Shown here: positions 1-64,000 of the stretch, piece by piece
Layout: each line of letters opens with the position of its first letter
Position numbering within the stretch: the first letter of the stretch is position 1
Assembly: GCF_022827545.1 (NCBI RefSeq)
Contig: NZ_CP094669.1
Span: 3,128,001-3,192,000 of the forward strand
DNA from: Hymenobacter tibetensis
Lineage (GTDB): Bacteria; Bacteroidota; Bacteroidia; Cytophagales; Hymenobacteraceae
Length of the DNA stretch: 64,000 bases
Direction of reading: 5' to 3'
Notes under the pieces: model-generated
Seen by the model: the letters and a program-made list of their open reading frames with translations, nothing else
The model's database searches: none
What the model was told of the DNA's origin: nothing
Made by a program: the position numbers and the translations under genes

Positions 1-1574
1 ACACCAAATCGGTGATGCTGGCGCCGACCGTAACGTTCCTAGTGTCTGACAAGACCACGCTGAATGCCGAGCTGGTGTACACCCATATCGATGGGTACCT
101 TGACCGCGGCATACCTATCAAGAGCAACGACCTGTACGGTGTGCCGCGCTCCTTCACCCTGAGCCAGCCCAGCGACTATTTCCGCACCAACACCTACTAC
201 CTCAATGCCTCGCTGAGCCATAAATTCACCAACTGGCTGTCGTTCAACGCGTCGTATCTCGACTTCACGTACAACGAAAACCTGAGCGAGCACCGCACCC
301 TCAACTCCTACGACAACTCCGACCCAACCAAGCCCACCAACTCGGTGATGAACCTGCGCTACTTTGACCGCCGCGCCGAGGAATACACCAAGAACCTGTC
401 GACCTACTTTGTGCTGAACCGCAACACTGGTTCGGTAACCCACAAGGTAGTAGTAGGAGCCGACTACATCCGCTTCAATACCGACAAGGAAAGCGCCATG
501 TTTGAGGCACGCAACCGCATTGCCACCACCGTAACGGGCACCACGATAACGCAACGCGTGGTACCGCTGCAATTTGACCTCAACAGCCCGAGCTATGAAA
601 TCCGCGACCCAAGCACTTATGTGCGGCGAGCGACCCCCGCGTTTTTCATCGACTATCTCAACTCGATTTATCACACCACCGGCATTTATGTGCAGGACCA
701 AATCGAGGTAACTCCCCGTTTGGGCTTGCTGCTGGGAGCACGCTACGAGCTGTTTGCTGATGAGCGTGACTACGGCGACGGCTCCATTAACATTCCGCAA
801 AGCAAGTTTCTGCCTCGGGCCGGCCTCACCTACGCCCTGCGCGACAACCTGAACTACTTTGCAAGCTATAGCGCCGGCTTCCGGCCGCTGCGCCCCGAGC
901 TTATCCGCTTTCCAGAGCGCTACGGACGCACGGAGCCGTTCAGCCCCGAAACCAGCTACCAGTTGGAAACCGGATTGAAAGGCGAGTTCTTCAACAAGGC
1001 GCTGTTTGCCACCTTGGCTGGCTATCAGATCGGGCGCCGCAACCAGCTTGTGAATACTGGCACGCTCACGGCTGAGGGCGCGGCCATCTACCGCCAGAAC
1101 CAGGCCCGCTCGCGCGGCGTGGAGGTTGAGCTGACGGGCAATATTCTGCCCAACTTCAGTTTAAACGCCAACTACGCCTACAACCACACCGAGGTAACAA
1201 AGGCTGACTTGGCCGCCGAGCAAGGCCAGCCCCTAGCCAACGCGCCTAAGAATTCGGGCGGCTTATGGGCCAAATACACCTTCATGACGCCCACGCTACG
1301 CGGACTGGGTGTGGCCGTGGGTGGCAACTACGTGACCCGGCGCCGCTTTGAAAACCAAGTGCAGCCCCTCGACGGTGGGCCCGAAGAATGGGCCTACTGG
1401 CCCGGATATACCGTGGTCGATGTGGCGCTATTCTACACCATCAACCGCTTCAATTTCCACGTCAACATGAACAACGTGTTCGATAAGTACTACTTCGTGG
1501 GCGGCTACGACTACTACCGGGCCAGCCCTGGTGCCCCCCGCAATTTCATGGCGACCCTGGGTTACACTTTTTAA
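1..1574 (+). CDS. TonB-dependent siderophore-type receptor, C-terminal part (5' truncated by window)
   Basis: The reading frame is open from the first bases (codons from position 3), so the start and plug domain lie outside; about 523 residues remain. They read as an outer-membrane beta-barrel: alternating aromatic/polar strands, segments such as GIYVQDQIEVTPRLGLLLGA and LNYFASYSAGFRPLRPE, and a C-terminal NVFDKYYF followed by GAPRNFMATLGYTF with terminal Phe, typical of the ferric-siderophore class. Such receptors import metal chelates using TonB-ExbBD energy. The next genes encode an ABC exporter-type complex and a Fur-family regulator, so metal-controlled uptake is a reasonable inference; the ligand cannot be told from the barrel. 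An operator upstream would be outside the window. Confidence 0.9.
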   Translation, partial: TKSVMLAPTVTFLVSDKTTLNAELVYTHIDGYLDRGIPIKSNDLYGVPRSFTLSQPSDYFRTNTYYLNASLSHKFTNWLSFNASYLDFTYNENLSEHRTLNSYDNSDPTKPTNSVMNLRYFDRRAEEYTKNLSTYFVLNRNTGSVTHKVVVGADYIRFNTDKESAMFEARNRIATTVTGTTITQRVVPLQFDLNSPSYEIRDPSTYVRRATPAFFIDYLNSIYHTTGIYVQDQIEVTPRLGLLLGARYELFADERDYGDGSINIPQSKFLPRAGLTYALRDNLNYFASYSAGFRPLRPELIRFPERYGRTEPFSPETSYQLETGLKGEFFNKALFATLAGYQIGRRNQLVNTGTLTAEGAAIYRQNQARSRGVEVELTGNILPNFSLNANYAYNHTEVTKADLAAEQGQPLANAPKNSGGLWAKYTFMTPTLRGLGVAVGGNYVTRRRFENQVQPLDGGPEEWAYWPGYTVVDVALFYTINRFNFHVNMNNVFDKYYFVGGYDYYRASPGAPRNFMATLGYTF

Positions 1575-1612
1575 CGTCAAGCAGCTAGAAGCACCAAAAA
1601 CTAGCGCTTGCG

Positions 1613-1742
1613 CTAGTTCCCCTCCTCAACTAAGGAAGGGTCAAGGGTGATTGACCAGAGCGTTGAATGACATCTATTTCTAGAATCTACTTCTAGCTTT
1701 TCCACCACCCCTAGCCCCTCCTCAGCTGAGGAAAGGAACTAG
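1613..1742. repeat. Pair of inverted 28-bp palindromic units
   Basis: Units at 1613-1640 and 1715-1742 are inverted copies of each other (23 of 28 positions match by eye), separated by 74 bp. Each unit is itself a near-palindrome (CCTCCTCA..TGAGGA-like core), so the RNA could fold as two small hairpins or one long one. The pair fills the gap between the TonB receptor and the ABC ATPase gene. It could act as a terminator or mRNA processing/stability element, or be a copy of a dispersed intergenic repeat. Confidence 0.6.
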
Positions 1743-1781
1743 CTGCTTGGCTCTCACCTCGCACCCCAATTACCGAATTCT

Positions 1782-2492
1782 ATGACGTATATTCTGGAAG
1801 CCAAAGAGTTGCGCAAGCAGTACCAGGGCAAGCTAGCCCTGCGCGGGCTGAATCTGCAGATTGCCCCAGGCGAAGTTTTTTGCCTGCTCGGGCAGAACGG
1901 CGCCGGCAAGTCCACGACCATCAACCTGTTTCTGGGCTTCGTGCAGCCGACTTCGGGCGCGGCCTTCGTGAACGGACTAGAAGTGGCCGCGCAACCCCTT
2001 AAAATCAAGGAGTACCTGGCTTACATCCCCGAGCAGGTGATGCTCTACCCGCACCTGACTGGCCTCGAAAACCTAGCGTTGTTCAGCAGCTTGGCTGGCT
2101 TCAAGTACCCCGAGCCGGAACTGCTAGCCTACCTCACGCGGGCGGGGCTGCCGGCCGAAGCCACCCGGCGGCGGGTGGGCACTTACTCCAAAGGCATGCG
2201 CCAGAAGGTGGGCATTGCCATTGCCGTGGCCAAGCACGCCAAAGTGCTCCTGCTTGATGAGCCCACCTCCGGCCTCGACCCCAAAGCTTCCAACGAGTTT
2301 TCCGAGCTGTTGCGGGAGCTAAGCGCCGAGGGTACCGCCGTACTCATGGCCACCCACGACATCTTCCGGGCCAAAGAAGTGGGTACCCGCGTGGGCATTA
2401 TGCGCGAGGGCGAACTGGTGGACGTGCGGCCCACCACCGACCTGAATGCCCACGAGCTAGAGCAGCTGTACCTCACGCACATGCATAACTAG
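1782..2492 (+). CDS. ABC transporter ATP-binding protein (ABC-2 type, CcmA/NosF-like)
   Basis: A 236-residue single nucleotide-binding domain: Walker A GQNGAGKST near residues 37-45, signature YSKGMRQKVGIAIA, Walker B LLLDEPTSGLDP and the switch His in MATHD. The length and the SKGM form of the signature are typical of ATPases serving ABC-2 membrane subunits (CcmA/NosF/GldA group). It is followed after 7 bp by one DUF3526-type permease and after a further 5 bp by another, so the three form an operon and probably one complex at the inner membrane. The substrate is unknown. The neighbouring receptor, Fur-family repressor and MerC-like gene point to metal or metallo-enzyme maturation, by inference only. 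Confidence 0.92.
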   Translation: MTYILEAKELRKQYQGKLALRGLNLQIAPGEVFCLLGQNGAGKSTTINLFLGFVQPTSGAAFVNGLEVAAQPLKIKEYLAYIPEQVMLYPHLTGLENLALFSSLAGFKYPEPELLAYLTRAGLPAEATRRRVGTYSKGMRQKVGIAIAVAKHAKVLLLDEPTSGLDPKASNEFSELLRELSAEGTAVLMATHDIFRAKEVGTRVGIMREGELVDVRPTTDLNAHELEQLYLTHMHN

Positions 2493-2499
2493 GCACCCC

Positions 2500-3918
2500 A
2501 TGATTTACAGTATTGCACGCAAAGAATTCGTGAGTACCCTGCGCGACCGGCGCTTCCTGGTGCTGAGTGCGTTGGTGCTGGCGCTACTGCTGGTTGCCAC
2601 GCTGGTAGGGCGCCGCAGCTACCGCACGCTACAGCAGGAACGAGCCCTGGCCCAAGCCACCGTCAACGACCAGTTTCACCACCAGCCGGCCCGGCATCCG
2701 CACCGGGTGGCCCACTATGGTTCGTTTGCTTTCCGGCCCAAGGCAGGCCTGAGCTTGCTGGATTCCGGGGTCGATTCCTTTACCGGTACCGCGGTATACC
2801 TGGAAGCGCACCAGCAAAACAGCGTCAATTTCAGCCAGGCCCAGCAGTCGGGCTCCCTGCTCCGATTCGGCGAAATGACCGTGGCATTCGTGCTGCAGCT
2901 GCTGGTGCCGTTGCTGATTATCTTCCTGTGTTTCGGGGCGTTCAGTGAGGAGCGTGAAACCGGCACTTTAAAGCTGTTGCTCAGCCAGGGCATTACGCTG
3001 CGGCAGGTAGCTTGGGGCAAAATCAGGGGGTACAGCCAGGCCGTGGCGCTGGTGGTAGTGCCCGCGCTGGCCGTGGCCGCCGCCCTGCTGTTTACCGGTG
3101 CCGAGTTTGCCACCGGCCCCGACCTGCTGGCGCGGTTGGTGCTGTTTGTAGTGGGCTACGCGGTGTACTTCTTCTTGTTTGTGGTGGGCTCCGTTGTGGT
3201 GTCGGCCTGGCAGGCTGACTCGCGCACGGCCCTCGTGACGCTGCTGGGGCTCTGGATGCTGGGCTGCATTATTCTGCCCAAAGCCACTGCCAACCTAGGC
3301 GCCACGCTCTACCCCACCACAACCAAAGCGCAGATGGACGCCGAGGTGCACGAAGAAGCCCAAAAGGGCATCAATGGCCACGACCCGCAAGACCAGCGCA
3401 CCGCTGCGCTGAAGGCTTCCTTGCTGAAGAAGTACGGCGTCGATTCCGAAGAAAAGCTGCCCGTAAGCGTGGGGGGTATTGTGATGGGAGAAAGTGAGGC
3501 GTATTCCAGCCGGGTGTACCAGCAGCATTTCGCCGCCCTAAACGCCACCTACGAACGGCAAAACGCTATTTCCCTGTGGGCCGGCTTACTGAATCCCTAT
3601 CAAGCCATCCGGCCGCTTTCCATGGGCCTGGCCGGCGCCGACTTCGCACACTACGTGCACTTCCAGCAGGCAGCCGAAACCTACCGCTACCAACTAGTGC
3701 AGCGCCTGAATTCGCTGCAAGCCGGAATGGGCTACGGCGACAAAGAACGCCGGCTTGATGCTGCCACCTGGCAGAGCATTCCCACTTTCACCTACCAACC
3801 GCCTACCCTGGCCTGGGCCCTGTCGCGCTTATTGCTGCCGGTGGTGGCGCTGCTGCTGTGGGCCGCGGGCTTGAGCTGGCTAGGGCTGCGCCTGATTGGT
3901 AAAACAAGCATCACCTGA
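2500..3918 (+). CDS. ABC-2 type permease, DUF3526-like (first of two)
   Basis: 472 residues. It opens with IARKEFVSTLRDRRF and a hydrophobic helix (about 20-40), then a long periplasmic region (about 40-125), then a run of membrane helices between about 126 and 262, a second extracytoplasmic segment, and a last helix near 445-465. The motif FSEERETGTLKLLLSQ after the second helix is the ABC-2 coupling region. This layout matches the COG1277/DUF3526 permeases of Bacteroidota. It lies between the ATPase and a second related permease with 7- and 5-bp spacing, so a heterodimeric membrane unit is likely. Transport direction and substrate are not visible. Confidence 0.88.
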   Translation: MIYSIARKEFVSTLRDRRFLVLSALVLALLLVATLVGRRSYRTLQQERALAQATVNDQFHHQPARHPHRVAHYGSFAFRPKAGLSLLDSGVDSFTGTAVYLEAHQQNSVNFSQAQQSGSLLRFGEMTVAFVLQLLVPLLIIFLCFGAFSEERETGTLKLLLSQGITLRQVAWGKIRGYSQAVALVVVPALAVAAALLFTGAEFATGPDLLARLVLFVVGYAVYFFLFVVGSVVVSAWQADSRTALVTLLGLWMLGCIILPKATANLGATLYPTTTKAQMDAEVHEEAQKGINGHDPQDQRTAALKASLLKKYGVDSEEKLPVSVGGIVMGESEAYSSRVYQQHFAALNATYERQNAISLWAGLLNPYQAIRPLSMGLAGADFAHYVHFQQAAETYRYQLVQRLNSLQAGMGYGDKERRLDAATWQSIPTFTYQPPTLAWALSRLLLPVVALLLWAAGLSWLGLRLIGKTSIT

Positions 3919-3923
3919 TTTCC

Positions 3924-5315
3924 ATGAACCGATTTTCGCTTTTCCGCCTGTTGCTTTCCTATGAATGGCAACATTTCCGCGCCGCCCGCGGCCTGGTCGT
4001 ACTTACGGGCTTGTTGCTGGCCACGGGCCTGTACGGCATCTACTACGGCACCACTGAAATAGAACGGCAGCGCCAGCACCTGGCCGCCCTGCCCGAACTA
4101 ACGCGCCACAACATAGACGAGCTGAAAGGGAAGTTTCCGGGCGACGCCGACGCCGGCGACATCGGCTACTACCACACCACCTACGCCGTGCACCACCCCG
4201 ATGCCTGGGCCGCCCTTTCCCTGGGCCAGCGCGACCTCAACCCGTATTATGTGAAGCTCCGCTTGCTGGGTTTACAAGGCCAGCTCTACGCCGCCGACAA
4301 CGTAAATCCGGTGAAGTCGTTGAGCGGCAACTTCGACCTAGCTTTTGTGCTGGTATACTTGCTGCCGCTGCTAGTTATTGCCTTGAGCTTCAACTTACTG
4401 TCCAGTGAGCGGGAACAGGGCATTTTGCCGTTGCTGCTGGCCCAACCCGTGTCCCCGACGCTGCTCGTTGGTGCCAAGCTGGCGTTTCGGCTGGCCTTGG
4501 TGCTGGGGCTGGCGTGGCTGCTCTCGGCAATCGGCATGCTCTGGGCGGGCGTGCCGCTGGATGGCCGCGTGGGATTATGGCTTAGCATGACGACGCTCTA
4601 CACCCTGTTTTGGTTTGGGGTGGCGCTGGTAGTGACGGCCTTGCAGCGCAACTCGGCGGTGAATGCGGTAACCCTGGTGGGTGCGTGGTTGCTGCTGGTG
4701 GTGCTGGTGCCGAGCTTGCTCAACCTGTGGGTGGCGGCCGCCCGGCCGGTGCCCCAAGGCTTGGAACTGACGATCCGGCAACGCGAGGAAATTCATGCCG
4801 GCTGGGACCGACCCAAGACCCAGACCATGAACCGTTTCTTCGCCCTCTACCCGAAGTGGCGCGATACGGCCACCATTCGGGAGCGGTTTGTGTGGCGCTG
4901 GTACTATGCCTTCCAACACCTGGGCGACCAATCGGTGCAGCCGCTGGCGGCCGCCTACACCTCCGGCCTGCAAGAGCGCTACAACCTGGTAGAGCAACTC
5001 AACCTGCTTTCGCCCGCCATCAACACCCAAACCAGCCTCAACGCCTTGGCGGGCACCGATTTGCCTACCCACCTGCATTTCCAGCAGAGCGCCCGCGCCT
5101 ACCACGATGCGTTGCGCGCGTTCTACTATCCATTTCTGTTCAAGCAAGTGGCCTTCACCCACGCCGACTACGCCCGCGAACCCACGCACACCTTCACCAG
5201 CCAGCCCGAATTGCTTACCGCCTACGGGGGCCTACGCAAGCTGCTGCTAAGCGTGGCAGTGATAGTGGCGGCCGGCCTGCTGCTGCTGCGCAGCCGGGCT
5301 ATTCAGCCTCGTTAA
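3924..5315 (+). CDS. ABC-2 type permease, DUF3526-like (second of two)
   Basis: 463 residues with the same plan as the preceding permease: an N-terminal membrane helix with LLSYEWQHFRAARGL, a periplasmic loop, the coupling motif LLSSEREQGILPLLLAQP, several closely spaced helices to about residue 275, a long polar domain and a final helix near 440-458. The two permeases are clearly paralogous and probably pair with the ATPase at 1782-2492. This is the last gene of the compact ABC operon; a 238-bp gap precedes the Fur-family gene. No substrate can be assigned from the sequence. Confidence 0.88.
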   Translation: MNRFSLFRLLLSYEWQHFRAARGLVVLTGLLLATGLYGIYYGTTEIERQRQHLAALPELTRHNIDELKGKFPGDADAGDIGYYHTTYAVHHPDAWAALSLGQRDLNPYYVKLRLLGLQGQLYAADNVNPVKSLSGNFDLAFVLVYLLPLLVIALSFNLLSSEREQGILPLLLAQPVSPTLLVGAKLAFRLALVLGLAWLLSAIGMLWAGVPLDGRVGLWLSMTTLYTLFWFGVALVVTALQRNSAVNAVTLVGAWLLLVVLVPSLLNLWVAAARPVPQGLELTIRQREEIHAGWDRPKTQTMNRFFALYPKWRDTATIRERFVWRWYYAFQHLGDQSVQPLAAAYTSGLQERYNLVEQLNLLSPAINTQTSLNALAGTDLPTHLHFQQSARAYHDALRAFYYPFLFKQVAFTHADYAREPTHTFTSQPELLTAYGGLRKLLLSVAVIVAAGLLLLRSRAIQPR

Positions 5316-5553
5316 GCCTGTAGGCTACGGCTTGGGTAGGGCCGTTGTTCTCGGTTTGCTCGTGGCGCAGCTTCGTGCGTGTCACTGTATAAGGAGGGAC
5401 GCTGGCCGACCTGCAACGTGCACGACCGAGCCCCGCTCCTACGCAGCACGCCGGCCAAGAGTTTGTCTGAATCGGGGACGTGTACTGCCATTTCTGCTAC
5501 GCATTTGAGCAGCTACTGCTAGCTCCTGGTGTGCTCACTTCAATTTCGGTACT

Positions 5554-5964
5554 ATGACCATTCTTTCCGTCGCGGCATTATTGCAGCGTTATGGCGTGCG
5601 GCTCACGGGCCCCCGCCGGGCAGTGCTGGAAGTGTTGCTTCAAGCCACCTATGCGTTATCTGGGGCCGAAATTGAACAGCATCTCACTCTGCTTCTCGAT
5701 CGGATTACGCTGTACCGAACGCTGAAAACCTTCGAGGAAAAAGGGTTGATTCACCGGGTTATCGACCACTCCGATACCATCCGCTACGCGGTGTGTCCCG
5801 GCTCCTCCATCAGGGAGCATGTGCATTTCAAATGCACCACCTGCCAGCACATCTATTGCTTGGGCCAAGTGCCGGTGCCAACCATCACCTTACCCAGCGA
5901 GTACCGCGTGGAACGCGGCGACTACCTGCTCTCGGGTATCTGCGAGCGGTGCCATCCAAGCTAA
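5554..5964 (+). CDS. Fur-family metal-responsive repressor (Fur/Zur-like)
   Basis: 136 residues, close to family length. The N-terminal winged helix carries RLTGPRRAVLEVLL and the recognition segment DRITLYRTLKTFEEKGLIH. The C-terminal dimerisation domain has the H-V-H-F metal ligands (His89, His91) and two structural zinc pairs, CTTC at 94-97 and CERC at 130-133. Family members dimerise with Fe, Zn or Mn and block promoters. Neighbours (TonB receptor upstream, His-ladder lipoprotein and MerC-like protein downstream) plus two matching palindromes at 6253 and 6928 suggest it controls this locus. MerC-like proteins sit next to Zur-like repressors in other Bacteroidota, so zinc is my preferred but unproven co-repressor. 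Confidence 0.9.
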   Translation: MTILSVAALLQRYGVRLTGPRRAVLEVLLQATYALSGAEIEQHLTLLLDRITLYRTLKTFEEKGLIHRVIDHSDTIRYAVCPGSSIREHVHFKCTTCQHIYCLGQVPVPTITLPSEYRVERGDYLLSGICERCHPS

Positions 5965-6298
5965 TGCGTTGCTGGCCACAAACAGCAGCCGGCCTGCAGC
6001 CCCAAGTTAAGTGCTGCCGGCTACTTGCTTTCCAAACTCGCCGATGACTTCAGCTGCGGCTATCGGCATGCCAGCGTTTTGACAGCCGCTTCCCCTGTTC
6101 TAGATGCGCCGCAACCTGTCAGCTTCGATTAAAACTAACCTTCATGACCGGGAGCAAGCCTCGCTTACAGCCACCATAGACTCTGCTGCTCCGAGAAAGA
6201 ACCCGCGCTAGTTGATTTTCTGATAGAATTAACTCAGCTACACCCCAACAAACGCATCTATGTTGCGTTAGTCGAACCTGTACACCAAATTTTCATCA
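5965..6298. other. Intergenic region with one operator-like palindrome
   Basis: 334 bp without a convincing gene. The only signal recognised is the palindrome at 6253-6267, 31 bp before the lipoprotein start. No TAnnTTTG box at a good spacing was found. Confidence 0.5.
6253..6267. promoter_or_regulatory. Candidate Fur/Zur-type operator, site A
   Basis: A 6-3-6 palindrome, CGCATC TAT GTTGCG. Five of six arm positions are symmetric, and the symmetry extends two further bases on each side (6251-6269). It lies 31 bp before the His-ladder lipoprotein start. Its right arm GTTGC matches site B upstream of the MerC-like gene. Assignment to the Fur-family protein at 5554 is inference from position, symmetry and recurrence. 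Confidence 0.5.
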
Positions 6299-6850
6299 AT
6301 GAATACCTCCGCATCCTTTTCTGCTTCCTTCGCCGCCAGCATATTTGCCTTGGCGCTGGCCGTCAGTAGCTGTCAGTCCGCCACCGACAAGGCCGCAGAA
6401 ACCAGCACAGCCACCGAAGCCGGCACTACCGCGGCCACTGGCACCGTAACCCACGACCAGCTACTGGCCGACCATCAGAAGATGGAAGTTGACCACCGCA
6501 CCATGGAAGAAGCCGACTCGGTGATGGAAGCCGAACACGCCGCCGACCTGACTGCTGCCAAAGCCGCTAAAACCGACGGAACGCCAGCTTTCAAGGAGTT
6601 GGAAGCTCGTCATACAGCCTTGATGACCAAACACAAAGCGGTGGTACAACAGCACAACGACGTGCTCAAACGCCACGCCGAACTAGAGCAGAATCACGGG
6701 GCCAGCTCAATCGACGACGCGACCATGCAAGCCGATCATGCCAGCATGAAAACCGAGGACGAGCAGATGCAGCAGGAACACCGCCAACTGGTTGATGACC
6801 ACAAGAAAATTCAGCAGGAGCACGCCGCTCTCTTAACTGGGGGCAAGTAA
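6299..6850 (+). CDS. Secreted lipoprotein with histidine-ladder heptad coiled coil
   Basis: 183 residues. A hydrophobic signal segment ends in a lipobox-like AVSSC (Cys25), so the protein is probably a periplasmic or outer-membrane lipoprotein. After a Thr/Ala linker it is nearly all helix. His occurs exactly every seven residues: 52, 59, 66, (Asp73), 80; then 105, 112, 119, 126, 133, (Asp140), 147, (Asp154), 161, 168, 175. The residue three places after each is mostly Met, Val, Leu or Ile, giving an a/d coiled-coil core whose a layer is His or Asp. Surrounding positions are rich in Glu, Asp and Gln. No known family was recognised. A metal-buffering or metal-sensing role is inferred from the His layers, the Fur-type palindrome upstream and the neighbours. 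Confidence 0.85.
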   Translation: MNTSASFSASFAASIFALALAVSSCQSATDKAAETSTATEAGTTAATGTVTHDQLLADHQKMEVDHRTMEEADSVMEAEHAADLTAAKAAKTDGTPAFKELEARHTALMTKHKAVVQQHNDVLKRHAELEQNHGASSIDDATMQADHASMKTEDEQMQQEHRQLVDDHKKIQQEHAALLTGGK

Positions 6851-6927
6851 TACGCAAACCCAGGCTCTAGTTCCGAGGCACAATAGCTTGGGCTAGGGCT
6901 AAAAAACACAAGCCCGCCGGCATCATA

Positions 6928-6942
6928 TGTAACATTGTTGCA
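6928..6942. promoter_or_regulatory. Candidate Fur/Zur-type operator, site B
   Basis: TGTAAC ATT GTTGCA, the same 6-3-6 form as site A with five of six arm positions symmetric, flanked by a symmetric A/T pair. It covers the -33 box (GTTG, 6937-6940) of the promoter whose -7 box is at 6960-6967, a placement expected of a repressor site. Confidence 0.55.
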
Positions 6943-6967
6943 TTTAATGTCGGCGGGCTTATCTTTG
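6937..6967 (+). promoter_or_regulatory. Bacteroidetes-type promoter of the MerC-like gene
   Basis: -33 box GTTG at 6937-6940 and -7 box TATCTTTG (TAnnTTTG) at 6960-6967, with 19 bp between them, the consensus spacing. Transcription would start near 6972, about 55 nt before the ATG at 7027. Confidence 0.65.
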
Positions 6968-7026
6968 AGCGGCAGTGGCAGCGAAGCCACTGCTTACTTC
7001 TCAAGCTAAGGCTTCAATCCACTACC

Positions 7027-7413
7027 ATGAACTACCGACTTCAACGGGCCGCTGATTACGGCGGGATAGGGAACGCACTACTGTGCCTGCTGCATTGCGC
7101 CGCCGGCCCTGCCCTGCTAGCTTGGTGGGGCACCCAGCAGGCCAGCGCCACGGCCGAATACTGGGAACAAAGTTTTTTAGTGCTCAGCGGCGTACTCGTC
7201 GCTTTGGCTACTTGGCAGCACTCCACCCGCAAGTTGCGCCTGGCGTTGTGGTTGCTGTTTTCCTTGTTCGCGGTGGCCGGCCTGCTGGCGGAGCAATGGC
7301 CCCTGCTAGAGTTCGTGCAATATGCCGCTTCCGTCGGTCTGATGGTCACCCATCTGCTTAATCAACGCCATTGCCGTTGCAGCGCACAGCGGCCCTGTGT
7401 ACCTGCTTGTTAG
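7027..7413 (+). CDS. MerC-like small metal-associated membrane protein
   Basis: 128 residues with four hydrophobic segments (about 16-34, 48-62, 70-88, 95-110). The first contains the LCLLHCAA motif (Cys20, His23, Cys24) seen in the MerC domain. The tail is unusually rich in ligands: RHCRCSAQRPCVPAC has four Cys and one His in the last 14 residues. MerC was described as a mercuric-ion membrane transporter. Bacteroidota homologues commonly sit beside Fur/Zur-family genes and no mer operon is present here, so mercury resistance is unlikely to be the main role and zinc handling is the better guess. Its promoter overlaps a palindrome resembling a Fur-type operator. Confidence 0.8.
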   Translation: MNYRLQRAADYGGIGNALLCLLHCAAGPALLAWWGTQQASATAEYWEQSFLVLSGVLVALATWQHSTRKLRLALWLLFSLFAVAGLLAEQWPLLEFVQYAASVGLMVTHLLNQRHCRCSAQRPCVPAC

Positions 7414-7761
7414 CCGTTGCTTGTAGCTTCCCTACTTGGGCCGACAAACAAAGCCCTTGCTAATCAGCAGCCCCGAACGACCTTATGTGGGTTACGGGGT
7501 GCGTGAGCGAACCGAGCCCCACAGCGTGTTCCGTTGCCGACAAGAACACCGAGCGTACCCGGCCTTTCCAGTTCGGGCTCCAACTGGCGGCTTAAGATGT
7601 TACGTACGCCCTTGACTACAGCAGCGGCAAACCCCAGCCTTCAGCTAGTGCTTCGTTGCTGCTAGTTTAGGCGGGTTATTTTGGGGAGGAAGATGCAACG
7701 CTCTTCGCTACGCCGGCAGTCAAGCAGCCGCAATTGGTTTCAGCACCAACCGGCGGTGCAT
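7414..7761. other. 348-bp region without a recognised gene
   Basis: It lies between the MerC-like stop codon and the end of the convergent HxlR gene. Short open frames here look like chance. No strong terminator hairpin or promoter was seen. Confidence 0.4.
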
Positions 7762-8178
7762 TTAGGCGGCGACTACCTGCTCGAAGACTGCCGTTTTTTC
7801 AACGGCGGGTACTTGTGGATGCATGATACGGTTTCGGTGCTGAAGGCCCCAATCGTGGAGCGCTTCAATGACGGGAAACAGCGTATCCCCGTAGGATTGC
7901 AGGGTGTAGGTTACGGCCACCGGCGTGGCATCGGCTTGCACACTGCGGACTAGGAGTCCATTCATTTCCAACTCTTTAAGCTCTTTGCTGAGCATTTTGG
8001 CGGTGATACCTAGTACATCGCGCTGTAGCTGCTTGAATCGCTTCGGCCCTCCTAGCAGCGCCAAAATGATGGGCAGTTTCCATTTGCCGCCAAGCAGGTC
8101 GAGGGCGTCGCGTACGGAGCGCATGGCAGTGGTACACGCTTGGGTGTGCAAGTGCGGAGGCTTGGTGGGTATCGGCAT
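7762..8178 (-). CDS. HxlR-family transcriptional regulator
   Basis: The winged-helix HxlR core is intact: RSVRDALDLLGGKWKLPIILALLGGPKRFKQLQRDVLGITAKMLSKELKELEMNGLLVR (quoted in pieces, roughly residues 20-78). I chose the start giving MPIPTKPP (138 residues); an upstream in-frame extension to 8289 would run through the divergent promoter region. A Cys lies near the N-terminus in QACTTAMRS, the position used for thiol/electrophile sensing in YodB-like relatives. The gene diverges from a DoxX-like gene, a common pairing, with perfect 10-bp direct repeats between them. It is probably a repressor of its neighbour; the inducer is unknown. Confidence 0.88.
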   Translation of the reverse strand: MPIPTKPPHLHTQACTTAMRSVRDALDLLGGKWKLPIILALLGGPKRFKQLQRDVLGITAKMLSKELKELEMNGLLVRSVQADATPVAVTYTLQSYGDTLFPVIEALHDWGLQHRNRIMHPQVPAVEKTAVFEQVVAA

Positions 8179-8203
8179 GGAGGGAAGGTCGTTAGAAATC
8201 AGG

Positions 8204-8248
8204 CAAGTATACCATAAGATACCGGTATCCTTTGGTAAACCGGTATCC
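8204..8248. promoter_or_regulatory. Candidate HxlR operator region between divergent genes
   Basis: A perfect 10-bp direct repeat ACCGGTATCC occurs at 8221-8230 and 8239-8248 (18-bp period, under two helical turns). The first copy overlaps the palindrome ATACCGGTAT (8219-8228). A near-consensus -7 box for the minus-strand HxlR gene (TATACTTG) reads from 8211 to 8204. The arrangement suits an autoregulated dimeric repressor. Confidence 0.5.
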
Positions 8249-8338
8249 GAGGTAAACTGGAAAGCCGACACCTTTATGCCATGCAACAAGGCTTGCTGTC
8301 AACGCCTTCTGCCTTCCATTTCTCTACTCTTTACGCAC

Positions 8339-8710
8339 ATGGCACTCCACAAGAAAACCTTACTCACCGGCCTGCTTACCGCCGTTCCCGCCCTGATGGT
8401 TGTCGGTAGCGGCCTCTTCAAGCTCACGGGCGTCCCTGAGATTCGGGAGGCGCTAACCAAGGCCGGCGTCATCGACTACATGTATATGCTAGGCGCGATG
8501 GAGCTCGTGTTTGCGGCCCTGTTTCTTTATCCCAAAACCATGAAGCTCGGTGTGCTGCTGCTAACTGCTTATTTCGCCGGCGCCATGGCCACCGACCTTT
8601 CCCACGGCGTCAGTCCCCTACCTCCGGCCTTTATTCTGACGCTGGTTTGGATAGCTGCTTTCGTGCGCGACCGGTCGGTGTTCCTGCCCACCCCATCCGT
8701 AGCAAGCTAA
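8339..8710 (+). CDS. DoxX-like integral membrane protein
   Basis: 123 residues with four hydrophobic helices: VPALMVVGSGLFKLTG, MLGAMELVFAALFL, LGVLLLTAYFAGAMATDLSHG and AFILTLVWIAAFV. The GSGLFKL, ELVFAALFLYP and AYFAGAMATDL pieces fit the DoxX_2 group of small membrane proteins. Biochemical roles are poorly defined; relatives are linked to thiol or electrophile stress. Divergent from the HxlR regulator at 7762-8178, which probably controls it. The start is the ATG at 8339; an upstream in-frame extension crosses the promoter region. Confidence 0.8.
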   Translation: MALHKKTLLTGLLTAVPALMVVGSGLFKLTGVPEIREALTKAGVIDYMYMLGAMELVFAALFLYPKTMKLGVLLLTAYFAGAMATDLSHGVSPLPPAFILTLVWIAAFVRDRSVFLPTPSVAS

Positions 8711-8733
8711 CCACGGCCACAAGCCAGGTTGCT

Positions 8734-10194
8734 TTAACCCTGTAGTTCAAACACTGCCAATTGGGAGGGAGCCCCCACCTGTGCATCTTCCGGGCCGAGC
8801 GGTTCTACGCGCACCCGGTAGCCGTGGCGGGCCGCCACGTCCGTTGCCCACGCCGTGAACTGCGCTTCAGTCCACTCGAAGCGGTGGTCGGAGTGGCGGA
8901 ACTGGCCGGCGGAGAGCTTCTCGAACTTCTGATTGTAGGTAGCGTTAGGCGTGGTCAAGAACACAACGCCGGGGCGCGCCCGAGCAAAAAGCACTTGCTC
9001 GAACGCCGCTAGCCGGCCTTCGTCTAGGTGCTCGATAACTTCCACCACGGCTGCCGCATCGTAGCCCGCCAAGCGGGGGTCGTGGTACAGCAAGGAGCCT
9101 TGCACCAGCGTGAGCCGCTCGCGCTGGCGCGGGGGCATCTCGGCCACGTGCAGCCGCTCCTGCGCCCGCAGCAGCTCCTGGTACGACACGTCCATACCCA
9201 GAATGTGCTCGATTTGAGGCAGCTGGAGCAACCGGCGCACAAGTTTGCCTTCGCCGCAGCCAAGGTCCAGCACCCGCTTCGCTCCTACCTGCCTGATTTC
9301 TTCGGCGACGCGCGCCAGACGCAGGTCGTGCAGCTTCTGCTTCTCGGTTGGCGCGGCCTTGCTTTCACCGGTACCCGGAGCGTCGGTAGTTGCTTCCTCG
9401 TTGGTATCGGTTTCGGTTAGGAGCAATGCCGTAGCCACCACATCGTCGGTGGGAGCGTCTTCGGTGGCCAGCAGCCGTTTCAGCGTGGGGTTCACGTACT
9501 CGGCATACCGCAGGTAGCGGCGCGTGATAAACTCCCGGTCGGGGTGCTGGGGCAGCCAGTCGGCGCCACGGTGCAGCAGTTTTTCGGCCTCGGCCGCTCC
9601 TATCCAATAGTGCTTGTCGTTGTCGAGGACGGGAACAAGCACGTAGAGGTGCGTAAGCAGGTCGCGCAAACGGCAGGCGGCATGGCGCAGACGCAGCGTG
9701 TAGTAGCGGCTCTCGCCCCACGCGGGCACGGTGGGGTCGAGTGGGTGGGCTTCGGTGGACACCTCGTAGCCGAGGGGCGTGAAAAGGCGGTGCAGCTGTT
9801 CGGCGCTGGCAGCGGGCAGCGCCGCTACGGTTACGTCCAGCGGCAGCAGCGTTTCGGGCAGCTCCGGGCGGTCTTTGCACGTGCCGTTCATGGCCGTGTT
9901 AAAGGCTTTCACCAGCGCTGTGCTCAGAAAAGAAGAAGCGGCGTAGGGCCGGTCGTTGACGTACTGTTCCAGCGCGAACCCCTCCCCAACCGGCCCCCGG
10001 TGATTGCGCACCAACGCCACTGCGTCAACATCCAGCAACAACGCCACGGTGCAGCGGGCGGCCGTAGCTTCGGGATAAAAAATGTGGGCCTGCCCGTAGG
10101 CAATATCCACGGATTGGAGCCGGGCCGGGTTCTTGTGTAGCAGGTAGCCTAGGTCGGTGGCGGGCTGGTGTGTGGTGGAGATAGTGAGGAGCAC
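8734..10194 (-). CDS. hen1: 3'-terminal RNA ribose 2'-O-methyltransferase Hen1
   Basis: 486 residues from a GTG start giving (M)LLTISTTHQPATDLGYLLHK, the usual beginning of bacterial Hen1; longer in-frame extension is not family-like. Residues 1-240 form the bacterial N-terminal half. The methyltransferase half has the SAM motif VLDLGCGEG (about 308-316) and the metal site VVEVIEHL with Glu385, Glu388 and His389, plus His in QFRHSDHRFEW (434/437). Hen1 methylates the 2'-OH of the 3' end of repaired RNA so that ribotoxins cannot cut it again. It normally pairs with Pnkp, the end-healing kinase-phosphatase-ligase, but no Pnkp gene is adjacent. A low-complexity Thr/Glu/Ala linker (about 245-285) joins the halves. 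Confidence 0.93.
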   Translation of the reverse strand: MLLTISTTHQPATDLGYLLHKNPARLQSVDIAYGQAHIFYPEATAARCTVALLLDVDAVALVRNHRGPVGEGFALEQYVNDRPYAASSFLSTALVKAFNTAMNGTCKDRPELPETLLPLDVTVAALPAASAEQLHRLFTPLGYEVSTEAHPLDPTVPAWGESRYYTLRLRHAACRLRDLLTHLYVLVPVLDNDKHYWIGAAEAEKLLHRGADWLPQHPDREFITRRYLRYAEYVNPTLKRLLATEDAPTDDVVATALLLTETDTNEEATTDAPGTGESKAAPTEKQKLHDLRLARVAEEIRQVGAKRVLDLGCGEGKLVRRLLQLPQIEHILGMDVSYQELLRAQERLHVAEMPPRQRERLTLVQGSLLYHDPRLAGYDAAAVVEVIEHLDEGRLAAFEQVLFARARPGVVFLTTPNATYNQKFEKLSAGQFRHSDHRFEWTEAQFTAWATDVAARHGYRVRVEPLGPEDAQVGAPSQLAVFELQG

Positions 10195-10365
10195 GGTCTT
10201 CTGATAACAACGATGAAGTATAGCACTAGGACAGGCCAATATACGGAACCCTGGGGCACGTTGCGTGGCATCAGCCTGTAACCCGCCATTCCTCATCAAG
10301 TAGGCGCTGCGTGTTCTATGCGCCATATACCAGCCGGGAAATCAATCTTCGGTAACCAGAAAAAT

Positions 10366-10399
10366 AAAGCCCCAGCCAGTAGTTGGCTGAGGCTTTTTT
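10366..10399 (-). terminator. Hairpin terminator downstream of the T9SS surface protein
   Basis: Stem AGCCCCAGCCA / TGGCTGAGGCT (one mismatch), A-rich on one side and T-rich on the other, so it can work for either strand. It lies between the end of the minus-strand gene at 10457 and the Hen1 gene. Confidence 0.7.
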
Positions 10400-10456
10400 A
10401 GAGGTGGGTAAGAATAACGAGGGGTAGTGTAGAGGGATAAAACACGAAAGCAGTAT

Positions 10457-13192
10457 CTAGCGCACCACCAGCTTCGAGCTGGCACCATCCTCGGCGCGGA
10501 GCACATAGACGCCCGGCGCAAGGCCAGCCGTTTCAATTTGTTGAGCGGCACGCAGCATACGGACCGGGCGGCCCAGCACGTCGTGCAGCGTACCACTTAC
10601 TGCCCGGCTTAGCTGCACCTTGCCGCCCTGGCTCGGATTTGGGTAGAGGTGCAATGGCGCCGCGTTGCGGGCTGTTTTGGTGCTCAGCACCCCGCGGGTT
10701 TGGATGTTGTAGATGGATACCGTGCTGCTTACCTCGTTGGCTAGCAACAGCAGCGGCTGGCCCGTCGGGCTATTGGCGGCCGAAATAAACACAATGCCTT
10801 CGGGGCCCTGGTCGCCGGTGCCGTCGGTGGTGCTGCGGTTGTTGATGTACTGCACCAGCTTTGGCTGCGCCGGGTCGTTGACGTTGAATACGGCCACACC
10901 CCCAATGCGTTCCAGCGAAACAAAGGCGTACACCGTGTCCCGGATCATCCCCGTCGTGACGCCTTCGGGCTCGGGGCCTTTGTCGTCGGAGCGGTTCTTA
11001 CGAACGGGGTTGCCGGTGGTGTTGCTGGCATTGAAGATGGCGCCGTACGTAGGGTCGGTGCTGGTAACGCGCTCCAGCAAGTCGCCGCTGTCGTGGACGA
11101 GGGCGCCCGTGCTGGCGTTGTAAACGCTGAACGAGCGACCTCCGAGGGCATAAATCTGGTCGAAGTCCCCGTCCCCGTCGGTGTCGCCTAGTTTGTTGGT
11201 GACGTTCAGACGGCCGAGTACCTGGGTGTTTTTCAGCAGTGCCGCGTTTGGAAACGCCGTGGGGTCAAGCACATAGGCTGCCTCACCAAGCCGGTTGATT
11301 TCGTTGAGGGCGTCGTACTCGCGGGCATCTCCCTCGTTGGCCGTAATCAGGTAGCGCTGCCCGGCCACCTCAAATGAGGCAATGGCATCGGGCTGCCGCA
11401 TCCCCCGGATCGGCCAGTTAGCCATCAGGATGTCGGGGGTTTGGTCGGAGGCATCGAGGCCGAAGCCGGCCTGGCTATGGTCTTGGTAGCCCACTGTGCG
11501 CAAACTCGTGAACTGCCGGGTGGTCAGGTCGAGCGTAGCAATGGCGTTGTTTTCCTGGAGCGTGATGTAGGCCGTCCGTGAGTCGGCAGACACGGCCACG
11601 TACTCTGGCTCTAAATCCTGCGCTACTGTGCTGGGCGTTGCCGCGGTGCCGCCGTACAACCGGATGCCTGCCGCCCGAAGCGCAGCGGCTTGGCTGTTGT
11701 AGCTGGCAAAATTCAGCGTCGTGACACTGGCCTGGGTGACGCCGGCCACGCCGTTCGCGAAGTCAATAACCGATACCGAACCTTCGGGGTCGGTGGTGTA
11801 AGTAGAGTTAGGCTCGCCTTCGTTGGCGGTGATAAGCAGCTGGCCATCGGGCGAAAACGTAATCATGTCAGGCAAGGCCCCCACTGTTACTTGCTTGAGG
11901 AAAGCCCCGTTCTGGTCGAAAAACACCACACTGCCGTTTTGCTGCAGATTGGAGTTCTCTATAGCGCAGGCTACCACCCCGTTGCGCACCGCCACCGAGT
12001 TGATACCACCATACGGCAGGATGTTGATAGAAGCTACCGACGTGAGAGCCGCCGGATTGGCCATGCTCAAAATATCCAGCTTGCCCCCTGCCGAATTAGC
12101 CACGTACAGGCGTTGCGTGGTAGGATCGTGAGCCACAATTTCGGCCGAGTTGGTACCGGCCGCTCCATTCTGGTACGAGGCCCCCAACCGGCTGAGCGTG
12201 AGGTTGCGGGTTTGCAGCGGGGCCTGCGTATCGTTGTCTTTGATATACACCAACACCTCGGTAGCGCTTGCCGTGAGCGTGGCATTGGTAGGGTTTTGGA
12301 GGCGCAATGCGAAGTACTCCGCTCCTTCGGCCAGCATATCATCCGTCAGCGGCACCACTACGGTTTGGGGGCCTGTGGCACCAGCCGGGAACGTGAGCGT
12401 TTGCGTGGCGGCATACGTGAAATCGGTGCCGGGCGTAGCCGTGCTCAGACCGGCGACCAAGGCTACCTGCACCGTGCTGGCGGCGGTACCGGGGTTGGTG
12501 ATAGAGACGGGAACACTCACGGTACCCCCATTTTCGTTGGCCACCACCGTAGCCGCCGTCAGGCCCAACGCAGGCACTACGGGAGCAGTGGCGCGGCCTA
12601 CTTGCACTTCGTCCCAGGCCGCCCAGTCGTCGTTGCCGTTCTGCTTGGCGGCCAGGCGCAGGCGTACGGCCGTGCTACCTGCCGGAATAGATACGGTTAC
12701 GGTCTGATAGGCCCGGGTGTCTTTGCTAAGCTGCGTGTAGGTTTTGGTGGCCGGCCACGTGGTACCGTTGTCGAACACCACCACGTACGCCAACGAATCA
12801 GGATTATCGAAGGCGTTGCTGAAGTATTGAAACGAAACTGTATTGGCAGCGGTAGTACCACTCTGAATGGCTACGGGGGCGAAATCCAGAAAGTGCCACA
12901 CCGAGGCAGCGCCCGTAGCGGGCCCTTCCAAGTCGCGCATACCCCAGAGCTGGGCGCCGGCGGCTGGCACTGCGGCGGTACCGGCAGTGCCCGTGGTTCC
13001 CACGGTAGCCAGGGCCGCCCACTGGTCGTTATCGGCTACTACGTTGTAGGTAGCGGGGGTGGCCGTGAAAGCCCAGGTATCGGCGGCGGTGCCTTCGAAT
13101 CCCTGCCGCACACTCTGCGCTGCTGCGGGCGTGGTACCCAAAGCAAGGAAGACCAAGCCAGTTTTCACTCCCGAAAGTAAATATTGACGCAT
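10457..13192 (-). CDS. T9SS-exported surface protein: Calx-beta plus choice-of-anchor I propeller
   Basis: 911 residues. Signal peptide MRQYLLSGVKTGLVFLALG..AAAQS. Residues about 30-205 are a beta-sandwich-like module (HFLDFAPVAIQSG, WDEVQVG). About 210-320 is a Calx-beta domain (VVANENGGTVSVPVSITN, DDMLAEGAEYFALRL). About 330-830 is a beta-propeller of the choice-of-anchor I type, with repeats such as VSVIDFANG, PEYVAVSADSRTAYITLQENNAIA, YLITANEGDAREYD and DTDGDGDFDQIYALGGRSFSVYN. The end (LYPNPSQGGKVQLSR..GVYVLRAEDGASSKLVVR) is a type A T9SS sorting domain, so the protein is exported by the type IX system and probably attached to the surface. Asp/Gly-rich loops suggest calcium. Some relatives are annotated as phosphatase-like, but no catalytic site is evident. 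Confidence 0.88.
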   Translation of the reverse strand: MRQYLLSGVKTGLVFLALGTTPAAAQSVRQGFEGTAADTWAFTATPATYNVVADNDQWAALATVGTTGTAGTAAVPAAGAQLWGMRDLEGPATGAASVWHFLDFAPVAIQSGTTAANTVSFQYFSNAFDNPDSLAYVVVFDNGTTWPATKTYTQLSKDTRAYQTVTVSIPAGSTAVRLRLAAKQNGNDDWAAWDEVQVGRATAPVVPALGLTAATVVANENGGTVSVPVSITNPGTAASTVQVALVAGLSTATPGTDFTYAATQTLTFPAGATGPQTVVVPLTDDMLAEGAEYFALRLQNPTNATLTASATEVLVYIKDNDTQAPLQTRNLTLSRLGASYQNGAAGTNSAEIVAHDPTTQRLYVANSAGGKLDILSMANPAALTSVASINILPYGGINSVAVRNGVVACAIENSNLQQNGSVVFFDQNGAFLKQVTVGALPDMITFSPDGQLLITANEGEPNSTYTTDPEGSVSVIDFANGVAGVTQASVTTLNFASYNSQAAALRAAGIRLYGGTAATPSTVAQDLEPEYVAVSADSRTAYITLQENNAIATLDLTTRQFTSLRTVGYQDHSQAGFGLDASDQTPDILMANWPIRGMRQPDAIASFEVAGQRYLITANEGDAREYDALNEINRLGEAAYVLDPTAFPNAALLKNTQVLGRLNVTNKLGDTDGDGDFDQIYALGGRSFSVYNASTGALVHDSGDLLERVTSTDPTYGAIFNASNTTGNPVRKNRSDDKGPEPEGVTTGMIRDTVYAFVSLERIGGVAVFNVNDPAQPKLVQYINNRSTTDGTGDQGPEGIVFISAANSPTGQPLLLLANEVSSTVSIYNIQTRGVLSTKTARNAAPLHLYPNPSQGGKVQLSRAVSGTLHDVLGRPVRMLRAAQQIETAGLAPGVYVLRAEDGASSKLVVR

Positions 13193-13218
13193 CCAAACAA
13201 GGTTGATAGTAGATGCAT

Positions 13219-13226
13219 CAAAGCTA
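13219..13226 (-). promoter_or_regulatory. -7 promoter box of the T9SS surface protein gene
   Basis: TAGCTTTG on the minus strand, a full TAnnTTTG match, 26 bp before the start at 13192. No good -33 box was found. Confidence 0.45.
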
Positions 13227-13296
13227 CCGGGAGCTTATTACGGTATAGTTATCTGCTAGTTATGGAATTGTGAAGCCCAGCAGTGAGTCTGCTCTG

Positions 13297-14094
13297 TTAA
13301 CGGGCAGGCTGTTCAGCCAGCAGCACCGATGCTATTCCACCGGTGAGTTGCTCCACCCGAACATTGATAAGGCCGGCGGCACGGCAGGCCGCCGCCACCT
13401 CATCGAGCGTGGCAAATCGGCGCGCATACGACAACAGGTGCGCGTGTATCGTGAGAGGCCCTCCTATCTGCTGCAACAAGCAGTTGAGGGCCTGCATATA
13501 GTGCAGGCATACCAGGCGCCGCCAGCCACTGGCCGGCACCGTCAGTTCAAGCAGCGCCACCGTGCCGCCAGGCACCAGCAGGCGGACTATTTCAGCGGCC
13601 AACGCCGGATAGGCAGCCGGCGCCAACGTTTTCAACCCGAAAGCACTCACCACCACATCCGCTGAACCAGAGGCCAGGCCGCTACAACAGGCGTCGGCGT
13701 GGTGCAGGCTCACTTGCTGGCCCGCTGGCAACGCAGTACGACGGCGGGCGGCGGCGTGCAGCATCGAAGACGAGAAATCGACGGCCCGCACTCTGCCCGT
13801 TGGCCCCAGCCTGGGCAACAACCGGCTCCATAGCTCACCGGTGCCGGTCATCAGGTCAACCACCCGTTGTCCTGGTGCCAACGGTAGCCGGGCCACCAGC
13901 TGGCGCCGCCACCACCCCGTAAGGCCGGCCACCAGGATGGCGTGCCAACGATACGTGAGAGCCATATAATTGAAGAGTTGACGCACAAGTGCGGGCTCGT
14001 AAAGTGGAGGAACCGTGGCCACCACTCGTGTTGCGGGAGTTGCAGGGGTTGGTGCTGGCCGCATCAGCACCGGTAGCAGCATGGTCTTATTCAT
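13297..14094 (-). CDS. Class I SAM-dependent methyltransferase (UbiE-like)
   Basis: 265 residues. After a Pro/Thr-rich lead, a UbiE/COQ5-like fold follows: LFNYMALTYRWHA, glycine motif I VVDLMTGTGELW, motif II RVRAVDFSSSML, and a post-core strand VALLELTVPASGW. The motif DLMTGTGELW is the form seen in quinone-type methyltransferases. The C-terminus (HAHLLSYARRFATLDEVAAACRAAGLINVRVEQLTGG in pieces) fits this group. The start overlaps the last 8 bp of the upstream SRPBCC gene, so the two are translationally coupled. The substrate is not evident; a genuine MenG would be expected elsewhere in the genome. Confidence 0.8.
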   Translation of the reverse strand: MNKTMLLPVLMRPAPTPATPATRVVATVPPLYEPALVRQLFNYMALTYRWHAILVAGLTGWWRRQLVARLPLAPGQRVVDLMTGTGELWSRLLPRLGPTGRVRAVDFSSSMLHAAARRRTALPAGQQVSLHHADACCSGLASGSADVVVSAFGLKTLAPAAYPALAAEIVRLLVPGGTVALLELTVPASGWRRLVCLHYMQALNCLLQQIGGPLTIHAHLLSYARRFATLDEVAAACRAAGLINVRVEQLTGGIASVLLAEQPAR

Positions 14095-15139
14095 GTTCCA
14101 CTTGCTGCTGAAGGGTGGTCAGGACCCGGGTGTGCATATCGTCGAGCAGGTAGTCGCTCCAGAGCTGCCAGTAGCCGCGCGGCCCGATGCTGTGCTGATA
14201 CACGGTGCGCGCTTCCAGTAGCGTGCGGCCGCCCGGCAGCGGTTGCAGGCGAAACGTACCGGTGCTCACCCGGAAATAGCCGTGCAAGTGCGGGGCATGA
14301 ATCCGGGGGTATGGACTCAGCTCCTTCATGGGCTCGGGCGTGACGGGCACCTTGAATTGCAGTTCCCGCTCTGGCACCCAGTGGCTGACAGGCAAATGGG
14401 CCACGGCTTTGCCTGAGTAGGCCACCGTCAGTTCACGCCCACCGGTTGCGGTTGTGCGCAACGCCGTTCGGGTAGGATATGCCACCCCAGCCCGAAACAG
14501 CAGCCCTACCCGCTCCGGATACTGCACCGGCTGCACCAGCGCCGCCCACACCCGGGTCGGCGGCGCCTGCACCACCAGCTGCGTCACCACCTCATGAGGT
14601 GGCGGAGGCGGGGTGTTCTCGTTTTCGTAGGACTGTAAGGCCGGATATACCAGCACCAGCGCCGCCAGCACAGGCACGGGCCGCCGACTATCACCGCCGA
14701 GCGCCCTGGTCATTCCTTCGCCAAGCGCGGCTCCCATCAAGGCCATCACCAACGCCACGGGGAAAGCCATCAGCACGCAAATCAGGCCTTCTATTCCGCC
14801 CATAATCAGCAGGCCCATGGTGCAGAGCAGCGCTAACGTAACCACCACGGCCAACGCTGGCCGGAAAAGCCGCCGCTGGCCCACTGGCCGACTCAGGTTA
14901 TAAAGAATGGCAGCGGCCAGCCCACAAATCAAGGGCGAGAATAGAAAGAGTGTCATGCCATAAGCCCGAAACTCTTGGGTGGAAATAGCCATCAGCAGCG
15001 CCCCCAATAGGCCAGCTCCTCCCACGGCAACTAAGGCACTACCCGTCGAGGTGGAGTACCAGGGCAAGTCCGTGGTTTCAAAAGAATCTGGAGCGCCGGC
15101 TTCCGGGTCAAGTGGTGGTTCATTGCGTTCGGTAGACAT
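14087..15139 (-). CDS. Membrane-anchored SRPBCC (polyketide cyclase-like) protein
   Basis: 350 residues. An acidic N-terminus is followed by about five membrane helices (residues 33-170: ALVAVGGAGLLGALLMAI, MTLFLFSPLICGLAAAIL, ALAVVVTLALLCTMGLLIMG, LICVLMAFPVALVMALMGAALG, VLAALVLVYPAL). After a PPPPP linker comes a soluble START/SRPBCC-like domain (TQLVVQAPPTRVWAALVQPVQYPERVG.. to LLEARTVYQHSIGPRGYWQLWSDYL). SRPBCC domains bind hydrophobic ligands; no catalytic function can be inferred. It is coupled by an 8-bp overlap to a UbiE-like methyltransferase, which hints at joint action on a lipid or quinone-like compound (inference). Confidence 0.75.
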   Translation of the reverse strand: MSTERNEPPLDPEAGAPDSFETTDLPWYSTSTGSALVAVGGAGLLGALLMAISTQEFRAYGMTLFLFSPLICGLAAAILYNLSRPVGQRRLFRPALAVVVTLALLCTMGLLIMGGIEGLICVLMAFPVALVMALMGAALGEGMTRALGGDSRRPVPVLAALVLVYPALQSYENENTPPPPPHEVVTQLVVQAPPTRVWAALVQPVQYPERVGLLFRAGVAYPTRTALRTTATGGRELTVAYSGKAVAHLPVSHWVPERELQFKVPVTPEPMKELSPYPRIHAPHLHGYFRVSTGTFRLQPLPGGRTLLEARTVYQHSIGPRGYWQLWSDYLLDDMHTRVLTTLQQQVEHE

Positions 15140-15242
15140 AACCAGTAAGAACTAGGTGAAAAATCACTCAACTGGTTTTGCCGCTCCGCCTGCACCCCAC
15201 GTCCAACTATGGAGCACTATCCAACTCTCGCCAGCCTTGCCT

Positions 15243-15250
15243 CAAATGTA
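15243..15250 (-). promoter_or_regulatory. -7 promoter box of the SRPBCC/methyltransferase pair
   Basis: TACATTTG on the minus strand matches TAnnTTTG, followed upstream by AT-rich DNA. It lies about 104 bp before the start at 15139. No convincing -33 box was seen. Confidence 0.4.
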
Positions 15251-15314
15251 TTTTCTTATTTTCAATATTTATTGAAAGTTTGGTATAAATATTTTCCTCC
15301 TATTTATCAAGAGC

Positions 15315-15350
15315 AAAAGCCTGCACAGTTGGGAAACCATGCAGGCTTTT
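15315..15350 (-). terminator. Terminator downstream of the GH1 gene
   Basis: A perfect 11-bp stem (AAAAGCCTGCA with TGCAGGCTTTT) and a 14-nt loop. A/T-rich ends make it usable from both sides; it serves the minus-strand GH1 gene ending at 15448. Confidence 0.75.
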
Positions 15351-15447
15351 AAAGCTGCTTTGCCTTGTATAAGAGCACCGCTAAAGCTCTTTTGCCCCGG
15401 CCGGATTCAAGCTACCGGAACAGCCAAGCCCAGGGCCCTGAGGCAAC

Positions 15448-16944
15448 TCAACTACCCAAGGAAGATGAGCCCGGCACCTGATAAACTGACTGAACCGGCG
15501 CTTCCGAAGTGGCCAGTGGGGTTCCGGTTCCGGCAGGCAGGCTTCCTTCTTCGCCCGCCAGAAACTTGCTGTACCACTTCCCAGAGTCTTTGATGGTGCG
15601 CCGTTGCGTTTCGTATTCCACATGCACCAACCCGAAACGCGGCCCGTAGCCTTCGGCCCATTCAAAGTTATCGGTGAACGACCAAGCAAAGTAGCCATCC
15701 ACACGGGTGCCTTCCTGCCGAGCACGCAGCACCTGCCCGATACACGCTTGAATGTATGCTTGTCGGCTGGCGTCGTGTACGCGGCCGTTGGAGGTTAACG
15801 TATCGGGGAAAGCCGCACCATTTTCTGTCACGAGCAGGCGCGGTGCATTTGGGTAAGCACCAAATTGTTTTAACATATGGTACAAGCTCTCCGGAAACAC
15901 CTCCCACCCCATATCGGTATGCGGTACTCCGCGGGGGGCGGCTCCTACTAGAGAGGCCCACAACAAAGGCACAAAGGGCGAGTGCCGAACCACTTCCCGA
16001 GTGTAGTTCTGCACCCCCAAAAAGTCGAAGTTAAAGGGCATCAGCTTGTCATCGCCGGGCCTGATATAACGCTCCATCCAGCCCAGCAGGGGCACATCGG
16101 CTACGGGGTAGCCCAGCCCGAGGGCCGGCTCTACAAACAGACGGTTGAGCAAGGCATCGGCCCGGCGAGTGGCGCGGGCGTCGCGGGCGTGCCCCAGCCG
16201 CCACGGCGTAACGTAAGAGCACGAAAACGTGGTGCCGATTTGGGCCTCGGCAGGCAATACGGCGCGAAGTGCTCGGCCACCTTCCGCCTGCGCCAACGTA
16301 GCATGGTGGGTAGCCGCCAGAAACGCGCCCAAACTACGCCGGCCCGGTGCATGAATACCCAACAAGTGGCCGGCCCCGGTGAATACCATCGGCTCGTTGA
16401 GCACCATCCAATGCTGCACCCGGTCGCCAAGGCGGGCGGCCATGCGTTGAGCGTACTCTGTGAACCACCCAACAATATCACGGTTGGTCCAGCCGCCTAG
16501 CTGCTGCAGGGTTGAGGGCAGGTCCCAATGGTAGAGCGTGGGCCAGGGAGTGATGCCACGCTCCAGACAGCCATCCACCAAACGGTCATAAAAGTCTATA
16601 CCCTTTTGGTTAACCTCGCCTATACCATGCGGTATAACGCGCGACCATGAAATGGAAAAGCGAAAATCCTGTATTCCCATTTGGTTCAACAAGTCTAAGT
16701 CCTGGGGCCAGCGGTGGTAGAAGTCCGTGGCTACTTGCGCCGTTTCTGCCCGCTTGATGCGGCCCCGTTGCCGCACAAAATCATCCCAGATACTAGGCCC
16801 TTTGTCGTCTAGATTCCACGCCCCCTCTGTCTGGTAGGCGGCGGCCGAAACACCCCACCGGAAGTCGGGCCCAAAGTCCGCTCGGGTCACACGAGGGGGC
16901 GTAGTTGGGGGAAAAAAAGCGGCGGGTAGCGAAGTAATAGCCAT
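15448..16944 (-). CDS. GH1 family beta-glucosidase
   Basis: 498 residues from the start giving MAITSLPAAFF; a longer in-frame start at 17013 adds 23 residues unlike the family. The TIM-barrel motifs are intact: FRWGVSAAAYQTEGAW, LYHWDLPSTLQQLGGW, acid/base Glu184 in VLNEPMVF, NYT near 313, nucleophile Glu374 in LLVTENGAAF and the aglycone/substrate loop GYFAWSFTDNFEWAEGYGPRFGLVHVEY. It hydrolyses beta-glucosides or related beta-glycosides with retention. No signal peptide is seen, so it is probably cytoplasmic and acts on imported oligosaccharides. It has its own terminator. About 45 residues after FGLV-type core are poorly conserved and Ser/Gly-rich. Confidence 0.93.
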   Translation of the reverse strand: MAITSLPAAFFPPTTPPRVTRADFGPDFRWGVSAAAYQTEGAWNLDDKGPSIWDDFVRQRGRIKRAETAQVATDFYHRWPQDLDLLNQMGIQDFRFSISWSRVIPHGIGEVNQKGIDFYDRLVDGCLERGITPWPTLYHWDLPSTLQQLGGWTNRDIVGWFTEYAQRMAARLGDRVQHWMVLNEPMVFTGAGHLLGIHAPGRRSLGAFLAATHHATLAQAEGGRALRAVLPAEAQIGTTFSCSYVTPWRLGHARDARATRRADALLNRLFVEPALGLGYPVADVPLLGWMERYIRPGDDKLMPFNFDFLGVQNYTREVVRHSPFVPLLWASLVGAAPRGVPHTDMGWEVFPESLYHMLKQFGAYPNAPRLLVTENGAAFPDTLTSNGRVHDASRQAYIQACIGQVLRARQEGTRVDGYFAWSFTDNFEWAEGYGPRFGLVHVEYETQRRTIKDSGKWYSKFLAGEEGSLPAGTGTPLATSEAPVQSVYQVPGSSSLGS

Positions 16945-17090
16945 AGGTGGAAGCGGAACGAGAGGGATGGCACCAGCCCTCCGGTACCTTAAATACGGCA
17001 AAGGGTAGCGCACAAACCCAAGAAGTGGGTGATTCGTGGCAACCAGCTAAGCAGATACGTTGTGGGATAAAAAAGTAGTTGCGCCTCCAC

Positions 17091-18113
17091 TTAGAAACGA
17101 CTCGCCAACGCTTTTTGCGAGCTCACTTCTGCCAGGAGGTTGTCCAACACTGCCCCTGTCTCGTCGGGGTACTCTACGGGTATCACCGTATCCTGCTGCA
17201 GCCACTGGTCGATAATGGCCAGGCTTTTATCCTTGAGGTTTTTCACAACGGGCACCCCCATCTGGGACAAGGCGGCGGCGTTGCACGTTTGCTCGTATTG
17301 GTTGCGCATGGGCACCACCAGCAGTTTCTTGCCCAGATACAAGGCCTCGGCGGGCGTTTCGAACCCAGCCCCGCACAAGACCCCGGCGCTACGAGCGAGG
17401 CTATCGGTGAAAGCCGTTCCGCTCACGGGCCTCACCCGTACGTTGCCGTACTCCGACTCCTGCTGGCTGTGCTTGCTAAACACCTCCCACCGTACGTCGC
17501 GGCTGAGGTAGCGCAGGCGTTTCACCAGCGTTTCCTCATCGAAAGCGGGCAGATACACGGTGTAGTGGCCGTGGTTTTGGGGCGTCAAGGCCCGTACCTG
17601 CTGCCGAATGACGGGCGTGGAAATGCGCGGCTCGTAGCGCTGGAAATGAAAGCCAAACTGCTGCGTGCTGGGGGCATAGTGCCGCAGCACGGCCCGGCCT
17701 ACTATATCATCGTCTTTGGGTCGCGGGGCCGCGTCGTGCAGCACCGCGCTCTGGTGGCTTAGCGCTACGCATGGCACCTCGCGCAGCCGGCACGCCCATG
17801 CCGACACGGGCTCGAAATCGTTGATGACGACATCGTAGCTTTCCACGGGCAGTTGGCGCATCTCGCGCACAAACGCAGCTGAATTGAGTTGCCAAAAAGT
17901 CTTCAGGAAATTGATGCCGCCTTTTTTGCCGAAGATAAAGCCCATGCCGTGGTAGCGGTAGCGCACCTCGAAGGGCAGCTGCACGTCGGCCGGCGGCCCA
18001 CTTACCAACAAATCAACCCGAGAGGCCCGTGCTTGCAGGAGTGGAACAATATCGAGGGCGCGGCTGAGATGACCGTTGCCGGTGCCTTGAATAGCGTAAA
18101 GGATGCGGGGCAT
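17091..18113 (-). CDS. Glycosyltransferase, MurG/GT-B-like family
   Basis: 340 residues. It begins with MPRILYAIQGTGNGHLSRA, the glycine-rich N-terminal loop of GT-B enzymes of the MurG/MGDG-synthase type. The C-terminal half has SGTAFTDSLARSAGVLCGAGFETPAEALYLGKKLLVVPMRNQYEQTCNAAALSQMGV (seen in pieces), the donor-nucleotide region with its conserved GFET. It is probably a peripheral membrane enzyme moving a sugar to a lipid or glycan. The gene upstream, transcribed the same way, encodes an LpxH-like phosphoesterase, a recurrent pairing in Bacteroidota that suggests glycolipid or envelope synthesis (inference). The 165-bp gap leaves co-transcription uncertain. Confidence 0.8.
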   Translation of the reverse strand: MPRILYAIQGTGNGHLSRALDIVPLLQARASRVDLLVSGPPADVQLPFEVRYRYHGMGFIFGKKGGINFLKTFWQLNSAAFVREMRQLPVESYDVVINDFEPVSAWACRLREVPCVALSHQSAVLHDAAPRPKDDDIVGRAVLRHYAPSTQQFGFHFQRYEPRISTPVIRQQVRALTPQNHGHYTVYLPAFDEETLVKRLRYLSRDVRWEVFSKHSQQESEYGNVRVRPVSGTAFTDSLARSAGVLCGAGFETPAEALYLGKKLLVVPMRNQYEQTCNAAALSQMGVPVVKNLKDKSLAIIDQWLQQDTVIPVEYPDETGAVLDNLLAEVSSQKALASRF

Positions 18114-18278
18114 TCGTAGTAGGTAGTGCTTGCTCTGGCTAGATAGTAGGCAGCTGGATGATTGGAGGGGTGCGTACTAGTATCCAGTATTTAACAAGAG
18201 AAGCGTTGATTTCAAAAAGTCAGTTGCCGTGTACGGTGCAGCAATGTGGTGCTACGTAGCGCCTACTCACTGCATGAC

Positions 18279-19172
18279 TCATGACTTACGCAATTGAAAC
18301 TCCGCCAACAATCCATCAAGCAACGTGGCCACCGGCATATCGGCGGCCGAATCTTCCTCGTCAACCTCTTCCGGGGCTTGGTCGGGGTGTTGCAGCATCT
18401 TGGGGTCGTCGGCGTAGCGGTAGAGTTGCCAGCCAGTTTTGGCGGTGTATTCCAGCGCGGTCAGGTTTTCCACCCAGTCGCCGGAGTTCAGATAGACGAC
18501 ATCTCCCTTTTCAGTGTTTATCGGCCTGATTTCAGGACAATGAATGTGCCCACAGGCCACGTAGCTGTACCCCTGATCGACGGCAATGGTGGCGGCGGTT
18601 GTTTCGAAGTCGCTCACCAGACTCACGGCGCTCTTCACGCGGTCCTTCACGGCTTTCGACAGGGCTACTCGCGGGCGGCCCAACCGGTGCAAACCCCAGT
18701 TTACCATCCGGTTGATTAGAATTAAGAGGTCATAGCCTTTGGCGCCCAGCTTGGCCAGCCAGCGGGAGTGCCGCATGGTCACGTCGAACACGTCGCCGTG
18801 GAAAAGCCAGGTTTTGCCGTGGGGCAGGTCCAGCACCAGCTTGTTGTCGATGCGAAAAGCTCCGAGGCGAGTGCCAGCGAATTTGCGCAGAAGCTCGTCG
18901 TGGTTGCCGGTGAGGTAGTGGATATGAGTACCCTTGGCGGCCAACCCCGCCAAATGGCGTACCACCCGCATGTGCGTAGCCGGCCAGTAGCTTTTGCTGA
19001 ATTGCCAGATATCTACAATATCACCATTCAGCACCAGCACCTTGGACTTTATGCTTTTGAGGTAGCGTAGCAGTTCGGTGGCGTGGCAGCCATACGTGCC
19101 CAGATGGACATCAGAAACCACGGCCACCTCCACGCGGCGACGCTTCTTGGTGGGCGAGCATGCAGTAATCAA
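18279..19172 (-). CDS. LpxH-like UDP-2,3-diacylglucosamine diphosphatase family phosphoesterase
   Basis: 297 residues with the full set of calcineurin-like metal motifs: VSDVHLGTYG, LNGDIVDIWQF, LTGNHDELLRKF, WLFHGDVFD and CGHIHCPEI. The SDVHLG..GDIVDIWQFS..YWP pattern belongs to the LpxH-like COG2908 group. LpxH removes UMP from UDP-diacylglucosamine in lipid A synthesis; this longer Bacteroidota branch may act on another lipid or nucleotide-sugar, so the family name is used rather than lpxH. The start appears to be TTG, overlapping the stop of a small upstream frame as TTGA; homologues begin close to this point. The tail is acidic (APEEVDEEDSAADM). Confidence 0.87.
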   Translation of the reverse strand: MITACSPTKKRRRVEVAVVSDVHLGTYGCHATELLRYLKSIKSKVLVLNGDIVDIWQFSKSYWPATHMRVVRHLAGLAAKGTHIHYLTGNHDELLRKFAGTRLGAFRIDNKLVLDLPHGKTWLFHGDVFDVTMRHSRWLAKLGAKGYDLLILINRMVNWGLHRLGRPRVALSKAVKDRVKSAVSLVSDFETTAATIAVDQGYSYVACGHIHCPEIRPINTEKGDVVYLNSGDWVENLTALEYTAKTGWQLYRYADDPKMLQHPDQAPEEVDEEDSAADMPVATLLDGLLAEFQLRKS

Positions 19173-19387
19173 AGGGCGGGGCGGGGTCTGAGGCGCGCAC
19201 TCGGGAGCGTGCGCCGGGTGGGTGGGGTATCCTGCGATTCCTCGTCGGCGTTATGAAACCGAAAAGGCAATCGTAGTGCCCCCATAGACCGCAGCAGGAA
19301 GGCCAGTACTAGAGCCAGCTGGAACATGACGTAGGCTGCTCCGCGCACTATCTGGTGCAGCAGAGGTATTGTCAGGGGAGCGCGCAT
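19169..19387 (-). CDS. Small putative membrane protein overlapping the phosphoesterase gene
   Basis: 72 residues, not recognised. One hydrophobic stretch (HQIVRGAAYVMFQLALVLAFLL) is followed by an Arg/Pro-rich tail. Its stop codon overlaps the TTG of the next gene, an arrangement typical of translational coupling. It could equally be the untranslated leader of that gene; coding is supported only by position and length. Confidence 0.35.
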   Translation of the reverse strand: MRAPLTIPLLHQIVRGAAYVMFQLALVLAFLLRSMGALRLPFRFHNADEESQDTPPTRRTLPSARLRPRPAL

Positions 19388-19576
19388 AAGAGAAAGCCGT
19401 TTTTACCCGTCTCAAAGTTCGTCTTCCCCTATGAAGCAGGCGTTATGAGGGCGTTACCATTACGTCACGTTTCGTTGAGGCCTGTGTTACGCTTCATACA
19501 CCCCCCAAACCACTAGCATCTAGCGGGTGAAACAGGTTTTTGGACGAAATCCAGTCAGCTGCATGTAGCACTTACC

Positions 19577-19584
19577 TATCTTTG
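19577..19584 (+). promoter_or_regulatory. -7 promoter box
   Basis: TATCTTTG matches TAnnTTTG, 43 bp before the ATG at 19628. No -33 element at 19-21 bp was clear. Confidence 0.5.
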
Positions 19585-19627
19585 GGAGCCTGAAACCTTA
19601 CTTTCAAGCCTAAATCTAGCTTTTCAT

Positions 19628-20188
19628 ATGAAGAGAATTATTCTCCTGGCTGCCCTACTAACTTGTACACTAGCGGCTTCGGCCCAATATATGCCCGGCA
19701 AGCCTCGCAAGAAATACATGGTTGCCAAAAAGGATGAGGAATGCCAGTACGTGCTTAACGTCACCAAAAACACAGACGAGGATGCCGAAGTAGATGCCTG
19801 CGTCACACGCGTAGCCTACCGTCCGTACGCCGATTTGCTCACTGAAATCGACGCCCTCAAAAAGATCAAGAGTTGGGCCGACACCACGTATCAGCGGCGT
19901 TTCAGCCAGTTGCCTCCTGGTGGCGAGCTAAGCGTAACTATGTACCGCCGTGGCTCAGCCAACGCCGACCCGGCCCTGCTCAGCGTGGTGGGGAAAGACA
20001 AAGAAGGCAAGGAAGTGTTCAATGTGCCTTCCTTGGAAGCAGGCAATGGCCGCTTCTGGAACCGCGACTTGTACATGAGCAAACGCACTATACCATTTGT
20101 TAAAACAGAGGCTCCTCAGGATATAACAGTGCTTATTAATGACGCCAAAACCAAACAAACATTTGAATATATTATCAAGACTCAATAA
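19628..20188 (+). CDS. Secreted protein of unknown function
   Basis: 186 residues. A clear Sec signal peptide (MKRIILLAALLTCTLAASA/QY) precedes a mature part starting MPGKPRKKYMVAKKDEECQYVL. Two Cys (in EECQY and VDACVTR) could form a disulfide. The rest is mixed alpha/beta with PADLLTEIDALKKIKSWADTTY-type helices and beta segments near the end (DITVLINDAKTKQTFEYIIK). I do not recognise the family. A TAnnTTTG box upstream and a terminator directly downstream indicate a single-gene transcript. Likely periplasmic or secreted. Confidence 0.75.
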   Translation: MKRIILLAALLTCTLAASAQYMPGKPRKKYMVAKKDEECQYVLNVTKNTDEDAEVDACVTRVAYRPYADLLTEIDALKKIKSWADTTYQRRFSQLPPGGELSVTMYRRGSANADPALLSVVGKDKEGKEVFNVPSLEAGNGRFWNRDLYMSKRTIPFVKTEAPQDITVLINDAKTKQTFEYIIKTQ

Positions 20189-20238
20189 TTAAAGTAAATT
20201 TTTATTTCACTCATTATTAGCCAACTATACACTATAAC

Positions 20239-20275
20239 AAAAAAGCTGCAGCCTCTTGAGGCTACAGCTTTTTTG
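20239..20275 (+). terminator. Terminator after the secreted-protein gene
   Basis: Hairpin AAAAAGCTGCAGCC / GGCTACAGCTTTTT with one mismatch and a run of T; A/T-rich on both sides, so usable in both directions. Confidence 0.75.
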
Positions 20276-20372
20276 TTTATACAAATGAATACAGACCATC
20301 CAAACTGGAATCTGCTGAAATAGCTCAACAGGCTCAAATGTTTCATACAGGCTGCCGTTGCACTGGTAATTG

Positions 20373-20428
20373 AAGCCCACTACGTTATGCGGATGTCCGC
20401 GCTACTCTCCGCATAACGTAGTGGGCTT
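20373..20428. repeat. Long perfect inverted repeat (21-bp stem, 14-nt loop)
   Basis: 20373-20393 is the exact reverse complement of 20408-20428. It lies between two convergent genes and ends in AAGCCC/GGGCTT, so it may be a second bidirectional terminator, here for the minus-strand Nudix gene. A 21-bp perfect stem is longer than needed for termination. Confidence 0.75.
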
Positions 20429-20469
20429 TATCGAAACACAGATAGTATGGAGCGTATCCGTGCTATTTT

Positions 20470-20982
20470 TCACTTACGGAGTTGCGCCCACTGTACAGCT
20501 ATCAGTGTTTTGGCGTCTTCGTACTGCTGGGCTACCAGTTGCTCGTGGGTGAGGACAACGCTTTCGATTTTCTCGCTTTCTTCGACTAGCCCTCCTCCTT
20601 CCCCACTCTTATTGCTTACCTCAGCGAAAAAGATGGTGATAACTTCAGCGTTTGCGCCAGGTGAAGGATAGATTCGGGCAATTTGTTCTAGCCGGTCCAC
20701 ATCGTACCCTAGCTCTTCCTGTACCTCGCGGCGGATAGCAGTTTCGGGTGTTTCGTCTCCATCAACCATTCCGGCGGCAATTTCCAGCACTTCCGCCTCC
20801 GCTCCTACCCGATATTGGCGAGTCAGTAGGTACCGCTCCTGCTGAGTGTCCCACACTAGGGCTGCCACGGCGGTGCCAGGTTCGAACCGTTCGCGCTTCA
20901 GCTGCTCGTCCCCGTCTTGTATAGTGAGTAAAGAAACCTTGAAATGGCCGTCGTAAGCAGTTTTTCGGCTGATAATTTCCAT
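20470..20982 (-). CDS. Nudix hydrolase, ADP-ribose/GDP-mannose pyrophosphatase type
   Basis: 170 residues. The Nudix box is complete: GDETPETAIRREVQEELG (near residues 75-92, with the RE..EE core). The preceding LEIAAGMVDGDE and the N-terminal RKTAYDGHFKV..RERFEPGTAVAALVWD match the NudF/NudK-like group that hydrolyses ADP-ribose or nucleotide sugars with Mg2+. The segment EVITIFFAEVSNKSGEGGGLVEESEKIE fits the usual substrate loop. A single gene between an inverted repeat downstream and a 385-bp leader region upstream. Exact substrate not inferable. Confidence 0.88.
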   Translation of the reverse strand: MEIISRKTAYDGHFKVSLLTIQDGDEQLKRERFEPGTAVAALVWDTQQERYLLTRQYRVGAEAEVLEIAAGMVDGDETPETAIRREVQEELGYDVDRLEQIARIYPSPGANAEVITIFFAEVSNKSGEGGGLVEESEKIESVVLTHEQLVAQQYEDAKTLIAVQWAQLRK

Positions 20983-21367
20983 GAGATAAAACAGATGGTG
21001 AAGAATTTTCAGGAAAGTAAACGGAAAATAGCGCCGCAGGTGTTGACGTAGTTCTATCTACTGCATTCCGGTTAGCTGTCAGCTACTTTATTACGAGGGT
21101 ATGTGCCTGTAAGCCAGTGTCTACTCCATTTTTCTAGAGCTTTCTTTTGTAGTGAGGCTGCCCCTGCACTAAGGGCACACACGCACTGTTGAGCTGCTTT
21201 TGATTGTACTTCAGCGCCCCTCAACCGGGCTTTTATTGCGAATGATAGGGGTGCATGAACCCAGTACCGCCCATTTCGCCGTAAAACCACCGACCTTTGC
21301 ATTCTTGACTAGTACCCACAGCCCATCTGGCCACCATTAGGGCGCGGCCTCGCTTTTTTTCTTTTTG
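20983..21367. other. 385-bp intergenic region between divergent genes
   Basis: It contains the promoters of the Nudix gene and the RhlE-type helicase; no full TAnnTTTG match was found (nearest GACCTTTG at about 21292-21299 for the plus strand). A 76-codon minus-strand frame at 21072-21302 has no family features and is not called. Confidence 0.45.
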
Positions 21368-22798
21368 ATGTCTTTCGACGAATTAAACCTGATTGATCCT
21401 ATCCTGCGTGCTCTGCATGAGGAAGGCTACACGAACCCTACCCCAATCCAGCAGCAGGCTATTCCGCAGGTATTGGAAGGCCACGACTTACTAGGCGTAG
21501 CTCAAACCGGTACCGGCAAAACCGCTGCCTTCACCGTCCCGATTCTCCAGATTCTGCACCAGACGGCGCAGGTAGAGCGTCACGCGCCTGGTCGCATCCG
21601 CTGCTTGGTGCTTACGCCCACCCGGGAGCTGGCTATCCAAATCAATGAGAGCTTTGGGGCTTATGGCCGTCATCTGGCCAAGTTGCGCTCCACCGTCATC
21701 TTCGGTGGCGTAAGCCAGCACGCCCAGGTCCAGACCTTGAAACGCGGAGTGGAAGTTCTTATTGCTACCCCCGGCCGCTTGCTTGACCTCATGAGCCAGG
21801 GCTTTGTTGATCTGCGTAACGTGGAAGTGTTCGTACTTGACGAGGCCGACCGCATGCTCGACATGGGCTTTATCAACGATATCAAGCGCATTCTACCCAA
21901 GCTGCCCACTTCCCGGCAGACGCTCTTCTTCTCGGCTACTATGCCGGCTCAGATTCAGGAGCTGGCGAACACCATCCTGAAGCCAAACCCCGTGAAGGTG
22001 GCCGTTACGCCCGTTTCGAGCACGGCTGACACCGTGACGCAAGGTGTATACTTGGTTGACAAAAACGACAAGGCCGATTTGCTGGAGCATGTGCTCCGCG
22101 ATTCCAGCATCAAGCGGGTATTGGTGTTCACACGCACCAAGCATGGCGCCGACAAAGTGGTGAAGACGCTGGCCAAAGCCAACATTCCGGCCGAAGCCAT
22201 CCACGGCAACAAGTCGCAGAACCACCGGCAGCGGGCTCTTACCAACTTCAAGGCCGGCACCACCCGCGTACTGGTGGCCACCGACATTGCTGCTCGTGGT
22301 ATCGACGTCGATGACCTTACGCACGTTATCAACTACGAAGTGCCAAACGAGCCAGAAACCTACGTGCATCGCATCGGCCGGACTGGACGCGCGGGCGCTT
22401 TCGGTACGGCTCTTACGTTTGTAGAAGACGAGGAGCGCGCTTATTTGCAAGACATTCAAAAGCTGATTCGCCGCCAGATTGACTTGGTAGCCGACCACCC
22501 CTATACCACGCGGTCAGTAGCGCCAGTTCTGTTGCACGGTAACGAATCCATCAAGCGGCCCAAAGGTCCTGCTGGCCGTCCGCCACGGCCGGGCCGGGAA
22601 GGAAATGCGCCGCGCGCCGCCCGCCCGAGTCATGAGGCTGGGGCCCAACGTGGTGGCTCAGACCGCAACCGTGCCACTGGCAACCGCCCTGCTGCCGCCC
22701 GTCCTGCGGGTGAGCGGTCAGCGGGTGGCGCCAGCTCAAGCGCTGGCCAGGGACGCCGTCCTTACCGGGGCGGTGGTGGCAACAGCGGCCGTTCATAG
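21368..22798 (+). CDS. rhlE: DEAD-box RNA helicase, RhlE type
   Basis: 476 residues from ATG 21368 ([16 protein letters not shown]). All DEAD-box motifs are present: Q motif [11 protein letters not shown], motif I AQTGTGKT, Ia PTRELAIQ, Ib TPGR, II DEAD in [52 protein letters not shown]. From about residue 390 the tail is basic and Gly/Arg/Ala-rich ([22 protein letters not shown]), an RNA-binding extension. Acts in ribosome assembly, mRNA turnover or cold adaptation. The window holds a second DEAD-box gene at 54208 of the DeaD type, so this one is best read as an RhlE paralogue. Confidence 0.92.
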
Positions 22799-22840
22799 CG
22801 GCTACTAACAGCGGTTTCTGTACTGGTTTTTGTTTCAGCT

Positions 22841-22870
22841 CAGCCCTGGCAGTGATGTCGGGGCTGTTTT
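22841..22870 (+). terminator. Short terminator after the RhlE-type helicase
   Basis: Six-bp stem CAGCCC / GGGCTG followed by TTTT, 43 bp beyond the helicase stop codon. Confidence 0.5.
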
Positions 22871-23058
22871 GCTTTATAGCCGCAGGAAACTTGCTACCTG
22901 AATGGTACGAAATTCGGGAGTAGATAGTATCAGGTGGCTGCTTGGAAATTTTGGCGGGAGTTAATAACTCGTTTAGCAAACAAAACACCAGGTATCAGTA
23001 TTTTACAAGCAGCGGTTGCAATGCCGCTGCTATCCATCCCTCTGACGACGTTTGATTT

Positions 23059-23559
23059 ATGGCTCACAGCACTCTTCCCGTCATTCAGGCACTCCGCGAC
23101 ACGGCTCAACGCCTGGCAACCCAAGCTCCCTACCAATGGGGCCATATGGGCAGCTGCAACTGCGGCCACTTGGCCCAGACCATCACGCATCTAACCAAGG
23201 GCGAAATCCACGCCCGCGCCATGCAACGCTACGGCGACTGGGAGCGGCAACTGATTGACTACTGCCCTACCAGCGGTTTACCCATAGATACTACCATTGA
23301 CGAGATGTTGGCCCTAGGCTTCACTCGCACTGATCTTACGCACCTAGAGCGTCTTTCTGACCCAACTATCCGGGGTGCCATCCCTTTCGAACGGCGTGAT
23401 GCTTTGCGCCACAACCAACGCGACGACGTGGTGCTCTACCTGCGTACTTGGGCCGCGTTGCTGGAAAACCAACTATTAGCAGGCATCGAGTTGCCTGACC
23501 TGCAACCTGCAGCAGTGCAAGAAACTAGCTCATTACCCGCCGCGGTGTTGGTAGGCTAG
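23059..23559 (+). CDS. Conserved hypothetical protein
   Basis: 166 residues, mostly helical. The striking part is QWGHMGSCNCGHLAQTITHLT (near residues 26-46), a CNC/His cluster that looks conserved in Bacteroidota hypotheticals and could bind metal. Other recognisable pieces are GEIHARAMQRYGDWERQLIDYCPTSGLPID and NQRDDVVLYLRTWAALLENQL. No signal peptide. I know no function. A weak -7-like box (GACGTTTG, 23047-23054) ends only 4 nt before the ATG. Confidence 0.75.
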   Translation: MAHSTLPVIQALRDTAQRLATQAPYQWGHMGSCNCGHLAQTITHLTKGEIHARAMQRYGDWERQLIDYCPTSGLPIDTTIDEMLALGFTRTDLTHLERLSDPTIRGAIPFERRDALRHNQRDDVVLYLRTWAALLENQLLAGIELPDLQPAAVQETSSLPAAVLVG

Positions 23560-23580
23560 TCCAACTCACCCTCGCGCCTA

Positions 23581-23632
23581 CTACAACTAAAAGCCCCACC
23601 AGACGCTGCGTCTAGTGGGGCTTTTAGTTGTG
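23581..23632 (+). terminator. Strong bidirectional terminator
   Basis: Long stem built on ACAACTAAAAGCCCCAC and its complement, with an A tract before and a T tract after the GC core, 20 bp beyond the stop of the hypothetical gene at 23559. Confidence 0.8.
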
Positions 23633-23740
23633 GCTACACTGCAGAGTAAGGCAGCGTGGCTCTAGTATAGCAAAGAGTAGAACCTGTAAAAGTCTGCTAC
23701 TGCTAGCAGACCAGGTAGTCTTACAGCAGCTAACAGCTTC

Positions 23741-23908
23741 TTACTTGGCGTTGCTGCGCTGTGCCTCCCGATAGCCTTCGGTGCGGTGACTACGCTTGTA
23801 AGCGGCATCAGCATCCGGGTCTTTCTCGGCATCAGGAGCTTGCGAGCAGGATGACAGGAAAAGCGAGGCGCTAGCAGCGAGCAGGAAGAGCAGACGGAAT
23901 TTTTTCAT
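23741..23908 (-). CDS. Small lipoprotein (55 aa)
   Basis: 55 residues from the ATG at 23908: MKKFRLLFLLAASASLFLSSCSQ, a signal peptide with lipobox FLSSC, then a short charged tail PDAEKDPDADAAYKRSHRTEGYREAQRSNAK. Probably an outer-membrane or periplasmic lipoprotein of unknown role. A frame extension to 23947 would run through its promoter. A good promoter (TTG, 20 bp, TACCTTTG) ends just 4 nt before the ATG, implying an almost leaderless mRNA. Confidence 0.65.
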   Translation of the reverse strand: MKKFRLLFLLAASASLFLSSCSQAPDAEKDPDADAAYKRSHRTEGYREAQRSNAK

Positions 23909-23912
23909 AGCC

Positions 23913-23943
23913 CAAAGGTAAGCAGCCCCCTTAAAAACGCCAA
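23913..23943 (-). promoter_or_regulatory. Promoter of the small lipoprotein gene
   Basis: Minus strand: -33 TTG (23943-23941), 20-bp spacer, -7 TACCTTTG (23920-23913), then 4 nt to the ATG. Both elements and the spacing fit the Bacteroidetes consensus. Confidence 0.65.
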
Positions 23944-24382
23944 GCATACTTACCGCTTCTATTTGTGTTGCGGAGCGCTGTTAAGGATGAAGCGTAGGTA
24001 TAGGCGGGAACAACGACTTATTGCAGCACGCAACATCTGTAAACTAACTGTGCAACCGCTTACTACTACAACCAGCTTTGCCCATCATTTTACTTTTGAC
24101 AACTGCTTTATGAGATACAAAAAGGGTGTTAATGATCGTGTCCTGCGAAATCAGATGACGTCAAACGGCGTAGGCGAAGCGTGCACCATCTAATACAAGA
24201 CTTTTTAGTATAGCTAAAGCAATTAGTGCCTAGCCATTGCTCCGCTTTATAATTTTTCCACCCTGTATGGGCTGTCAATTATTTTAGCAGATCCTTCAGC
24301 AAACGAGAGACGATTTTAGTCAAGCTAAATTTTATCTTAAAGTTGTATCGTTAGCATACACTATTTCTAAAACTACAACTTT

Positions 24383-24553
24383 ATGCAACTCTTATTTTTG
24401 ATTGATATACAGATGTTTATAACAAATAAAAATCACTGTACCATTGCCGGCTACTCTATACTACTGTTTTATACTTTACTTATTACACTTTGTCTTATAC
24501 AGTCTATAATAGCAGCAAGTTACGGCTTTCCAGCAATGCTGATAAAGGGCTAG
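24383..24553 (+). CDS. Possible 56-aa single-pass membrane peptide (weak)
   Basis: ATG 24383 to TAG 24551-24553, 56 residues, with a hydrophobic run (YSILLFYTLLITLCLIQSII) in the middle and Lys/Asn before it. Sits in the AT-rich patch. No promoter box at correct spacing. Random AT-rich DNA also yields hydrophobic frames, so confidence is low. Confidence 0.18.
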   Translation: MQLLFLIDIQMFITNKNHCTIAGYSILLFYTLLITLCLIQSIIAASYGFPAMLIKG

Positions 24554-24671
24554 GATTCAACACTGCCAAATTGCACTAGAATTTGTCTGCTACACAGACA
24601 TCCTATAAATGGCTTGTAATTACCTTGGCAGACAGCAACCGTTGACCACTTAGCATCATATGGCAAGCCAC

Positions 24672-25409
24672 CTACTTAGCGTCGGGCTGATAATCAGTGA
24701 AAGTGCCATCTTGATAGAAAATAACTATGCGGCGGATGGCCTTATTCTTCTCCACAAATGCCTGAGCTTGTGAGGGAACTACGGTTTCCGTTTGGATAGT
24801 GGAGCCAGTAGGCGCTTTACCCCCCAGTGAGGTGGCTTCAAGGGCAGAACTGCTAGCTGATGCTGCTGTATAGGGATATGCTAGCGGTGGTGTAGGGACG
24901 TGCGGAGGGGTAGCACCCGCTGTATTGCCAGTTGGCGTGAGAGACGGACCTGCCGCTGGGGCAGTAGGAAACAAAGGCCAATTCGGCGCGGGCGCTCCTG
25001 GTGCTTGGCTAGCGCCCACTACCGTGCTTTGCTGGCCTTCAAACGCGCCGCCTGATGGCGCTATATCAGTTGTTGCCTTGTCACGCATTGCTTCAGGCAT
25101 GTCGTGGGCTACAGGGGGCGTTTCTGACGCTCTAACAGCTGTCGCTCGCCGGGTTGAGGAACTTGCAGGTGCCACTGGGCTTGGTGTATCACTCACCTTC
25201 GGAGCTTGCATAGCCCCAATTCCTTTCATTAGCCAGGACAATGATAGATCTGGAAACGCTTCGCTGATCTTCTGGACCACTTCTAGGCTAGGCTTATTTC
25301 TGCCGCTAAGGATGTGACTTACGATGGGGCGGGCCACACCAATAGCATCAGCAAACTGCGTTGGCGATAATTGGCGAGCATGTAGAATCTCCCGAATACG
25401 ATCAACCAT
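24672..25409 (-). CDS. Xre-family HTH protein with long Pro/Ala/Ser/Thr-rich tail
   Basis: 245 residues. Residues 1-65 form a helix-turn-helix of the Xre/Cro type: IREILHARQLSPTQFADAIGVARPIVSHILSGRNKPSLEVVQKISEAFPDLSLSWLMKG (in pieces). Residues 70-205 are low-complexity (Pro, Ala, Ser, Thr) without fold signals. The last 35 (QAFVEKNKAIRRIVIFYQDGTFTDYQPDAK in pieces) look like a small conserved end piece found on other Bacteroidota proteins of this kind. Probably a DNA-binding regulator; a perfect inverted repeat upstream (25482-25515) may be its operator. It borders an AT-rich patch. Confidence 0.8.
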   Translation of the reverse strand: MVDRIREILHARQLSPTQFADAIGVARPIVSHILSGRNKPSLEVVQKISEAFPDLSLSWLMKGIGAMQAPKVSDTPSPVAPASSSTRRATAVRASETPPVAHDMPEAMRDKATTDIAPSGGAFEGQQSTVVGASQAPGAPAPNWPLFPTAPAAGPSLTPTGNTAGATPPHVPTPPLAYPYTAASASSSALEATSLGGKAPTGSTIQTETVVPSQAQAFVEKNKAIRRIVIFYQDGTFTDYQPDAK

Positions 25410-25431
25410 AGAGCAAACATGTAATCATTAA

Positions 25432-25439
25432 CAAATGTA
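25432..25439 (-). promoter_or_regulatory. -7 promoter box of the Xre gene
   Basis: TACATTTG on the minus strand, a full TAnnTTTG match, 22 bp before the ATG at 25409. Confidence 0.45.
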
Positions 25440-25481
25440 CTGCAATAATCACGTGCCTTACTCCTTGCATCTACTTGTTAC

Positions 25482-25515
25482 CTATGTAAACTGTTTGCAC
25501 TAAGTGTTTACATAG
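25482..25515. promoter_or_regulatory. Candidate Xre operator: perfect 10-bp inverted repeat
   Basis: CTATGTAAAC (25482-25491) and GTTTACATAG (25506-25515) are exact reverse complements 14 bp apart, in an AT-rich gap upstream of the Xre gene. The centre lies about 60 bp upstream of the -7 box, so it could serve either direction. Confidence 0.5.
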
Positions 25516-25553
25516 ATAAACATTGTAATCTTAAGCGCAATCTTTGATTACAT

Positions 25554-25778
25554 ATGTTAGAGATAGACAATCAGCCCCCTCCTCTGTTCCTACTGTGGCG
25601 TGACTTACAAGAATTGTCTGATGCTTTAACAACTCTGAAAACGGAGTTGCTATGTAAGGGCATCTGCCATCGTTATCCGCTACGCATATATGATATACAA
25701 AAAGCCCCCTTGCTGGCAGGCAGCAAAGGGGCTTATGAAAACGCTTACATGGCCATCAAGCCGAGCGAGAAATACTAA
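25554..25778 (+). CDS. Possible small protein divergent from the Xre gene (weak)
   Basis: 74 residues. The first 37 (LFLLWRDLQELSDALTTLKTELL and similar) look like a plausible short helical protein, but the later part reads through a terminator hairpin at 25702-25734 and its end overlaps the convergent transpeptidase stop by 4 bp. Either a short real gene with an odd 3' end or chance. Not recognised. Confidence 0.25.
   Translation: MLEIDNQPPPLFLLWRDLQELSDALTTLKTELLCKGICHRYPLRIYDIQKAPLLAGSKGAYENAYMAIKPSEKY
25702..25734 (-). terminator. Terminator of the L,D-transpeptidase gene
   Basis: Stem AAGCCCCCTTGCTG / CAGCAAAGGGGCTT with one mismatch and a 5-nt loop; the A tract on the plus strand gives the T tract for minus-strand transcripts. 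It lies 41 bp past the transpeptidase stop. Confidence 0.75.
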
Positions 25779-27559
25779 TTGAAGTACTCTCTAGCCAAAG
25801 ATTTATCGTGGCCATAGATGTCGTCGCGAAAGTTGACGTTTCCGTCTGTATCAACCCAAGCTGTGAAATACACTAGGTACACTGGGAGGTGCTTGGGCAG
25901 GCTAACGTACTGCTCTTGGCCAGCAGCTATTGTTTCCTCTATCCGAGTTAGGTCCCACCCTTGCTTGTTACGAAGCAGATACTCGGCCAGCTTCAACGGC
26001 TCTTCTACGCGTACGCACCCGTGGCTAAAGCCACGCTTGGTCTGGCTGAACAACTCGTCGTGCGGAGTGTCGTGCAGGTAGATATCCTGGGAGTTGGGGA
26101 AGATGAACTTCACATCACCGAGGTCGTTTTTTGGACCTGGGCGCCGACGTAACGTGTACTTCCAAGTGGCTTGTGTTACGTTGGCCCAGTCAACGGTGGT
26201 GGGGTCAATAGGGGTTGCTTTGGCACCCCAGCCTTTGACCACTTCCATGTCTAGGCGGTCGAGTACAGCATGTGGATCAGCGGCCAGTTTTGGGCGTAGC
26301 TCCTTGTCGATGATGCTGAAAGGAACGTTCCAGTACGGAGCCAATACCACCGATTCCATCTTGTCGCTGAAGACCGGCGTGGCGTTAAGTGTCTTGCCTA
26401 CGATAACCCGCATATCGAAAACTTCCTTGTTGCCTTCGACAACGTGAAGCTTATAATCCGGAATGTTTACTAAGAGGTAATCGGGCTCGAACTTCTTAGG
26501 GATCCAGCGCCAACGCTCCATATTAATGATGAGCTGCTCGATACGCTGAGTGACTGGAACGTTGAGCAAACGTAGCGTTTCACCACTTACTATCCCGTCC
26601 GCTTTGAGGCCATTTTGGCTCTGAAAAGACTTCACTGCGGCTACCAGTTCGGCGTCATACTTCTCGGCTGGAGCAGCAGGAGCAGTACCCGTGTTGCCGG
26701 TATTTGCTACCGTCTGAACTGGCGTGGCTGTCACGCCATTGGTAGCCACTGGGGCGGCAGCATCAGGAGCTTTCGTGCCAAGCAACCGCTGGCGCAACAG
26801 CGCAACGGCTGGCGACGGTTGACCGGGTTTGAGTTTGGTAGTGGCCGGGAGTACAGGCCATCCCCCGTTCCGTTGGATGTCCCGGTAGCTGGCTAACGCC
26901 TTCTTCAACTGGTCATACTCCGGATGCAGAGGCTCGAACTCGTAATAAGGATACGTGCTTTCTCGCTCCTTCAGAATGGTCATTAAGGCTTTGTGCAGCT
27001 TGATCTTGTTCCGCTTCACTTGCCAATCTATGGTCTTCACTTGGCGTGGGTCTACCGTGCCCCGATAGAAGTCGGATGCCCAGTTGAAATACGTCCCGGA
27101 AAGCGCCACATCAATCTCCTTTTCCAAGGCGTTTCGCTTGGCAGAATCACCCTTAACAGCCTCTAAATCAGCAAACAGCTTATCAAAATCCTTGGTTTTA
27201 TATTCTTTAGGATCAAGCCCTTCGTCGGCGGCCTTGTCGATAACGCCGAGCATGGTTTTGGCTTGGGGAACCAGTTGATGGTCGCGAAACCAGCCTAGGC
27301 GGAAGCCCCGTTCTCGGTAGAACTTCTTGCCCCAATCAATCTGATCTTTGAACTTGGGCTCGGCACTCATGTACTTCACAATGTACACGCTGTCGAGTTT
27401 GGGTTGCGCGCCCCCAGCCTTGGACGATAGCCCTGGCAGTGACTCTTCTATTCTAGACTTCTGCTCCTGACTGCACGACGACGCGACAGTAAATACTGAC
27501 AGGCTGAGGAGCCAAAACAGTAGAGTGGTCAGGAAAGCAGGACGAAACAATGTGTTCAT
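25775..27559 (-). CDS. L,D-transpeptidase (YcbB/LdtD-like), lipoprotein
   Basis: 594 residues. N-terminal signal with lipobox VASSC near residue 28. About 60-240 is the large N-terminal domain of YcbB-type enzymes (GFRLGWFRDHQLVPQAKTML, ADEGLDPKEY, DFYRGTVDPRQV). A peptidoglycan-binding-like segment follows (YDAELVAAVKSFQSQNGLKADGIVSGETLRLLNV in pieces). The YkuD catalytic domain spans about 365-540 with MRVIVGKTLNATPVFSD, LAPYWNVPFSI and the active site SQTKRGFSHGCVRVEEP (catalytic Cys in SHGCVR). It forms 3-3 cross-links in murein. A low-complexity Thr/Pro/Ala insertion near 265-305 is unusual but harmless-looking. Confidence 0.9.
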   Translation of the reverse strand: MNTLFRPAFLTTLLFWLLSLSVFTVASSCSQEQKSRIEESLPGLSSKAGGAQPKLDSVYIVKYMSAEPKFKDQIDWGKKFYRERGFRLGWFRDHQLVPQAKTMLGVIDKAADEGLDPKEYKTKDFDKLFADLEAVKGDSAKRNALEKEIDVALSGTYFNWASDFYRGTVDPRQVKTIDWQVKRNKIKLHKALMTILKERESTYPYYEFEPLHPEYDQLKKALASYRDIQRNGGWPVLPATTKLKPGQPSPAVALLRQRLLGTKAPDAAAPVATNGVTATPVQTVANTGNTGTAPAAPAEKYDAELVAAVKSFQSQNGLKADGIVSGETLRLLNVPVTQRIEQLIINMERWRWIPKKFEPDYLLVNIPDYKLHVVEGNKEVFDMRVIVGKTLNATPVFSDKMESVVLAPYWNVPFSIIDKELRPKLAADPHAVLDRLDMEVVKGWGAKATPIDPTTVDWANVTQATWKYTLRRRPGPKNDLGDVKFIFPNSQDIYLHDTPHDELFSQTKRGFSHGCVRVEEPLKLAEYLLRNKQGWDLTRIEETIAAGQEQYVSLPKHLPVYLVYFTAWVDTDGNVNFRDDIYGHDKSLAREYFN

Positions 27560-27910
27560 GCAAATAGGTGGGAATAGCTAAAACGAACGACTCTCGACAG
27601 TGGTCATCAAGAAGTGAGTTCTTCTTGTAGAGCCGAACAGTCGGTTGCGCGTTCTACTGCATTCCCAGCGTATAAGTTGCTTGAAGAGCAGTATTCTCCT
27701 CAGCTTGCAAGTTAGCGGGTTTTGCCGACACACTTGTTATTCACACAGGTCTATTCCTGGCACCGTACCTGGCACGCTGCCTCACTGTCTTGGCGTCGGA
27801 TCAGGCACGGGTTGCTGCGTTGTATGCCACCCGCCGGCGGAAGTGGTTTGGCTATCTTTAGGGCTTCGTCGGCCGACGCTTTATTGGCTGGCCTCATTAG
27901 CTTTTCGTTT

Positions 27911-29725
27911 ATGCCTACTGTTGTTGCTTCTTCCATCCCCCGCTTCACGCCCGATCCGCACAGCTACGCTCGCCCCTCGGAAGTTAGTGTGCAGCACCTC
28001 TCCCTTACCCTGACCGTTGACTTCGAAACTCAGACGCTGGCGGGTTCCGCTACCTGGCAAATTCGAAACCACACCGGCACCTCCCACCTGTTGCTCGATG
28101 CCCGTGAGCTAGCCATCGACGCGGTGCTGCTCGGCAACCGGCAGGGTCAACCGACCGAGTTTGCGTTGGGCGAACCCGACCTGGTACTTGGACAACCGCT
28201 GCGGATAGCTATTCAACCCGACACGCAAGAAGTCACCATCTACTACCGCACCACTCCTGGAGCGGCGGCCTTGCAATGGCTGACGCCGGAGCAGACGGCT
28301 GGCCGGCAGCACCCATTCTTGTTCACCCAGTCGCAAGCCATTTTGGCCCGTACCTGGATACCCTGCCAAGACTCGCCGGGCGTGCGCTTCACCTACGACG
28401 CCCAAGTGCAAGTTCCTGCCGAGTTGCTGGCGTTGATGAGCGCCGAGAATCCGCAGGCCCGCAACACCACCGGGCAGTACAGCTTCCGGATGGCACAACC
28501 AATTCCTTCCTACCTAATGGCGCTGGCAGTTGGCGACGTGACGTTCGAACAGCTGAGTGGGCGCACCGGCATTTACGCCGAGCCCGTTACCCTGCCTTCG
28601 GCAACCAGTGAGTTTCAGGATTTGGAGAAAATGGTAGCTGCCGCCGAAGAACTGTACGGCCCATATCGGTGGGAGCAATACGATTTGTTGGTACTCCCCC
28701 CGTCCTTTCCGTTTGGTGGAATGGAGAACCCACGTTTAACATTTGTAACACCTACTATTCTGGCTGGTGACCGAAGCCTCACCAGCTTGGTGGCCCACGA
28801 GTTGGCGCATTCCTGGAGCGGCAACCTAGTTACCAACGCCACCTGGAACGATTTCTGGTTGAATGAAGGCTTTACGGTCTACTTCGAGCGGCGGATTATG
28901 GAGAAACTTTACGGCCGCTCCTACTCCGATATGTTGCAAGTGCTTGGTCATACAGGCCTCTTGCATACACTCGCCGAGCTTGGACCGGCTAGCAAAGACA
29001 CCCACTTGCACCTCGACCTAGCAGGACGGGACCCCGACGAAGGCCTCAACGATATTGCCTACGAGAAAGGCGACTATCTACTTCTCACCCTCGAACACCT
29101 AGTAGGTCGTCCCGCGCTTGACACCTTCATCAAGGAGTACTTCGCGCAGCATAGCTTCCAGAGCATGGATACTCACTCCTTCGTGGCCTACCTGCGGCAT
29201 GCGTTACTAGACAAACACCCTGGCTTGGAAGAGCAGCTTCAGCTTGACGGCTGGGTGAACGGTCCTGGTATTCCGGCAGTGGCACCGCCCGTGGGCTCGT
29301 CGCGCTTCGAGGCAGTGGAGGCAGCGCTACAGAACTGGCAGCACGGCACACCAGCAACCGAGCTACAACCTGCGGAGTGGAGCAGCCATGAGTGGGTGCA
29401 CTTCCTGCACGGGTTGCCGACAGCTCTGTCCATAGAAAAGGTGGCGGAGCTTGATGCAGCCTTCGGGTTCACACAATCCGGTAATGCCGAGATACTGGCG
29501 GCATGGTTTCCCCGAACCATTGCCGCTGGCTACTCTCCTGCCGACGAAGCCCTTCGTCAGTTCCTGACCCACGTGGGGCGGCGTAAATTTCTGACTCCGC
29601 TCTACAAAGCATTGCTAGCAACGCCAGGCGGCCGGGAGAAGGCGCAACAACTGTACGCGGTGGCTCGCCCGAACTATCACGCAGTAGCAACCAGCACTTT
29701 CGATTCTCTGGTGGGGCAAGCGTAG
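27911..29725 (+). CDS. M1 family metallo-aminopeptidase (leukotriene A4 hydrolase-like)
   Basis: 604 residues from ATG 27911 (MPTVVASSIPRFTPDPHSYARP); the 63-codon upstream extension is not protein-like. Domains: N-terminal saddle (QHLSLTLTVDFETQTLAGSATW), exopeptidase motif GGMEN near 268-272, zinc site HELAH at 296-300 with the second Glu in WLNEGFTVYFERR, then the LTA4H-type helical C-terminal domain. It removes N-terminal residues from peptides with one Zn2+. No signal peptide on the chosen start, so cytoplasmic action is likely. The LTA4H-like length and TWIPCQDSPGVRFTYDA segment place it in the COG0308 LTA4H subgroup. Confidence 0.9.
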   Translation: MPTVVASSIPRFTPDPHSYARPSEVSVQHLSLTLTVDFETQTLAGSATWQIRNHTGTSHLLLDARELAIDAVLLGNRQGQPTEFALGEPDLVLGQPLRIAIQPDTQEVTIYYRTTPGAAALQWLTPEQTAGRQHPFLFTQSQAILARTWIPCQDSPGVRFTYDAQVQVPAELLALMSAENPQARNTTGQYSFRMAQPIPSYLMALAVGDVTFEQLSGRTGIYAEPVTLPSATSEFQDLEKMVAAAEELYGPYRWEQYDLLVLPPSFPFGGMENPRLTFVTPTILAGDRSLTSLVAHELAHSWSGNLVTNATWNDFWLNEGFTVYFERRIMEKLYGRSYSDMLQVLGHTGLLHTLAELGPASKDTHLHLDLAGRDPDEGLNDIAYEKGDYLLLTLEHLVGRPALDTFIKEYFAQHSFQSMDTHSFVAYLRHALLDKHPGLEEQLQLDGWVNGPGIPAVAPPVGSSRFEAVEAALQNWQHGTPATELQPAEWSSHEWVHFLHGLPTALSIEKVAELDAAFGFTQSGNAEILAAWFPRTIAAGYSPADEALRQFLTHVGRRKFLTPLYKALLATPGGREKAQQLYAVARPNYHAVATSTFDSLVGQA

Positions 29726-29921
29726 CCCTTACGCATTCACTGCAACAAGTAAGGGAAAGGGCACCATAGCAGCCGGAAAAATGTAGTAATCTTTTGCCAC
29801 TGGTTAGGAATTCGACATTGCGTGTTGTTTTTTGTTTATAGCGTTGAGTTGCCTGGTCCGAAGCTTGCTTGTCGCAGCTTGCGGTTTCTTATTTTGTGTT
29901 GTACTAGTTTGATTTTTTGCG

Positions 29922-30869
29922 TTGAAGAACATTAAACCATTGGGTAAGCTTATTGCCATCGGCGGCAATGAAGACAAGGGCACCTACCCTAACCCGCGTA
30001 CGAAAAAGAAATACTACCTCAACTTTTTCGAGTTAGGCATTTTGAAACGGGTGGTGCTCGAATCCGGCAAAGAAGATCCGCGCATCGAAGTCATTACCAC
30101 GGCTTCCATGATTCCGGAAGAAGTGGCCAAGATCTACGTGACTTCCTTTGCCATGCTCAACTGCCATCAGGTGGGCATCATGGATATTCGGACGCCCGAA
30201 GATGCACTACTGCCTGAGTATGTAGAACGGCTGCGCCACGCCGATGTAGTCATGATGAGCGGCGGCAATCAGTCGCGCCTCACCCAGATGTTTGGCGGCA
30301 CCGAATTTCTGCGGGTACTGAAGCAGCGCTACCACGAATCTCCCAACTTCATTATTGCGGGCACTTCGGCGGGAGCCATGGCCATGTCGCAGACAATGAT
30401 TTCGGGCGGCAGCGTTCCTGATGCCCTGATGAAGGGCGCCGTGAAGATGAGTACCGGCCTCGGCCTGCTCGATAATGTGGTTATCGACTCCCACTTTGTG
30501 AAGCGCGGCCGATTTGGGCGGCTCATTGAGGCGGTGGCACTGCATCCCAAACTGGTTGGTATCGGGTTGGGCGAAGACACCGGCGTACTGATTACGGGCG
30601 GCAATCAGTTTGAAGCCGTCGGCTCGAATCTGGTGGTGATTATGGACGGACACAAGCTCGAGCACAATAACGCCAGCGCCGCCCGCAAGGGGGAAGCCAT
30701 TTCCATAGAAAACATGCTGCTGCACGTGCTGGTGAAAGGCAACGTGTATGACGTATCCCAGCGCGAATTCTATCCCAACCTAAAACTGCTACTCCAAGCC
30801 GTTGAATCCGACCAACTGACGACCGAGCAGTCAGCCAACGCGCCAGCGCCAGTTCCCACGGACTCGTAA
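29922..30869 (+). CDS. cphB: Cyanophycinase (S51 family)
   Basis: 315 residues with a TTG start (KNIKPLGKLIAIGGNEDKG). The Ser nucleophile motif is AGTSAGAMAMS (Ser149), preceded by MMSGGNQSRLTQMFGG and followed by GLGLLDNVVIDSHFVKRGRFGRL and GIGLGEDTGVLI, all typical of cyanophycinase. The enzyme splits cyanophycin (poly-Asp with Arg side chains) into beta-Asp-Arg dipeptides. The convergent neighbour at 31002 is an isoaspartyl peptidase able to cut those dipeptides. No signal peptide is visible, so it is intracellular. Cyanophycin synthetase is not in this window. Confidence 0.9.
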   Translation: MKNIKPLGKLIAIGGNEDKGTYPNPRTKKKYYLNFFELGILKRVVLESGKEDPRIEVITTASMIPEEVAKIYVTSFAMLNCHQVGIMDIRTPEDALLPEYVERLRHADVVMMSGGNQSRLTQMFGGTEFLRVLKQRYHESPNFIIAGTSAGAMAMSQTMISGGSVPDALMKGAVKMSTGLGLLDNVVIDSHFVKRGRFGRLIEAVALHPKLVGIGLGEDTGVLITGGNQFEAVGSNLVVIMDGHKLEHNNASAARKGEAISIENMLLHVLVKGNVYDVSQREFYPNLKLLLQAVESDQLTTEQSANAPAPVPTDS

Positions 30870-30892
30870 CTTCCTCTCGGGCGTATTACTGA

Positions 30893-30927
30893 AAAAGCCG
30901 CGTTTCCAGCTTTGGGACGCGGCTTTT
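30893..30927 (+). terminator. Terminator after cyanophycinase
   Basis: Perfect 11-bp stem AAAAGCCGCGT / ACGCGGCTTTT with a 13-nt loop, 24 bp after the stop codon. Confidence 0.8.
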
Positions 30928-31001
30928 GCATGTTTAAAGTAGTATCTGGTTTTTCTTCGGCTACTCCTTATATATATAGGTACAAAAACCAACCGGCCAG
31001 C

Positions 31002-31985
31002 TTAGTCTTTATAGATGCCGATGTAAAGCTTGGACGACGTATAACTACCACGGTACATACCCTCGGAATTGAAGGGCAATGCTACGTTGCCAGCGGCATC
31101 TACAGCCACGAGCCCCCCCTCCCCGCCCACTGGCGCTAGCTTGTCGTGCACCACAATGCGGCAGGCCTCGGCCAAGCTTAAATTACGATACTCCATCAGG
31201 CAGCTGATGTCGTGGGCCACCATCGCGCGCAGGAAAAACTCGCCGTGCCCCGTGCAGCTAATAGCGCAGGTGCAGTTGTCGGCAAAGGTGCCCGCACCGA
31301 TAATGGGCGAGTCGCCGATGCGGGAGTAGCGCTTGTTGGTCATGCCGCCGGTGCTGGTGGCGGCGGCTAGGTTACCATGCTGGTCGCAGGCAACGGCTCC
31401 AACGGTACCCATCTTCTTTTTCGGGTCTTCGTTGGGAAACGCGCCCGGCTCAGCAAGCGGCGTAGCCGCGGCTAGCGCCTGGCTGTGGTCGAGGCGCATG
31501 CGGCCTTCTTGGAGTGCCTCCTGCAACTGGTCGAAGCGGTGCTGTGTGAAAAAGTATTCAGCAGGTTGCATGGGCAGGCCGTATTCCCGCGCCAGCTCGT
31601 CGGCCCCGGGGTAGGCCAGCAGCACATGTTCGGTTTTCTCCATCACCAGCCGCGCCGCCCGAACCGGATTTTGCACGGTCCGGACGCCAGTCACGGCGCC
31701 AGCGGCCCGGTTGCGGCCGTCCATGATGGCGGCGTCCATTTCCTGGTGGCCCTCGTGCGTGAACACGGCGCCCCGGCCAGCATTGAAGAGCGGATTGTCT
31801 TCGAGGCTGCGCACGGCTAGTTCCACAGCGTCGAGGGCGGAGCCCCCCTGCCGCAGTAACTCGTACCCAACTTCCAAGCTCTCCCGCAAACCTGCCTGGT
31901 AGGCGAGTTCTTTTTCGGGGGTCATGAGAGCGGGAGAAATAGTGCCGGCGCCACCGTGGATGGCCAGTGAAAAAGGATGATTCAT
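31002..31985 (-). CDS. iaaA: Isoaspartyl peptidase / L-asparaginase (Ntn hydrolase, IaaA-like)
   Basis: 327 residues from ATG 31985 (MNHPFSLAIHGGAGTIS). Family marks: SLAIHGGAGTI, ALDAVELAVRSLEDNPLFNAGRGAVF, and the autoprocessing site KKKMGTVGAVACDQHGNLAAATSTGG, where the Thr becomes the N-terminal nucleophile of the beta subunit. DSPIIGAGTFADNCTCAISCTGHGEFF continues the beta chain. It cuts beta-aspartyl dipeptides and asparagine. Convergent with cyanophycinase, it can finish cyanophycin breakdown to Asp and Arg (inference from biochemistry of both families); it may also serve isoaspartate repair. Confidence 0.9.
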   Translation of the reverse strand: MNHPFSLAIHGGAGTISPALMTPEKELAYQAGLRESLEVGYELLRQGGSALDAVELAVRSLEDNPLFNAGRGAVFTHEGHQEMDAAIMDGRNRAAGAVTGVRTVQNPVRAARLVMEKTEHVLLAYPGADELAREYGLPMQPAEYFFTQHRFDQLQEALQEGRMRLDHSQALAAATPLAEPGAFPNEDPKKKMGTVGAVACDQHGNLAAATSTGGMTNKRYSRIGDSPIIGAGTFADNCTCAISCTGHGEFFLRAMVAHDISCLMEYRNLSLAEACRIVVHDKLAPVGGEGGLVAVDAAGNVALPFNSEGMYRGSYTSSKLYIGIYKD

Positions 31986-32022
31986 GCGCAACGAAACTTC
32001 GGGCTGATTATCGAAGTTAACC

Positions 32023-32030
32023 CAAAGGTA
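32023..32030 (-). promoter_or_regulatory. -7 promoter box of the isoaspartyl peptidase gene
   Basis: TACCTTTG on the minus strand, 37 bp upstream of the ATG at 31985. Confidence 0.5.
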
Positions 32031-32088
32031 CGCACCTGCTCGAGCTCATCGGCAGCTAGTCTGGATAGCCGAACCCCGTTTTTTTTCG

Positions 32089-32096
32089 TACGTTTG
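32089..32096 (+). promoter_or_regulatory. -7 promoter box of the DUF3127 gene
   Basis: TACGTTTG matches TAnnTTTG, 34 bp before the ATG at 32131. It follows a T-run; no -33 box at 19-21 bp. Confidence 0.5.
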
Positions 32097-32130
32097 ATTT
32101 ACTGTTTTCACTCCCCAAAATATTTACCTT

Positions 32131-32556
32131 ATGGCTTACGATGCTACCGGCCGCCTGCACGAAATCTTCGATGAACAGCAGGTGAGCGAGAAATTCCGCA
32201 AGCGCGAGTTCGTGCTGGAAGTTGTAGATGGCCAGTACCCTGAGCATATCAAGTTCCAATTAGTGCAGGATAAAACTGCCCTCATCGACCCGTTCAAAGT
32301 GGGCGACGAGGTGAAAATTGCGTTCAACCTCCGGGGCCGCGGCTTCAACAAAAACGGCCAAATGCTGTACTTCACCAACCTAGAAGCGTGGCGCATTGAG
32401 CCCGCCGCTGGTGGTACAGGTGCTCCGCAAGGTGGTGGCTATCAGCAAGCGGCACCCCGCGCTGCTACTTCAGCCCCCGCTGCCAACCAGAACCCCAATC
32501 TGCGTGCTTCGGCCGCTCCGATTGCCTCCGACGACGACAACGACTTGCCTTTTTAA
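32131..32556 (+). CDS. DUF3127 protein with SSB-like acidic C-terminal tip
   Basis: 141 residues. Residues about 1-90 are the DUF3127 domain (ATGRLHEIFDEQQVSEKFRKREFVLEV, IKFQLVQDKTALIDPFKVGDEVKIAFNLRGRGF), predicted OB-fold-like. Then a Gly/Gln/Ala/Pro-rich linker (about 95-130) and an end DDDNDLPF, the same type of tip that bacterial SSB uses to recruit repair and replication proteins. So this looks like a small single-stranded nucleic acid binding protein built on the SSB plan, though not called SSB. The Asp-rich tip is seen directly; partner recruitment is inferred. Confidence 0.85.
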   Translation: MAYDATGRLHEIFDEQQVSEKFRKREFVLEVVDGQYPEHIKFQLVQDKTALIDPFKVGDEVKIAFNLRGRGFNKNGQMLYFTNLEAWRIEPAAGGTGAPQGGGYQQAAPRAATSAPAANQNPNLRASAAPIASDDDNDLPF

Positions 32557-32586
32557 GCTATAGCCGTTGGCGCATGCCAAGCAACG

Positions 32587-32617
32587 AAATGCCGCTTCCA
32601 AAAAGGAGCGGCATTTT
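32587..32617 (+). terminator. Terminator after the DUF3127 gene
   Basis: Stem AAATGCCGCTTCC / GGAGCGGCATTT (one unpaired base) followed by T-run, 30 bp after the stop. Confidence 0.8.
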
Positions 32618-32767
32618 TTATGCTACAGTGTCGCAACCCTTCATCTATCTCCACAGGCAGGGCTATATTACCTGCTTGACAAACTTTCCTTCGGCCTTGT
32701 CTCGTTAATAGCCGCATATTGCCCGGCTAGTTCTTACTTGCCGCCGCTTCCACCGTATTCGCCGCGT

Positions 32768-33640
32768 ATGGCTATTTCTATTGGGTCTTCCCTTATTGGC
32801 AAAACTGCACTCGTTACCGGAGCTAGCAGTGGAATTGGATTGGTAACAGCCCGGGAGTTGGCACGCCGGGGAGCACGCGTGATTATGGTATCACGCAACG
32901 CGGAGAAAGCGGAGCGTGCCCGCACCGCCATTTTGTTTTCCTCGCCTCACGTGCAGCTAGATGTCCGTCTCTGTGACTTATCGTTGGTGGCTAATGTGCA
33001 ACAGCTCGTTCAAGACATCAGCCGCGACTACAGCAAGCTGGATATTCTGATAAACAACGCGGGCATCATGCCTGGCCCGCTAACCATCACGTCGGAAGGG
33101 CACGAATTAAGTTGGGCGACCAATCATCTGTCGGTTTTTGCGCTCACCCAATTGTTGCTGCCGCTGCTGTCGGAAGCGGAAACAGGCCGTATCGTTACGG
33201 TGGCTTCGGAGGCGCACTGGCTGGGGGAAATAGAACTGTCGCAGGAGGCGCGCAACGCTCCGGAAAAATACAGTTGGCTCACTGCTTACGCCGATTCTAA
33301 GCTGGCCAATATCCTGTTCACCACCGAGCTGGCTTACCGCCTGGAGCTTACCAACATAACGGCAAACTGCTTGCATCCGGGCTTGGTGAACACGGGCCTC
33401 GTGCACGCCGGTAGCTCTTGGGGTATGAAAGCCCTTTGGTGGCCTGCCAAGCCGTTCATGATCAGCCCGGAGAACGGCGCTAAAACCAGCATTTATTTGG
33501 CTACTTCACCGGATGTGACCAAGGTAAGCGGCCTGTATTTCAAAAACTCCCGGCCAGGCCGCAGTTCTAGCCGCGCGCAAAATCGCACGGATGCTGCCCG
33601 GCTCTGGCGGATTTCGGAAGAAGAAACTGGAATTGAATAA
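32768..33640 (+). CDS. Short-chain dehydrogenase/reductase
   Basis: 290 residues from ATG 32768 (MAISIGSSLIGKTALVTGASSGIG). Classical SDR motifs: TGASSGIG, DILINNAGIMPG, WATNHLSVFAL, the Ser region TVASEAHWLG and catalytic YADSK (Y-A-D-S-K in AYADSKLANILF). SRN after the second strand suggests NADP preference. Of the retinol dehydrogenase-like/WWOX-like extended group; substrate unknown. A strong terminator precedes it, so it is transcribed alone. Confidence 0.85.
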   Translation: MAISIGSSLIGKTALVTGASSGIGLVTARELARRGARVIMVSRNAEKAERARTAILFSSPHVQLDVRLCDLSLVANVQQLVQDISRDYSKLDILINNAGIMPGPLTITSEGHELSWATNHLSVFALTQLLLPLLSEAETGRIVTVASEAHWLGEIELSQEARNAPEKYSWLTAYADSKLANILFTTELAYRLELTNITANCLHPGLVNTGLVHAGSSWGMKALWWPAKPFMISPENGAKTSIYLATSPDVTKVSGLYFKNSRPGRSSSRAQNRTDAARLWRISEEETGIE

Positions 33641-33772
33641 CCACGCGTTTCCCTTCCGGTTGGACGGGTGCCGTCCGGCCCGAGGAAAAATCCGTAGTTG
33701 ATAACCTATACTTTCCTCTCGCGCGGACAGCCTTTATTGCCCACGCCTAGAAAGTTGAAGCGTAGCTACCTT

Positions 33773-34402
33773 ATGCCTGACCTACACAGCTTGATTCGAC
33801 AAGGCGAGGGAGAGCGGCTGGAATTCAAAAAGAAAACCACCCACCCTACCCGCATTTCGCGCACCTTGGTTTCATTGGCAAACACCCACGGTGGCCAGGT
33901 GTTGGTGGGGGTGGACGATGACGGCCGCATTGTGGGCGTGCGCGATGCCGAAGAGGAAATGTACTTGCTTCGCCAAGCCGCGGAACACTATGCGGATCCT
34001 CCCCTCACGCTTAGAATCAGAGAAATTGAAGAAGAGGGCCGCACCATTCTGGTTGTGACGGTGCCTGAAAGTGCCCACAAACCGCACCGCGCCCAAGTAG
34101 CCGACGGCGACTGGCGTGGCTATGTGCGCGTGCGCGACGAAAGTGTACAAACCAGCCAGCTTACCGAACGAGTTCTAGAACGCACCGAGCCCGCCTTCCC
34201 GCGCTTAGAGAAATTGCCTCTCAATAAAGAGGAACTAGCGGTGCTAGAGTATTTACGCCAGAACCCACGCATCACGCTACAACAGTATATGAAGCTGCTC
34301 AACATCGGGCAGCGCCGGGCCTATCGAACTTTAATTAAGCTAACCCTTCACGGCTACATAAAACACCACGACAAAGAGAAAGAGGTGTATTACACGTTGT
34401 AA
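33773..34402 (+). CDS. AlbA_2 (Schlafen-type) DNA-binding protein with C-terminal winged helix
   Basis: 209 residues from ATG 33773 (MPDLHSLIRQGEGERLEFKKK). Residues about 8-120 are the AlbA_2 domain: EGERLEFKKKTTHPTRISRTLVSLANTHGGQVLVGVDDDGRIVGV. The C-terminal 60 residues (LNKEELAVLEYLRQNPRITLQQYMKLLNIGQRRAYRTLIKLTLHGYI in pieces) form a winged helix. Such proteins are putative transcription regulators. The upstream in-frame extension to 33698 does not look coding. The next feature downstream is a low-GC gene on the other strand. Confidence 0.85.
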   Translation: MPDLHSLIRQGEGERLEFKKKTTHPTRISRTLVSLANTHGGQVLVGVDDDGRIVGVRDAEEEMYLLRQAAEHYADPPLTLRIREIEEEGRTILVVTVPESAHKPHRAQVADGDWRGYVRVRDESVQTSQLTERVLERTEPAFPRLEKLPLNKEELAVLEYLRQNPRITLQQYMKLLNIGQRRAYRTLIKLTLHGYIKHHDKEKEVYYTL

Positions 34403-34512
34403 ACTCTTTCACTACTCTGCTGGCGCTATATTATATATCCACCAGCGCATAGTAATTAGTTTCTCTCTTTCTAGTTGTGATATATTTTTATTCTCAATAG
34501 CAGTTAAAGCAG

Positions 34513-34848
34513 TTAGAATATTTTCTGTCCAAAAACTTCAACCAGCCAGAATGGAAATTGCTCGGCACTTTTGTTCCAACCAATTAAACATCTTTCTATC
34601 AGACTCTCAGGATGCACGTTCGTAAGAGGCTTTCTCTCTGCTAGAATTCGGCCAGCAACTTCCTGGTCTACAAAACTAGCTTCCACCCTCTGCGCACGTT
34701 CGAATACTTGCATAACGCCTTCTACTACTATATCATCGGCTACTTCACTTAGCACATAAATTAACTGTCTAGTTTTTAAGTCACCATAGCTATCAGAAGC
34801 ACTATAAATTTCAGTTACAATATCTTCAGGCGTCTTAGGGAGTTTCAT
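34513..34848 (-). CDS. Hypothetical protein in an AT-rich patch
   Basis: 111 residues, helical and acidic (MKLPKTPEDIVTEIYSASDSYGD at the start; ending WLVEVFGQKIF). No family recognised. Codons end in A/T far more often than in neighbours, so recent acquisition is possible. The size, isolation and absence of a signal peptide are like those of bacterial immunity or anti-toxin-type proteins, but nothing in the sequence proves it. Confidence 0.6.
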   Translation of the reverse strand: MKLPKTPEDIVTEIYSASDSYGDLKTRQLIYVLSEVADDIVVEGVMQVFERAQRVEASFVDQEVAGRILAERKPLTNVHPESLIERCLIGWNKSAEQFPFWLVEVFGQKIF

Positions 34849-34919
34849 ATTTTACTTGTTCCGACTTACTCTACATCTCTACTACTTATTGTAAATGAGT
34901 CTACCTGATAAATAAATAA

Positions 34920-34953
34920 AAAGGCCTAAACAATATAAGTAGTTTAGGCCTTT
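34920..34953 (-). terminator. Bidirectional terminator before the small basic gene's stop
   Basis: Perfect 12-bp stem AAAGGCCTAAAC / GTTTAGGCCTTT with 10-nt loop, 13 bp past the end of the 38-aa basic gene on the minus strand. Confidence 0.8.
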
Positions 34954-34965
34954 CGATTAATTAGT

Positions 34966-35082
34966 TTATTCTTGCTTACGAGCGCGAGCTTGCTTTTTCT
35001 CGTCTTTGGCAGCCTTCTTTTCTTTAGTTGTCTTGACAGGCTCCTTCTTTTTTTCTTTGCGGGCGTCTTGCGCTTTGGCCAT
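34966..35082 (-). CDS. Small lysine-rich protein (38 aa)
   Basis: MAKAQDARKEKKKEPVKTTK then EKKAAKDEKKQARARKQE: 38 residues, about 15 Lys and 4 Arg, 7 Glu/Asp, no hydrophobic core. The chosen start has an upstream AAACCCTCACATT lead; a frame extension to 35238 overlaps the DinB/esterase gene and is not coding. Followed directly by a strong terminator. Likely a tiny nucleic-acid-binding or ribosome-associated basic protein; no family identified. Confidence 0.55.
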   Translation of the reverse strand: MAKAQDARKEKKKEPVKTTKEKKAAKDEKKQARARKQE

Positions 35083-35146
35083 AATGTGAGGGTTTAGGAG
35101 TGTGAGGTAAAAGAAATAACGCAGTCGGTGGACGGCGTGTTGCTCG

Positions 35147-36658
35147 CTAAGCCGGCAAATTCGGCAGGTACCGCTCCCGCAATATATGCAGGTGATGCGC
35201 CTCGTGGCCAGGCAGTATAAAAGCCAGAGCCCGCACACTGACAGGAAAGCCGCTAGCCGTACCCATCCGGTCGTAGGCGGCGGGCTGAAACGACTCGTAC
35301 AGGCTCAGCGTGGCAGCCCGCACGGTGTCGTACTCTTGTAGAATGCTTTCCAACGTGCGGTCATTGGCGCCGGAGGTAGGCACATAGTCGTTTTGCTCGA
35401 AGCCCGCTAGGGGTTGCTGGTCGCCGCGGGCGATGCGCAGGGCCCGGTACGCGAAGATGCGCTCGGTGTCAATGATGTGCACCAACGATTCCTTGATGGT
35501 CCATTTGCCTGGCGCATACGCGAAGAGGGCCTGCTCGTTGGTGAGGTGCCCGACGAGGCGGTGCAACTCTTGCGGCTGCTGCTGAAGCTGGAACAATGGA
35601 TTCGCCCCATCGGGCACCAAGCTGATGTAGGTGTCGTAGTAGGCGTTGTACTGGCCAGCGGCCGGGCGGGGCGAAGCAGACATAAATGAAGCAGGTAAAA
35701 CGGATGCCGCTAAGTACTGAGAAAAATGCGTATTGCCACAATGCCGCCGCCGGTGAAGTCGCTGCCGGCTGTTCCAGGGGCTGGTAAGCTGGCTTGTATC
35801 TGCCTGAAGTACAGCCCGGGGGGCAGTAGCGCCAGGCACTCCAAAGGCCCAATACAAAAAGTCGGGCAGTAGGTGCCCCCACGTGTGCTGGTTGTGGCGC
35901 CCCCCCGCTACCTCCACGTAGCGGATACATGAATCAGGCAGGCCCTGGCGAACCAGAACCGCCATTAGGTCGAGGGTATCTTCGATGGAATCGATGATGC
36001 CGTTGTGGTTTCGGTCGTTGGTTTCGTCGAGGGTGCCGGTTTGCAGCCAGAATTGCTGGTCGGGGTGGGCGGCGCGGGCCCGCACCAAGCGGTGCATGAT
36101 CCGGTCGGCATCGGTGTAGCCGTCGTTGATAGCGCGCTGGCGCCACCAGAAGGAGCCGGAAAAGGCCCCGGCCCGCGTGGCTGTTTCGGGGTGGTGCCAC
36201 ACGAAATCGAAAGCGGTAAGCCCACCCAAGGAACAGCCGGCAACTACGGTTTGGGCCGCCGCCGCGGTGACGTGGTAGTGCTGTTGCACGTAGGGCAGCA
36301 GTTCGTGCACCATGAATTCAGTGTACAAACCGGCCCGGCTGCCCCGGTTAAGGTAGTCGGGTTGCGCGGCGGTGCCGTACTCCTGAATGCGCTGATGGGC
36401 ATGGATGGCCACGAGTACGAAGGGCTGTAGCTGCCGCTCCCGGTAGAGGTGGCGCAGGATAGCGGGTAGGCGCAAGCGGCGCAAATCCTGGCCGTCGTTG
36501 AGGTACAGAACGGGATAAGGCGCGGCGGCAGCAGGGTTGTAGCCGGGAGGTAGCACCACGTCGAGCTGAACGGGCCGCCCCAAAAACCTGGAATGCAGCG
36601 CAGCGTCGGGCACCACTCGCAGGGAGCGACTACGCTCGGAATCAATTGGCAAATACAT
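35147..36658 (-). CDS. Single frame joining a putative esterase and a DinB-like domain
   Basis: 503 residues from ATG 36658. Residues about 1-285 are a PF00756-type alpha/beta hydrolase (LDVVLPPGYN, YPVLYLNDGQD, nucleophile in VVAGCSLGGLTAFDF, and the acidic/His pair near DTLDLM and GGRHNQHTWG). From about 328 there is a complete DinB/YfiT-like domain (YDTYISLVPDGANPLFQLQ, APGKWTIKESLVHIIDTE, GHEAHHLHILRERYL; His residues for metal). Between them lies an Arg-rich, poorly structured 40-residue stretch. No stop codon separates them, though an ATG at 35683 would give a normal stand-alone DinB protein. A real fusion, or a lost stop. DinB domains handle thiols or metals in detoxification. Confidence 0.75.
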   Translation of the reverse strand: MYLPIDSERSRSLRVVPDAALHSRFLGRPVQLDVVLPPGYNPAAAAPYPVLYLNDGQDLRRLRLPAILRHLYRERQLQPFVLVAIHAHQRIQEYGTAAQPDYLNRGSRAGLYTEFMVHELLPYVQQHYHVTAAAAQTVVAGCSLGGLTAFDFVWHHPETATRAGAFSGSFWWRQRAINDGYTDADRIMHRLVRARAAHPDQQFWLQTGTLDETNDRNHNGIIDSIEDTLDLMAVLVRQGLPDSCIRYVEVAGGRHNQHTWGHLLPDFLYWAFGVPGATAPRAVLQADTSQLTSPWNSRQRLHRRRHCGNTHFSQYLAASVLPASFMSASPRPAAGQYNAYYDTYISLVPDGANPLFQLQQQPQELHRLVGHLTNEQALFAYAPGKWTIKESLVHIIDTERIFAYRALRIARGDQQPLAGFEQNDYVPTSGANDRTLESILQEYDTVRAATLSLYESFQPAAYDRMGTASGFPVSVRALAFILPGHEAHHLHILRERYLPNLPA

Positions 36659-36661
36659 CCA

Positions 36662-36669
36662 CAAAAGTA
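36662..36669 (-). promoter_or_regulatory. -7 promoter box of the esterase-DinB gene
   Basis: TACTTTTG on the minus strand, only 3 nt from the ATG at 36658, implying a nearly leaderless mRNA. No -33 box at the normal spacing. Confidence 0.4.
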
Positions 36670-36802
36670 AAATTCTTAGCCCTTACAATAACCTCCACCG
36701 TAGCATTAGCCGTTTAGACGAAGAAGAATTGCACAGATATTTTCGATAAGTTTCAACTTATTCTTTTCTTATTGTCATTGTTCACCTCTAGTTGACTGGA
36801 TT

Positions 36803-37507
36803 TTGCAGGAAGCCTACCGCCCCTTTTACTCGCACAACCTCGGCCATGATGTGGAGATGCTGGTCTTCGGCGACCTTGGCTACCCCATCGTACTTTTCCC
36901 CACTTCCATGGGGCGCTACTACGAAGCCAAGGATTTCAAGCTGCTCGAAGCCGTGCAGTGGTTCGCCGACACGCACAAGTTCAAGTTCTATTGCATCGAC
37001 GGCGTAGACCGCCACACGTGGTACGGCAAGCACCTGCACCCAGCGGAGCGCGTGCAAAACCACATCCGCTACGACCAGATGGTTAGCCAGGAACTGGTAC
37101 CGATGCTGCAGCAGGAGTGCCACGTCGATAAGATTGGGGTTGCTGGCTGCAGCTTCGGAGGCTACCACGCCATGAATTTTGCGTTTCGCCACCCCGACCA
37201 AGTAGCGCACTTACTTACCATGGGCGCCGCCTTCGACATTAGGCAGTTTCTGGATGGCTACTACGACGAGAACGTATATTACAACAACCCACCCGACTTC
37301 ATGCCGAATGCAGAAAACGAGCATTTTCACCGCATGAATATCGTGCTGGGCACCGCCGAACACGATTTCTGCAAGGGCTCCAACTTCCAGATGTCCGACA
37401 TTCTGCACCGCAAAGGCATCCGGCACTGGTTGGATGTAGACCCGTTCGGCACCCACGACTGGCCAGTGTGGCGCGAGATGTTTCCGCGTTATTTATCACA
37501 ACTTTGA
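36803..37507 (+). CDS. Esterase-family alpha/beta hydrolase of the amidoligase cluster
   Basis: 234 residues, TTG start (MQEAYRPFYSHNLGHDVEMLVFGDLG), which lines up with the usual M..Y..WYS.NLGRDMEMLVFG opening of this group. The nucleophile elbow is GVAGCSFGGYHAMNF (Ser in GCSFGG), the acid and His are probably in LGTAEHDFC and FGTHDWPVW. It lacks a signal peptide. It stands first in a co-directional run with an ATP-grasp, a GCS2-like ligase, a glutamine amidotransferase and a second ATP-grasp, so it may act on an intermediate or product of that pathway (release or transfer of a peptide or ester), by inference. Confidence 0.85.
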   Translation: MQEAYRPFYSHNLGHDVEMLVFGDLGYPIVLFPTSMGRYYEAKDFKLLEAVQWFADTHKFKFYCIDGVDRHTWYGKHLHPAERVQNHIRYDQMVSQELVPMLQQECHVDKIGVAGCSFGGYHAMNFAFRHPDQVAHLLTMGAAFDIRQFLDGYYDENVYYNNPPDFMPNAENEHFHRMNIVLGTAEHDFCKGSNFQMSDILHRKGIRHWLDVDPFGTHDWPVWREMFPRYLSQL

Positions 37508-37661
37508 GGGCTAAGAAGCAAGAGTTCAACCTGTAGAATGTTGGTGCAAGTACTTGCTTTAGCGCCTTTCTTCTTTGTGTTCGACGCTGCTGTTTCAACG
37601 TTCTAAGTAACCTCTCTTTCCACTTTAACCCTGCCCGGACTCTTCCCTTCGGGCTCAGCTT

Positions 37662-38681
37662 ATGAAAAAAATCGGCATTCTTTTCGGACAGGAAAACACC
37701 TTTCCGCAGGCCTTCGTGGACCGCGTAAACCAGAAAGCGGGCGGCAGCTTCGCGGCTGAATTCGTTAGTATCAGCCAAGTCGAACAGGCAGTACCAACTG
37801 ATTACGCTGTCATCATCGACCGGATTTCGCAGGACGTACCTTTCTACCGCGCCTACCTTAAGAATGCGGCTCTTACGGGTACGGCCGTCATCAACAACCC
37901 TTTCTGGTGGAGCGCCGATGAGAAATTCTTCAATAATGCGCTGGCCGTACAGCTTGGCGTACCAGTGCCACGCACGTTGCTCCTGCCTTCGAAGCAGCGG
38001 CCTGATGACACCAGCCACAATTCGTTCCGTAACCTGGAGTGGACCAACTGGGACGAAGCGTTTGCCAAAATTGGCTTCCCAGCCTACATGAAGCCTCACT
38101 CCGGTGGTGGCTGGAAGAGCGTGTACAAGCTCGATAACATCCACGACTTTCACCGCGCCTACGACGAAACCGGCCAACTGGTAATGTTACTCCAAGAAGC
38201 AGTTGACTTCACCGACTATTTCCGCTGCTACTGCATCGGGGGCAAGGAGGTGCTCATCATGCCGTACGAGCCGCGCAACGAGCCGCACTTGCGCTACGCC
38301 ACCGAAATGAAAACCACTGGCCAAGCTGGCAAGAAGCTTCTGGCTACCATGAAAGACTATGTGCTGAAGCTGAACCAAGGCTTGGGCTACGACTTCAACA
38401 CCGTGGAATTTGCTGTGCGCGACGGTATTCCGCTGGCCATCGACTTCGGCAATCCGGCGCCCGATGCCGACGTGAATTCTGTTGGTCAGCAGAACTTCGA
38501 GTGGGTGGTGGAAGCCGCCGCCAACCTGGCTATCAGCCGGGCCAAGGCCCACAAGCCGGGTCGCGATAACCTGACCTGGGGCACGTTCGTACGAAATTCA
38601 GCTGGCGGTCCGGCCGCTCCTGCCAAGAAGGCCTCCAAGAAGGACGAAGAAGTGAAGCCGAAAGCTAAAAAGAAAGATTAA
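37662..38681 (+). CDS. ATP-grasp ligase (RimK-like) with basic tail
   Basis: 339 residues: MKKIGILFGQENTFPQAFVDRVNQ as N-lobe, VINNPFWWSADEKFFNNALAVQLGVPVPRT linking to the ATP-grasp core, KPHSGGGWKSVYKLDN as the phosphate-binding loop, VMLLQEAVDFTDYFRCYCIGG as adenine-side strand and FNTVEFAVRDGIPLAIDFGNPAPDADVNS carrying the Mg ligands (Glu, Asp, Asn). Enzymes of this fold join a carboxylate to an amine using ATP. The last 25 residues are Lys-rich (KKASKKDEEVKPKAKKKD), an uncommon addition. Co-directional with the GCS2-like ligase after a long hairpin at 38702. Substrates unknown. Confidence 0.88.
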   Translation: MKKIGILFGQENTFPQAFVDRVNQKAGGSFAAEFVSISQVEQAVPTDYAVIIDRISQDVPFYRAYLKNAALTGTAVINNPFWWSADEKFFNNALAVQLGVPVPRTLLLPSKQRPDDTSHNSFRNLEWTNWDEAFAKIGFPAYMKPHSGGGWKSVYKLDNIHDFHRAYDETGQLVMLLQEAVDFTDYFRCYCIGGKEVLIMPYEPRNEPHLRYATEMKTTGQAGKKLLATMKDYVLKLNQGLGYDFNTVEFAVRDGIPLAIDFGNPAPDADVNSVGQQNFEWVVEAAANLAISRAKAHKPGRDNLTWGTFVRNSAGGPAAPAKKASKKDEEVKPKAKKKD

Positions 38682-38701
38682 GCAACGTTGTTGAATTGTT
38701 G

Positions 38702-38767
38702 TTCCGACGCGAGAGGAATCTGAGTGTAGTAGTCGAACGGCTTATTCAGATACCTCCCGCGTCGGAA
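38702..38767. repeat. Long imperfect hairpin between two amidoligase genes
   Basis: TTCCGACGC..AGAGG..TCTGA on the left pairs with TCAGA..CCTC..GCGTCGGAA on the right; the outer nine bases are perfect. It lies inside the gap between the ATP-grasp and GCS2 genes and could be an attenuator, an mRNA stabiliser or a copy of a dispersed intergenic repeat. Confidence 0.6.
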
Positions 38768-38811
38768 TGCTAGTTTTTTAACCTTATCCGACCACCTATA
38801 CCACCTTAACC

Positions 38812-39909
38812 ATGCCCCAATTCACGCTCGGAATAGAAGAGGAATTTCAGACGATAGATCCCGAAACCCGTGACTTACGCTCCCATATGTCGGAGATTGT
38901 GGAAGGCGGTAAGGTGGTGTTGCAGGAGCAAGTGAAAGCCGAAATGCACCAGTCGGTGGTAGAGGTTGGTACTACTATCTGCCACAACATTTCGGAGGCC
39001 CGCGAGCAAGTAACGCACCTGCGGCGCATGGTCATCGGCTTGGCCGATAAGGTCGGACTGCAAATAGCCGCGGCGGGTACGCACCCGTTTTCTCGGTGGC
39101 AGGACCAGCCCATTACGGCTGATGCCCGCTACGACAAGATTGTGGAAGAATTGCAGGAGGCCGCCCGCTCCAACCTAGTTTTTGGGATGCACGTGCATAT
39201 TGGGCTTGAAAACCGAGATTTGGGCGTGTATGTCATGAACACGCTACGGTATTTTCTGCCGCACGTTTTCGCGCTTTCAACCAACTCGCCGTTCTGGGAA
39301 GGACGCGAAACAGGTTACAAGTCGTTCCGCACCAAGGTATTCGAGCGGTTTCCCCGTACGGGCATTCCCGATTATTTCAGCAGTGCCAGCGAGTACGATG
39401 AGTACATTGCCTTGCTAGTAAAGACGGGCTGCATCGACAATGGCAAGAAGATTTGGTGGGATTTGCGGCTGCACCCCTTCTTTGATACCATCGAGTACCG
39501 CATCTGCGACATGCCGTTGCGGGTAGACGAAACGGTAGCCTTAGCGGCTGTGATGCAAGCCTTAGTGGCCAAAATCTACAAGTTGAAAAGCCAAAACCTC
39601 AACTTCCGGCTCTACCGCAAAGCCCTCATCAATGAAAACAAATGGCGGGCCGCGCGGTACGGCATCGACAGCAAGATGATTGATTTCGGCAAGGAATCGG
39701 AAGTTCCTACCCGGGAGCTCATCATGGAGCTGCTGGAGTTTATCGACGACGTGTTAGACGAGCTTGGCAGCCGCCATGAAGTGGAATACGTGCACAAAAT
39801 GCTGGAAATGGGCACCGGCGCCGACCGGCAGCTGAAAATTTTCAAGGAAACCAACGACTTGAAAAAAGTGGTGGATTTCATTGTCAGCGAGACGTCACAC
39901 GGGCTATAA
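38812..39909 (+). CDS. Carboxylate-amine ligase, COG2170/YbdK-type (GCS2 fold)
   Basis: 365 residues. N-terminus MPQFTLGIEEEFQTID has the Glu triplet (9-11) that binds Mg-ATP in GCS2 enzymes; then EMHQSVVEVGTTICHNISEAREQVTHLRR, GTHPFSRWQDQP, FGMHVHIGLENRD and IEYRICDMP, all conserved positions of the family. YbdK has weak glutamate-cysteine ligase activity; most members have unknown substrates. It joins an amino group to a carboxylate with ATP. It sits between the RimK-like ATP-grasp and the glutamine amidotransferase. A terminator follows at 39914, so GCS2 appears to end one transcript. Confidence 0.9.
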   Translation: MPQFTLGIEEEFQTIDPETRDLRSHMSEIVEGGKVVLQEQVKAEMHQSVVEVGTTICHNISEAREQVTHLRRMVIGLADKVGLQIAAAGTHPFSRWQDQPITADARYDKIVEELQEAARSNLVFGMHVHIGLENRDLGVYVMNTLRYFLPHVFALSTNSPFWEGRETGYKSFRTKVFERFPRTGIPDYFSSASEYDEYIALLVKTGCIDNGKKIWWDLRLHPFFDTIEYRICDMPLRVDETVALAAVMQALVAKIYKLKSQNLNFRLYRKALINENKWRAARYGIDSKMIDFGKESEVPTRELIMELLEFIDDVLDELGSRHEVEYVHKMLEMGTGADRQLKIFKETNDLKKVVDFIVSETSHGL

Positions 39910-39913
39910 TGCT

Positions 39914-39956
39914 GGAAGAGGAAACGCGGAGCACCCGGACCGCGTTTCCTCTCTTT
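39914..39956 (+). terminator. Terminator after the GCS2 ligase gene
   Basis: Perfect 13-bp stem AGAGGAAACGCGG / CCGCGTTTCCTCT with 10-nt loop and T-rich end. Confidence 0.8.
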
Positions 39957-40059
39957 CCAGGCTTCTTCGGTCGTACATGTTCTGCGCATCGTATGCAGCA
40001 GACTGCTTTTGTTCATTGAGAGCAGGACCAGGCTGCAAAAGCTTGGCGTTTGTTTTTTG

Positions 40060-40067
40060 TACTTTTG
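40060..40067 (+). promoter_or_regulatory. -7 promoter box of the GATase gene
   Basis: TACTTTTG matches TAnnTTTG, 84 bp before the ATG at 40152. With the terminator at 39914 it indicates that the glutamine amidotransferase and second ATP-grasp form their own transcript. Confidence 0.5.
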
Positions 40068-40151
40068 CTTTTTGCTGCTACTTGCCTATCCGCTCTAGCA
40101 AGCGGATACTCACTGTTTTGAACTACCCTAGCCGCCGGGCGGCCCCATTAT

Positions 40152-41000
40152 ATGAAGCCTCTTAAAATTGCTATTCTGGACATGTACGACAATGCTCCCA
40201 ACGAGGGCATGCGTTGTATTCTCCAACTTGTGCGTCGGGCACAGGAAACCAGCCCCATTAGTCTTGCTTTTGATGTATTCAATGTGCGGGCTAACGTAGA
40301 ACTGCCTGATCTGAGCTATGACATCTATATTTCCAGTGGCGGCCCCGGCAGTCCGCTCCCGACCGATGAAGCCTGGGAAAAGCCCTACTTTTCGCTCATT
40401 GATAGCCTCTTCGCTTGGAACCGAGAGCATAGCCAAAAGAAGCACGTGTTTCTAATTTGCCACTCCTTCCAGCTGGTAAGCCGACACTTGGAAGTAGGAC
40501 TGTTGAGTAAGCGCAAGTCCACTTCGTTCGGCATTTTCCCGATGCACAAGACTGAAGCGGGCCAGGCCGACCCCATCTTAGGTACTCTGCCCGAACCGTT
40601 TTTCTCGGTTGATTCGCGCGACTACCAAGTGACGGAGCCTAACGAAGCCCGCTTAGCAGCATCCGGCATGACTGTTCTGGCTATGGAAAAAGAACGCCCG
40701 CACGTGCCTTTGGACCGCGCCATTATGGCTATTCGCTTCACGCCCGAGATTATTGGCACCCAGTTCCACCCCGAGGCCGACGGTGAGGGTATGTTGCGCC
40801 ACTTCCAAACCACCGAGAAGCGCGAGCAGATTATAGCCAACCACGGCGAGGCCAAATACGAGGAAATGGTGCGCCTACTTCAAGACCCGCACACCATCGA
40901 GTTAACGGAGTCCCTGGTTGTTCCCACTTTCCTGCGCCAAGCAGTGGCGGCACTGGCCCCCACTGCCACCGACCGGCAGCCCGCTGGCGTGACATTTTAG
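40152..41000 (+). CDS. Class I glutamine amidotransferase (GATase1)
   Basis: 282 residues. N-terminal KIAILDMYDNAPNEGMRCI, oxyanion-side SSGGPGSPLP (61-70), nucleophile Cys103 in FLICHSFQLV and the catalytic pair His206/Glu208 in QFHPEADGEGML. The domain hydrolyses glutamine to deliver ammonia to a partner synthase, or acts as a gamma-glutamyl hydrolase. The trailing 70 residues are helical. It is co-transcribed with the circularly permuted-type ATP-grasp gene 48 bp downstream, so ammonia may be fed to that enzyme, giving an amide (inference). Confidence 0.88.
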   Translation: MKPLKIAILDMYDNAPNEGMRCILQLVRRAQETSPISLAFDVFNVRANVELPDLSYDIYISSGGPGSPLPTDEAWEKPYFSLIDSLFAWNREHSQKKHVFLICHSFQLVSRHLEVGLLSKRKSTSFGIFPMHKTEAGQADPILGTLPEPFFSVDSRDYQVTEPNEARLAASGMTVLAMEKERPHVPLDRAIMAIRFTPEIIGTQFHPEADGEGMLRHFQTTEKREQIIANHGEAKYEEMVRLLQDPHTIELTESLVVPTFLRQAVAALAPTATDRQPAGVTF

Positions 41001-41048
41001 TGCTTTTAGAATAGCTCCAGCGCTCATCCTTTCATCTACTCTCCTTCT

Positions 41049-42236
41049 ATGATTCCTGAATTTCGCGCCCGCTACAACCAAGCTTTCAGCCCCGAACGCT
41101 ATCAGGAAATGTTGCACACGATAGATCAGGAGTTGCCGGGACAACTGGAGTTTCGCTTAGCCGAGACACCGATTTTCGTGCCGGCTGCGTTGCGGGAGAA
41201 GTTGGTGCAAGCGGGCGAAAGCATCATCGACGTACTGACGGCACCCGACTTCAAAAGTCGTACGGAGCAGGCCGTCCCGCCTGCCCTACGAGTGCCCAAC
41301 GAAAACGCGCATACTTCTTTCCTTGCTATTGACTACGCGGTGTGCCGCAATGCCAACGGCGAGCTAGAGCCTCAGTTGATTGAACTACAAGGCTTTCCCT
41401 CGCTGTATGCTTTCCAGGATTACTTCCAGGATGCGTATCGTCGGTTTTTCCCGGTGCCCGATTCTGTTTCTCACCTTTTCCAGAACCCTAGCTCCGCCGA
41501 CTACATAGAGCGGCTTCGGCAACTGATTGTAGCCGACGAAAACCCAGAGAATGTGATTCTACTGGAGCTGTTTCCGGAAAAGCAGAAAACCCGCATCGAT
41601 TTCGAGCTGACCAAGCGCTATTTGGGCGTGACGCCCGTGTGCCTAACCAAGGTACGCAAGGAGGGCCGGCAGTTGTATTACGAGCAAGATGGCCGCCGCA
41701 TCCCGATTAAGCGTATTTACAACCGGGTTATCTTCGATGAATTAGCGCACTATCCCGGCCTCGAAACCGAGTTCGAGCTAACCGACGACGTAGACGTGGA
41801 ATGGGTGGGGCACCCCAACTGGTTTTTCCGCATCAGCAAGTACACGCTGCCGCTGCTCCAAAGCCCCTATATCCCCCCAAGCTACCGCCTCGACCAACTG
41901 TCTACCTACCCCACCGACCTGGAGAACTACGTGCTCAAGCCACTGTTTTCCTTCGCGGGCAGCGGCGTGAAACTCGATGTAGCCGCTGCCGACCTCGACG
42001 CCATAGCCGACAAGCATAACTACCTCTTGCAGCGCAAAGTGCAGTACGAGCCCGTTGTTCAGTCGCCGGATGGACTGGTGAAGTGCGAAATTCGAATGCT
42101 CTACGGCTGGCCCGATGGCGACGCCCGCCCCACCCTGCTCACCAACCTGGGCCGCCTTAGCCGCGGCGCCATGATAGGCGTGGACTTCAACAAGAACAAA
42201 GATTGGGTAGGCGGCTCGGTGTGCTTTTTCGAGTAA
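41049..42236 (+). CDS. ATP-grasp fold protein, probably circularly permuted
   Basis: 395 residues. YVLKPLFSFAGSGVKLDV (about 294-311; Lys297, Gly-Ser-Gly 304-306) is an ATP-grasp glycine-rich loop; YLLQRKVQYEP (325-335) the adenine-side strand; EIRMLYGWPDGDARP and SRGAMIGVDFNKNKDWVGG follow. The usual Mg-binding Glu-X-Asn/Gln motif is instead near residue 112 (PQLIELQGFPSLYAF), before the loop, as in glutathionylspermidine synthetase-like circular permutants. It probably ligates an amine or ammonia to a carboxylate. Paired with the glutamine amidotransferase upstream. Confidence 0.78.
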   Translation: MIPEFRARYNQAFSPERYQEMLHTIDQELPGQLEFRLAETPIFVPAALREKLVQAGESIIDVLTAPDFKSRTEQAVPPALRVPNENAHTSFLAIDYAVCRNANGELEPQLIELQGFPSLYAFQDYFQDAYRRFFPVPDSVSHLFQNPSSADYIERLRQLIVADENPENVILLELFPEKQKTRIDFELTKRYLGVTPVCLTKVRKEGRQLYYEQDGRRIPIKRIYNRVIFDELAHYPGLETEFELTDDVDVEWVGHPNWFFRISKYTLPLLQSPYIPPSYRLDQLSTYPTDLENYVLKPLFSFAGSGVKLDVAAADLDAIADKHNYLLQRKVQYEPVVQSPDGLVKCEIRMLYGWPDGDARPTLLTNLGRLSRGAMIGVDFNKNKDWVGGSVCFFE

Positions 42237-42411
42237 TTGTCCCGCCGGTAACTGACGCATTTCACATCAGTCGCACCACATTTCATCTGCAGCAATTAAA
42301 AAATAAACTGGAAGAAATAGGGCCAGTATAAAAAGCGTCTTGCATGGAGCATTTGCCTCTCCAATAACCTCCTTTGCCTTCCCCGCGTAAGCCCGGAGAA
42401 AACCTCATCAT

Positions 42412-42939
42412 ATGTCTTCTCTCTTAGAAAAAGGGCTTTCCATCTCAAAAAACGCGCTATTCAGCGTATTCCTCAATCGCGCTGGTAAGTTGCTAGGCCG
42501 TCCATTCCGAGCTGTGCTGGTGCTCAACGAAGTAGCCACCAAGCTCGCCAGCAAGGAAAGCGGCGACAACAAATTCAAGCAGGTATTCGACGTGGCCCGC
42601 ACGCTGGTACGGCTGGTGCGCAACTACATCAGCGGCAGCTACCGGCAAGTAGACAACACCACCATTATATCGGGGCTGGCAGTATTGCTGTACACGCTTT
42701 CACCCATTGATTTGGTACCGGATTTTGTGCCTGTTGTGGGCTTCTTGGATGACTTGGCCCTCATCAGCTGGTTTGTAGAGAAGTTCCAGGATGAAATCCG
42801 CCGCTTCCGCGAGTGGGAGGCTGCCAATCCGACCGACGAAACCGACGACATCCCAGCGGCTTCCTCGAAGCCGGGCTACGCAGCGTCTAATACCAACGCC
42901 GAAAACTTGCCGGCCGTTGCGGAAATGGGTCACTCCTAG
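42412..42939 (+). CDS. DUF1232 (YkvA-like) membrane-associated protein
   Basis: 175 residues. The DUF1232 core is [36 protein letters not shown] (about 98-133, quoted in pieces), a conserved SPIDL(I/V)PDF..G..DD motif in a hydrophobic helical pair. Around it are a basic N-terminal half ([21 protein letters not shown]) and a polar tail. Function of the family is unknown, membrane location likely. Isolated by a terminator downstream. Confidence 0.88.
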
Positions 42940-42994
42940 CCTGCAGGCTGGCGGCGCGAATGTAACTATCCGCTCTGCTTCCTAGGGAAATTTT

Positions 42995-43027
42995 AAAACG
43001 CCCAACCTTAGCTGGTTGGGCGTTTTT
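42995..43027 (+). terminator. Terminator after the DUF1232 gene
   Basis: Perfect 13-bp stem AAAACGCCCAACC / GGTTGGGCGTTTT with a 6-nt loop and T-run. Confidence 0.85.
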
Positions 43028-43085
43028 GTTTGCCCGTAGTCAACGTAGCCCCACAAGTAATCATGTCTGCCTGCAGCTAGTAGGC

Positions 43086-43093
43086 TATTTTTG
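43086..43093 (+). promoter_or_regulatory. -7 promoter box of the S46 peptidase gene
   Basis: TATTTTTG matches TAnnTTTG, 28 bp before the ATG at 43122. Confidence 0.5.
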
Positions 43094-43121
43094 TGTTCTT
43101 TTTCCGTACATCCGCTCTACT

Positions 43122-45383
43122 ATGAATTTACGTTTCCGGCTGGCCGCGCTGGCGCTGGCTCTTCTGTCTTTTCTTCCGCAAGCTCGCGCCGACGAAGGGC
43201 TATGGTTGCCGCTGCTACTCAAGCAGCTCAACGAGGCCGATATGCAGAAAAAGGGCCTCAAACTCACCGCCGACCAGATATACAGCATCAACCAAGGCAG
43301 CTTGAAAGATGCCGTAGTACAATTTGGGGGAGGCTGCACCGGCGAAATTGTCAGCAGCCAGGGCCTGCTGCTCACCAACCACCACTGCGGCTACAGCCAG
43401 ATTCAACAGCATTCCTCGGTTGAAAACGACTACCTCACGAAAGGGTATTGGGCCATGACCCGGGAGCAGGAACTTCCTAATCCGGGCCTCACGGCTACGT
43501 TTATTGTTAAGATGGAAGACGTAACCAGCCAAGTGCTGGCCGGGGTGCCAACAGCCAATGTGCAGGAGGCCGACCGGGAGAAACTAGTGCAAGCCAATAT
43601 CCAGCGGGTGGCGCAAGCAGCCGTGCAAGGCACGCACTATCAAGCGTTTATTCGTCCGTTCTACAACGGCAACGAGTATTATCTATTTGTAACTGAAGTG
43701 TTTCAGGACATCCGGCTGGTGGGTGCCCCCCCAAGCAGCATCGGTAAGTTCGGCGGCGACACCGACAACTGGGCCTGGCCCCGCCACACCGGCGACTTCA
43801 GCATGTTCCGCATTTATGCCGGCCCCGACAACAAGCCCGCCCCCTACTCCAAAGACAACGTCCCGTTTACGCCCCGCCATCACCTACCCATTTCCTTGGC
43901 GGGCGTGCAGCCCGGCGACTTTACGCTGGTTTTCGGCTTTCCCGGCCGCACCAACGAATACCTGACGAGTTGGGGTGTGGAGGAAACCTATTCCGTATCG
44001 AACCCAGCCAAAATCAAGGTGCGCGATGCGAAGCTGAAAATCTTGGCCGCTGATATGCAGGCTTCTGACAAGGTGCGCATTCAGTATGCGGCCAAGTATG
44101 CCAGCATTGCCAACTACTGGAAAAAGTGGATTGGGGAAAACCGCGGCTTGAAAAAACTGGACGCCGTGACGCGCAAGCAGCAACAGGAAGTAACGTTTCA
44201 GCAGTGGGTGAACAGCGGCGACGAGGCCCGCAAAGCAGCCTATGGCACGCTGCTTCCTCAACTAGAGCGCAGCTACACCGCCGCGCGCGACTATACGCTA
44301 GCCCGCGACTACGTGACTGAGGCCGCCCTAGGCGTTGAGCTAGTGGCCGTGGCCAACAGCTTGGTTCCGCTGGCCGAAATGGTGCAAAGCAAGGTACCGG
44401 CCACCGAGCTAGCTACCGCAGTAGATAAAGCCCGGGCTGGCGTAATTAATTTCTACCGCAACTACAGCGCCGCCACCGACCAGAAAGTAGCTACCGCCCT
44501 GTTGCCACTCTACGCCACCGGCACGCCCACCACGCTGCTGCCTACCTACGTAAAAAACCTATCCAAACAGTATCCGGGCCAAAACGGCTGGAGCACGTAC
44601 GTAACGCAGCTATATGACAAGTCGCGGCTAACCTCCAATGAAAGCGCCCAGGCGCTCCTCAACGAAGTAGCCAAAGGCAACGCTCGCGCCCTGCTCGATG
44701 ACCCGGCCGTGCAGCTGGCCTCGGCCATCGTCAGTAACTATCGCACCGCCATCCTGCCCACCTACACCGCCGCCACCGACAACATTGCGTTGCTCCAGCG
44801 CACGTACGTAGCCGGCTTACGGCAACAACAGCCCGAACGCAAGTTCTACCCCGATGCCAACTCCACGCTACGCGTCGCCTACGGCCAGGTACAGCCCTAC
44901 GCCCCCGCCGACGGTGTTAAGTACGACTTCTATACCAACCTCGACGGTATTATGGAAAAGGCGGACCCGACTAACCCTGAGTTTGAAGTGCCCGCCCGCC
45001 TCACCGAACTGTACCAAACCAAGAATTACGGCTCTTATGCCTACAAAGGCAGCGTACCCGTTGCCTTCATTGCCACCAACCACACCACCGGCGGCAACTC
45101 CGGCTCCCCCGTCATCAATGGCCGCGGGGAGTTAATTGGCATCAACTTCGACCGCAACTGGGAAGGCACCATGTCCGACATCATGTTCGACCCCGACCGA
45201 GTCCGCAACATCACCCTGGACGTGCGCTATATGCTGTTCGTAGTCGATAAGTTCGCCGGAGCCAAGCATTTGGTAAACGAAATGACCTTAGTAAGCAGCT
45301 CGGACCAGGCCGCGCCCGAAGCAGGGAAGAAGATCAAGAAAGTAAAAGCGAAACGTCAGTCAAGCACGGCCACGGTTCGGTAA
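43122..45383 (+). CDS. S46 dipeptidyl-peptidase, DPP11-like
   Basis: 753 residues from ATG 43122 (MNLRFRLAALALALLSFLPQARAD, a signal peptide). The chymotrypsin-like fold of family S46 is recognisable: LLLTNHHCGYSQIQQHSSVENDYLTKG (catalytic His at 87/88), TDNWAWPRHTGDFSMFRIYAG (Asp) and GGNSGSPVINGRGELIGINFDRNWEG (Ser). The residue before NWEG is Arg. In P. gingivalis an Arg at this position (Arg673) gives Asp/Glu specificity (DPP11) and Gly gives DPP7. So an acid-residue-preferring periplasmic dipeptidyl-peptidase is likely. It releases dipeptides from peptide N-termini as part of amino-acid scavenging. Confidence 0.88.
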   Translation: MNLRFRLAALALALLSFLPQARADEGLWLPLLLKQLNEADMQKKGLKLTADQIYSINQGSLKDAVVQFGGGCTGEIVSSQGLLLTNHHCGYSQIQQHSSVENDYLTKGYWAMTREQELPNPGLTATFIVKMEDVTSQVLAGVPTANVQEADREKLVQANIQRVAQAAVQGTHYQAFIRPFYNGNEYYLFVTEVFQDIRLVGAPPSSIGKFGGDTDNWAWPRHTGDFSMFRIYAGPDNKPAPYSKDNVPFTPRHHLPISLAGVQPGDFTLVFGFPGRTNEYLTSWGVEETYSVSNPAKIKVRDAKLKILAADMQASDKVRIQYAAKYASIANYWKKWIGENRGLKKLDAVTRKQQQEVTFQQWVNSGDEARKAAYGTLLPQLERSYTAARDYTLARDYVTEAALGVELVAVANSLVPLAEMVQSKVPATELATAVDKARAGVINFYRNYSAATDQKVATALLPLYATGTPTTLLPTYVKNLSKQYPGQNGWSTYVTQLYDKSRLTSNESAQALLNEVAKGNARALLDDPAVQLASAIVSNYRTAILPTYTAATDNIALLQRTYVAGLRQQQPERKFYPDANSTLRVAYGQVQPYAPADGVKYDFYTNLDGIMEKADPTNPEFEVPARLTELYQTKNYGSYAYKGSVPVAFIATNHTTGGNSGSPVINGRGELIGINFDRNWEGTMSDIMFDPDRVRNITLDVRYMLFVVDKFAGAKHLVNEMTLVSSSDQAAPEAGKKIKKVKAKRQSSTATVR

Positions 45384-45409
45384 TGTGCCAGCTTGCAACC
45401 TTACAGACC

Positions 45410-45441
45410 GGGAGCGACTCGAAGGAGTGGCTCCCTTCTTT
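45410..45441 (+). terminator. Hairpin terminator after the S46 peptidase
   Basis: Outer stem GGGAGC / GCTCCC and inner ACTC / GAGT with a T-rich end, 27 bp beyond the stop. Confidence 0.65.
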
Positions 45442-45456
45442 ATTCTAGGCTAACTC

Positions 45457-46053
45457 ATGAAAAGAACGTTTACACTCGCTACCGTTTTATTAGGCGCTTT
45501 AACGCCAGGCTTCAGTCAGAAACTGATGCTTACGGGTAGTTACACACGTGTCAGTGAAGATTCGTTTGCCGGAGTTGCTTCCACTTCCTTGCACACTGTG
45601 CTCCCGCTCGGGCAGCATATGGTGGCTGGCGTGGGCATAAGTGCCGGCCGCAACCGACAGGTGTACCAGGACTTTATATCATATCCTGATGCAGCAGGCG
45701 GCGGCCGGGCCATTGGGGCGTATCATAACTTTCTGTATTCGTTGCAGGGCTTTCTGGCCGCACGGCTCGCGTTTGCGCCCCACTATGAAGCGACGATAGG
45801 CCCTAGCGCCGGTTTTTACTTACTAGGTGCGCGCGAACGAAGCGACGAACTGAAGCCTGGATTTGGATTATGGTCCAACGTAACATACAAGCACATCGGC
45901 GGGAGCCGCTTCAATGTAGACGCTGTTTTTCATCCTAAAGTATTGCTACGCAGTTTCCCTGTAGAGGACGCGAACTTTCGGTTCGATGACCAGCGACTAT
46001 TTGTGTGGGATGCGCAGGTGGGTATATCGTATGATTTGAAGCGGCAGCCCTAA
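45457..46053 (+). CDS. Outer-membrane beta-barrel-like secreted protein
   Basis: 198 residues. Signal peptide MKRTFTLATVLLGALTPGFSQ, then alternating hydrophobic strands with aromatic ends (LMLTGSYTRV, HMVAGVGISAG, LARLAFAPHYEATIGPSAGFYLLGA, LWSNVTYKHIGG, VWDAQVGISYDL), pointing to a small 8-stranded outer-membrane barrel. No specific family. It follows the S46 peptidase after a terminator and precedes an amidohydrolase after a 30-bp gap. Confidence 0.7.
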   Translation: MKRTFTLATVLLGALTPGFSQKLMLTGSYTRVSEDSFAGVASTSLHTVLPLGQHMVAGVGISAGRNRQVYQDFISYPDAAGGGRAIGAYHNFLYSLQGFLAARLAFAPHYEATIGPSAGFYLLGARERSDELKPGFGLWSNVTYKHIGGSRFNVDAVFHPKVLLRSFPVEDANFRFDDQRLFVWDAQVGISYDLKRQP

Positions 46054-46083
46054 CTTGTAGGAGTCAATCAACTTCCCCCTACT

Positions 46084-47355
46084 TTGTTGCGCCTTCTCTT
46101 CGCTTGCAGCTTTTTTCTGCTCACTAGCCTTTCCAGCGCGGCCCATCCGCCCGCGGCCACCGTGCTTTTGCTGCTCCGCCCCGCGGCCGTCTTCGATGGC
46201 GAGGCGCTACATCCTGGTTGGGTGGTGCTGGTTGAAAATGACCGAATCCGGGCCGTGGGGCCGGCCGCACAGGTAACGGCCCCCGCGGGTGCCCGCACCT
46301 TGGAGTTGCCAGGCCTTACGCTGCTGCCTGGGCTGATTGAGGGTCACTCCCACTTACTGCTGCATCCCTACAACGAAACACCCTGGAACGACCAGGTACT
46401 GCTCGAATCAGAAGCTCTGCGGGTGGCGCGCGCCACGGCCCATGCCCGCGCTACGCTGGCGGCCGGTATCACCACCGCCCGCGACCTGGGTACGGAAGGT
46501 GCTGGTTATGCCGATGTTGGGTTGAAGCAAGCCATAGACCAAGGCCTGATTCCGGGCCCACGCCTACTGGTAGCCACTCGCGCCCTAGTAGCCACGGGCA
46601 GCTATGGCCCTAAGCTTTCTGTGGATGTCGAGGTGCCGCAAGGCGCTCAAGAAGCCGATGGGGTTGATGGTATCATCCGGGCCGTGCGGGAGCAAATCGG
46701 CAAAGGCGCCGACATCATCAAAGTATACGCCGACTACCGGTGGGGTGCCAACGAGCCAAGCCGCCCCACCTTTACGCAAGATGAGCTCAATCTGATTGTG
46801 AAAACCGCTAACAGCGCGGGTCGTCCAGTAGTGGCCCACGCCAGCACCCCCGAAGGCATGCGCCGGGCCACGCTCGCTGGCGTGCAAACCATCGAGCACG
46901 GCGACGGCGGCACCGCCGAAGTCTTCAAACTCATGAAGCAGCGCGGCGTCGCTCTGTGCCCCACCGTAGCCGCCGGCGACGCTATTTCACAGTATCGCGG
47001 CTACCGCAAAGGCCAAGACCCGGAGCCCGAGCGCCTGCGTCAAAAGAAAGAAAGCATGAAGCTCGCTCACCAAAGTGGCGTGGCGCTGGCCATCGGTGGC
47101 GACGTGGGCGTGTTCACTCACGGCGACAATGTACGCGAGGCCGAACTCCTAGCTCGCGAATACGGCCTTACTGCTCTCGAAGTACTGCGCGGCTTCACCA
47201 GCGGCAACGCCCGTATCTTCCAACTCCCTGACCGTGGCCGCATTCAGCCCGGTCTCCTCGCCGACCTGGTAGCCGTCACCGGCGACCCTACACAAGACGT
47301 AGGCGCCCTCCGCCAAGTGAAGCTGGTGCTAAAAGGCGGCGTAGAAGTGAAATAA
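46084..47355 (+). CDS. Secreted amidohydrolase (TIM-barrel metal-dependent hydrolase)
   Basis: 423 residues, TTG start (46084 or 46087) with a signal-like segment LRLLFACSFFLLTSLSSAA. Metal site: GHSHLLLH (HxH), the putative carbamylated Lys in IIKVYADYR, HAST (about 258) and EHGDGG (about 278) plus Asp in IGGDVGVFTHGDN. Ends with the usual GIQPGLLADLVAVTGDPTQ (composite-domain strand). It belongs to the large imidazolonepropionase/dipeptidase-like group; substrate unknown. Probably periplasmic; a hairpin terminator follows directly. Confidence 0.88.
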   Translation: MLRLLFACSFFLLTSLSSAAHPPAATVLLLLRPAAVFDGEALHPGWVVLVENDRIRAVGPAAQVTAPAGARTLELPGLTLLPGLIEGHSHLLLHPYNETPWNDQVLLESEALRVARATAHARATLAAGITTARDLGTEGAGYADVGLKQAIDQGLIPGPRLLVATRALVATGSYGPKLSVDVEVPQGAQEADGVDGIIRAVREQIGKGADIIKVYADYRWGANEPSRPTFTQDELNLIVKTANSAGRPVVAHASTPEGMRRATLAGVQTIEHGDGGTAEVFKLMKQRGVALCPTVAAGDAISQYRGYRKGQDPEPERLRQKKESMKLAHQSGVALAIGGDVGVFTHGDNVREAELLAREYGLTALEVLRGFTSGNARIFQLPDRGRIQPGLLADLVAVTGDPTQDVGALRQVKLVLKGGVEVK

Positions 47356-47356
47356 A

Positions 47357-47411
47357 ATTGTTGTCCTTCCGACATTCCGCTTGATGCGCGGAATGCTGGA
47401 AGGACAATTTT
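47357..47411. terminator. Bidirectional terminator between convergent genes
   Basis: Long imperfect hairpin, AAATTG..GTCCTTCC..CATTCCGC paired with GCGGAATG..GGAAGGAC..AATTT. It lies between the amidohydrolase stop and the GT2 stop at 47416. Confidence 0.7.
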
Positions 47412-47415
47412 ACCC

Positions 47416-48171
47416 TTAGCCTGGCCGCTCCACGCCTACTGCTTGTAGTTGCTCGGCGTACTTGTCGTAGATGACGCGCAGGTCGGCGCCGTGCTTGTCG
47501 GCGTCCACGCCAATGCTGACGTTGCTGGTGTGGAAGCGGTGCAGATGGCTGATGTGGGGCGACAGAATAGGCAGGTGCCCCGCCAGCAGGAAGCGCACGT
47601 AGAGGTCGAGGTCTTCGGCCATTTCAATTTCCTCGTCGTAGCCGCCGACCTTTTCAAACAGACTCCGAGAGTAGCATACATTACCTTGAATGAAGTGCTC
47701 GGCTTTGAAAATGGCCTTGAGCATGTCGGCTGCGGAATCGAAGCGCCACGCATAGTAGTCTTCGCTAGGCAGATAGCGGCGTTCTTCGTCTACGCGCAGG
47801 AAGTCGGCCACAAACCAGGGCTGGTCGGGGTGGCGTTGCACCAAATCGGCGTAGTGATACAGACAACGTTGCAGCAATACGTCGTCGTCGTCGAGAGGCA
47901 CCAGCCAGGAATCAGCGGGTGTTTCCCGAATCAGGATGTTGCGGGCCGGACCGGGCTGCAGTTTGGTTTGCTGGCTGATGACGCGCAGCGCCTCGCCTTT
48001 TTGGTCGGTGGTGCGCAACCAGTCGGCGGTGTCGTCGGTGCTGGCGTTTTCCAGGATAAGGTGCTCATAGTGAATGTCGAGCGGGGCCGTGATGGTGGCC
48101 CGGACGCTGGCAATGGCCTCAGGCAGAAACTGACGGCGGTTGTGGGTCGGCGTGATAACCGTAAAGTGCAT
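47416..48171 (-). CDS. Family 2 glycosyltransferase
   Basis: 251 residues from the ATG giving MHFTVITPTHNRRQFLPEAIASV. The GT-A fold motifs are plain: nucleotide region VITPTHNR, ILENASTDDTADWL, DXD-type VPLDDDDVLLQ and the acceptor-side GGYDEEIEMAEDLDLYVRFLLAG. It transfers a sugar from a nucleotide donor to a glycan or lipid. The ATG at 48171 is preferred over 48204 because the extra 11 residues are not family-like. Single gene between a terminator and an upstream divergent short gene; acceptor unknown. Confidence 0.88.
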   Translation of the reverse strand: MHFTVITPTHNRRQFLPEAIASVRATITAPLDIHYEHLILENASTDDTADWLRTTDQKGEALRVISQQTKLQPGPARNILIRETPADSWLVPLDDDDVLLQRCLYHYADLVQRHPDQPWFVADFLRVDEERRYLPSEDYYAWRFDSAADMLKAIFKAEHFIQGNVCYSRSLFEKVGGYDEEIEMAEDLDLYVRFLLAGHLPILSPHISHLHRFHTSNVSIGVDADKHGADLRVIYDKYAEQLQAVGVERPG

Positions 48172-48292
48172 GGCAGAAAACGCAAGAAGTAAGCAGGCAG
48201 CCATAAAAGGCGCCCATGGTACAGTTGGCCGATAAGGAGCTCCCTCTTATTCTGTTGAGATGCGGAAAAAGTTGCCCTACCTGGTGCTCATA

Positions 48293-48300
48293 GTCAACTT
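48293..48300 (+). promoter_or_regulatory. Near-consensus -7 box inside the longer frame
   Basis: CAACTTTG, one mismatch to TAnnTTTG, 43 bp before the ATG at 48344. It supports the shorter start for the next gene. Confidence 0.3.
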
Positions 48301-48343
48301 TGTTGCTCTGTTGGGCGTTAGTTGGCTCTTAAGATCCTGCCTT

Positions 48344-48643
48344 ATGGCTAAATTCATGGTTACGCTTCAGTTGCCCGTGGTTTTCACCGAAGATTTCGTA
48401 GCCCTCATTCCCCGGCACCGCATGTTCATCAATCAGCTTATTGAAGAACACGTGGTGGAAGCCTACGCCATCAGCGCCGACCGCACGCAGGGCTGGATAA
48501 CCATGAACGGCCAAAGCGCTGAAGCCATCCGGCAAGTGGTCCAGCAATTTCCGCTCTACGCTTTTTTCACCGCGGTAAAAATCAATGAGTTGTTTGTTTT
48601 CGACAGTGTCAGCTCTCGCTTTCCCCCTATTAGTCTGAACTAA
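48344..48643 (+). CDS. Muconolactone isomerase-like (ferredoxin-fold) small protein
   Basis: 99 residues: MAKFMVTLQLPVVFTEDFVALIPRHRMFINQLIEEHVVEAY.. (beta-alpha-beta-beta-alpha-beta with KFMVTLQLP, VEAYAISADRTQGWITMNG and ALYAFFTAVKINELFVFD strands). It resembles the muconolactone delta-isomerase/YciI-type dimeric alpha-beta-barrel. Function is unclear; these folds bind small ligands. A longer start at 48260 would add a hydrophobic helix (MRKKLPYLVLIVNFVALLGVSW), but a near-consensus promoter box lies inside that extension, so the short form is preferred; if the long form is used, the protein is membrane-anchored. Confidence 0.68.
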   Translation: MAKFMVTLQLPVVFTEDFVALIPRHRMFINQLIEEHVVEAYAISADRTQGWITMNGQSAEAIRQVVQQFPLYAFFTAVKINELFVFDSVSSRFPPISLN

Positions 48644-48647
48644 GTGG

Positions 48648-48750
48648 TGAAATAGTGAGATGATGAAATAGTGAGTTTACCGTTCGGTAGGCGGCAACTG
48701 CGCAGTCGGAACCTTGAACTCACCATTTCACACTTACACCGTTTCATCTC
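48648..48750. repeat. Tandem plus inverted short repeats (GTGAAATAGTGAG type)
   Basis: TGAAATAGTGAG occurs at 48648-48659 and 48664-48675; 48664-48677 has a near-perfect inverted partner at 48717-48730 (13 of 14) and a further related unit at about 48736-48750. So two units face two inverted units across 39 bp. A known-looking pattern of GTGAAAnnGTGAG-type intergenic repeats. Confidence 0.55.
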
Positions 48751-48806
48751 CCGGCCCGGTTTATGCAAGGCGGGCATCCAAACAAGTTGCTTACGATCAT
48801 CCCTCT

Positions 48807-49676
48807 ATGACGCGTTTTTTCCGGCTTTTAGCCTTTTTGCCGTTGACGGCAGTGGCTCTAGGAACTGCTTTCGCGCCTGCTGCTCAGGCTCCCGCCGACC
48901 GTATCACCACCGAGCAGCTCATGAACCGACTCAGCAACACCATCGAAAGCCTGAAAACGCTGCGCTGCAACGTGCGCGCGCAGGAACGACTGATTACTGG
49001 TAAATACCAAAGTGCCCAAACGTCCATGAAAATGACGTTTAATCCACAACGGATTTATCTTAAAAATATCAAAGGGGTGGAAGTACTATGGGTAGCGGGG
49101 CAAAACGATGGCGACGCCTGGGTGTATCCGAACAGCTTTCCGTACGTGACGCTAAGCCTAGACCCTAACGGTTCCATCATGCGGCGCAACCAACACCACA
49201 GTGCCCTCGACGCTGGCTTCGGCACCATCTCCGACCTTATTCACGGCTCCAGCCAACGCCACGACCATAGCTTCGAGCGCAGCTTCCGCTACGTCGGCGA
49301 CTCTATCATTCTGGGCCGTCCTTGCTACGTGCTACGTTCCAACTATCCGCAGTTTCGCTATGTGCCGTACAAAACCGTAGCCGGTGACACCCCGGCCCGC
49401 ATTGCCGACAAATTTGGCTGCGGCGAATACCGCGTGATGGAGCGCAACGGTATCAGCCCTGGCTCAGCCATTGCCGTTGGCCAAACCTTGCAAGTACCCA
49501 ACGGCTACGGCCGCCGTACCATCGTTTGCATCGACCAAAAGCTGATGCTGCCCGTTATCGTTGATGTTCATGACGACAAAGGCTTGTTCGAAAAGTTCGA
49601 GTTCAGCGACATCATAGCCAACCAACCCATCCCCTTGGCCGAATTCAGCAAAGATTACCCGGCATACAAGCTGTAG
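48807..49676 (+). CDS. DUF1571 (LolA-like) protein with inserted LysM
   Basis: 289 residues from ATG 48807 (MTRFFRLLAFLPLTAVALGTAFAPAAQAP, signal peptide). The DUF1571 core is ITTEQLMNRLSNTIESLKTLRCNVRAQERLITGKYQSAQTSMKMTFNPQRIYLKN.. to KGLFEKFEFSDIIAN. Around residues 200-245, DTPARIADKFGCGEYRVMERNGISPGSAIAVGQTLQVP is a LysM motif (GDT..IA..fg, N.I, vGQ.L.VP) placed inside the core rather than at an end. The protein probably binds envelope lipid or lipoprotein and, through LysM, glycan. No Cys at the processing site. Confidence 0.75.
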   Translation: MTRFFRLLAFLPLTAVALGTAFAPAAQAPADRITTEQLMNRLSNTIESLKTLRCNVRAQERLITGKYQSAQTSMKMTFNPQRIYLKNIKGVEVLWVAGQNDGDAWVYPNSFPYVTLSLDPNGSIMRRNQHHSALDAGFGTISDLIHGSSQRHDHSFERSFRYVGDSIILGRPCYVLRSNYPQFRYVPYKTVAGDTPARIADKFGCGEYRVMERNGISPGSAIAVGQTLQVPNGYGRRTIVCIDQKLMLPVIVDVHDDKGLFEKFEFSDIIANQPIPLAEFSKDYPAYKL

Positions 49677-49696
49677 CCGATACTACCGCCAAAAAG

Positions 49697-49786
49697 AACG
49701 GCAGGCTGCATGGGCCGAAGCATACTTCTCAGGTGGCAAACAAAACCACCAACTGAGACATACTTCGGCCCATGCAGCCTGCCGTT
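49697..49786. repeat. 90-nt inverted repeat between convergent genes
   Basis: 49697-49720 is the exact reverse complement of 49763-49786 (24 bp), and the pairing continues imperfectly inward. T-run at the right end. It separates the DUF1571 gene from the DECR-like gene and can terminate both, but the stem is very long. Confidence 0.75.
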
Positions 49787-49803
49787 TTTGCGTAAGCGCG
49801 TTA

Positions 49804-50676
49804 TTAGCGCCGCATTGTTTTCTCGATTTCATCCCACATGGGCGCCGGAATGGCTTCGAGTTTATTGAACTCGCCGGCCCCGTTCAGCCATTCGCCCCCA
49901 TCAAGGGTTACCACTTCGCCGTTCATGTAAGCGGAGAAATCGGACACCATATAGGCGGCTAAGTTGGCTAATTCCTGATGGTCTCCCACGCGTTTAAGCG
50001 GCACACTGCCGGCGGGGTCAAGCTTGGTGGCAAGGGGCTCAGGGAAGAGGCGGCTCCAGGCGCCTTCCGTGGGAAAGGGGCCGGGCGCAATGGCATTGGA
50101 ACGGATACCGTATTTGGCCCATTCCACGGCCAAAGAGCGGGTCATGGCTAGCACGCCGGCTTTGGCCGCTGCCGAAGGCACTACGTACGCCGAGCCCACG
50201 GAAGCATACGTCGTGACAATGTTGAGGATGGTCCCGGGCTTCTTGTCTGCTATCCAGCGCTTTCCGAAAGCCAGGGTGCAGTTGTAGGATCCGCGCAGCA
50301 CTATGTCTACAATTACATCGAATGCCTTGTGGCTTAGGCGCTCTGTAGGGCTGATGAAGTTGCCGGCCGCATTGTTAAGAAGCACATCGACGCCGCCAAA
50401 GGTGGTAATTGTTTTTTCAAGCAATGCCTCTACCTCGTCGTACTTGCGCACGTCGCACTGCACGGCCAGAATGCTGCCGCCGGTTTGCTGGCGCAGTTCT
50501 TCGGCGGTTTTTTCGAGTACGTCGAGCTTGCGGCTGCTGATGACTACATTGGCACCGAGTTGTAGAAAGTACGTGGTCATGGCGCGCCCGAGGCCGGTGC
50601 CGCCGCCCGTGACGACGATGGTTTTACCTTGAAGCGCATTGTCGCGGAGCATGGGTTGGGCGTAGGGAGCAGACAT
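49804..50676 (-). CDS. Short-chain dehydrogenase, 2,4-dienoyl-CoA reductase-like
   Basis: 290 residues from the ATG giving MSAPYAQPMLRDNALQGKTIVVTGGGTGLG. Cofactor motif TGGGTGLG, NNAAGNF, and the DECR-type active site TTYASVGSAYVVPSAAAKAGVLAMTRSLAVEWAKYGIRSNAIAPGPFPTEGAW, where the Tyr and Lys have the DECR spacing (Y..K about 15 apart rather than YxxxK). It reduces double bonds of enoyl-CoA during oxidation of unsaturated fatty acids. A 70-codon upstream extension is not family-like. Convergent with the DUF1571 gene across an inverted repeat. Confidence 0.88.
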   Translation of the reverse strand: MSAPYAQPMLRDNALQGKTIVVTGGGTGLGRAMTTYFLQLGANVVISSRKLDVLEKTAEELRQQTGGSILAVQCDVRKYDEVEALLEKTITTFGGVDVLLNNAAGNFISPTERLSHKAFDVIVDIVLRGSYNCTLAFGKRWIADKKPGTILNIVTTYASVGSAYVVPSAAAKAGVLAMTRSLAVEWAKYGIRSNAIAPGPFPTEGAWSRLFPEPLATKLDPAGSVPLKRVGDHQELANLAAYMVSDFSAYMNGEVVTLDGGEWLNGAGEFNKLEAIPAPMWDEIEKTMRR

Positions 50677-51081
50677 AGGAGTAGGATGGGTGGGAAATGA
50701 AACAATAGGCAAAAAGCTTCCGCCCCCAGATACCAAGGGCAGCACTATTCTTCGCCTCTCAAATAAACTGCTTATTCCAGTAACAGCCCTTACTGCCTCC
50801 GCTGGCCACTGCTCCGCCAGCCTACCACTGGCCGGCATACAGGCCGCCATGAGCAGGCTGCCTGCGGCTGTAGCAAACCACTGCACTTCGCGCTTAGCAT
50901 TTTACACTCAATGCAATATGCTATATACGCGCCGAGCAGTATATAATTTAGTTTTCAAGATATTGAACAGCGGGCAAGTTCAAAAAAACTCCTAACATAG
51001 CCGCTTCTGCTGGAGCAACGAGCAGCACAATCAGCATGGCCTACTTAGAACGCGAAAGAAATTTCATCACCTTTACCTCGC

Positions 51082-51945
51082 ATGACAACAACCTCTTCCG
51101 CCTCTACTTCTCCAACTTCAACCATTGCCGTACTGGGCTGTGGCTGGCTTGGGCTCCCCTTGGCCCAGGCTCTCGTGGCTGATGGCTACACCGTGAACGG
51201 CTCCACTACCACTCCTACGCAACTGCTGACCCTTCGCGACGCCGGCATCCGGCCGTACTTGCTGCGCTTAGGGCCGGAGTTTTCGCAGACCGATGCCGAT
51301 TCGCTGCACGCTATGCTCCACGAAGCCGATGTGCTGGTACTCAATGTACCGCCTCGGGCCGCGGCGGCTGGCGCTTACCCGGCTTTGCTCCGGCCTGTAG
51401 GAGCTGCTGTGGCGGCCGCCGGTGTTCGGCACGTACTGTTCGTTAGCTCCACCGGCGTCTACCCCGACGAGCCTCGCGCCATGCGCGAAGCCGATGCCCT
51501 TTCCTCCCCCGATGCGCCCTCTGACTTGTTGCGCGCCGAGGGGCAGTTCACGCCTCGCCGTGGCCAATGGCTCACTACGGTGGTGCGCTTGGGCGGCCTG
51601 ATTGGGCCAGAGCGCCCACCCGGCCGTTTCCTGGCAGGGCGGCACGAACTGAAGCAGGGCAGCGCACCCGTCAACCTCATTCACCTCGACGACTGTGTGG
51701 GGTTGTTGCGCCATATCATCCAAGAGAAAGTGTGGGGCTACACGTTCAATGCCTGCGCCGCCCATCATCCCGCCCGGCGCGACTTTTATCCCGCTGCTGC
51801 CGCGCATCTCGGCCTCGAAGCCCCCACCTTCCGCCACGAGACGCCCACTGTCAGCGGCAAAACCATTGATACCACGCTGTTGCGCCAAACCACCGATTAC
51901 CATTTCCGCCACGACGACCTGGTAGCAGCCCTGGAATATTGCTAA
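51082..51945 (+). CDS. NAD(P)-binding protein of the YeeZ-like SDR family
   Basis: 287 residues: low-complexity start, then IAVLGCGWLGLPLAQALVADGYTVNGSTTTP (Rossmann glycine motif), VLVLNVPPRA, FVSSTGVYPDEPRAMREADAL, and a C-terminal part VNLIHLDDCVGLLRHIIQEKVWGYTFNACAAHHPARRDFY. This matches the COG0451-like YeeZ group of extended SDRs with unknown substrates. The ATG at 51082 follows an AT-rich gap with no clear box. The next gene starts 197 bp on. Confidence 0.82.
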   Translation: MTTTSSASTSPTSTIAVLGCGWLGLPLAQALVADGYTVNGSTTTPTQLLTLRDAGIRPYLLRLGPEFSQTDADSLHAMLHEADVLVLNVPPRAAAAGAYPALLRPVGAAVAAAGVRHVLFVSSTGVYPDEPRAMREADALSSPDAPSDLLRAEGQFTPRRGQWLTTVVRLGGLIGPERPPGRFLAGRHELKQGSAPVNLIHLDDCVGLLRHIIQEKVWGYTFNACAAHHPARRDFYPAAAAHLGLEAPTFRHETPTVSGKTIDTTLLRQTTDYHFRHDDLVAALEYC

Positions 51946-52129
51946 GCCTTAGGCAGCAGACTAGTTAACTTGCACAGGCCAGAAAATCCACGCAAGAGCA
52001 AAGTTTTGTGAACGATTGGAGTTCGAGCAAGCTTGTTGATGCAGGCCTGCTGGCCAGGGGTACGGATGAGCTTCACCAACAAGCATCTTTAACCCCCGAC
52101 CGTTTGGGCTGATTGAAAAATCTGTGATC

Positions 52130-52137
52130 TAGCTTTG
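52130..52137 (+). promoter_or_regulatory. -7 promoter box of the HI0933-like gene
   Basis: TAGCTTTG matches TAnnTTTG and ends 5 nt before the GTG at 52143, implying a nearly leaderless mRNA. TTTG at 52103-52106 gives a 23-bp spacing, slightly longer than consensus. Confidence 0.5.
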
Positions 52138-52142
52138 CATTT

Positions 52143-53384
52143 GTGAATACTACCAACTCTACGGTCGCTGTGCTAGGGGGCGGGGCAGCGGGCTTCTTTG
52201 GGGCTATTGCCTGTGCTGAGGCAAACCCAGACCTGACCGTTTATCTACTTGAAAAGACCAGTAAGCTGCTCAGCAAAGTGCGGATTTCGGGAGGTGGGCG
52301 CTGCAACGTAACCCACGCCGCCGACACTCCCGCCCAACTCGTGCTGCACTACCCACGCGGTGCCAAGCAGCTCAAGGAGCCGTTTCGGCAGTTTGATGCG
52401 CAAGCCACTGTTCGGTGGTTCGAAAAGCGGGGCGTCCGCCTCAAGACGGAACCCGACGGCCGTATGTTCCCCGTTACCGACTCGTCGGAAACTATTGCCC
52501 AATGCTTGCTCGATGCCGCTCGGCAGGCTGGCGTGCGCATTCTTACGCAGACTTCCCCCGACCAGATTGAGCCTCTACCCGATGGGGGTTTCCGGTTGCA
52601 GCTCGTTGGAGCCCATGCCGGCGAAATGACAGTCGGCAAGTTGCTGATTGCCACCGGTGGCGCGCCCAAATCCGAGCAGTACGCTTGGCTACGAGCCTTA
52701 GGGCACAGCATTCAGGAGCCGGTGCCAAGCTTGTTTACCTTCAACGTGCCCGAGTCGCCGCTACGGGAACTGCCCGGCGTGAGCGTGCCGCATGTACGGG
52801 TACGAGTGGCGGGCGAAAAGCTGGAATACGAAGGGCCGGTGCTGGTAACGCATTGGGGCGTGAGTGGTCCGGCAGTGCTCAAGCTCTCAGCATGGGGCGC
52901 CCGGCGCCTACATGAGCTAGGCTACCAAAGCACCGCCCTGATCAACTGGGTTCCAGAGTACAACGAAGACACGCTCCGGCATCACCTGCGGGAGTTTCGG
53001 GAGCAGCACGGCAAAAAGGTGGTAACCTCCAACCCCTTGTTTGGGCTGCCCCAGCGCTTGTGGCGCACCCTGGCGGAGCAGGCCGGCGTTACCGACGAAG
53101 TCCGCTGGAACGAGCTACCTGCTAAACCGCAAAACAAGCTCATTGAAGCGCTGCTCAACACGGCTCTACCCGTTCGTGGCAAAACCACTTACAAAGACGA
53201 GTTTGTAACGTGCGGCGGCGTGATGCTCGGTGAAATTAACATGAAAACCATGGAAAGCCGTCGTGTTCCTGGCCTCTACTTCGCCGGCGAAGTCCTCGAC
53301 ATTGACGGCATTACCGGCGGCTTCAACTTCCAAGCCGCTTGGACGACTGGGTACCTGGCTGGCCGAGCAATGGGCGAAATGTAG
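52143..53384 (+). CDS. NAD(P)/FAD-dependent oxidoreductase, HI0933/BaiN family
   Basis: 413 residues, GTG start immediately after its -7 box. FAD site VAVLGGGAAGFFGAIACAEANP; then KVRISGGGRCNVTHA, the HI0933 signature; mid-part LLIATGGAPKSEQYAWLRALGHSIQEPVPSLFTFNVP and the C-terminal FAD site GLYFAGEVLDIDGITGGFNFQAAWTTGYLAG. Members are flavoproteins of uncertain reaction; one relative (BaiN) acts on bile acid, which does not imply it here. Isolated gene. Confidence 0.9.
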   Translation: MNTTNSTVAVLGGGAAGFFGAIACAEANPDLTVYLLEKTSKLLSKVRISGGGRCNVTHAADTPAQLVLHYPRGAKQLKEPFRQFDAQATVRWFEKRGVRLKTEPDGRMFPVTDSSETIAQCLLDAARQAGVRILTQTSPDQIEPLPDGGFRLQLVGAHAGEMTVGKLLIATGGAPKSEQYAWLRALGHSIQEPVPSLFTFNVPESPLRELPGVSVPHVRVRVAGEKLEYEGPVLVTHWGVSGPAVLKLSAWGARRLHELGYQSTALINWVPEYNEDTLRHHLREFREQHGKKVVTSNPLFGLPQRLWRTLAEQAGVTDEVRWNELPAKPQNKLIEALLNTALPVRGKTTYKDEFVTCGGVMLGEINMKTMESRRVPGLYFAGEVLDIDGITGGFNFQAAWTTGYLAGRAMGEM

Positions 53385-53614
53385 CGCACGGGTGGGGCTT
53401 GGCAGGTTGTTGCTAATGCATGAGTATGCATCTGTGTTGCTAGGACCGCGTGCTACCTACTCTCAGGCGCAACCGCATTATGGCAGAGCGGTAGAGATTC
53501 GGTGACAAGTAGTTCATCGAAACGCGGACCGTAGGCTTCATGCTACTCTCCGCAACCCTAGCTTAGCTTTCACAGTAAAGTAAGGCACAACCACCTTACC
53601 TAACACTACTTCTC

Positions 53615-54058
53615 ATGGAAGCTAAAGCAACCCAAGCCGTCCTCAACGAATTACTCGAAACCCTGAAAGACGGCGAAAAAGGATATTCCGAAGCCCTCAC
53701 CGACGTTGAAGACCAGGATTTGAAAGAGGTATTCAAGAGATACGCTGTGCAGCGCGACGGGTATCTAACTGAACTGGAAGATCAAATGCACCAGCTCAAC
53801 CTGAAGGCCGAAGAAGAAAGCTCTATCACGGGTACTATTCACCGCGCTTTCATCAACCTGAAAGCTGCTGTTACGAGCAAGAGCCGCGAAAGCATCCTCA
53901 ACGAGTGCGAGCGAGGCGAAGACTATGCCGTAAAGGCCTACCAGACGGCCCTAAAAGCCGAGCTACCTAGCCAGCTCAAAACTATTATCGAAAAGCAGTA
54001 CCAAGGCATTCAGCAAGGCCACGACGAAATCAAAGCCCTGCGTGAAGCTTCTAAATAA
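53615..54058 (+). CDS. PA2169/DUF2383-type four-helix bundle protein
   Basis: 147 residues, ferritin-like helical bundle: VLNELLETLKDGEKGYSEALTDVEDQDLKEVFKRYAVQRDGYLTELEDQM, then AFINLKAAVTSKSRESILNECERGEDYAVKAYQTAL. The Glu/His pattern is typical of DUF2383 (PA2169). These proteins are linked to stress survival; metal binding is possible but unproven. A strong bidirectional terminator follows. Confidence 0.85.
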   Translation: MEAKATQAVLNELLETLKDGEKGYSEALTDVEDQDLKEVFKRYAVQRDGYLTELEDQMHQLNLKAEEESSITGTIHRAFINLKAAVTSKSRESILNECERGEDYAVKAYQTALKAELPSQLKTIIEKQYQGIQQGHDEIKALREASK

Positions 54059-54102
54059 TTCACGGGTGTAGCCGACTTATCGGCTCACGCGCATTTCTTC
54101 AG

Positions 54103-54147
54103 ACAAAAAGAAAGAGCCATCTCATTGAGATGGCTCTTTCTTTTTGT
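54103..54147. terminator. Strong bidirectional terminator between convergent genes
   Basis: Perfect 21-bp stem (54103-54123 with 54127-54147) around AAAGAGCCATCTC with a 3-nt loop and A/T tracts at both sides. Separates the DUF2383 gene and the DEAD-box gene. Confidence 0.85.
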
Positions 54148-54207
54148 GGTTATTCATGAAGCATGATATTCATGCAAGCCGCGAAATCCAGTTAACTCCA
54201 AGATATA

Positions 54208-56121
54208 TTAATCGCCTTGGTTGTCGCGCTTGCCTTTGTAGCCGCCACCGTAGGTGCTGCTGCCACCACGGCTACCGCCGCCGTAACTACCGCCACCACG
54301 GTTGCCGCCATAGCTGCCACCGCCGCGGTTGCCACCGAAGCCACCTTCGCGGCTGCCGTAGCCGCTTCCGCCTTCGCGGTTGCCGCCCTTATAGCCACCA
54401 CCGTAGCTGCCGCCACCGCGGTTGCCGCCGTAGCCGCCTTCACGACGCTCGCCACCACCGAATCCACCGGGGCCACGACGAGCACGGTCGCCGAAGTTGC
54501 CACCCTCTTGCTGGGCATCCCCTTCCTGGCGAGGCGTGGCCACATTGAACGACACCGGCCGGCCGTTGATGTTCGTACGACCAAGCTGGCTAACCACTTC
54601 TTCTGTGAATTCTGAAGGCACTTCTACGAAGCTGAATTTATCGTAGAGCGAGATGTCGCCCACTTTCGCAGCCGTCAAGCCGGTATTTTCGGCAATCAGG
54701 TCCACAATGTCGCGGGGATGAATCTGGTCTTTCTTACCCATCGTGACGAAGAGACGGGTGTAGCCAGGGCGAGCAGCGCCCTGCGTACGGCTGGCGTCCA
54801 GGCTTTCCTGTGCGCGCTTGTCTTCTTTCATCGTCATTTTCAACAAAGCAGCCGCCACGTCCAACGACGTGATGCCATCTTCCTGATCCTGATCAAGCAA
54901 ACGCTGCACGCGGCTAACGTACTTATCGAGGTTGCCTTTCGTGATGACGTCCTTGATAGAATTGAGCATGAGCGTGGTTTTCACCTCCGATACATCCTCG
55001 AACGATGGCACCCGCTCCTGCTTGATGGTAGCTTTCGTGAAGCGCATGATGTCGCGCAGCTTGTAGATGTCGCGGCCACTCACGAAAGTGAAGGCCTTGC
55101 CCAACTTACCAGCGCGGCCCGTACGGCCAATGCGGTGCACGTAGTATTCTTCGTCGGCAGGCAAGTCGTAGTTCACTACCACTTCCACGTTCTCCACGTC
55201 GATACCGCGAGCAGCTACGTCGGTAGCTACCAGGATTTCCAGGGTGCCTTTGCGGAACTTGTCGAGTGTATTCTGGCGCTGCTGTTGGCCCATATCGCCG
55301 TGCAAACCTTCGGCGAAGTAGCCTTTGGCCTGCAAGTCGCCTACTATCTCGTCAACCATGCGCTTCGTGTTCGCGAAGACGATGCCCGACTTGATGTTAT
55401 ACATGTCGATGAGGCGGGTCAGCACGTCTTTCTTCTGCGGACCACGCACTTCGAAGTAGCTCTGCTCGATGTTGGTAACCGTCATTTCCTGATGGTTGAC
55501 CTTCACAATCTGCGGGTCCTTCTGGTAGCGCTTGGTCATCTCCATGATCGGCTTGCTCATGGTAGCCGAGAAGAACACCGTCTGGCGCTCTTGCGGCATC
55601 TGCTTCAACACCGTCTCGATGTCGTCGCGGAAGCCCATGTCCAGCATTTCGTCGGCCTCATCGAGGATGATCATTTTGCAATGCTCTAGCTTCAACGTGC
55701 CTCGCTCGATGTGGTCCATTACGCGGCCAGGGGTACCAATAACGATCTGCACGCCGCGCTCCAGAGCACGGAACTGCCGGTCGTAGGAGCTACCACCGTA
55801 GATTGGCACTACAGCCAAGCCACGCTTATACTTGCCGAGCTTCTGGATTTCGCCAGACACCTGCACCGCTAGTTCGCGGGTTGGGCACAACACCAGTACC
55901 TGCACCTCGCGGGAGTTGGTGTCGATGTTTTCAATTGCAGGGATACTAAAAGCGGCAGTTTTGCCAGTACCCGTCTGCGCTTGGCCGATTACATCACGGC
56001 CTTCGAGTAGTACGGGGATAGCAGCCGATTGAATCGGGGAGGCTTCTTCATAGCCTACTTCCGAAATAGCGCGCTGCATTTCTTCTGAGAGCGAAAGCTC
56101 TTCAAATCTTACTTTTTCCAT
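54208..56121 (-). CDS. deaD: DEAD-box RNA helicase, DeaD/CsdA-type with Gly-rich tail
   Basis: 637 residues from the ATG giving MEKVRFEELSLSEEMQRAI. Motifs: [34 protein letters not shown] (LDEADEMLDMGF), [33 protein letters not shown]. Then a DbpA/CsdA-type RNA-binding domain (TRLFVTMGKKDQIHPRDIVDLIAENTGL.. FSFVEVPSEFTEEVV) and a Gly/Tyr/Arg/Ser-rich tail (GGNRGGGSYGG repeats, about 100 residues), which is encoded by near-tandem codons at 54230-54470. The 5' leader is about 175 nt. Likely cold and ribosome-assembly helicase. Confidence 0.93.
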   Translation of the reverse strand: MEKVRFEELSLSEEMQRAISEVGYEEASPIQSAAIPVLLEGRDVIGQAQTGTGKTAAFSIPAIENIDTNSREVQVLVLCPTRELAVQVSGEIQKLGKYKRGLAVVPIYGGSSYDRQFRALERGVQIVIGTPGRVMDHIERGTLKLEHCKMIILDEADEMLDMGFRDDIETVLKQMPQERQTVFFSATMSKPIMEMTKRYQKDPQIVKVNHQEMTVTNIEQSYFEVRGPQKKDVLTRLIDMYNIKSGIVFANTKRMVDEIVGDLQAKGYFAEGLHGDMGQQQRQNTLDKFRKGTLEILVATDVAARGIDVENVEVVVNYDLPADEEYYVHRIGRTGRAGKLGKAFTFVSGRDIYKLRDIMRFTKATIKQERVPSFEDVSEVKTTLMLNSIKDVITKGNLDKYVSRVQRLLDQDQEDGITSLDVAAALLKMTMKEDKRAQESLDASRTQGAARPGYTRLFVTMGKKDQIHPRDIVDLIAENTGLTAAKVGDISLYDKFSFVEVPSEFTEEVVSQLGRTNINGRPVSFNVATPRQEGDAQQEGGNFGDRARRGPGGFGGGERREGGYGGNRGGGSYGGGYKGGNREGGSGYGSREGGFGGNRGGGSYGGNRGGGSYGGGSRGGSSTYGGGYKGKRDNQGD

Positions 56122-56301
56122 TTTTGTGTTTGATGGAGTGGAGACACTACGCTCTGAAAACAGCAAATTCAGCGACGCTCTTCTCCCACTCTCTCACAAC
56201 GACAAGTGACGGAAGCAACGGACGGAAGACAAAGCCGGCCAACAATTTTTACTTAGGCAGCTACAAGCTGCGCGGAACGAGGCCGTTCTCAAATGCGGCT
56301 G

Positions 56302-56309
56302 CAAAGGTA
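56302..56309 (-). promoter_or_regulatory. -7 promoter box of the DeaD-type helicase gene
   Basis: TACCTTTG on the minus strand. Transcription would begin near 56297, leaving about 175 nt of leader before the ATG at 56121, a length often seen in cold-inducible mRNAs. Confidence 0.5.
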
Positions 56310-56589
56310 GTGACAATTTTACGCAATAGCTATACTGTAGCTACTGTTTTAGTGGAAAACGGCTTTCCACACAGCTACCGCTCTGTTGTAGTAATCAATA
56401 GCAGAGCGCTAGAATACTAATCCTTCTCCTCGTCTTAGGGGGTAGGAACGGTTGAAAAATCAGAAGTAGATACTGAGGCCAATGCCGTTCGATGGAGATA
56501 AACCACTTTAATTTTCTTCAACTGACGACAACTAGTTCTTTAGCTTCCTCTGGCAAACCGCTTTTATAACCGCTTGAACCACGCACAAA

Positions 56590-56617
56590 AAAAGCAGGCT
56601 CTTTGGAGCCTGCTTTT
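56590..56617 (-). terminator. Terminator of the cold-shock gene
   Basis: Stem AAAAGCAGGCTC / GAGCCTGCTTTT, 4-nt loop; A-rich left end serves the minus strand. Confidence 0.8.
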
Positions 56618-56642
56618 CAATCGTATCCGAAAAGGAGATGGA

Positions 56643-56834
56643 CTAAGCCAACTTTACTTTTACGGCGTTCAGGCCCTTACGGCCTTGAGCAATTTCGAAC
56701 TGAACCTTGTCGTTGTCGCGGATTTCGTCGATCAACTCGGTAACGTGAACGAAGATGTCTTCGCCAGTCTCGTCCACTTTGATGAAACCAAAGCCTTTGG
56801 TCTCATTGAAAAATTTTACAGTTCCTGTCTGCAT
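56643..56834 (-). CDS. Cold-shock domain protein
   Basis: 63 residues from the ATG giving MQTGTVKFFNETKGFGFIKVDETGEDIFVHVTELIDEIRDNDKV. The RNP1 (KGFGFI) and RNP2 (DIFVHV) motifs are perfect, so it is an OB-fold single-stranded RNA/DNA chaperone of the Csp family. The length is typical. It carries a leader of about 105 nt with a hairpin near its end (56860-56896), consistent with temperature-dependent translation. Confidence 0.93.
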   Translation of the reverse strand: MQTGTVKFFNETKGFGFIKVDETGEDIFVHVTELIDEIRDNDKVQFEIAQGRKGLNAVKVKLA

Positions 56835-56859
56835 GGTACTTTTGTGATGGATGATTTTT

Positions 56860-56896
56860 AAGGAAAGCAGCACTCAACTCCGCTTTCCCCTCCTTA
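56860..56896 (-). promoter_or_regulatory. Leader hairpin of the cold-shock gene
   Basis: Minus-strand RNA: GGAAAGC and GCTTTCC arms (plus AAGGA/TCCTT-like flanks) separated by about 12 nt, 25-60 nt before the start codon. It could hide or expose the ribosome binding region. Confidence 0.4.
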
Positions 56897-56944
56897 CGAA
56901 AGTACTCAACTGGACTGTGTAAACCACTTTTTCTTAAACTGCCT

Positions 56945-56952
56945 CAAAGATA
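56945..56952 (-). promoter_or_regulatory. -7 promoter box of the cold-shock gene
   Basis: TATCTTTG on the minus strand (TAnnTTTG), about 110 bp before the ATG at 56834. Confidence 0.55.
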
Positions 56953-57091
56953 GAAGAAGTTTCCAACTTCGTAGCGTCTAGGCACAATATTATATCAGTG
57001 TTATATCATAAACGGTGAGTACTGACGAGCTTAGTCAGATTGGCCTTCCTGCGTTTCTTTGCCTAATCATCTGTTGCCTTACTCCTACTTT

Positions 57092-57502
57092 ATGGAAACG
57101 CCCGCCTTCCGCTTCTCACGCCTGCTCACTGTACAGCCTCACGACATCGATGAGCTAAACCATGCCAACAACGTGCAGTATGTGCAGTGGGTACAGGACA
57201 CAGCCGCAGCGCATTGGCACACGGCCTATCCGCCTAGCGAAGGACACTCCTTTATATGGGTGGTGCTGGAGCATCGCATCCGCTACCACCACCCTGCCCT
57301 GCTTGGTGATGAACTACGCTGCACCACCTGGATAGGCGAAGTGCGCGGCGCTCAAAGTCAGCGCTTCGTGCGCATCGAGCGGGCCGCCGACAACAAGTTG
57401 CTTTGTGAGGCCGAAACGCAGTGGGTATTTCTGGACTCGAAAACCAAACGCCCCGCCCGCGTGACTCCAGATATGGTGGCGCGGCTGTGGGGAGCAGTAT
57501 AG
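57092..57502 (+). CDS. Acyl-CoA thioesterase, hot-dog fold (YbgC/4HBT type)
   Basis: 136 residues from ATG 57092 (METPAFRFSRLLTVQPHDID). The hot-dog motif is VQPHDIDELNHANNVQYVQWVQDTAAAHW with the catalytic Asp and the HANN helix, then VLEHRIRYHHPALLGDEL and TWIGEVRGAQSQRFVRIER. It hydrolyses acyl-CoA or related thioesters; substrate unknown. The 33-bp longer TTG start adds unlike residues. Its stop lies 6 bp from the end of the convergent hypothetical gene. Confidence 0.88.
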   Translation: METPAFRFSRLLTVQPHDIDELNHANNVQYVQWVQDTAAAHWHTAYPPSEGHSFIWVVLEHRIRYHHPALLGDELRCTTWIGEVRGAQSQRFVRIERAADNKLLCEAETQWVFLDSKTKRPARVTPDMVARLWGAV

Positions 57503-57508
57503 GGTGAA

Positions 57509-58222
57509 TTAAAGCTCACTTTCCCATGTCAGTTGCAGCGTTTCTAAGCTTGGGCTTTCAAGAATGGTTGCTCCTAGTTTCTTACTAGTTCCGATGACCG
57601 GACAAAGCCTATCTTCTAAGTTGAAGAGACACCAGCTTAGGTCTGACGGGAACAGATAAAGCGTAGCATCGAAGAAAGACTGCTCCATAAAAGCAATGAA
57701 CTCCTTTATAGAAACGCAGTAAACTACTTCATCCGCAGAAGGCAATAACTGATAAACTGCCTCCCAACGCCAGTAGTCTTCAATGTATAGAAAAAGTTGA
57801 TTATCAACAGTTAAACGCTCCAATAGAGCTACCAAGCTACTCATAGTCAATTCAGATAAAGTGGCAAATCCACGTTTGCTCCATTCTAGTCTTCTCACCA
57901 TGGACAGGTCGTAAGGTATACCAAACTGTGCAGCTAGATGCTTAAACGTAATAGGTGTATAGTTGGGCTTACGGTGAATACTATGCGTTCCGTATTGCTC
58001 CCATATAGCAGCATTTTTGTTGAGTTGAGCAATAGATGGGTCCTCTAAGTTGATTTCACCAAAAGGAAATCCTTGGATGATACCAACTGCTGGAAGCAAA
58101 GCAGTATAAGTAGCAAATATGTTAGGCACTGCATCTCCGACTTTTAGTACAGGAGTACTTGTGTGCGTATTTACAGTGGGTTTCAGCCACTCAATAACCG
58201 ATAAATCATTGCTGTACTTCAT
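57509..58222 (-). CDS. Hypothetical protein of low GC content
   Basis: 237 residues, no family recognised. A few stretches (QGFPFGEINLEDPSIAQLNKNAAIW, DYWRWEAVYQLLPSADE, FPSDLSWCLFNLEDRLCPVIG) resemble globular immunity-type or SMI1-like proteins, but this is only an impression. It is clearly richer in A/T than the adjacent thioesterase and helicase genes. No signal peptide. Convergent with the thioesterase (6-bp gap) and divergent from the AddA-like gene. It may have been acquired. Confidence 0.65.
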   Translation of the reverse strand: MKYSNDLSVIEWLKPTVNTHTSTPVLKVGDAVPNIFATYTALLPAVGIIQGFPFGEINLEDPSIAQLNKNAAIWEQYGTHSIHRKPNYTPITFKHLAAQFGIPYDLSMVRRLEWSKRGFATLSELTMSSLVALLERLTVDNQLFLYIEDYWRWEAVYQLLPSADEVVYCVSIKEFIAFMEQSFFDATLYLFPSDLSWCLFNLEDRLCPVIGTSKKLGATILESPSLETLQLTWESEL

Positions 58223-58273
58223 AAGTTTAAGAGAAGGATAAGTCCGAACTTTGCAAGTTACTTTTCATACCCA

Positions 58274-61200
58274 ATGCCCGCCACCTTTCGCATTTACTCT
58301 TCTTCTGCCGGCTCCGGCAAAACGTATCAGCTTACCAAGGAATACCTGAAGCTGGCCTTAGGCGACGAGGACCCCGGGTATTTCAAGCGGATACTGGCCA
58401 TTACCTTCACCAACGATGCGGCGGGCGAGATGAAGCAGCGCATTATTGGCGCGTTGCGGCGGTTTGCCTACCCCACAGAAGGTCAGCTAGATACGCTACT
58501 GACAGAAGTGGCCACCGAGCTAGCTGCAGAAGGCAAGATGCCGCGCTTTGCGACCACAACCGAGGACCAGCAGCAGGAAGTACGGCGGCGGGCCCAGGCA
58601 ACGTTTCGGCTGGTGCTGTACCACTACGCCGACTTCGCGGTGAGCACCATCGACTCGTTTGTGCAGCGCATCGTGACGGCCTTTACGCGGGAGTTGGGCT
58701 TACCAGCCACGTTTGAGGTGGAACTAGATACCGAGGCCGTGCTGCAAACGGCTGTGGCCGCGCTGCTTGAAAAGGTAAACCGCGACCCAAACTCCAAGCT
58801 GCTGGCCCGCACCTTAAGCGAATATGCCCTAAGCCGCGCCGACGAAGGCAAAAGCTGGAACAACCTAGCGGGCGAACTAGTGGAATTTGGGGGTTTCCTC
58901 TTCAACGAAACCGTGCATGAGGCCGTAGCGCAGCTCCAGACGCTCACGCTTCAGGATTTTCGGCGGCTGCACGAAACGCTACGCAAGCGGCGCGAGGAGA
59001 TAGAAGGCGAGTTTCGGGCGGTTGGGGAGCAAGCTACGGCCGCCTTAGCAGCAGTTGGCGTAACGGAAACCGATTTGTATCAGGGCCGAAGCGGCATCTT
59101 TGGGTATGCCACAAAATGGGAAGAGCGCCTGCTGCCGGAAAAGGAAGCTAATAGCTACGTGCGTGCCACTGTGGAGCAAGACAAGTGGTATAGCGGCAAG
59201 GTAAAAAGCGAGGCCGACCGGCAGCGTGTAGACAGTGCTAAAGCGGCGCTACTAGCTGCGTATGAGCAGTTTGAACGACTACGTGCCAGTGTATTGCCCG
59301 ACTACCTGTTGCTGGCGGCTATGCAGCCCTACCTGTTTCACGCCTCGCTGCTTAGTGAGCTGAATAAGATTGTGGATCAGGTAAGCCGGGAAAGGAACAT
59401 CGTGCTGATCAGCGAGTTCAACCGCCGTATTGCCAGTATCGTGCTAACCGAACCAGTGCCGTTTCTGTATGAGCGCCTGGGCGAACGGTATAACCACCTG
59501 CTCATTGATGAGTTTCAGGATACGTCGGTGCTGCAATGGAACAACCTGCTGCCACTGGTGGAAAACGCCGTAGCGACCGACAACCTGAGCTTAGCCGTGG
59601 GCGACGCCAAGCAGGCCATTTACCGCTGGCGGGGCGGCGAGATGGAGCAGATTCTGCGCTTGCACCAAGGCCAGACCGAGGCGCTAGTGAACCGCGCGAC
59701 CAATCCCGAAATGCAGGACTTGCTGCGCGAACGGTATGTCACGCTTGACCAGACGCTGGAACCGGCTTCTTTGAATGTAAACTACCGGTCGGCGGCGGAG
59801 ATTGTGGGGTTCAACAACGACTTTTTCAGCCATATCCGGGCGATGCACGCGGGGTTTCCGTTGGTGCAGGACCTGTTTGCCGAGGAGTTCCAACAAACGG
59901 TACCGCAGGCTATTGGCGGCGAACGGCCCCATTTGCAGGCAATACCTTCAGAGCCAGCCGCAGAGGAGGCATTTGACTTCAGTGCGCCCAATGCTAGTTT
60001 AGAGTATATCCTTTCGTCGGCTTCTGACTTGGACGCCGCGCAGACGCCTGCTACTTCTCCTGCGAGGCAGAAAACCAAGCCGGCTGATGAGGCAACCGGG
60101 CACGTAGAAATTCTCTTCACCCAGGATGATGCGCCGGCCCAGCTCTATGCTGCCGACAAGGGCGAGTACGAAGACCATCCCATACCTGGCTATCCGGTTG
60201 GGGCTAGCCTGGACTACGAGGAAAGTACGCTGTATCTGACGCTGGCCCTGGTGCAGCAGGCCTTGCGCGACGGCTTTCAGTTGCGCGATATTGCCGTGCT
60301 CAGCCGGCGGCGGCGGGGCAGCCGGCTGGTAGCGAAGTTTTTGAAGGAGCGGGGCTACGATATTATTTCCGCCGACTCGCTGTCGTTGGAGTTTGCGGAG
60401 GTGGTGAACTTGCTGGTGGCTATTTTCCGAGTGTTCAACCAACCTATTGATACGTTGGCCCGCGCGGAAGCCTTGCTACTGCTCGACAAAGTGGTGCTTC
60501 GGCTGGCCCCTACCCCCGACCGGGCACGGCACATTGCTTCGCTGGCCAACGCAGAGCACGCCGCTAATTTCTACGACGAGTTTCGGACGCTAGGCTATGA
60601 TTTGCGGGAGCAGGAAACCGGCAACTTAGGCCTCTACGAGCTAACGGAGCGCCTGATTGGGCTGTTTGGCTTGCTGGGCCGCAACGGCGAGAGCGAGTAC
60701 TTGTTTCGCTTCCTCGACCTGACACTGGAGTACAGCTTGCGCTTTGGCAACAACCTCAACAACTTCCTAGCTTATTGGGACCAGCGCAAAAGTGCCCTCA
60801 GCATCAACGCCCCCGCCGGCCGCAATGCCATTACCATCACTACGGTACACAAAGCCAAGGGCTTGGCTTACGGAGTGGTAATTGTGCCGTTTGCGGATTG
60901 GAGCTTGGAGCCGTTTCGGGCAACGTTGCTGTGGGGACGCCTCTCAGAAGCCGACAAACCGGTGGCCGAAATGCCCGCTGTGGCCGTGGTGCCACTTACG
61001 AAGGCTCTTACGCGCACCGTTCTCACCGACCAGTACACGGAGGAACGCGAGAAAACCTTTCTGGAAGGGTTAAACATGTTGTACGTGGCCTTCACCCGGC
61101 CGCGTCACCGGCTCTACATCATCACGAAACGCACGGAAACCGGCCGCAAAACCAGTGACGCAGATGCTACGGCTGAACCTGCCGGGGGGGCAGCTCGAAA

Positions 61201-61879
61201 CGTGGCAGAACTGCTGCACAGTTACTTACGCAGTGAAAACCGTTGGCAGGACGAGCAGGTGTCCTTTGTTCTTTCCACGGGCAGCTTTGCGCAGTCGGCC
61301 GGCAGTCAGCAGAAAGCAACTACCAACAATTTCTACCTCTCGAACCTGGAAACAGCTCCTTGGGAAGAACGACTGCGGCTGCGGCGGCACGCCAGTACGG
61401 TGTTTGACTTCGATGAGCAGGAACGGCTCGGCGAATGGAACCGCAAACTGCACTACGGCTTGCGCCGCCTGGTGCTGGCCACCGATGTAGAGCGGGTGGC
61501 CCGGCAGTTGGTGGCAGAAGGCCTGATCAGCAACAAAGAGCGGCCCGCGCTGACCGACCGCCTGCACAAAGTAGTGACGCACCCCCAGTTGGCGCACTAC
61601 TTCAGCACGCAAGTATCGGTGGAGACGGAGCGTGAGATTCTAGTGGGTGGCGTGAAGCGGCGCGACTACAAGCCCGACCGGGTGGTATTTGGGGCCACCA
61701 CTTCCGCTACCGGCCGGTCCGGCACCCGCGTGACGCTTGTTGACTTTAAAGTGCCCCCTCCGCAGCCGCAACACCGGCGGCCTTTGCAGCAATACGCCCA
61801 GCTATTCCGGCAGCTTGGCTACGAACAAGTGGAATGTGTGCTGTACTACTTCGGCAGTGAGGAAGTGCAGGTGTTCTAG
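58274..61879 (+). CDS. UvrD/AddA-like helicase-nuclease
   Basis: 1201 residues. Walker A SSAGSGKTYQLTKEYL (about 9-24), ITFTNDAAGEMKQRI (Ia), FVQRIVTAF, the DExx box LLIDEFQDTSVLQW, AVGDAKQAIYRWRGGE, NYRSAAEIV, motif V/VI near TTVHKAKGLAYGVVIVPF and LYVAFTRPRHRLYI. The C-terminus has RPDRVVFG..TRVTLVDFKVP..QQYAQLFRQLGYEQV, the signature of a RecB/AddA nuclease (D..V/L-D-F-K). So it is an ATP-dependent DNA end-processing exonuclease like AddA. A partner AddB is not next to it. A low-complexity region near 620-650 joins the 1B part. Single gene. Confidence 0.88.
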   Translation: MPATFRIYSSSAGSGKTYQLTKEYLKLALGDEDPGYFKRILAITFTNDAAGEMKQRIIGALRRFAYPTEGQLDTLLTEVATELAAEGKMPRFATTTEDQQQEVRRRAQATFRLVLYHYADFAVSTIDSFVQRIVTAFTRELGLPATFEVELDTEAVLQTAVAALLEKVNRDPNSKLLARTLSEYALSRADEGKSWNNLAGELVEFGGFLFNETVHEAVAQLQTLTLQDFRRLHETLRKRREEIEGEFRAVGEQATAALAAVGVTETDLYQGRSGIFGYATKWEERLLPEKEANSYVRATVEQDKWYSGKVKSEADRQRVDSAKAALLAAYEQFERLRASVLPDYLLLAAMQPYLFHASLLSELNKIVDQVSRERNIVLISEFNRRIASIVLTEPVPFLYERLGERYNHLLIDEFQDTSVLQWNNLLPLVENAVATDNLSLAVGDAKQAIYRWRGGEMEQILRLHQGQTEALVNRATNPEMQDLLRERYVTLDQTLEPASLNVNYRSAAEIVGFNNDFFSHIRAMHAGFPLVQDLFAEEFQQTVPQAIGGERPHLQAIPSEPAAEEAFDFSAPNASLEYILSSASDLDAAQTPATSPARQKTKPADEATGHVEILFTQDDAPAQLYAADKGEYEDHPIPGYPVGASLDYEESTLYLTLALVQQALRDGFQLRDIAVLSRRRRGSRLVAKFLKERGYDIISADSLSLEFAEVVNLLVAIFRVFNQPIDTLARAEALLLLDKVVLRLAPTPDRARHIASLANAEHAANFYDEFRTLGYDLREQETGNLGLYELTERLIGLFGLLGRNGESEYLFRFLDLTLEYSLRFGNNLNNFLAYWDQRKSALSINAPAGRNAITITTVHKAKGLAYGVVIVPFADWSLEPFRATLLWGRLSEADKPVAEMPAVAVVPLTKALTRTVLTDQYTEEREKTFLEGLNMLYVAFTRPRHRLYIITKRTETGRKTSDADATAEPAGGAARNVAELLHSYLRSENRWQDEQVSFVLSTGSFAQSAGSQQKATTNNFYLSNLETAPWEERLRLRRHASTVFDFDEQERLGEWNRKLHYGLRRLVLATDVERVARQLVAEGLISNKERPALTDRLHKVVTHPQLAHYFSTQVSVETEREILVGGVKRRDYKPDRVVFGATTSATGRSGTRVTLVDFKVPPPQPQHRRPLQQYAQLFRQLGYEQVECVLYYFGSEEVQVF

Positions 61880-61890
61880 TGGTTCCTGCT

Positions 61891-62568
61891 TTACTTGAGG
61901 GCTTTGAACATGCCTTGTCCAGTGGTAGCATAATGCCATTGCAGCTTTACCACGCCATTGGTAGGTACGGCTGGAGACAGTGAATCGCGTAGGGCCAGGG
62001 CAGCGGAGGAGTCCGACAACTCCCCCCGAAGCACATCCGTCATCTTATAGTACACGCTGTCAGTGGTGACCTTCGTGACCTGCACCAGCCCGTAACTGCG
62101 GCCGTCGTCGTTTGCTTGGAACCTGTAAAGGGCGCCTACGGCTACTTGCTCGTCGCGAAAGCCGTTTTCGGCGGTACCGGTGGAAACGGCAGTACTCGCG
62201 GCCGTAGCCGACTTCTTGGAGCTCGTACGCGACGCTGTTTTGCCCACAACGATGATAAATACAATAGCCGCTCCAAGGAGCATCAGCAGGATAAAGTTGG
62301 TAAGCGGCGTGCGCGCTTGCGCTTGAATGGCTCGCACGGGAGCTTGATAAGCAACCGGCATTTCGCGGGTTGTTAGTGTTTGCTTGCAGTGCGCACACAC
62401 CGTTACGCTGGTTTTTCCTATCGGGAAAGCAGGAATCCAAAACAGATGAACGTAGCGCGAAAAGACGGTGCTGGTGAGGGAATCTGTTGTACCACAGTGC
62501 ACACAAGCTAGGCCAGGTAGTGGTACGGTAGCGACGCGCGTATTACCGGTTCCGAAAAAGAACAACAT
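61891..62568 (-). CDS. Zinc-ribbon, single-pass membrane protein
   Basis: 225 residues. N-terminal zinc ribbon: CVHCGTTDSL and VCAHCKQTL (two CxxC pairs). A hydrophobic helix LTNFILLMLLGAAIVFIIVVG follows (about 88-110), then a Ser/Thr/Ala-rich linker and a beta-rich domain (VAVGALYRFQANDDGRSYGLVQVTKVTTDSVYYKMTDV). The zinc ribbon would face the cytosol, and the C-terminal domain the periplasm. Function unknown. It converges on the AddA-like gene with an 11-bp gap. Confidence 0.78.
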   Translation of the reverse strand: MLFFFGTGNTRVATVPLPGLACVHCGTTDSLTSTVFSRYVHLFWIPAFPIGKTSVTVCAHCKQTLTTREMPVAYQAPVRAIQAQARTPLTNFILLMLLGAAIVFIIVVGKTASRTSSKKSATAASTAVSTGTAENGFRDEQVAVGALYRFQANDDGRSYGLVQVTKVTTDSVYYKMTDVLRGELSDSSAALALRDSLSPAVPTNGVVKLQWHYATTGQGMFKALK

Positions 62569-62738
62569 AGTGAGTGGTATAAAGCTGGTCCCGCTTCAAG
62601 AGAGCGGGTTTAATAACTAGTGAAGAATCTTGCCTCTAATGAGCAGCTAAATAGTCAAATATTTTGGAAGCACCATCGTAGGCGCAACCTGTTGCACTCA
62701 AGCCGGTACCTTTACGGGCCCCAAGCTCTTCCCTACTC

Positions 62739-64000
62739 ATGCTAGAAACTCAAACTGCCTCGGCTCGCAAGCCGGCGCTGATTTTTATCTTTATCACGCT
62801 GCTACTCGACGTCATTGGGTTCGGTATAATTATACCGGTGTTGCCTAAGCTAATCACGCACCTCACGGGGGAGCCGCTGAGTGCCGCCGCCCGCTACGGA
62901 GGTTGGATGGGCTTTGCTTTTGCCGGTATGCAGTTTCTGTTTTCACCCGTGCTGGGCAACCTCTCCGACCAATATGGGCGGCGGCCGGTGCTGCTCTTCG
63001 CCTTGTTCGGCTTTGGCCTCGATTACTTGTTTCTAGCCTTTGCACCCACCATTGAATGGCTGTTTGTGGGGCGCATGATTGCGGGCCTCACGGGGGCCAG
63101 TTTCACTACGGCAGGCGCCTATATTGCGGATATCAGCACACCCGAAAACCGAGCCAAGAACTTTGGGTTGATTGGCGCCGCGTTTGGGCTGGGCTTCATT
63201 ATCGGACCAGTACTTGGAGGAAAGCTTGTGGGCTTTGGCGCGCAGGTACCCTTTTTGGTGGCAGCGGGACTTACTTTTCTAAACTGGCTATACGGACTTT
63301 TTGTGTTACCTGAGTCGCTGGCCAAGGAGAATCGTCGTCCCTTCAAATGGTCAAGAGCCAACCCGATTGGCTCGCTTAGGCTTTTGCGCCGAAACCCAGT
63401 AATTCTAGCACTAGTGGGTTCGTTGGTGTTAATCTATATAGCTGGCCATGCTACACAAACTACCTGGACTTACTATACTATGTATAAATTCCATTGGAAT
63501 GAAAGTCGAGTTGGCGATTCTTTAGGGGTGATTGGTGCTTTGACGGCGTTGGTACAGGGTGTGCTGATTCGCTACCTCAACCCCAAGTTGGGCGCAATTC
63601 GGTCTGTACTTTTGGGCCTAGGTTTCTATGCCGTGGGCTTTCTGTTGTTTGCGTTTGCCCCAACGGGCTGGCTGATGTTTGCCTTTCTTGTGCCATACTG
63701 CCTGGGGGGTATTGCGGGGCCCGCTTTGCAAGGCATTATGTCGGGGCAAGTGCCACCTAACGAGCAAGGAGAATTGCAGGGTGCCCTCACGAGTTTAGTC
63801 AGCCTCACAGCCATTGTGGGCCCGCCCCTAATGACCAATTTATTTTCTTATTTCACTAGCTCACAAGCACCTATTCATTTTCCGGGTGCTCCTTTCTTGA
63901 CTGGGGCCGTACTCACCGTGGGTAGCCTGCTGTTGGCCATGCGCTCCTTGAGCAACTATAAGGCGCCACCCTCAGCCGTAGCCGCTACGCCCACCGAGCA
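62739..64000 (+). CDS. TetA-like MFS exporter, 3' end outside the window
   Basis: 421 codons to the window end without a stop. ATG 62739 gives [38 protein letters not shown], helix 1 with the conserved acid D and [10 protein letters not shown]. Motif A is [16 protein letters not shown] between helices 2 and 3; motif [20 protein letters not shown] in helix 5. About twelve helices are visible, the last near the end ([15 protein letters not shown]). Matches the TCR/Tet drug:H+ antiporter group. Tetracycline resistance is not implied; Bacteroidota carry many such chromosomal pumps. Confidence 0.9.

Follow-up and report, generated by a model that had tools for sequence, protein, structure and literature searches.

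A Hymenobacter lipoprotein with histidine or aspartate at successive heptads, predicted to form a three-helix bundle, in a likely zinc-type regulatory context

Introduction

Seven-residue histidine repeats are a feature of SmbP, and conserved H-x2-M or M-x2-H pairs are a feature of SilE/PcoE-type proteins; SilE and PcoE bind copper or silver by H-x2-M steps. SmbP is a small periplasmic protein, rich in histidine and acidic residues, that binds several metals and is linked to copper excess (PMC10893511). The histidine zippers of Hartmann and Lupas carry repetitive histidine at the interface of antiparallel helices, and include the Serendipita indica protein of PDB entry 5LOS and proteins of Methylobacter, Nitrosococcus and Meiothermus from CASP14 (PMC8616854). 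They are described as helical hairpins with interdigitating His, many of them homo-oligomers, in which 5LOS shares 15 to 23% identity with three others; their function was only guessed, and metal scavenging was proposed (PMC8616854). De novo His3 three-stranded coiled coils (GRW-H and its relatives) are designed proteins, with a single His in the GRW-H strand, in which three His, each from a different helix, bind Zn(II) or Co(II) (PMC13262294).

Here we analyze a lipoprotein of Hymenobacter tibetensis encoded in a stretch of 64,000 nucleotides (contig NZ_CP094669.1, positions 3,128,001 to 3,192,000), hereafter the window, whose own numbering is used throughout (Table 1). A first-pass annotation, made from the sequence, had recognized a coiled coil with His or Asp in one core layer and knew of no described family with this design. 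The latter view no longer stands, histidine zipper coiled coils having already been published (PMC8616854).

Table 1. Features of the lipoprotein locus (window positions), with the basis for each.
Feature	Position	Strand	Basis and remarks
TonB-dependent outer-membrane receptor, C-terminal part	12..1574	+	PF00593, E 3.6e-50
ABC transporter ATPase	1782..2492	+	PF00005, E 3.6e-28; near 5/19 Hymenobacter family loci
ABC-2 type permease with DUF3526	2500..3918	+	PF12040, E 9.2e-36
Second ABC-2 type permease with DUF3526	3924..5315	+	PF12040, E 1e-39
Fur-family repressor, read as Zur	5554..5964	+	PF01475, E 7.7e-11
Zur-type operator AACGCATCTATGTTGCGTT before lipoprotein gene	6251..6269		p 0.0002 against shuffles; matrix from neighbours' promoters
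Lipoprotein with His core (predicted)	6299..6850	+	183 aa; ORF translation
Signal peptide and lipobox (VSSC) to Cys25	codon 6371-6373	+	Sequence
Linker, residues 26-50 of the lipoprotein (6299-6850)			Low-confidence stretch in AlphaFold2 model
Helix A, residues 52-89	6452..6565	+	a: H52 H59 H66 D73 H80; AlphaFold2, invariant in 20 rows
Helix B, residues 96-135	6584..6703	+	a: H105 H112 H119 H126 H133; AlphaFold2, 20-row alignment
Helix C, residues 140-181	6716..6841	+	a: H147 D154 H161 H168 H175; AlphaFold2, 20-row alignment
Zur-type operator TATGTAACATTGTTGCATT before merC	6926..6944		Same matrix
MerC-family membrane protein	7027..7413	+	PF03203, E 1.3e-11

The heptad pattern

The lipoprotein contains 13 His (52, 59, 66, 80, 105, 112, 119, 126, 133, 147, 161, 168 and 175), every one of which (13/13) falls on a single heptad position, one phase per block, with Asp at heptad positions 73, 140 and 154. 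The first-pass annotation had read eleven His or Asp seven residues apart at 105-175 and five more at 52-80, and both runs are borne out position by position. A run of eleven consecutive heptad His/Asp arose in none of 200,000 shuffles of the mature sequence, where the longest run was 8, and a search for a DNA tandem repeat under the heptads found none. A hydrophobic residue was said to follow three places later, with Ser136 as the exception; this holds at 14 of 16 positions, although Asp83 is a further exception. The positions in the proposed layout of five plus eleven are also correct, but the pattern is better described as three blocks of five (52-80, 105-133 and 147-175), because Asp140 varies (Asp in 13 of 20 alignment rows; N, E, G, L, T or A in seven) and starts the third helix. 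A Thr/Ala-rich stretch separates the lipobox from the helical part. The window lipoprotein has no significant match among Pfam or NCBIfam families, and other family members match assorted coiled-coil or lipoprotein models weakly.

Distribution and conservation of the family

Used as a query, the window lipoprotein has matches in 17 of 204 genomes of its taxonomic family (16 of the 196 more complete ones), and the sole match outside the genus Hymenobacter, in genome G140, looks like a different protein. In a 20-row alignment H52, H59, H66, D73, H80, H105, H119, H126, H133, H147, D154, H161, H168 and H175 are invariant, and 17 rows have His at position 112, where the three paralogues L019-L021 have Cys. 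These Cys112 paralogues (L019, L020 and L021) lie near Fur or MerC genes, and their metal preference is possibly different. Decayed or truncated family copies (L016; L022 and L024, both on G090:C57) suggest gain and loss of second copies.

A profile of the 20 rows, with up to eight candidates scored per genome, reached at least 35 of 390 genomes of the order, in at least 21 of 129 genera (five of the 35 genomes belong to Hymenobacter itself), and at least 19 of 395 genomes at phylum level, where several matches are weak or short. The distant loci that we read comprise 25 from the order search, with five more matches outside the sample, and nine from the phylum search. A 35-row alignment (A2) unites 18 of the 25 order loci, six of the nine phylum loci and 11 Hymenobacter rows; the near-duplicate L065, eight Hymenobacter rows and nine divergent sequences (L069-L074 and L094-L096) were scored separately.

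In A2, which is biased toward His-keeping rows because strong matches to a His-rich profile were chosen, 555 of 570 His fall on 18 a columns, and the 15 a positions of the window protein (525 cells over the 35 rows) hold 488 H, 31 D, 3 E and 3 C. Positions b, c, e, f and g carry His at 13 of 2,624 letters. The lipobox Cys is present in at least 90% of rows. Met, found mainly in helices A and C, is the most frequent d residue (41%), with Leu, Ile and Val together making up about 46%; a SilE/PcoE-type Met-His protein was rejected as an assignment on these same figures for the residue three after a, pairs of that type not being conserved.

The 24 distant A2 rows have an additional layer, with His at 87 and 98 in 24/24 and, at 182, His in 19 and Asp in five. 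All 11 Hymenobacter rows are without it, having Ala at 87, Phe, Tyr or Ala at 98, and another residue or a gap at 182. Since the three positions would lie at the same end of an up-down-up bundle in the model, the whole layer seems to have been lost together, and its loss in Hymenobacter may be one inherited event.

Both alignments show that the His are conserved in close relatives, in keeping with the first-pass annotation. Homologues in which the His positions are not kept had been named as evidence against its reading, and these do occur in part: the nine divergent sequences retain 8 to 12 His at the 18 a positions. Their replacements, however, speak for a core position over an exposed one. 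Of the 58 letters at a outside H, D, E and C, 42 fall in an aromatic or aliphatic class (Y, L, F, V, I, M) and the other 16 in a second class (Q, G, A, N, T, S), with no K or R at all, whereas at b, c, e, f and g 118 of 519 letters are of the Y/L/F/V/I/M class and 162 of 519 are K or R (Fisher p 8e-14, with rows that are related and an alignment forced to the A2 columns). Position a, replaced mostly by hydrophobic residues and never by K or R, thus behaves as buried, being either of metal-ligand type or mostly hydrophobic.

Predicted fold

AlphaFold2, run with the 20-row alignment, predicts the three helices of Table 1 and a disordered N-terminal part; pLDDT ten-residue means are 90-98 over the helices, 86 at 131-140 and 67 at the last three residues. 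For the distant relative L056 the main predicted helices are 24-63, 70-108 and 114-161 (pTM 0.74). Comparisons with PDB structures are compatible with a common antiparallel three-helix arrangement and nothing more specific. The lipoprotein is accordingly modelled as a three-helix bundle whose His would occupy the inner face. A coiled coil with His at a and hydrophobic residues at d, as originally proposed, agrees with the predicted helices, the heptads of A2 and the core-like replacements.

A possible register for helices A and B can be read from simple arithmetic: the pairs 80+105, 73+112, 66+119, 59+126 and 52+133 all sum to 185, as do the loop ends (89+96). The ends of the B/C loop (135 and 140) sum to 275, between the in-register values of 273 and 280. 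Position a frequently lies opposite d in antiparallel coiled coils. An ideal-bundle script (C-beta distance up to 10 A) gave five disjoint triads in nine of 25 registers, and other, fewer or no groups in the remaining 16; the triads are 52-133-147, 59-126-154, 66-119-161, 73-112-168 and 80-105-175.

Gene neighbourhood

The genes run in the order TonB receptor, ABC ATPase, two DUF3526 ABC-2 permeases, Fur-family gene, lipoprotein gene and merC. The receptor gene starts upstream of the window, and its upstream part, with PF07715, is on locus L138. Pfam confirms the Fur-family and MerC-like neighbours noted in the first-pass annotation (PF01475 and PF03203). The Fur-family protein (5554..5964) reaches none of the NCBIfam equivalog cut-offs, including that for Zur, so its designation as Zur is a reading from the neighbours and the operator. 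A small hydrophobic His-rich protein without a Pfam match (L028, 2917-3303; L138, 1500-1910, just upstream of the window) precedes the TonB receptor in many family loci, often with its own Zur-type operator. Beyond merC, an HxlR-type regulator (7762-8289, minus strand) is divergent from a DoxX-like protein (8339-8710, plus strand), an ordinary pair with no link to the lipoprotein.

Profiles with hand-set thresholds were built from recurrent neighbours for six marker families (Fur, MerC, COG0523, the small His-rich protein, DUF3526 and a second small protein, LP2) and applied to 19 Hymenobacter loci (the decayed copy L042 excluded), 35 distant loci and, as controls, 40 stretches of 15 kb drawn from genomes of the same two groups, 20 from each. 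At least one marker was found in 17 of 19 Hymenobacter loci versus none of 20 controls, a figure that is partly by construction because the profiles derive from these loci. The corresponding figure for the distant loci, which is not by construction, is eight of 35 (eight of the 25 stronger ones) versus none of 20 controls (Fisher p 0.019). No member of the six families was seen within the stretch read in the other 27 of the 35, where the neighbours read by eye look mostly like housekeeping genes. By Pfam, MerC is the next gene in distant locus L103, and COG0523 is the next gene in L104 and L117 and lies about 1.6 kb away in L107 and about 5.2 kb away in L102.

A shared Zur-type operator

When palindromes were first counted in 80 upstream regions, of which the lipoprotein family supplied 20, the half-site pair GCAAC-N3-GTTGC proved the most frequent, being present in 13 regions, one of them of the family (L020). 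The 60 upstream regions of genes outside the family then served to train a matrix, with 31 sites of which the weakest are doubtful; its consensus is TATGCAACA-A-TGTTGCATA, a 9-1-9 form that fits the Zur boxes of a published study (PMC6103462). The operator-like palindrome seen upstream of the lipoprotein gene at the outset matches this operator of the neighbours, and it lies 29 bp before the ATG. The same operator, at p ≤0.02 against shuffles, precedes nine of the 20 family genes including that of the window, although L003 and L021 read one shared site and the L020 site is also in the training set. On this shared palindrome the window gene (p 0.0002) and the others of the nine would belong to a Zur regulon. 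Seven of the 11 family genes without an operator at p 0.02 (L005-L008, L010, L011 and L015) lie behind a gene on the same strand. A perfect 10-bp inverted repeat (6910-6919 / 6951-6960) encloses the merC operator, which would therefore occupy a hairpin loop in the transcript.

Of 120 genomes of the genus, 36 contain perfect TGCAAC-N3-GTTGCA sites, versus five for a reversed control. Among the 30 loci listed, the neighbour is a pyridine-nucleotide oxidoreductase in 18, COG0523 in four, the His-rich protein in five and MerC with the lipoprotein family in two, and seven match none of the profiles. Perfect half-site pairs in the genus thus lie by COG0523, the His-rich protein with the TonB receptor, MerC and the oxidoreductase; COG0523 genes behind Zur sites are described as a mark of zinc limitation (PMC2770081). 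The oxidoreductase is the commonest perfect-site neighbour in the genus (L185-L212, with the site near 1501 of most). A larger lipoprotein-like gene by a perfect operator (L204) resembles, by eye, the merC neighbour at 7969-9171 of L103, and this gene type possibly encodes another zinc-regulon protein.

Sites with one mismatch are weak individually, being no commoner in the genome of the window than in the reversed control (10 versus 11). One precedes a methyltransferase gene followed by a ZIP-like gene (PF02535, E 3.3e-7, below the cut-off; the locus stops within that gene). Another lies before the genes for the His-rich protein and the TonB receptor with which the gene cluster of the lipoprotein opens.

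Discussion

The lipoprotein is probably a Zur-controlled, lipid-anchored periplasmic protein that binds zinc and is made when zinc is scarce. Lipidated Cys25 and a flexible linker would hold an antiparallel three-helix bundle in the periplasm, with His at a and Met, Leu, Val or Ile at d in its core. Each helix contributes five a positions, together 13 His and two Asp, which allow at most five three-ligand sites; up to about that number might line the bundle axis. When zinc becomes scarce the Fur-family protein, in the role of Zur, would leave the operator at 6251-6269, and the lipoprotein would be produced together with the TonB receptor, the ABC-2/DUF3526 transporter, MerC and other zinc-regulon proteins. 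Zinc entering through the receptor would be captured by the lipoprotein and kept or passed on in the periplasm, conceivably by hand-over to an inner-membrane importer. We infer the identity of the metal, its binding in the core, the number of sites, the regulation by zinc and the hand-over from the pattern, its conservation, the predicted fold, the operator and the neighbours. The substitutions at a are of ligand type, including His to Cys and Asp, which argues for a bound cation; the operator and neighbours point to zinc, and to shortage more than excess. A fuller version, in which a three-helix histidine zipper with five to six zinc sites in one core serves as a Zur-controlled buffer or relay from the TonB receptor to the inner membrane, is put forward tentatively, as possible but not probable.

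Metal binding by the His layer, as the first-pass annotation expected, is therefore a likely role in view of the D/E/C-only substitutions in 35 rows and the zinc-type regulon, but mercury, one of the metals then considered, is not favoured, because MerC in these loci accompanies COG0523 and a Zur-type operator. MerC-type proteins are transporters of thiophilic metals, and together with the prevalence of Met at d, mainly in helices A and C, this would suit a periplasmic copper or silver sponge whose H-x2-M steps in those two helices bind the metal; distant locus L109, where by eye a cytochrome-c-like gene and a possible SCO-like gene lie nearby, would fit as well. Such a sponge is nevertheless unlikely, as d is so often Leu, Ile or Val that Met appears not to be required, whereas His is, and as the neighbours and the operator indicate zinc limitation.

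The polar core layers of trimeric autotransporters hold ions, and the lipoprotein might by analogy be a structural coiled coil, a spacer or envelope switch operated by pH or ions, in which protonation rearranges the core His, or the His hold anions, and no metal is involved. The 27 of 35 distant loci without marker genes leave room for this reading, but we consider it likewise unlikely: replacement by Asp, Glu and Cys only, in the 35 rows, suits a cation site over an anion site, three paralogues have Cys at 112, the operator ties the Hymenobacter genes to a metal regulon, and nothing was found in favour of the pH switch that had been suggested at first. A zinc-detoxifying store, made under excess instead of shortage, could draw on the large predicted capacity of the bundle and on the precedent of SmbP, a His-rich periplasmic protein described as handling excess copper (PMC10893511). 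It is the least plausible of these alternatives and very unlikely, since the operator is shared with genes of COG0523, a family tied to zinc limitation when it stands behind Zur sites (PMC2770081).

Compared with described systems, the zinc-binding protein proposed here looks like a three-helix variant of the histidine zipper. As in that group, repetitive His would lie at the interface of antiparallel helices, and in one zipper (Nitro) the His is mostly replaced by Tyr (PMC8616854), as happens at many of the lost positions in the divergent lipoprotein homologues. Unlike the hairpins, the lipoprotein is predicted to have three helices in one chain; most members carry a lipobox Cys, and in Hymenobacter the genes are part of a zinc-type regulon. 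Searching PDB chains with a profile (E up to 10) gave seven sequences, none named as a histidine zipper. The best PDB sequence match is the designed reaction-centre maquette 5vju, whose E of 0.028 is not significant. The SmbP family (PF16785) was rejected as a match, being absent from the 10 families with a hit (E 0.01) in at least one of 35 members. In contrast to the GRW-H designs, the family is natural and has five or six His per helix. Among the matches listed from a search of the open-licence PMC literature no paper on the lipoprotein family was found, nor was an earlier report of a zinc-type regulatory context for a histidine zipper-like core found in that literature.

The authors of the histidine zipper study could only speculate on function (PMC8616854). 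By pointing to zinc starvation as the likely condition of expression, and by supplying gene partners, the lipoprotein family opens the idea of a metal scavenger to direct test. The lipoprotein would also give the designed His3-metal coiled coils a counterpart in nature, one with many sites on a single chain. If the proposed role is true, Bacteroidota would have a class of periplasmic zinc carrier under Zur control, and the histidine zipper design would have a function.
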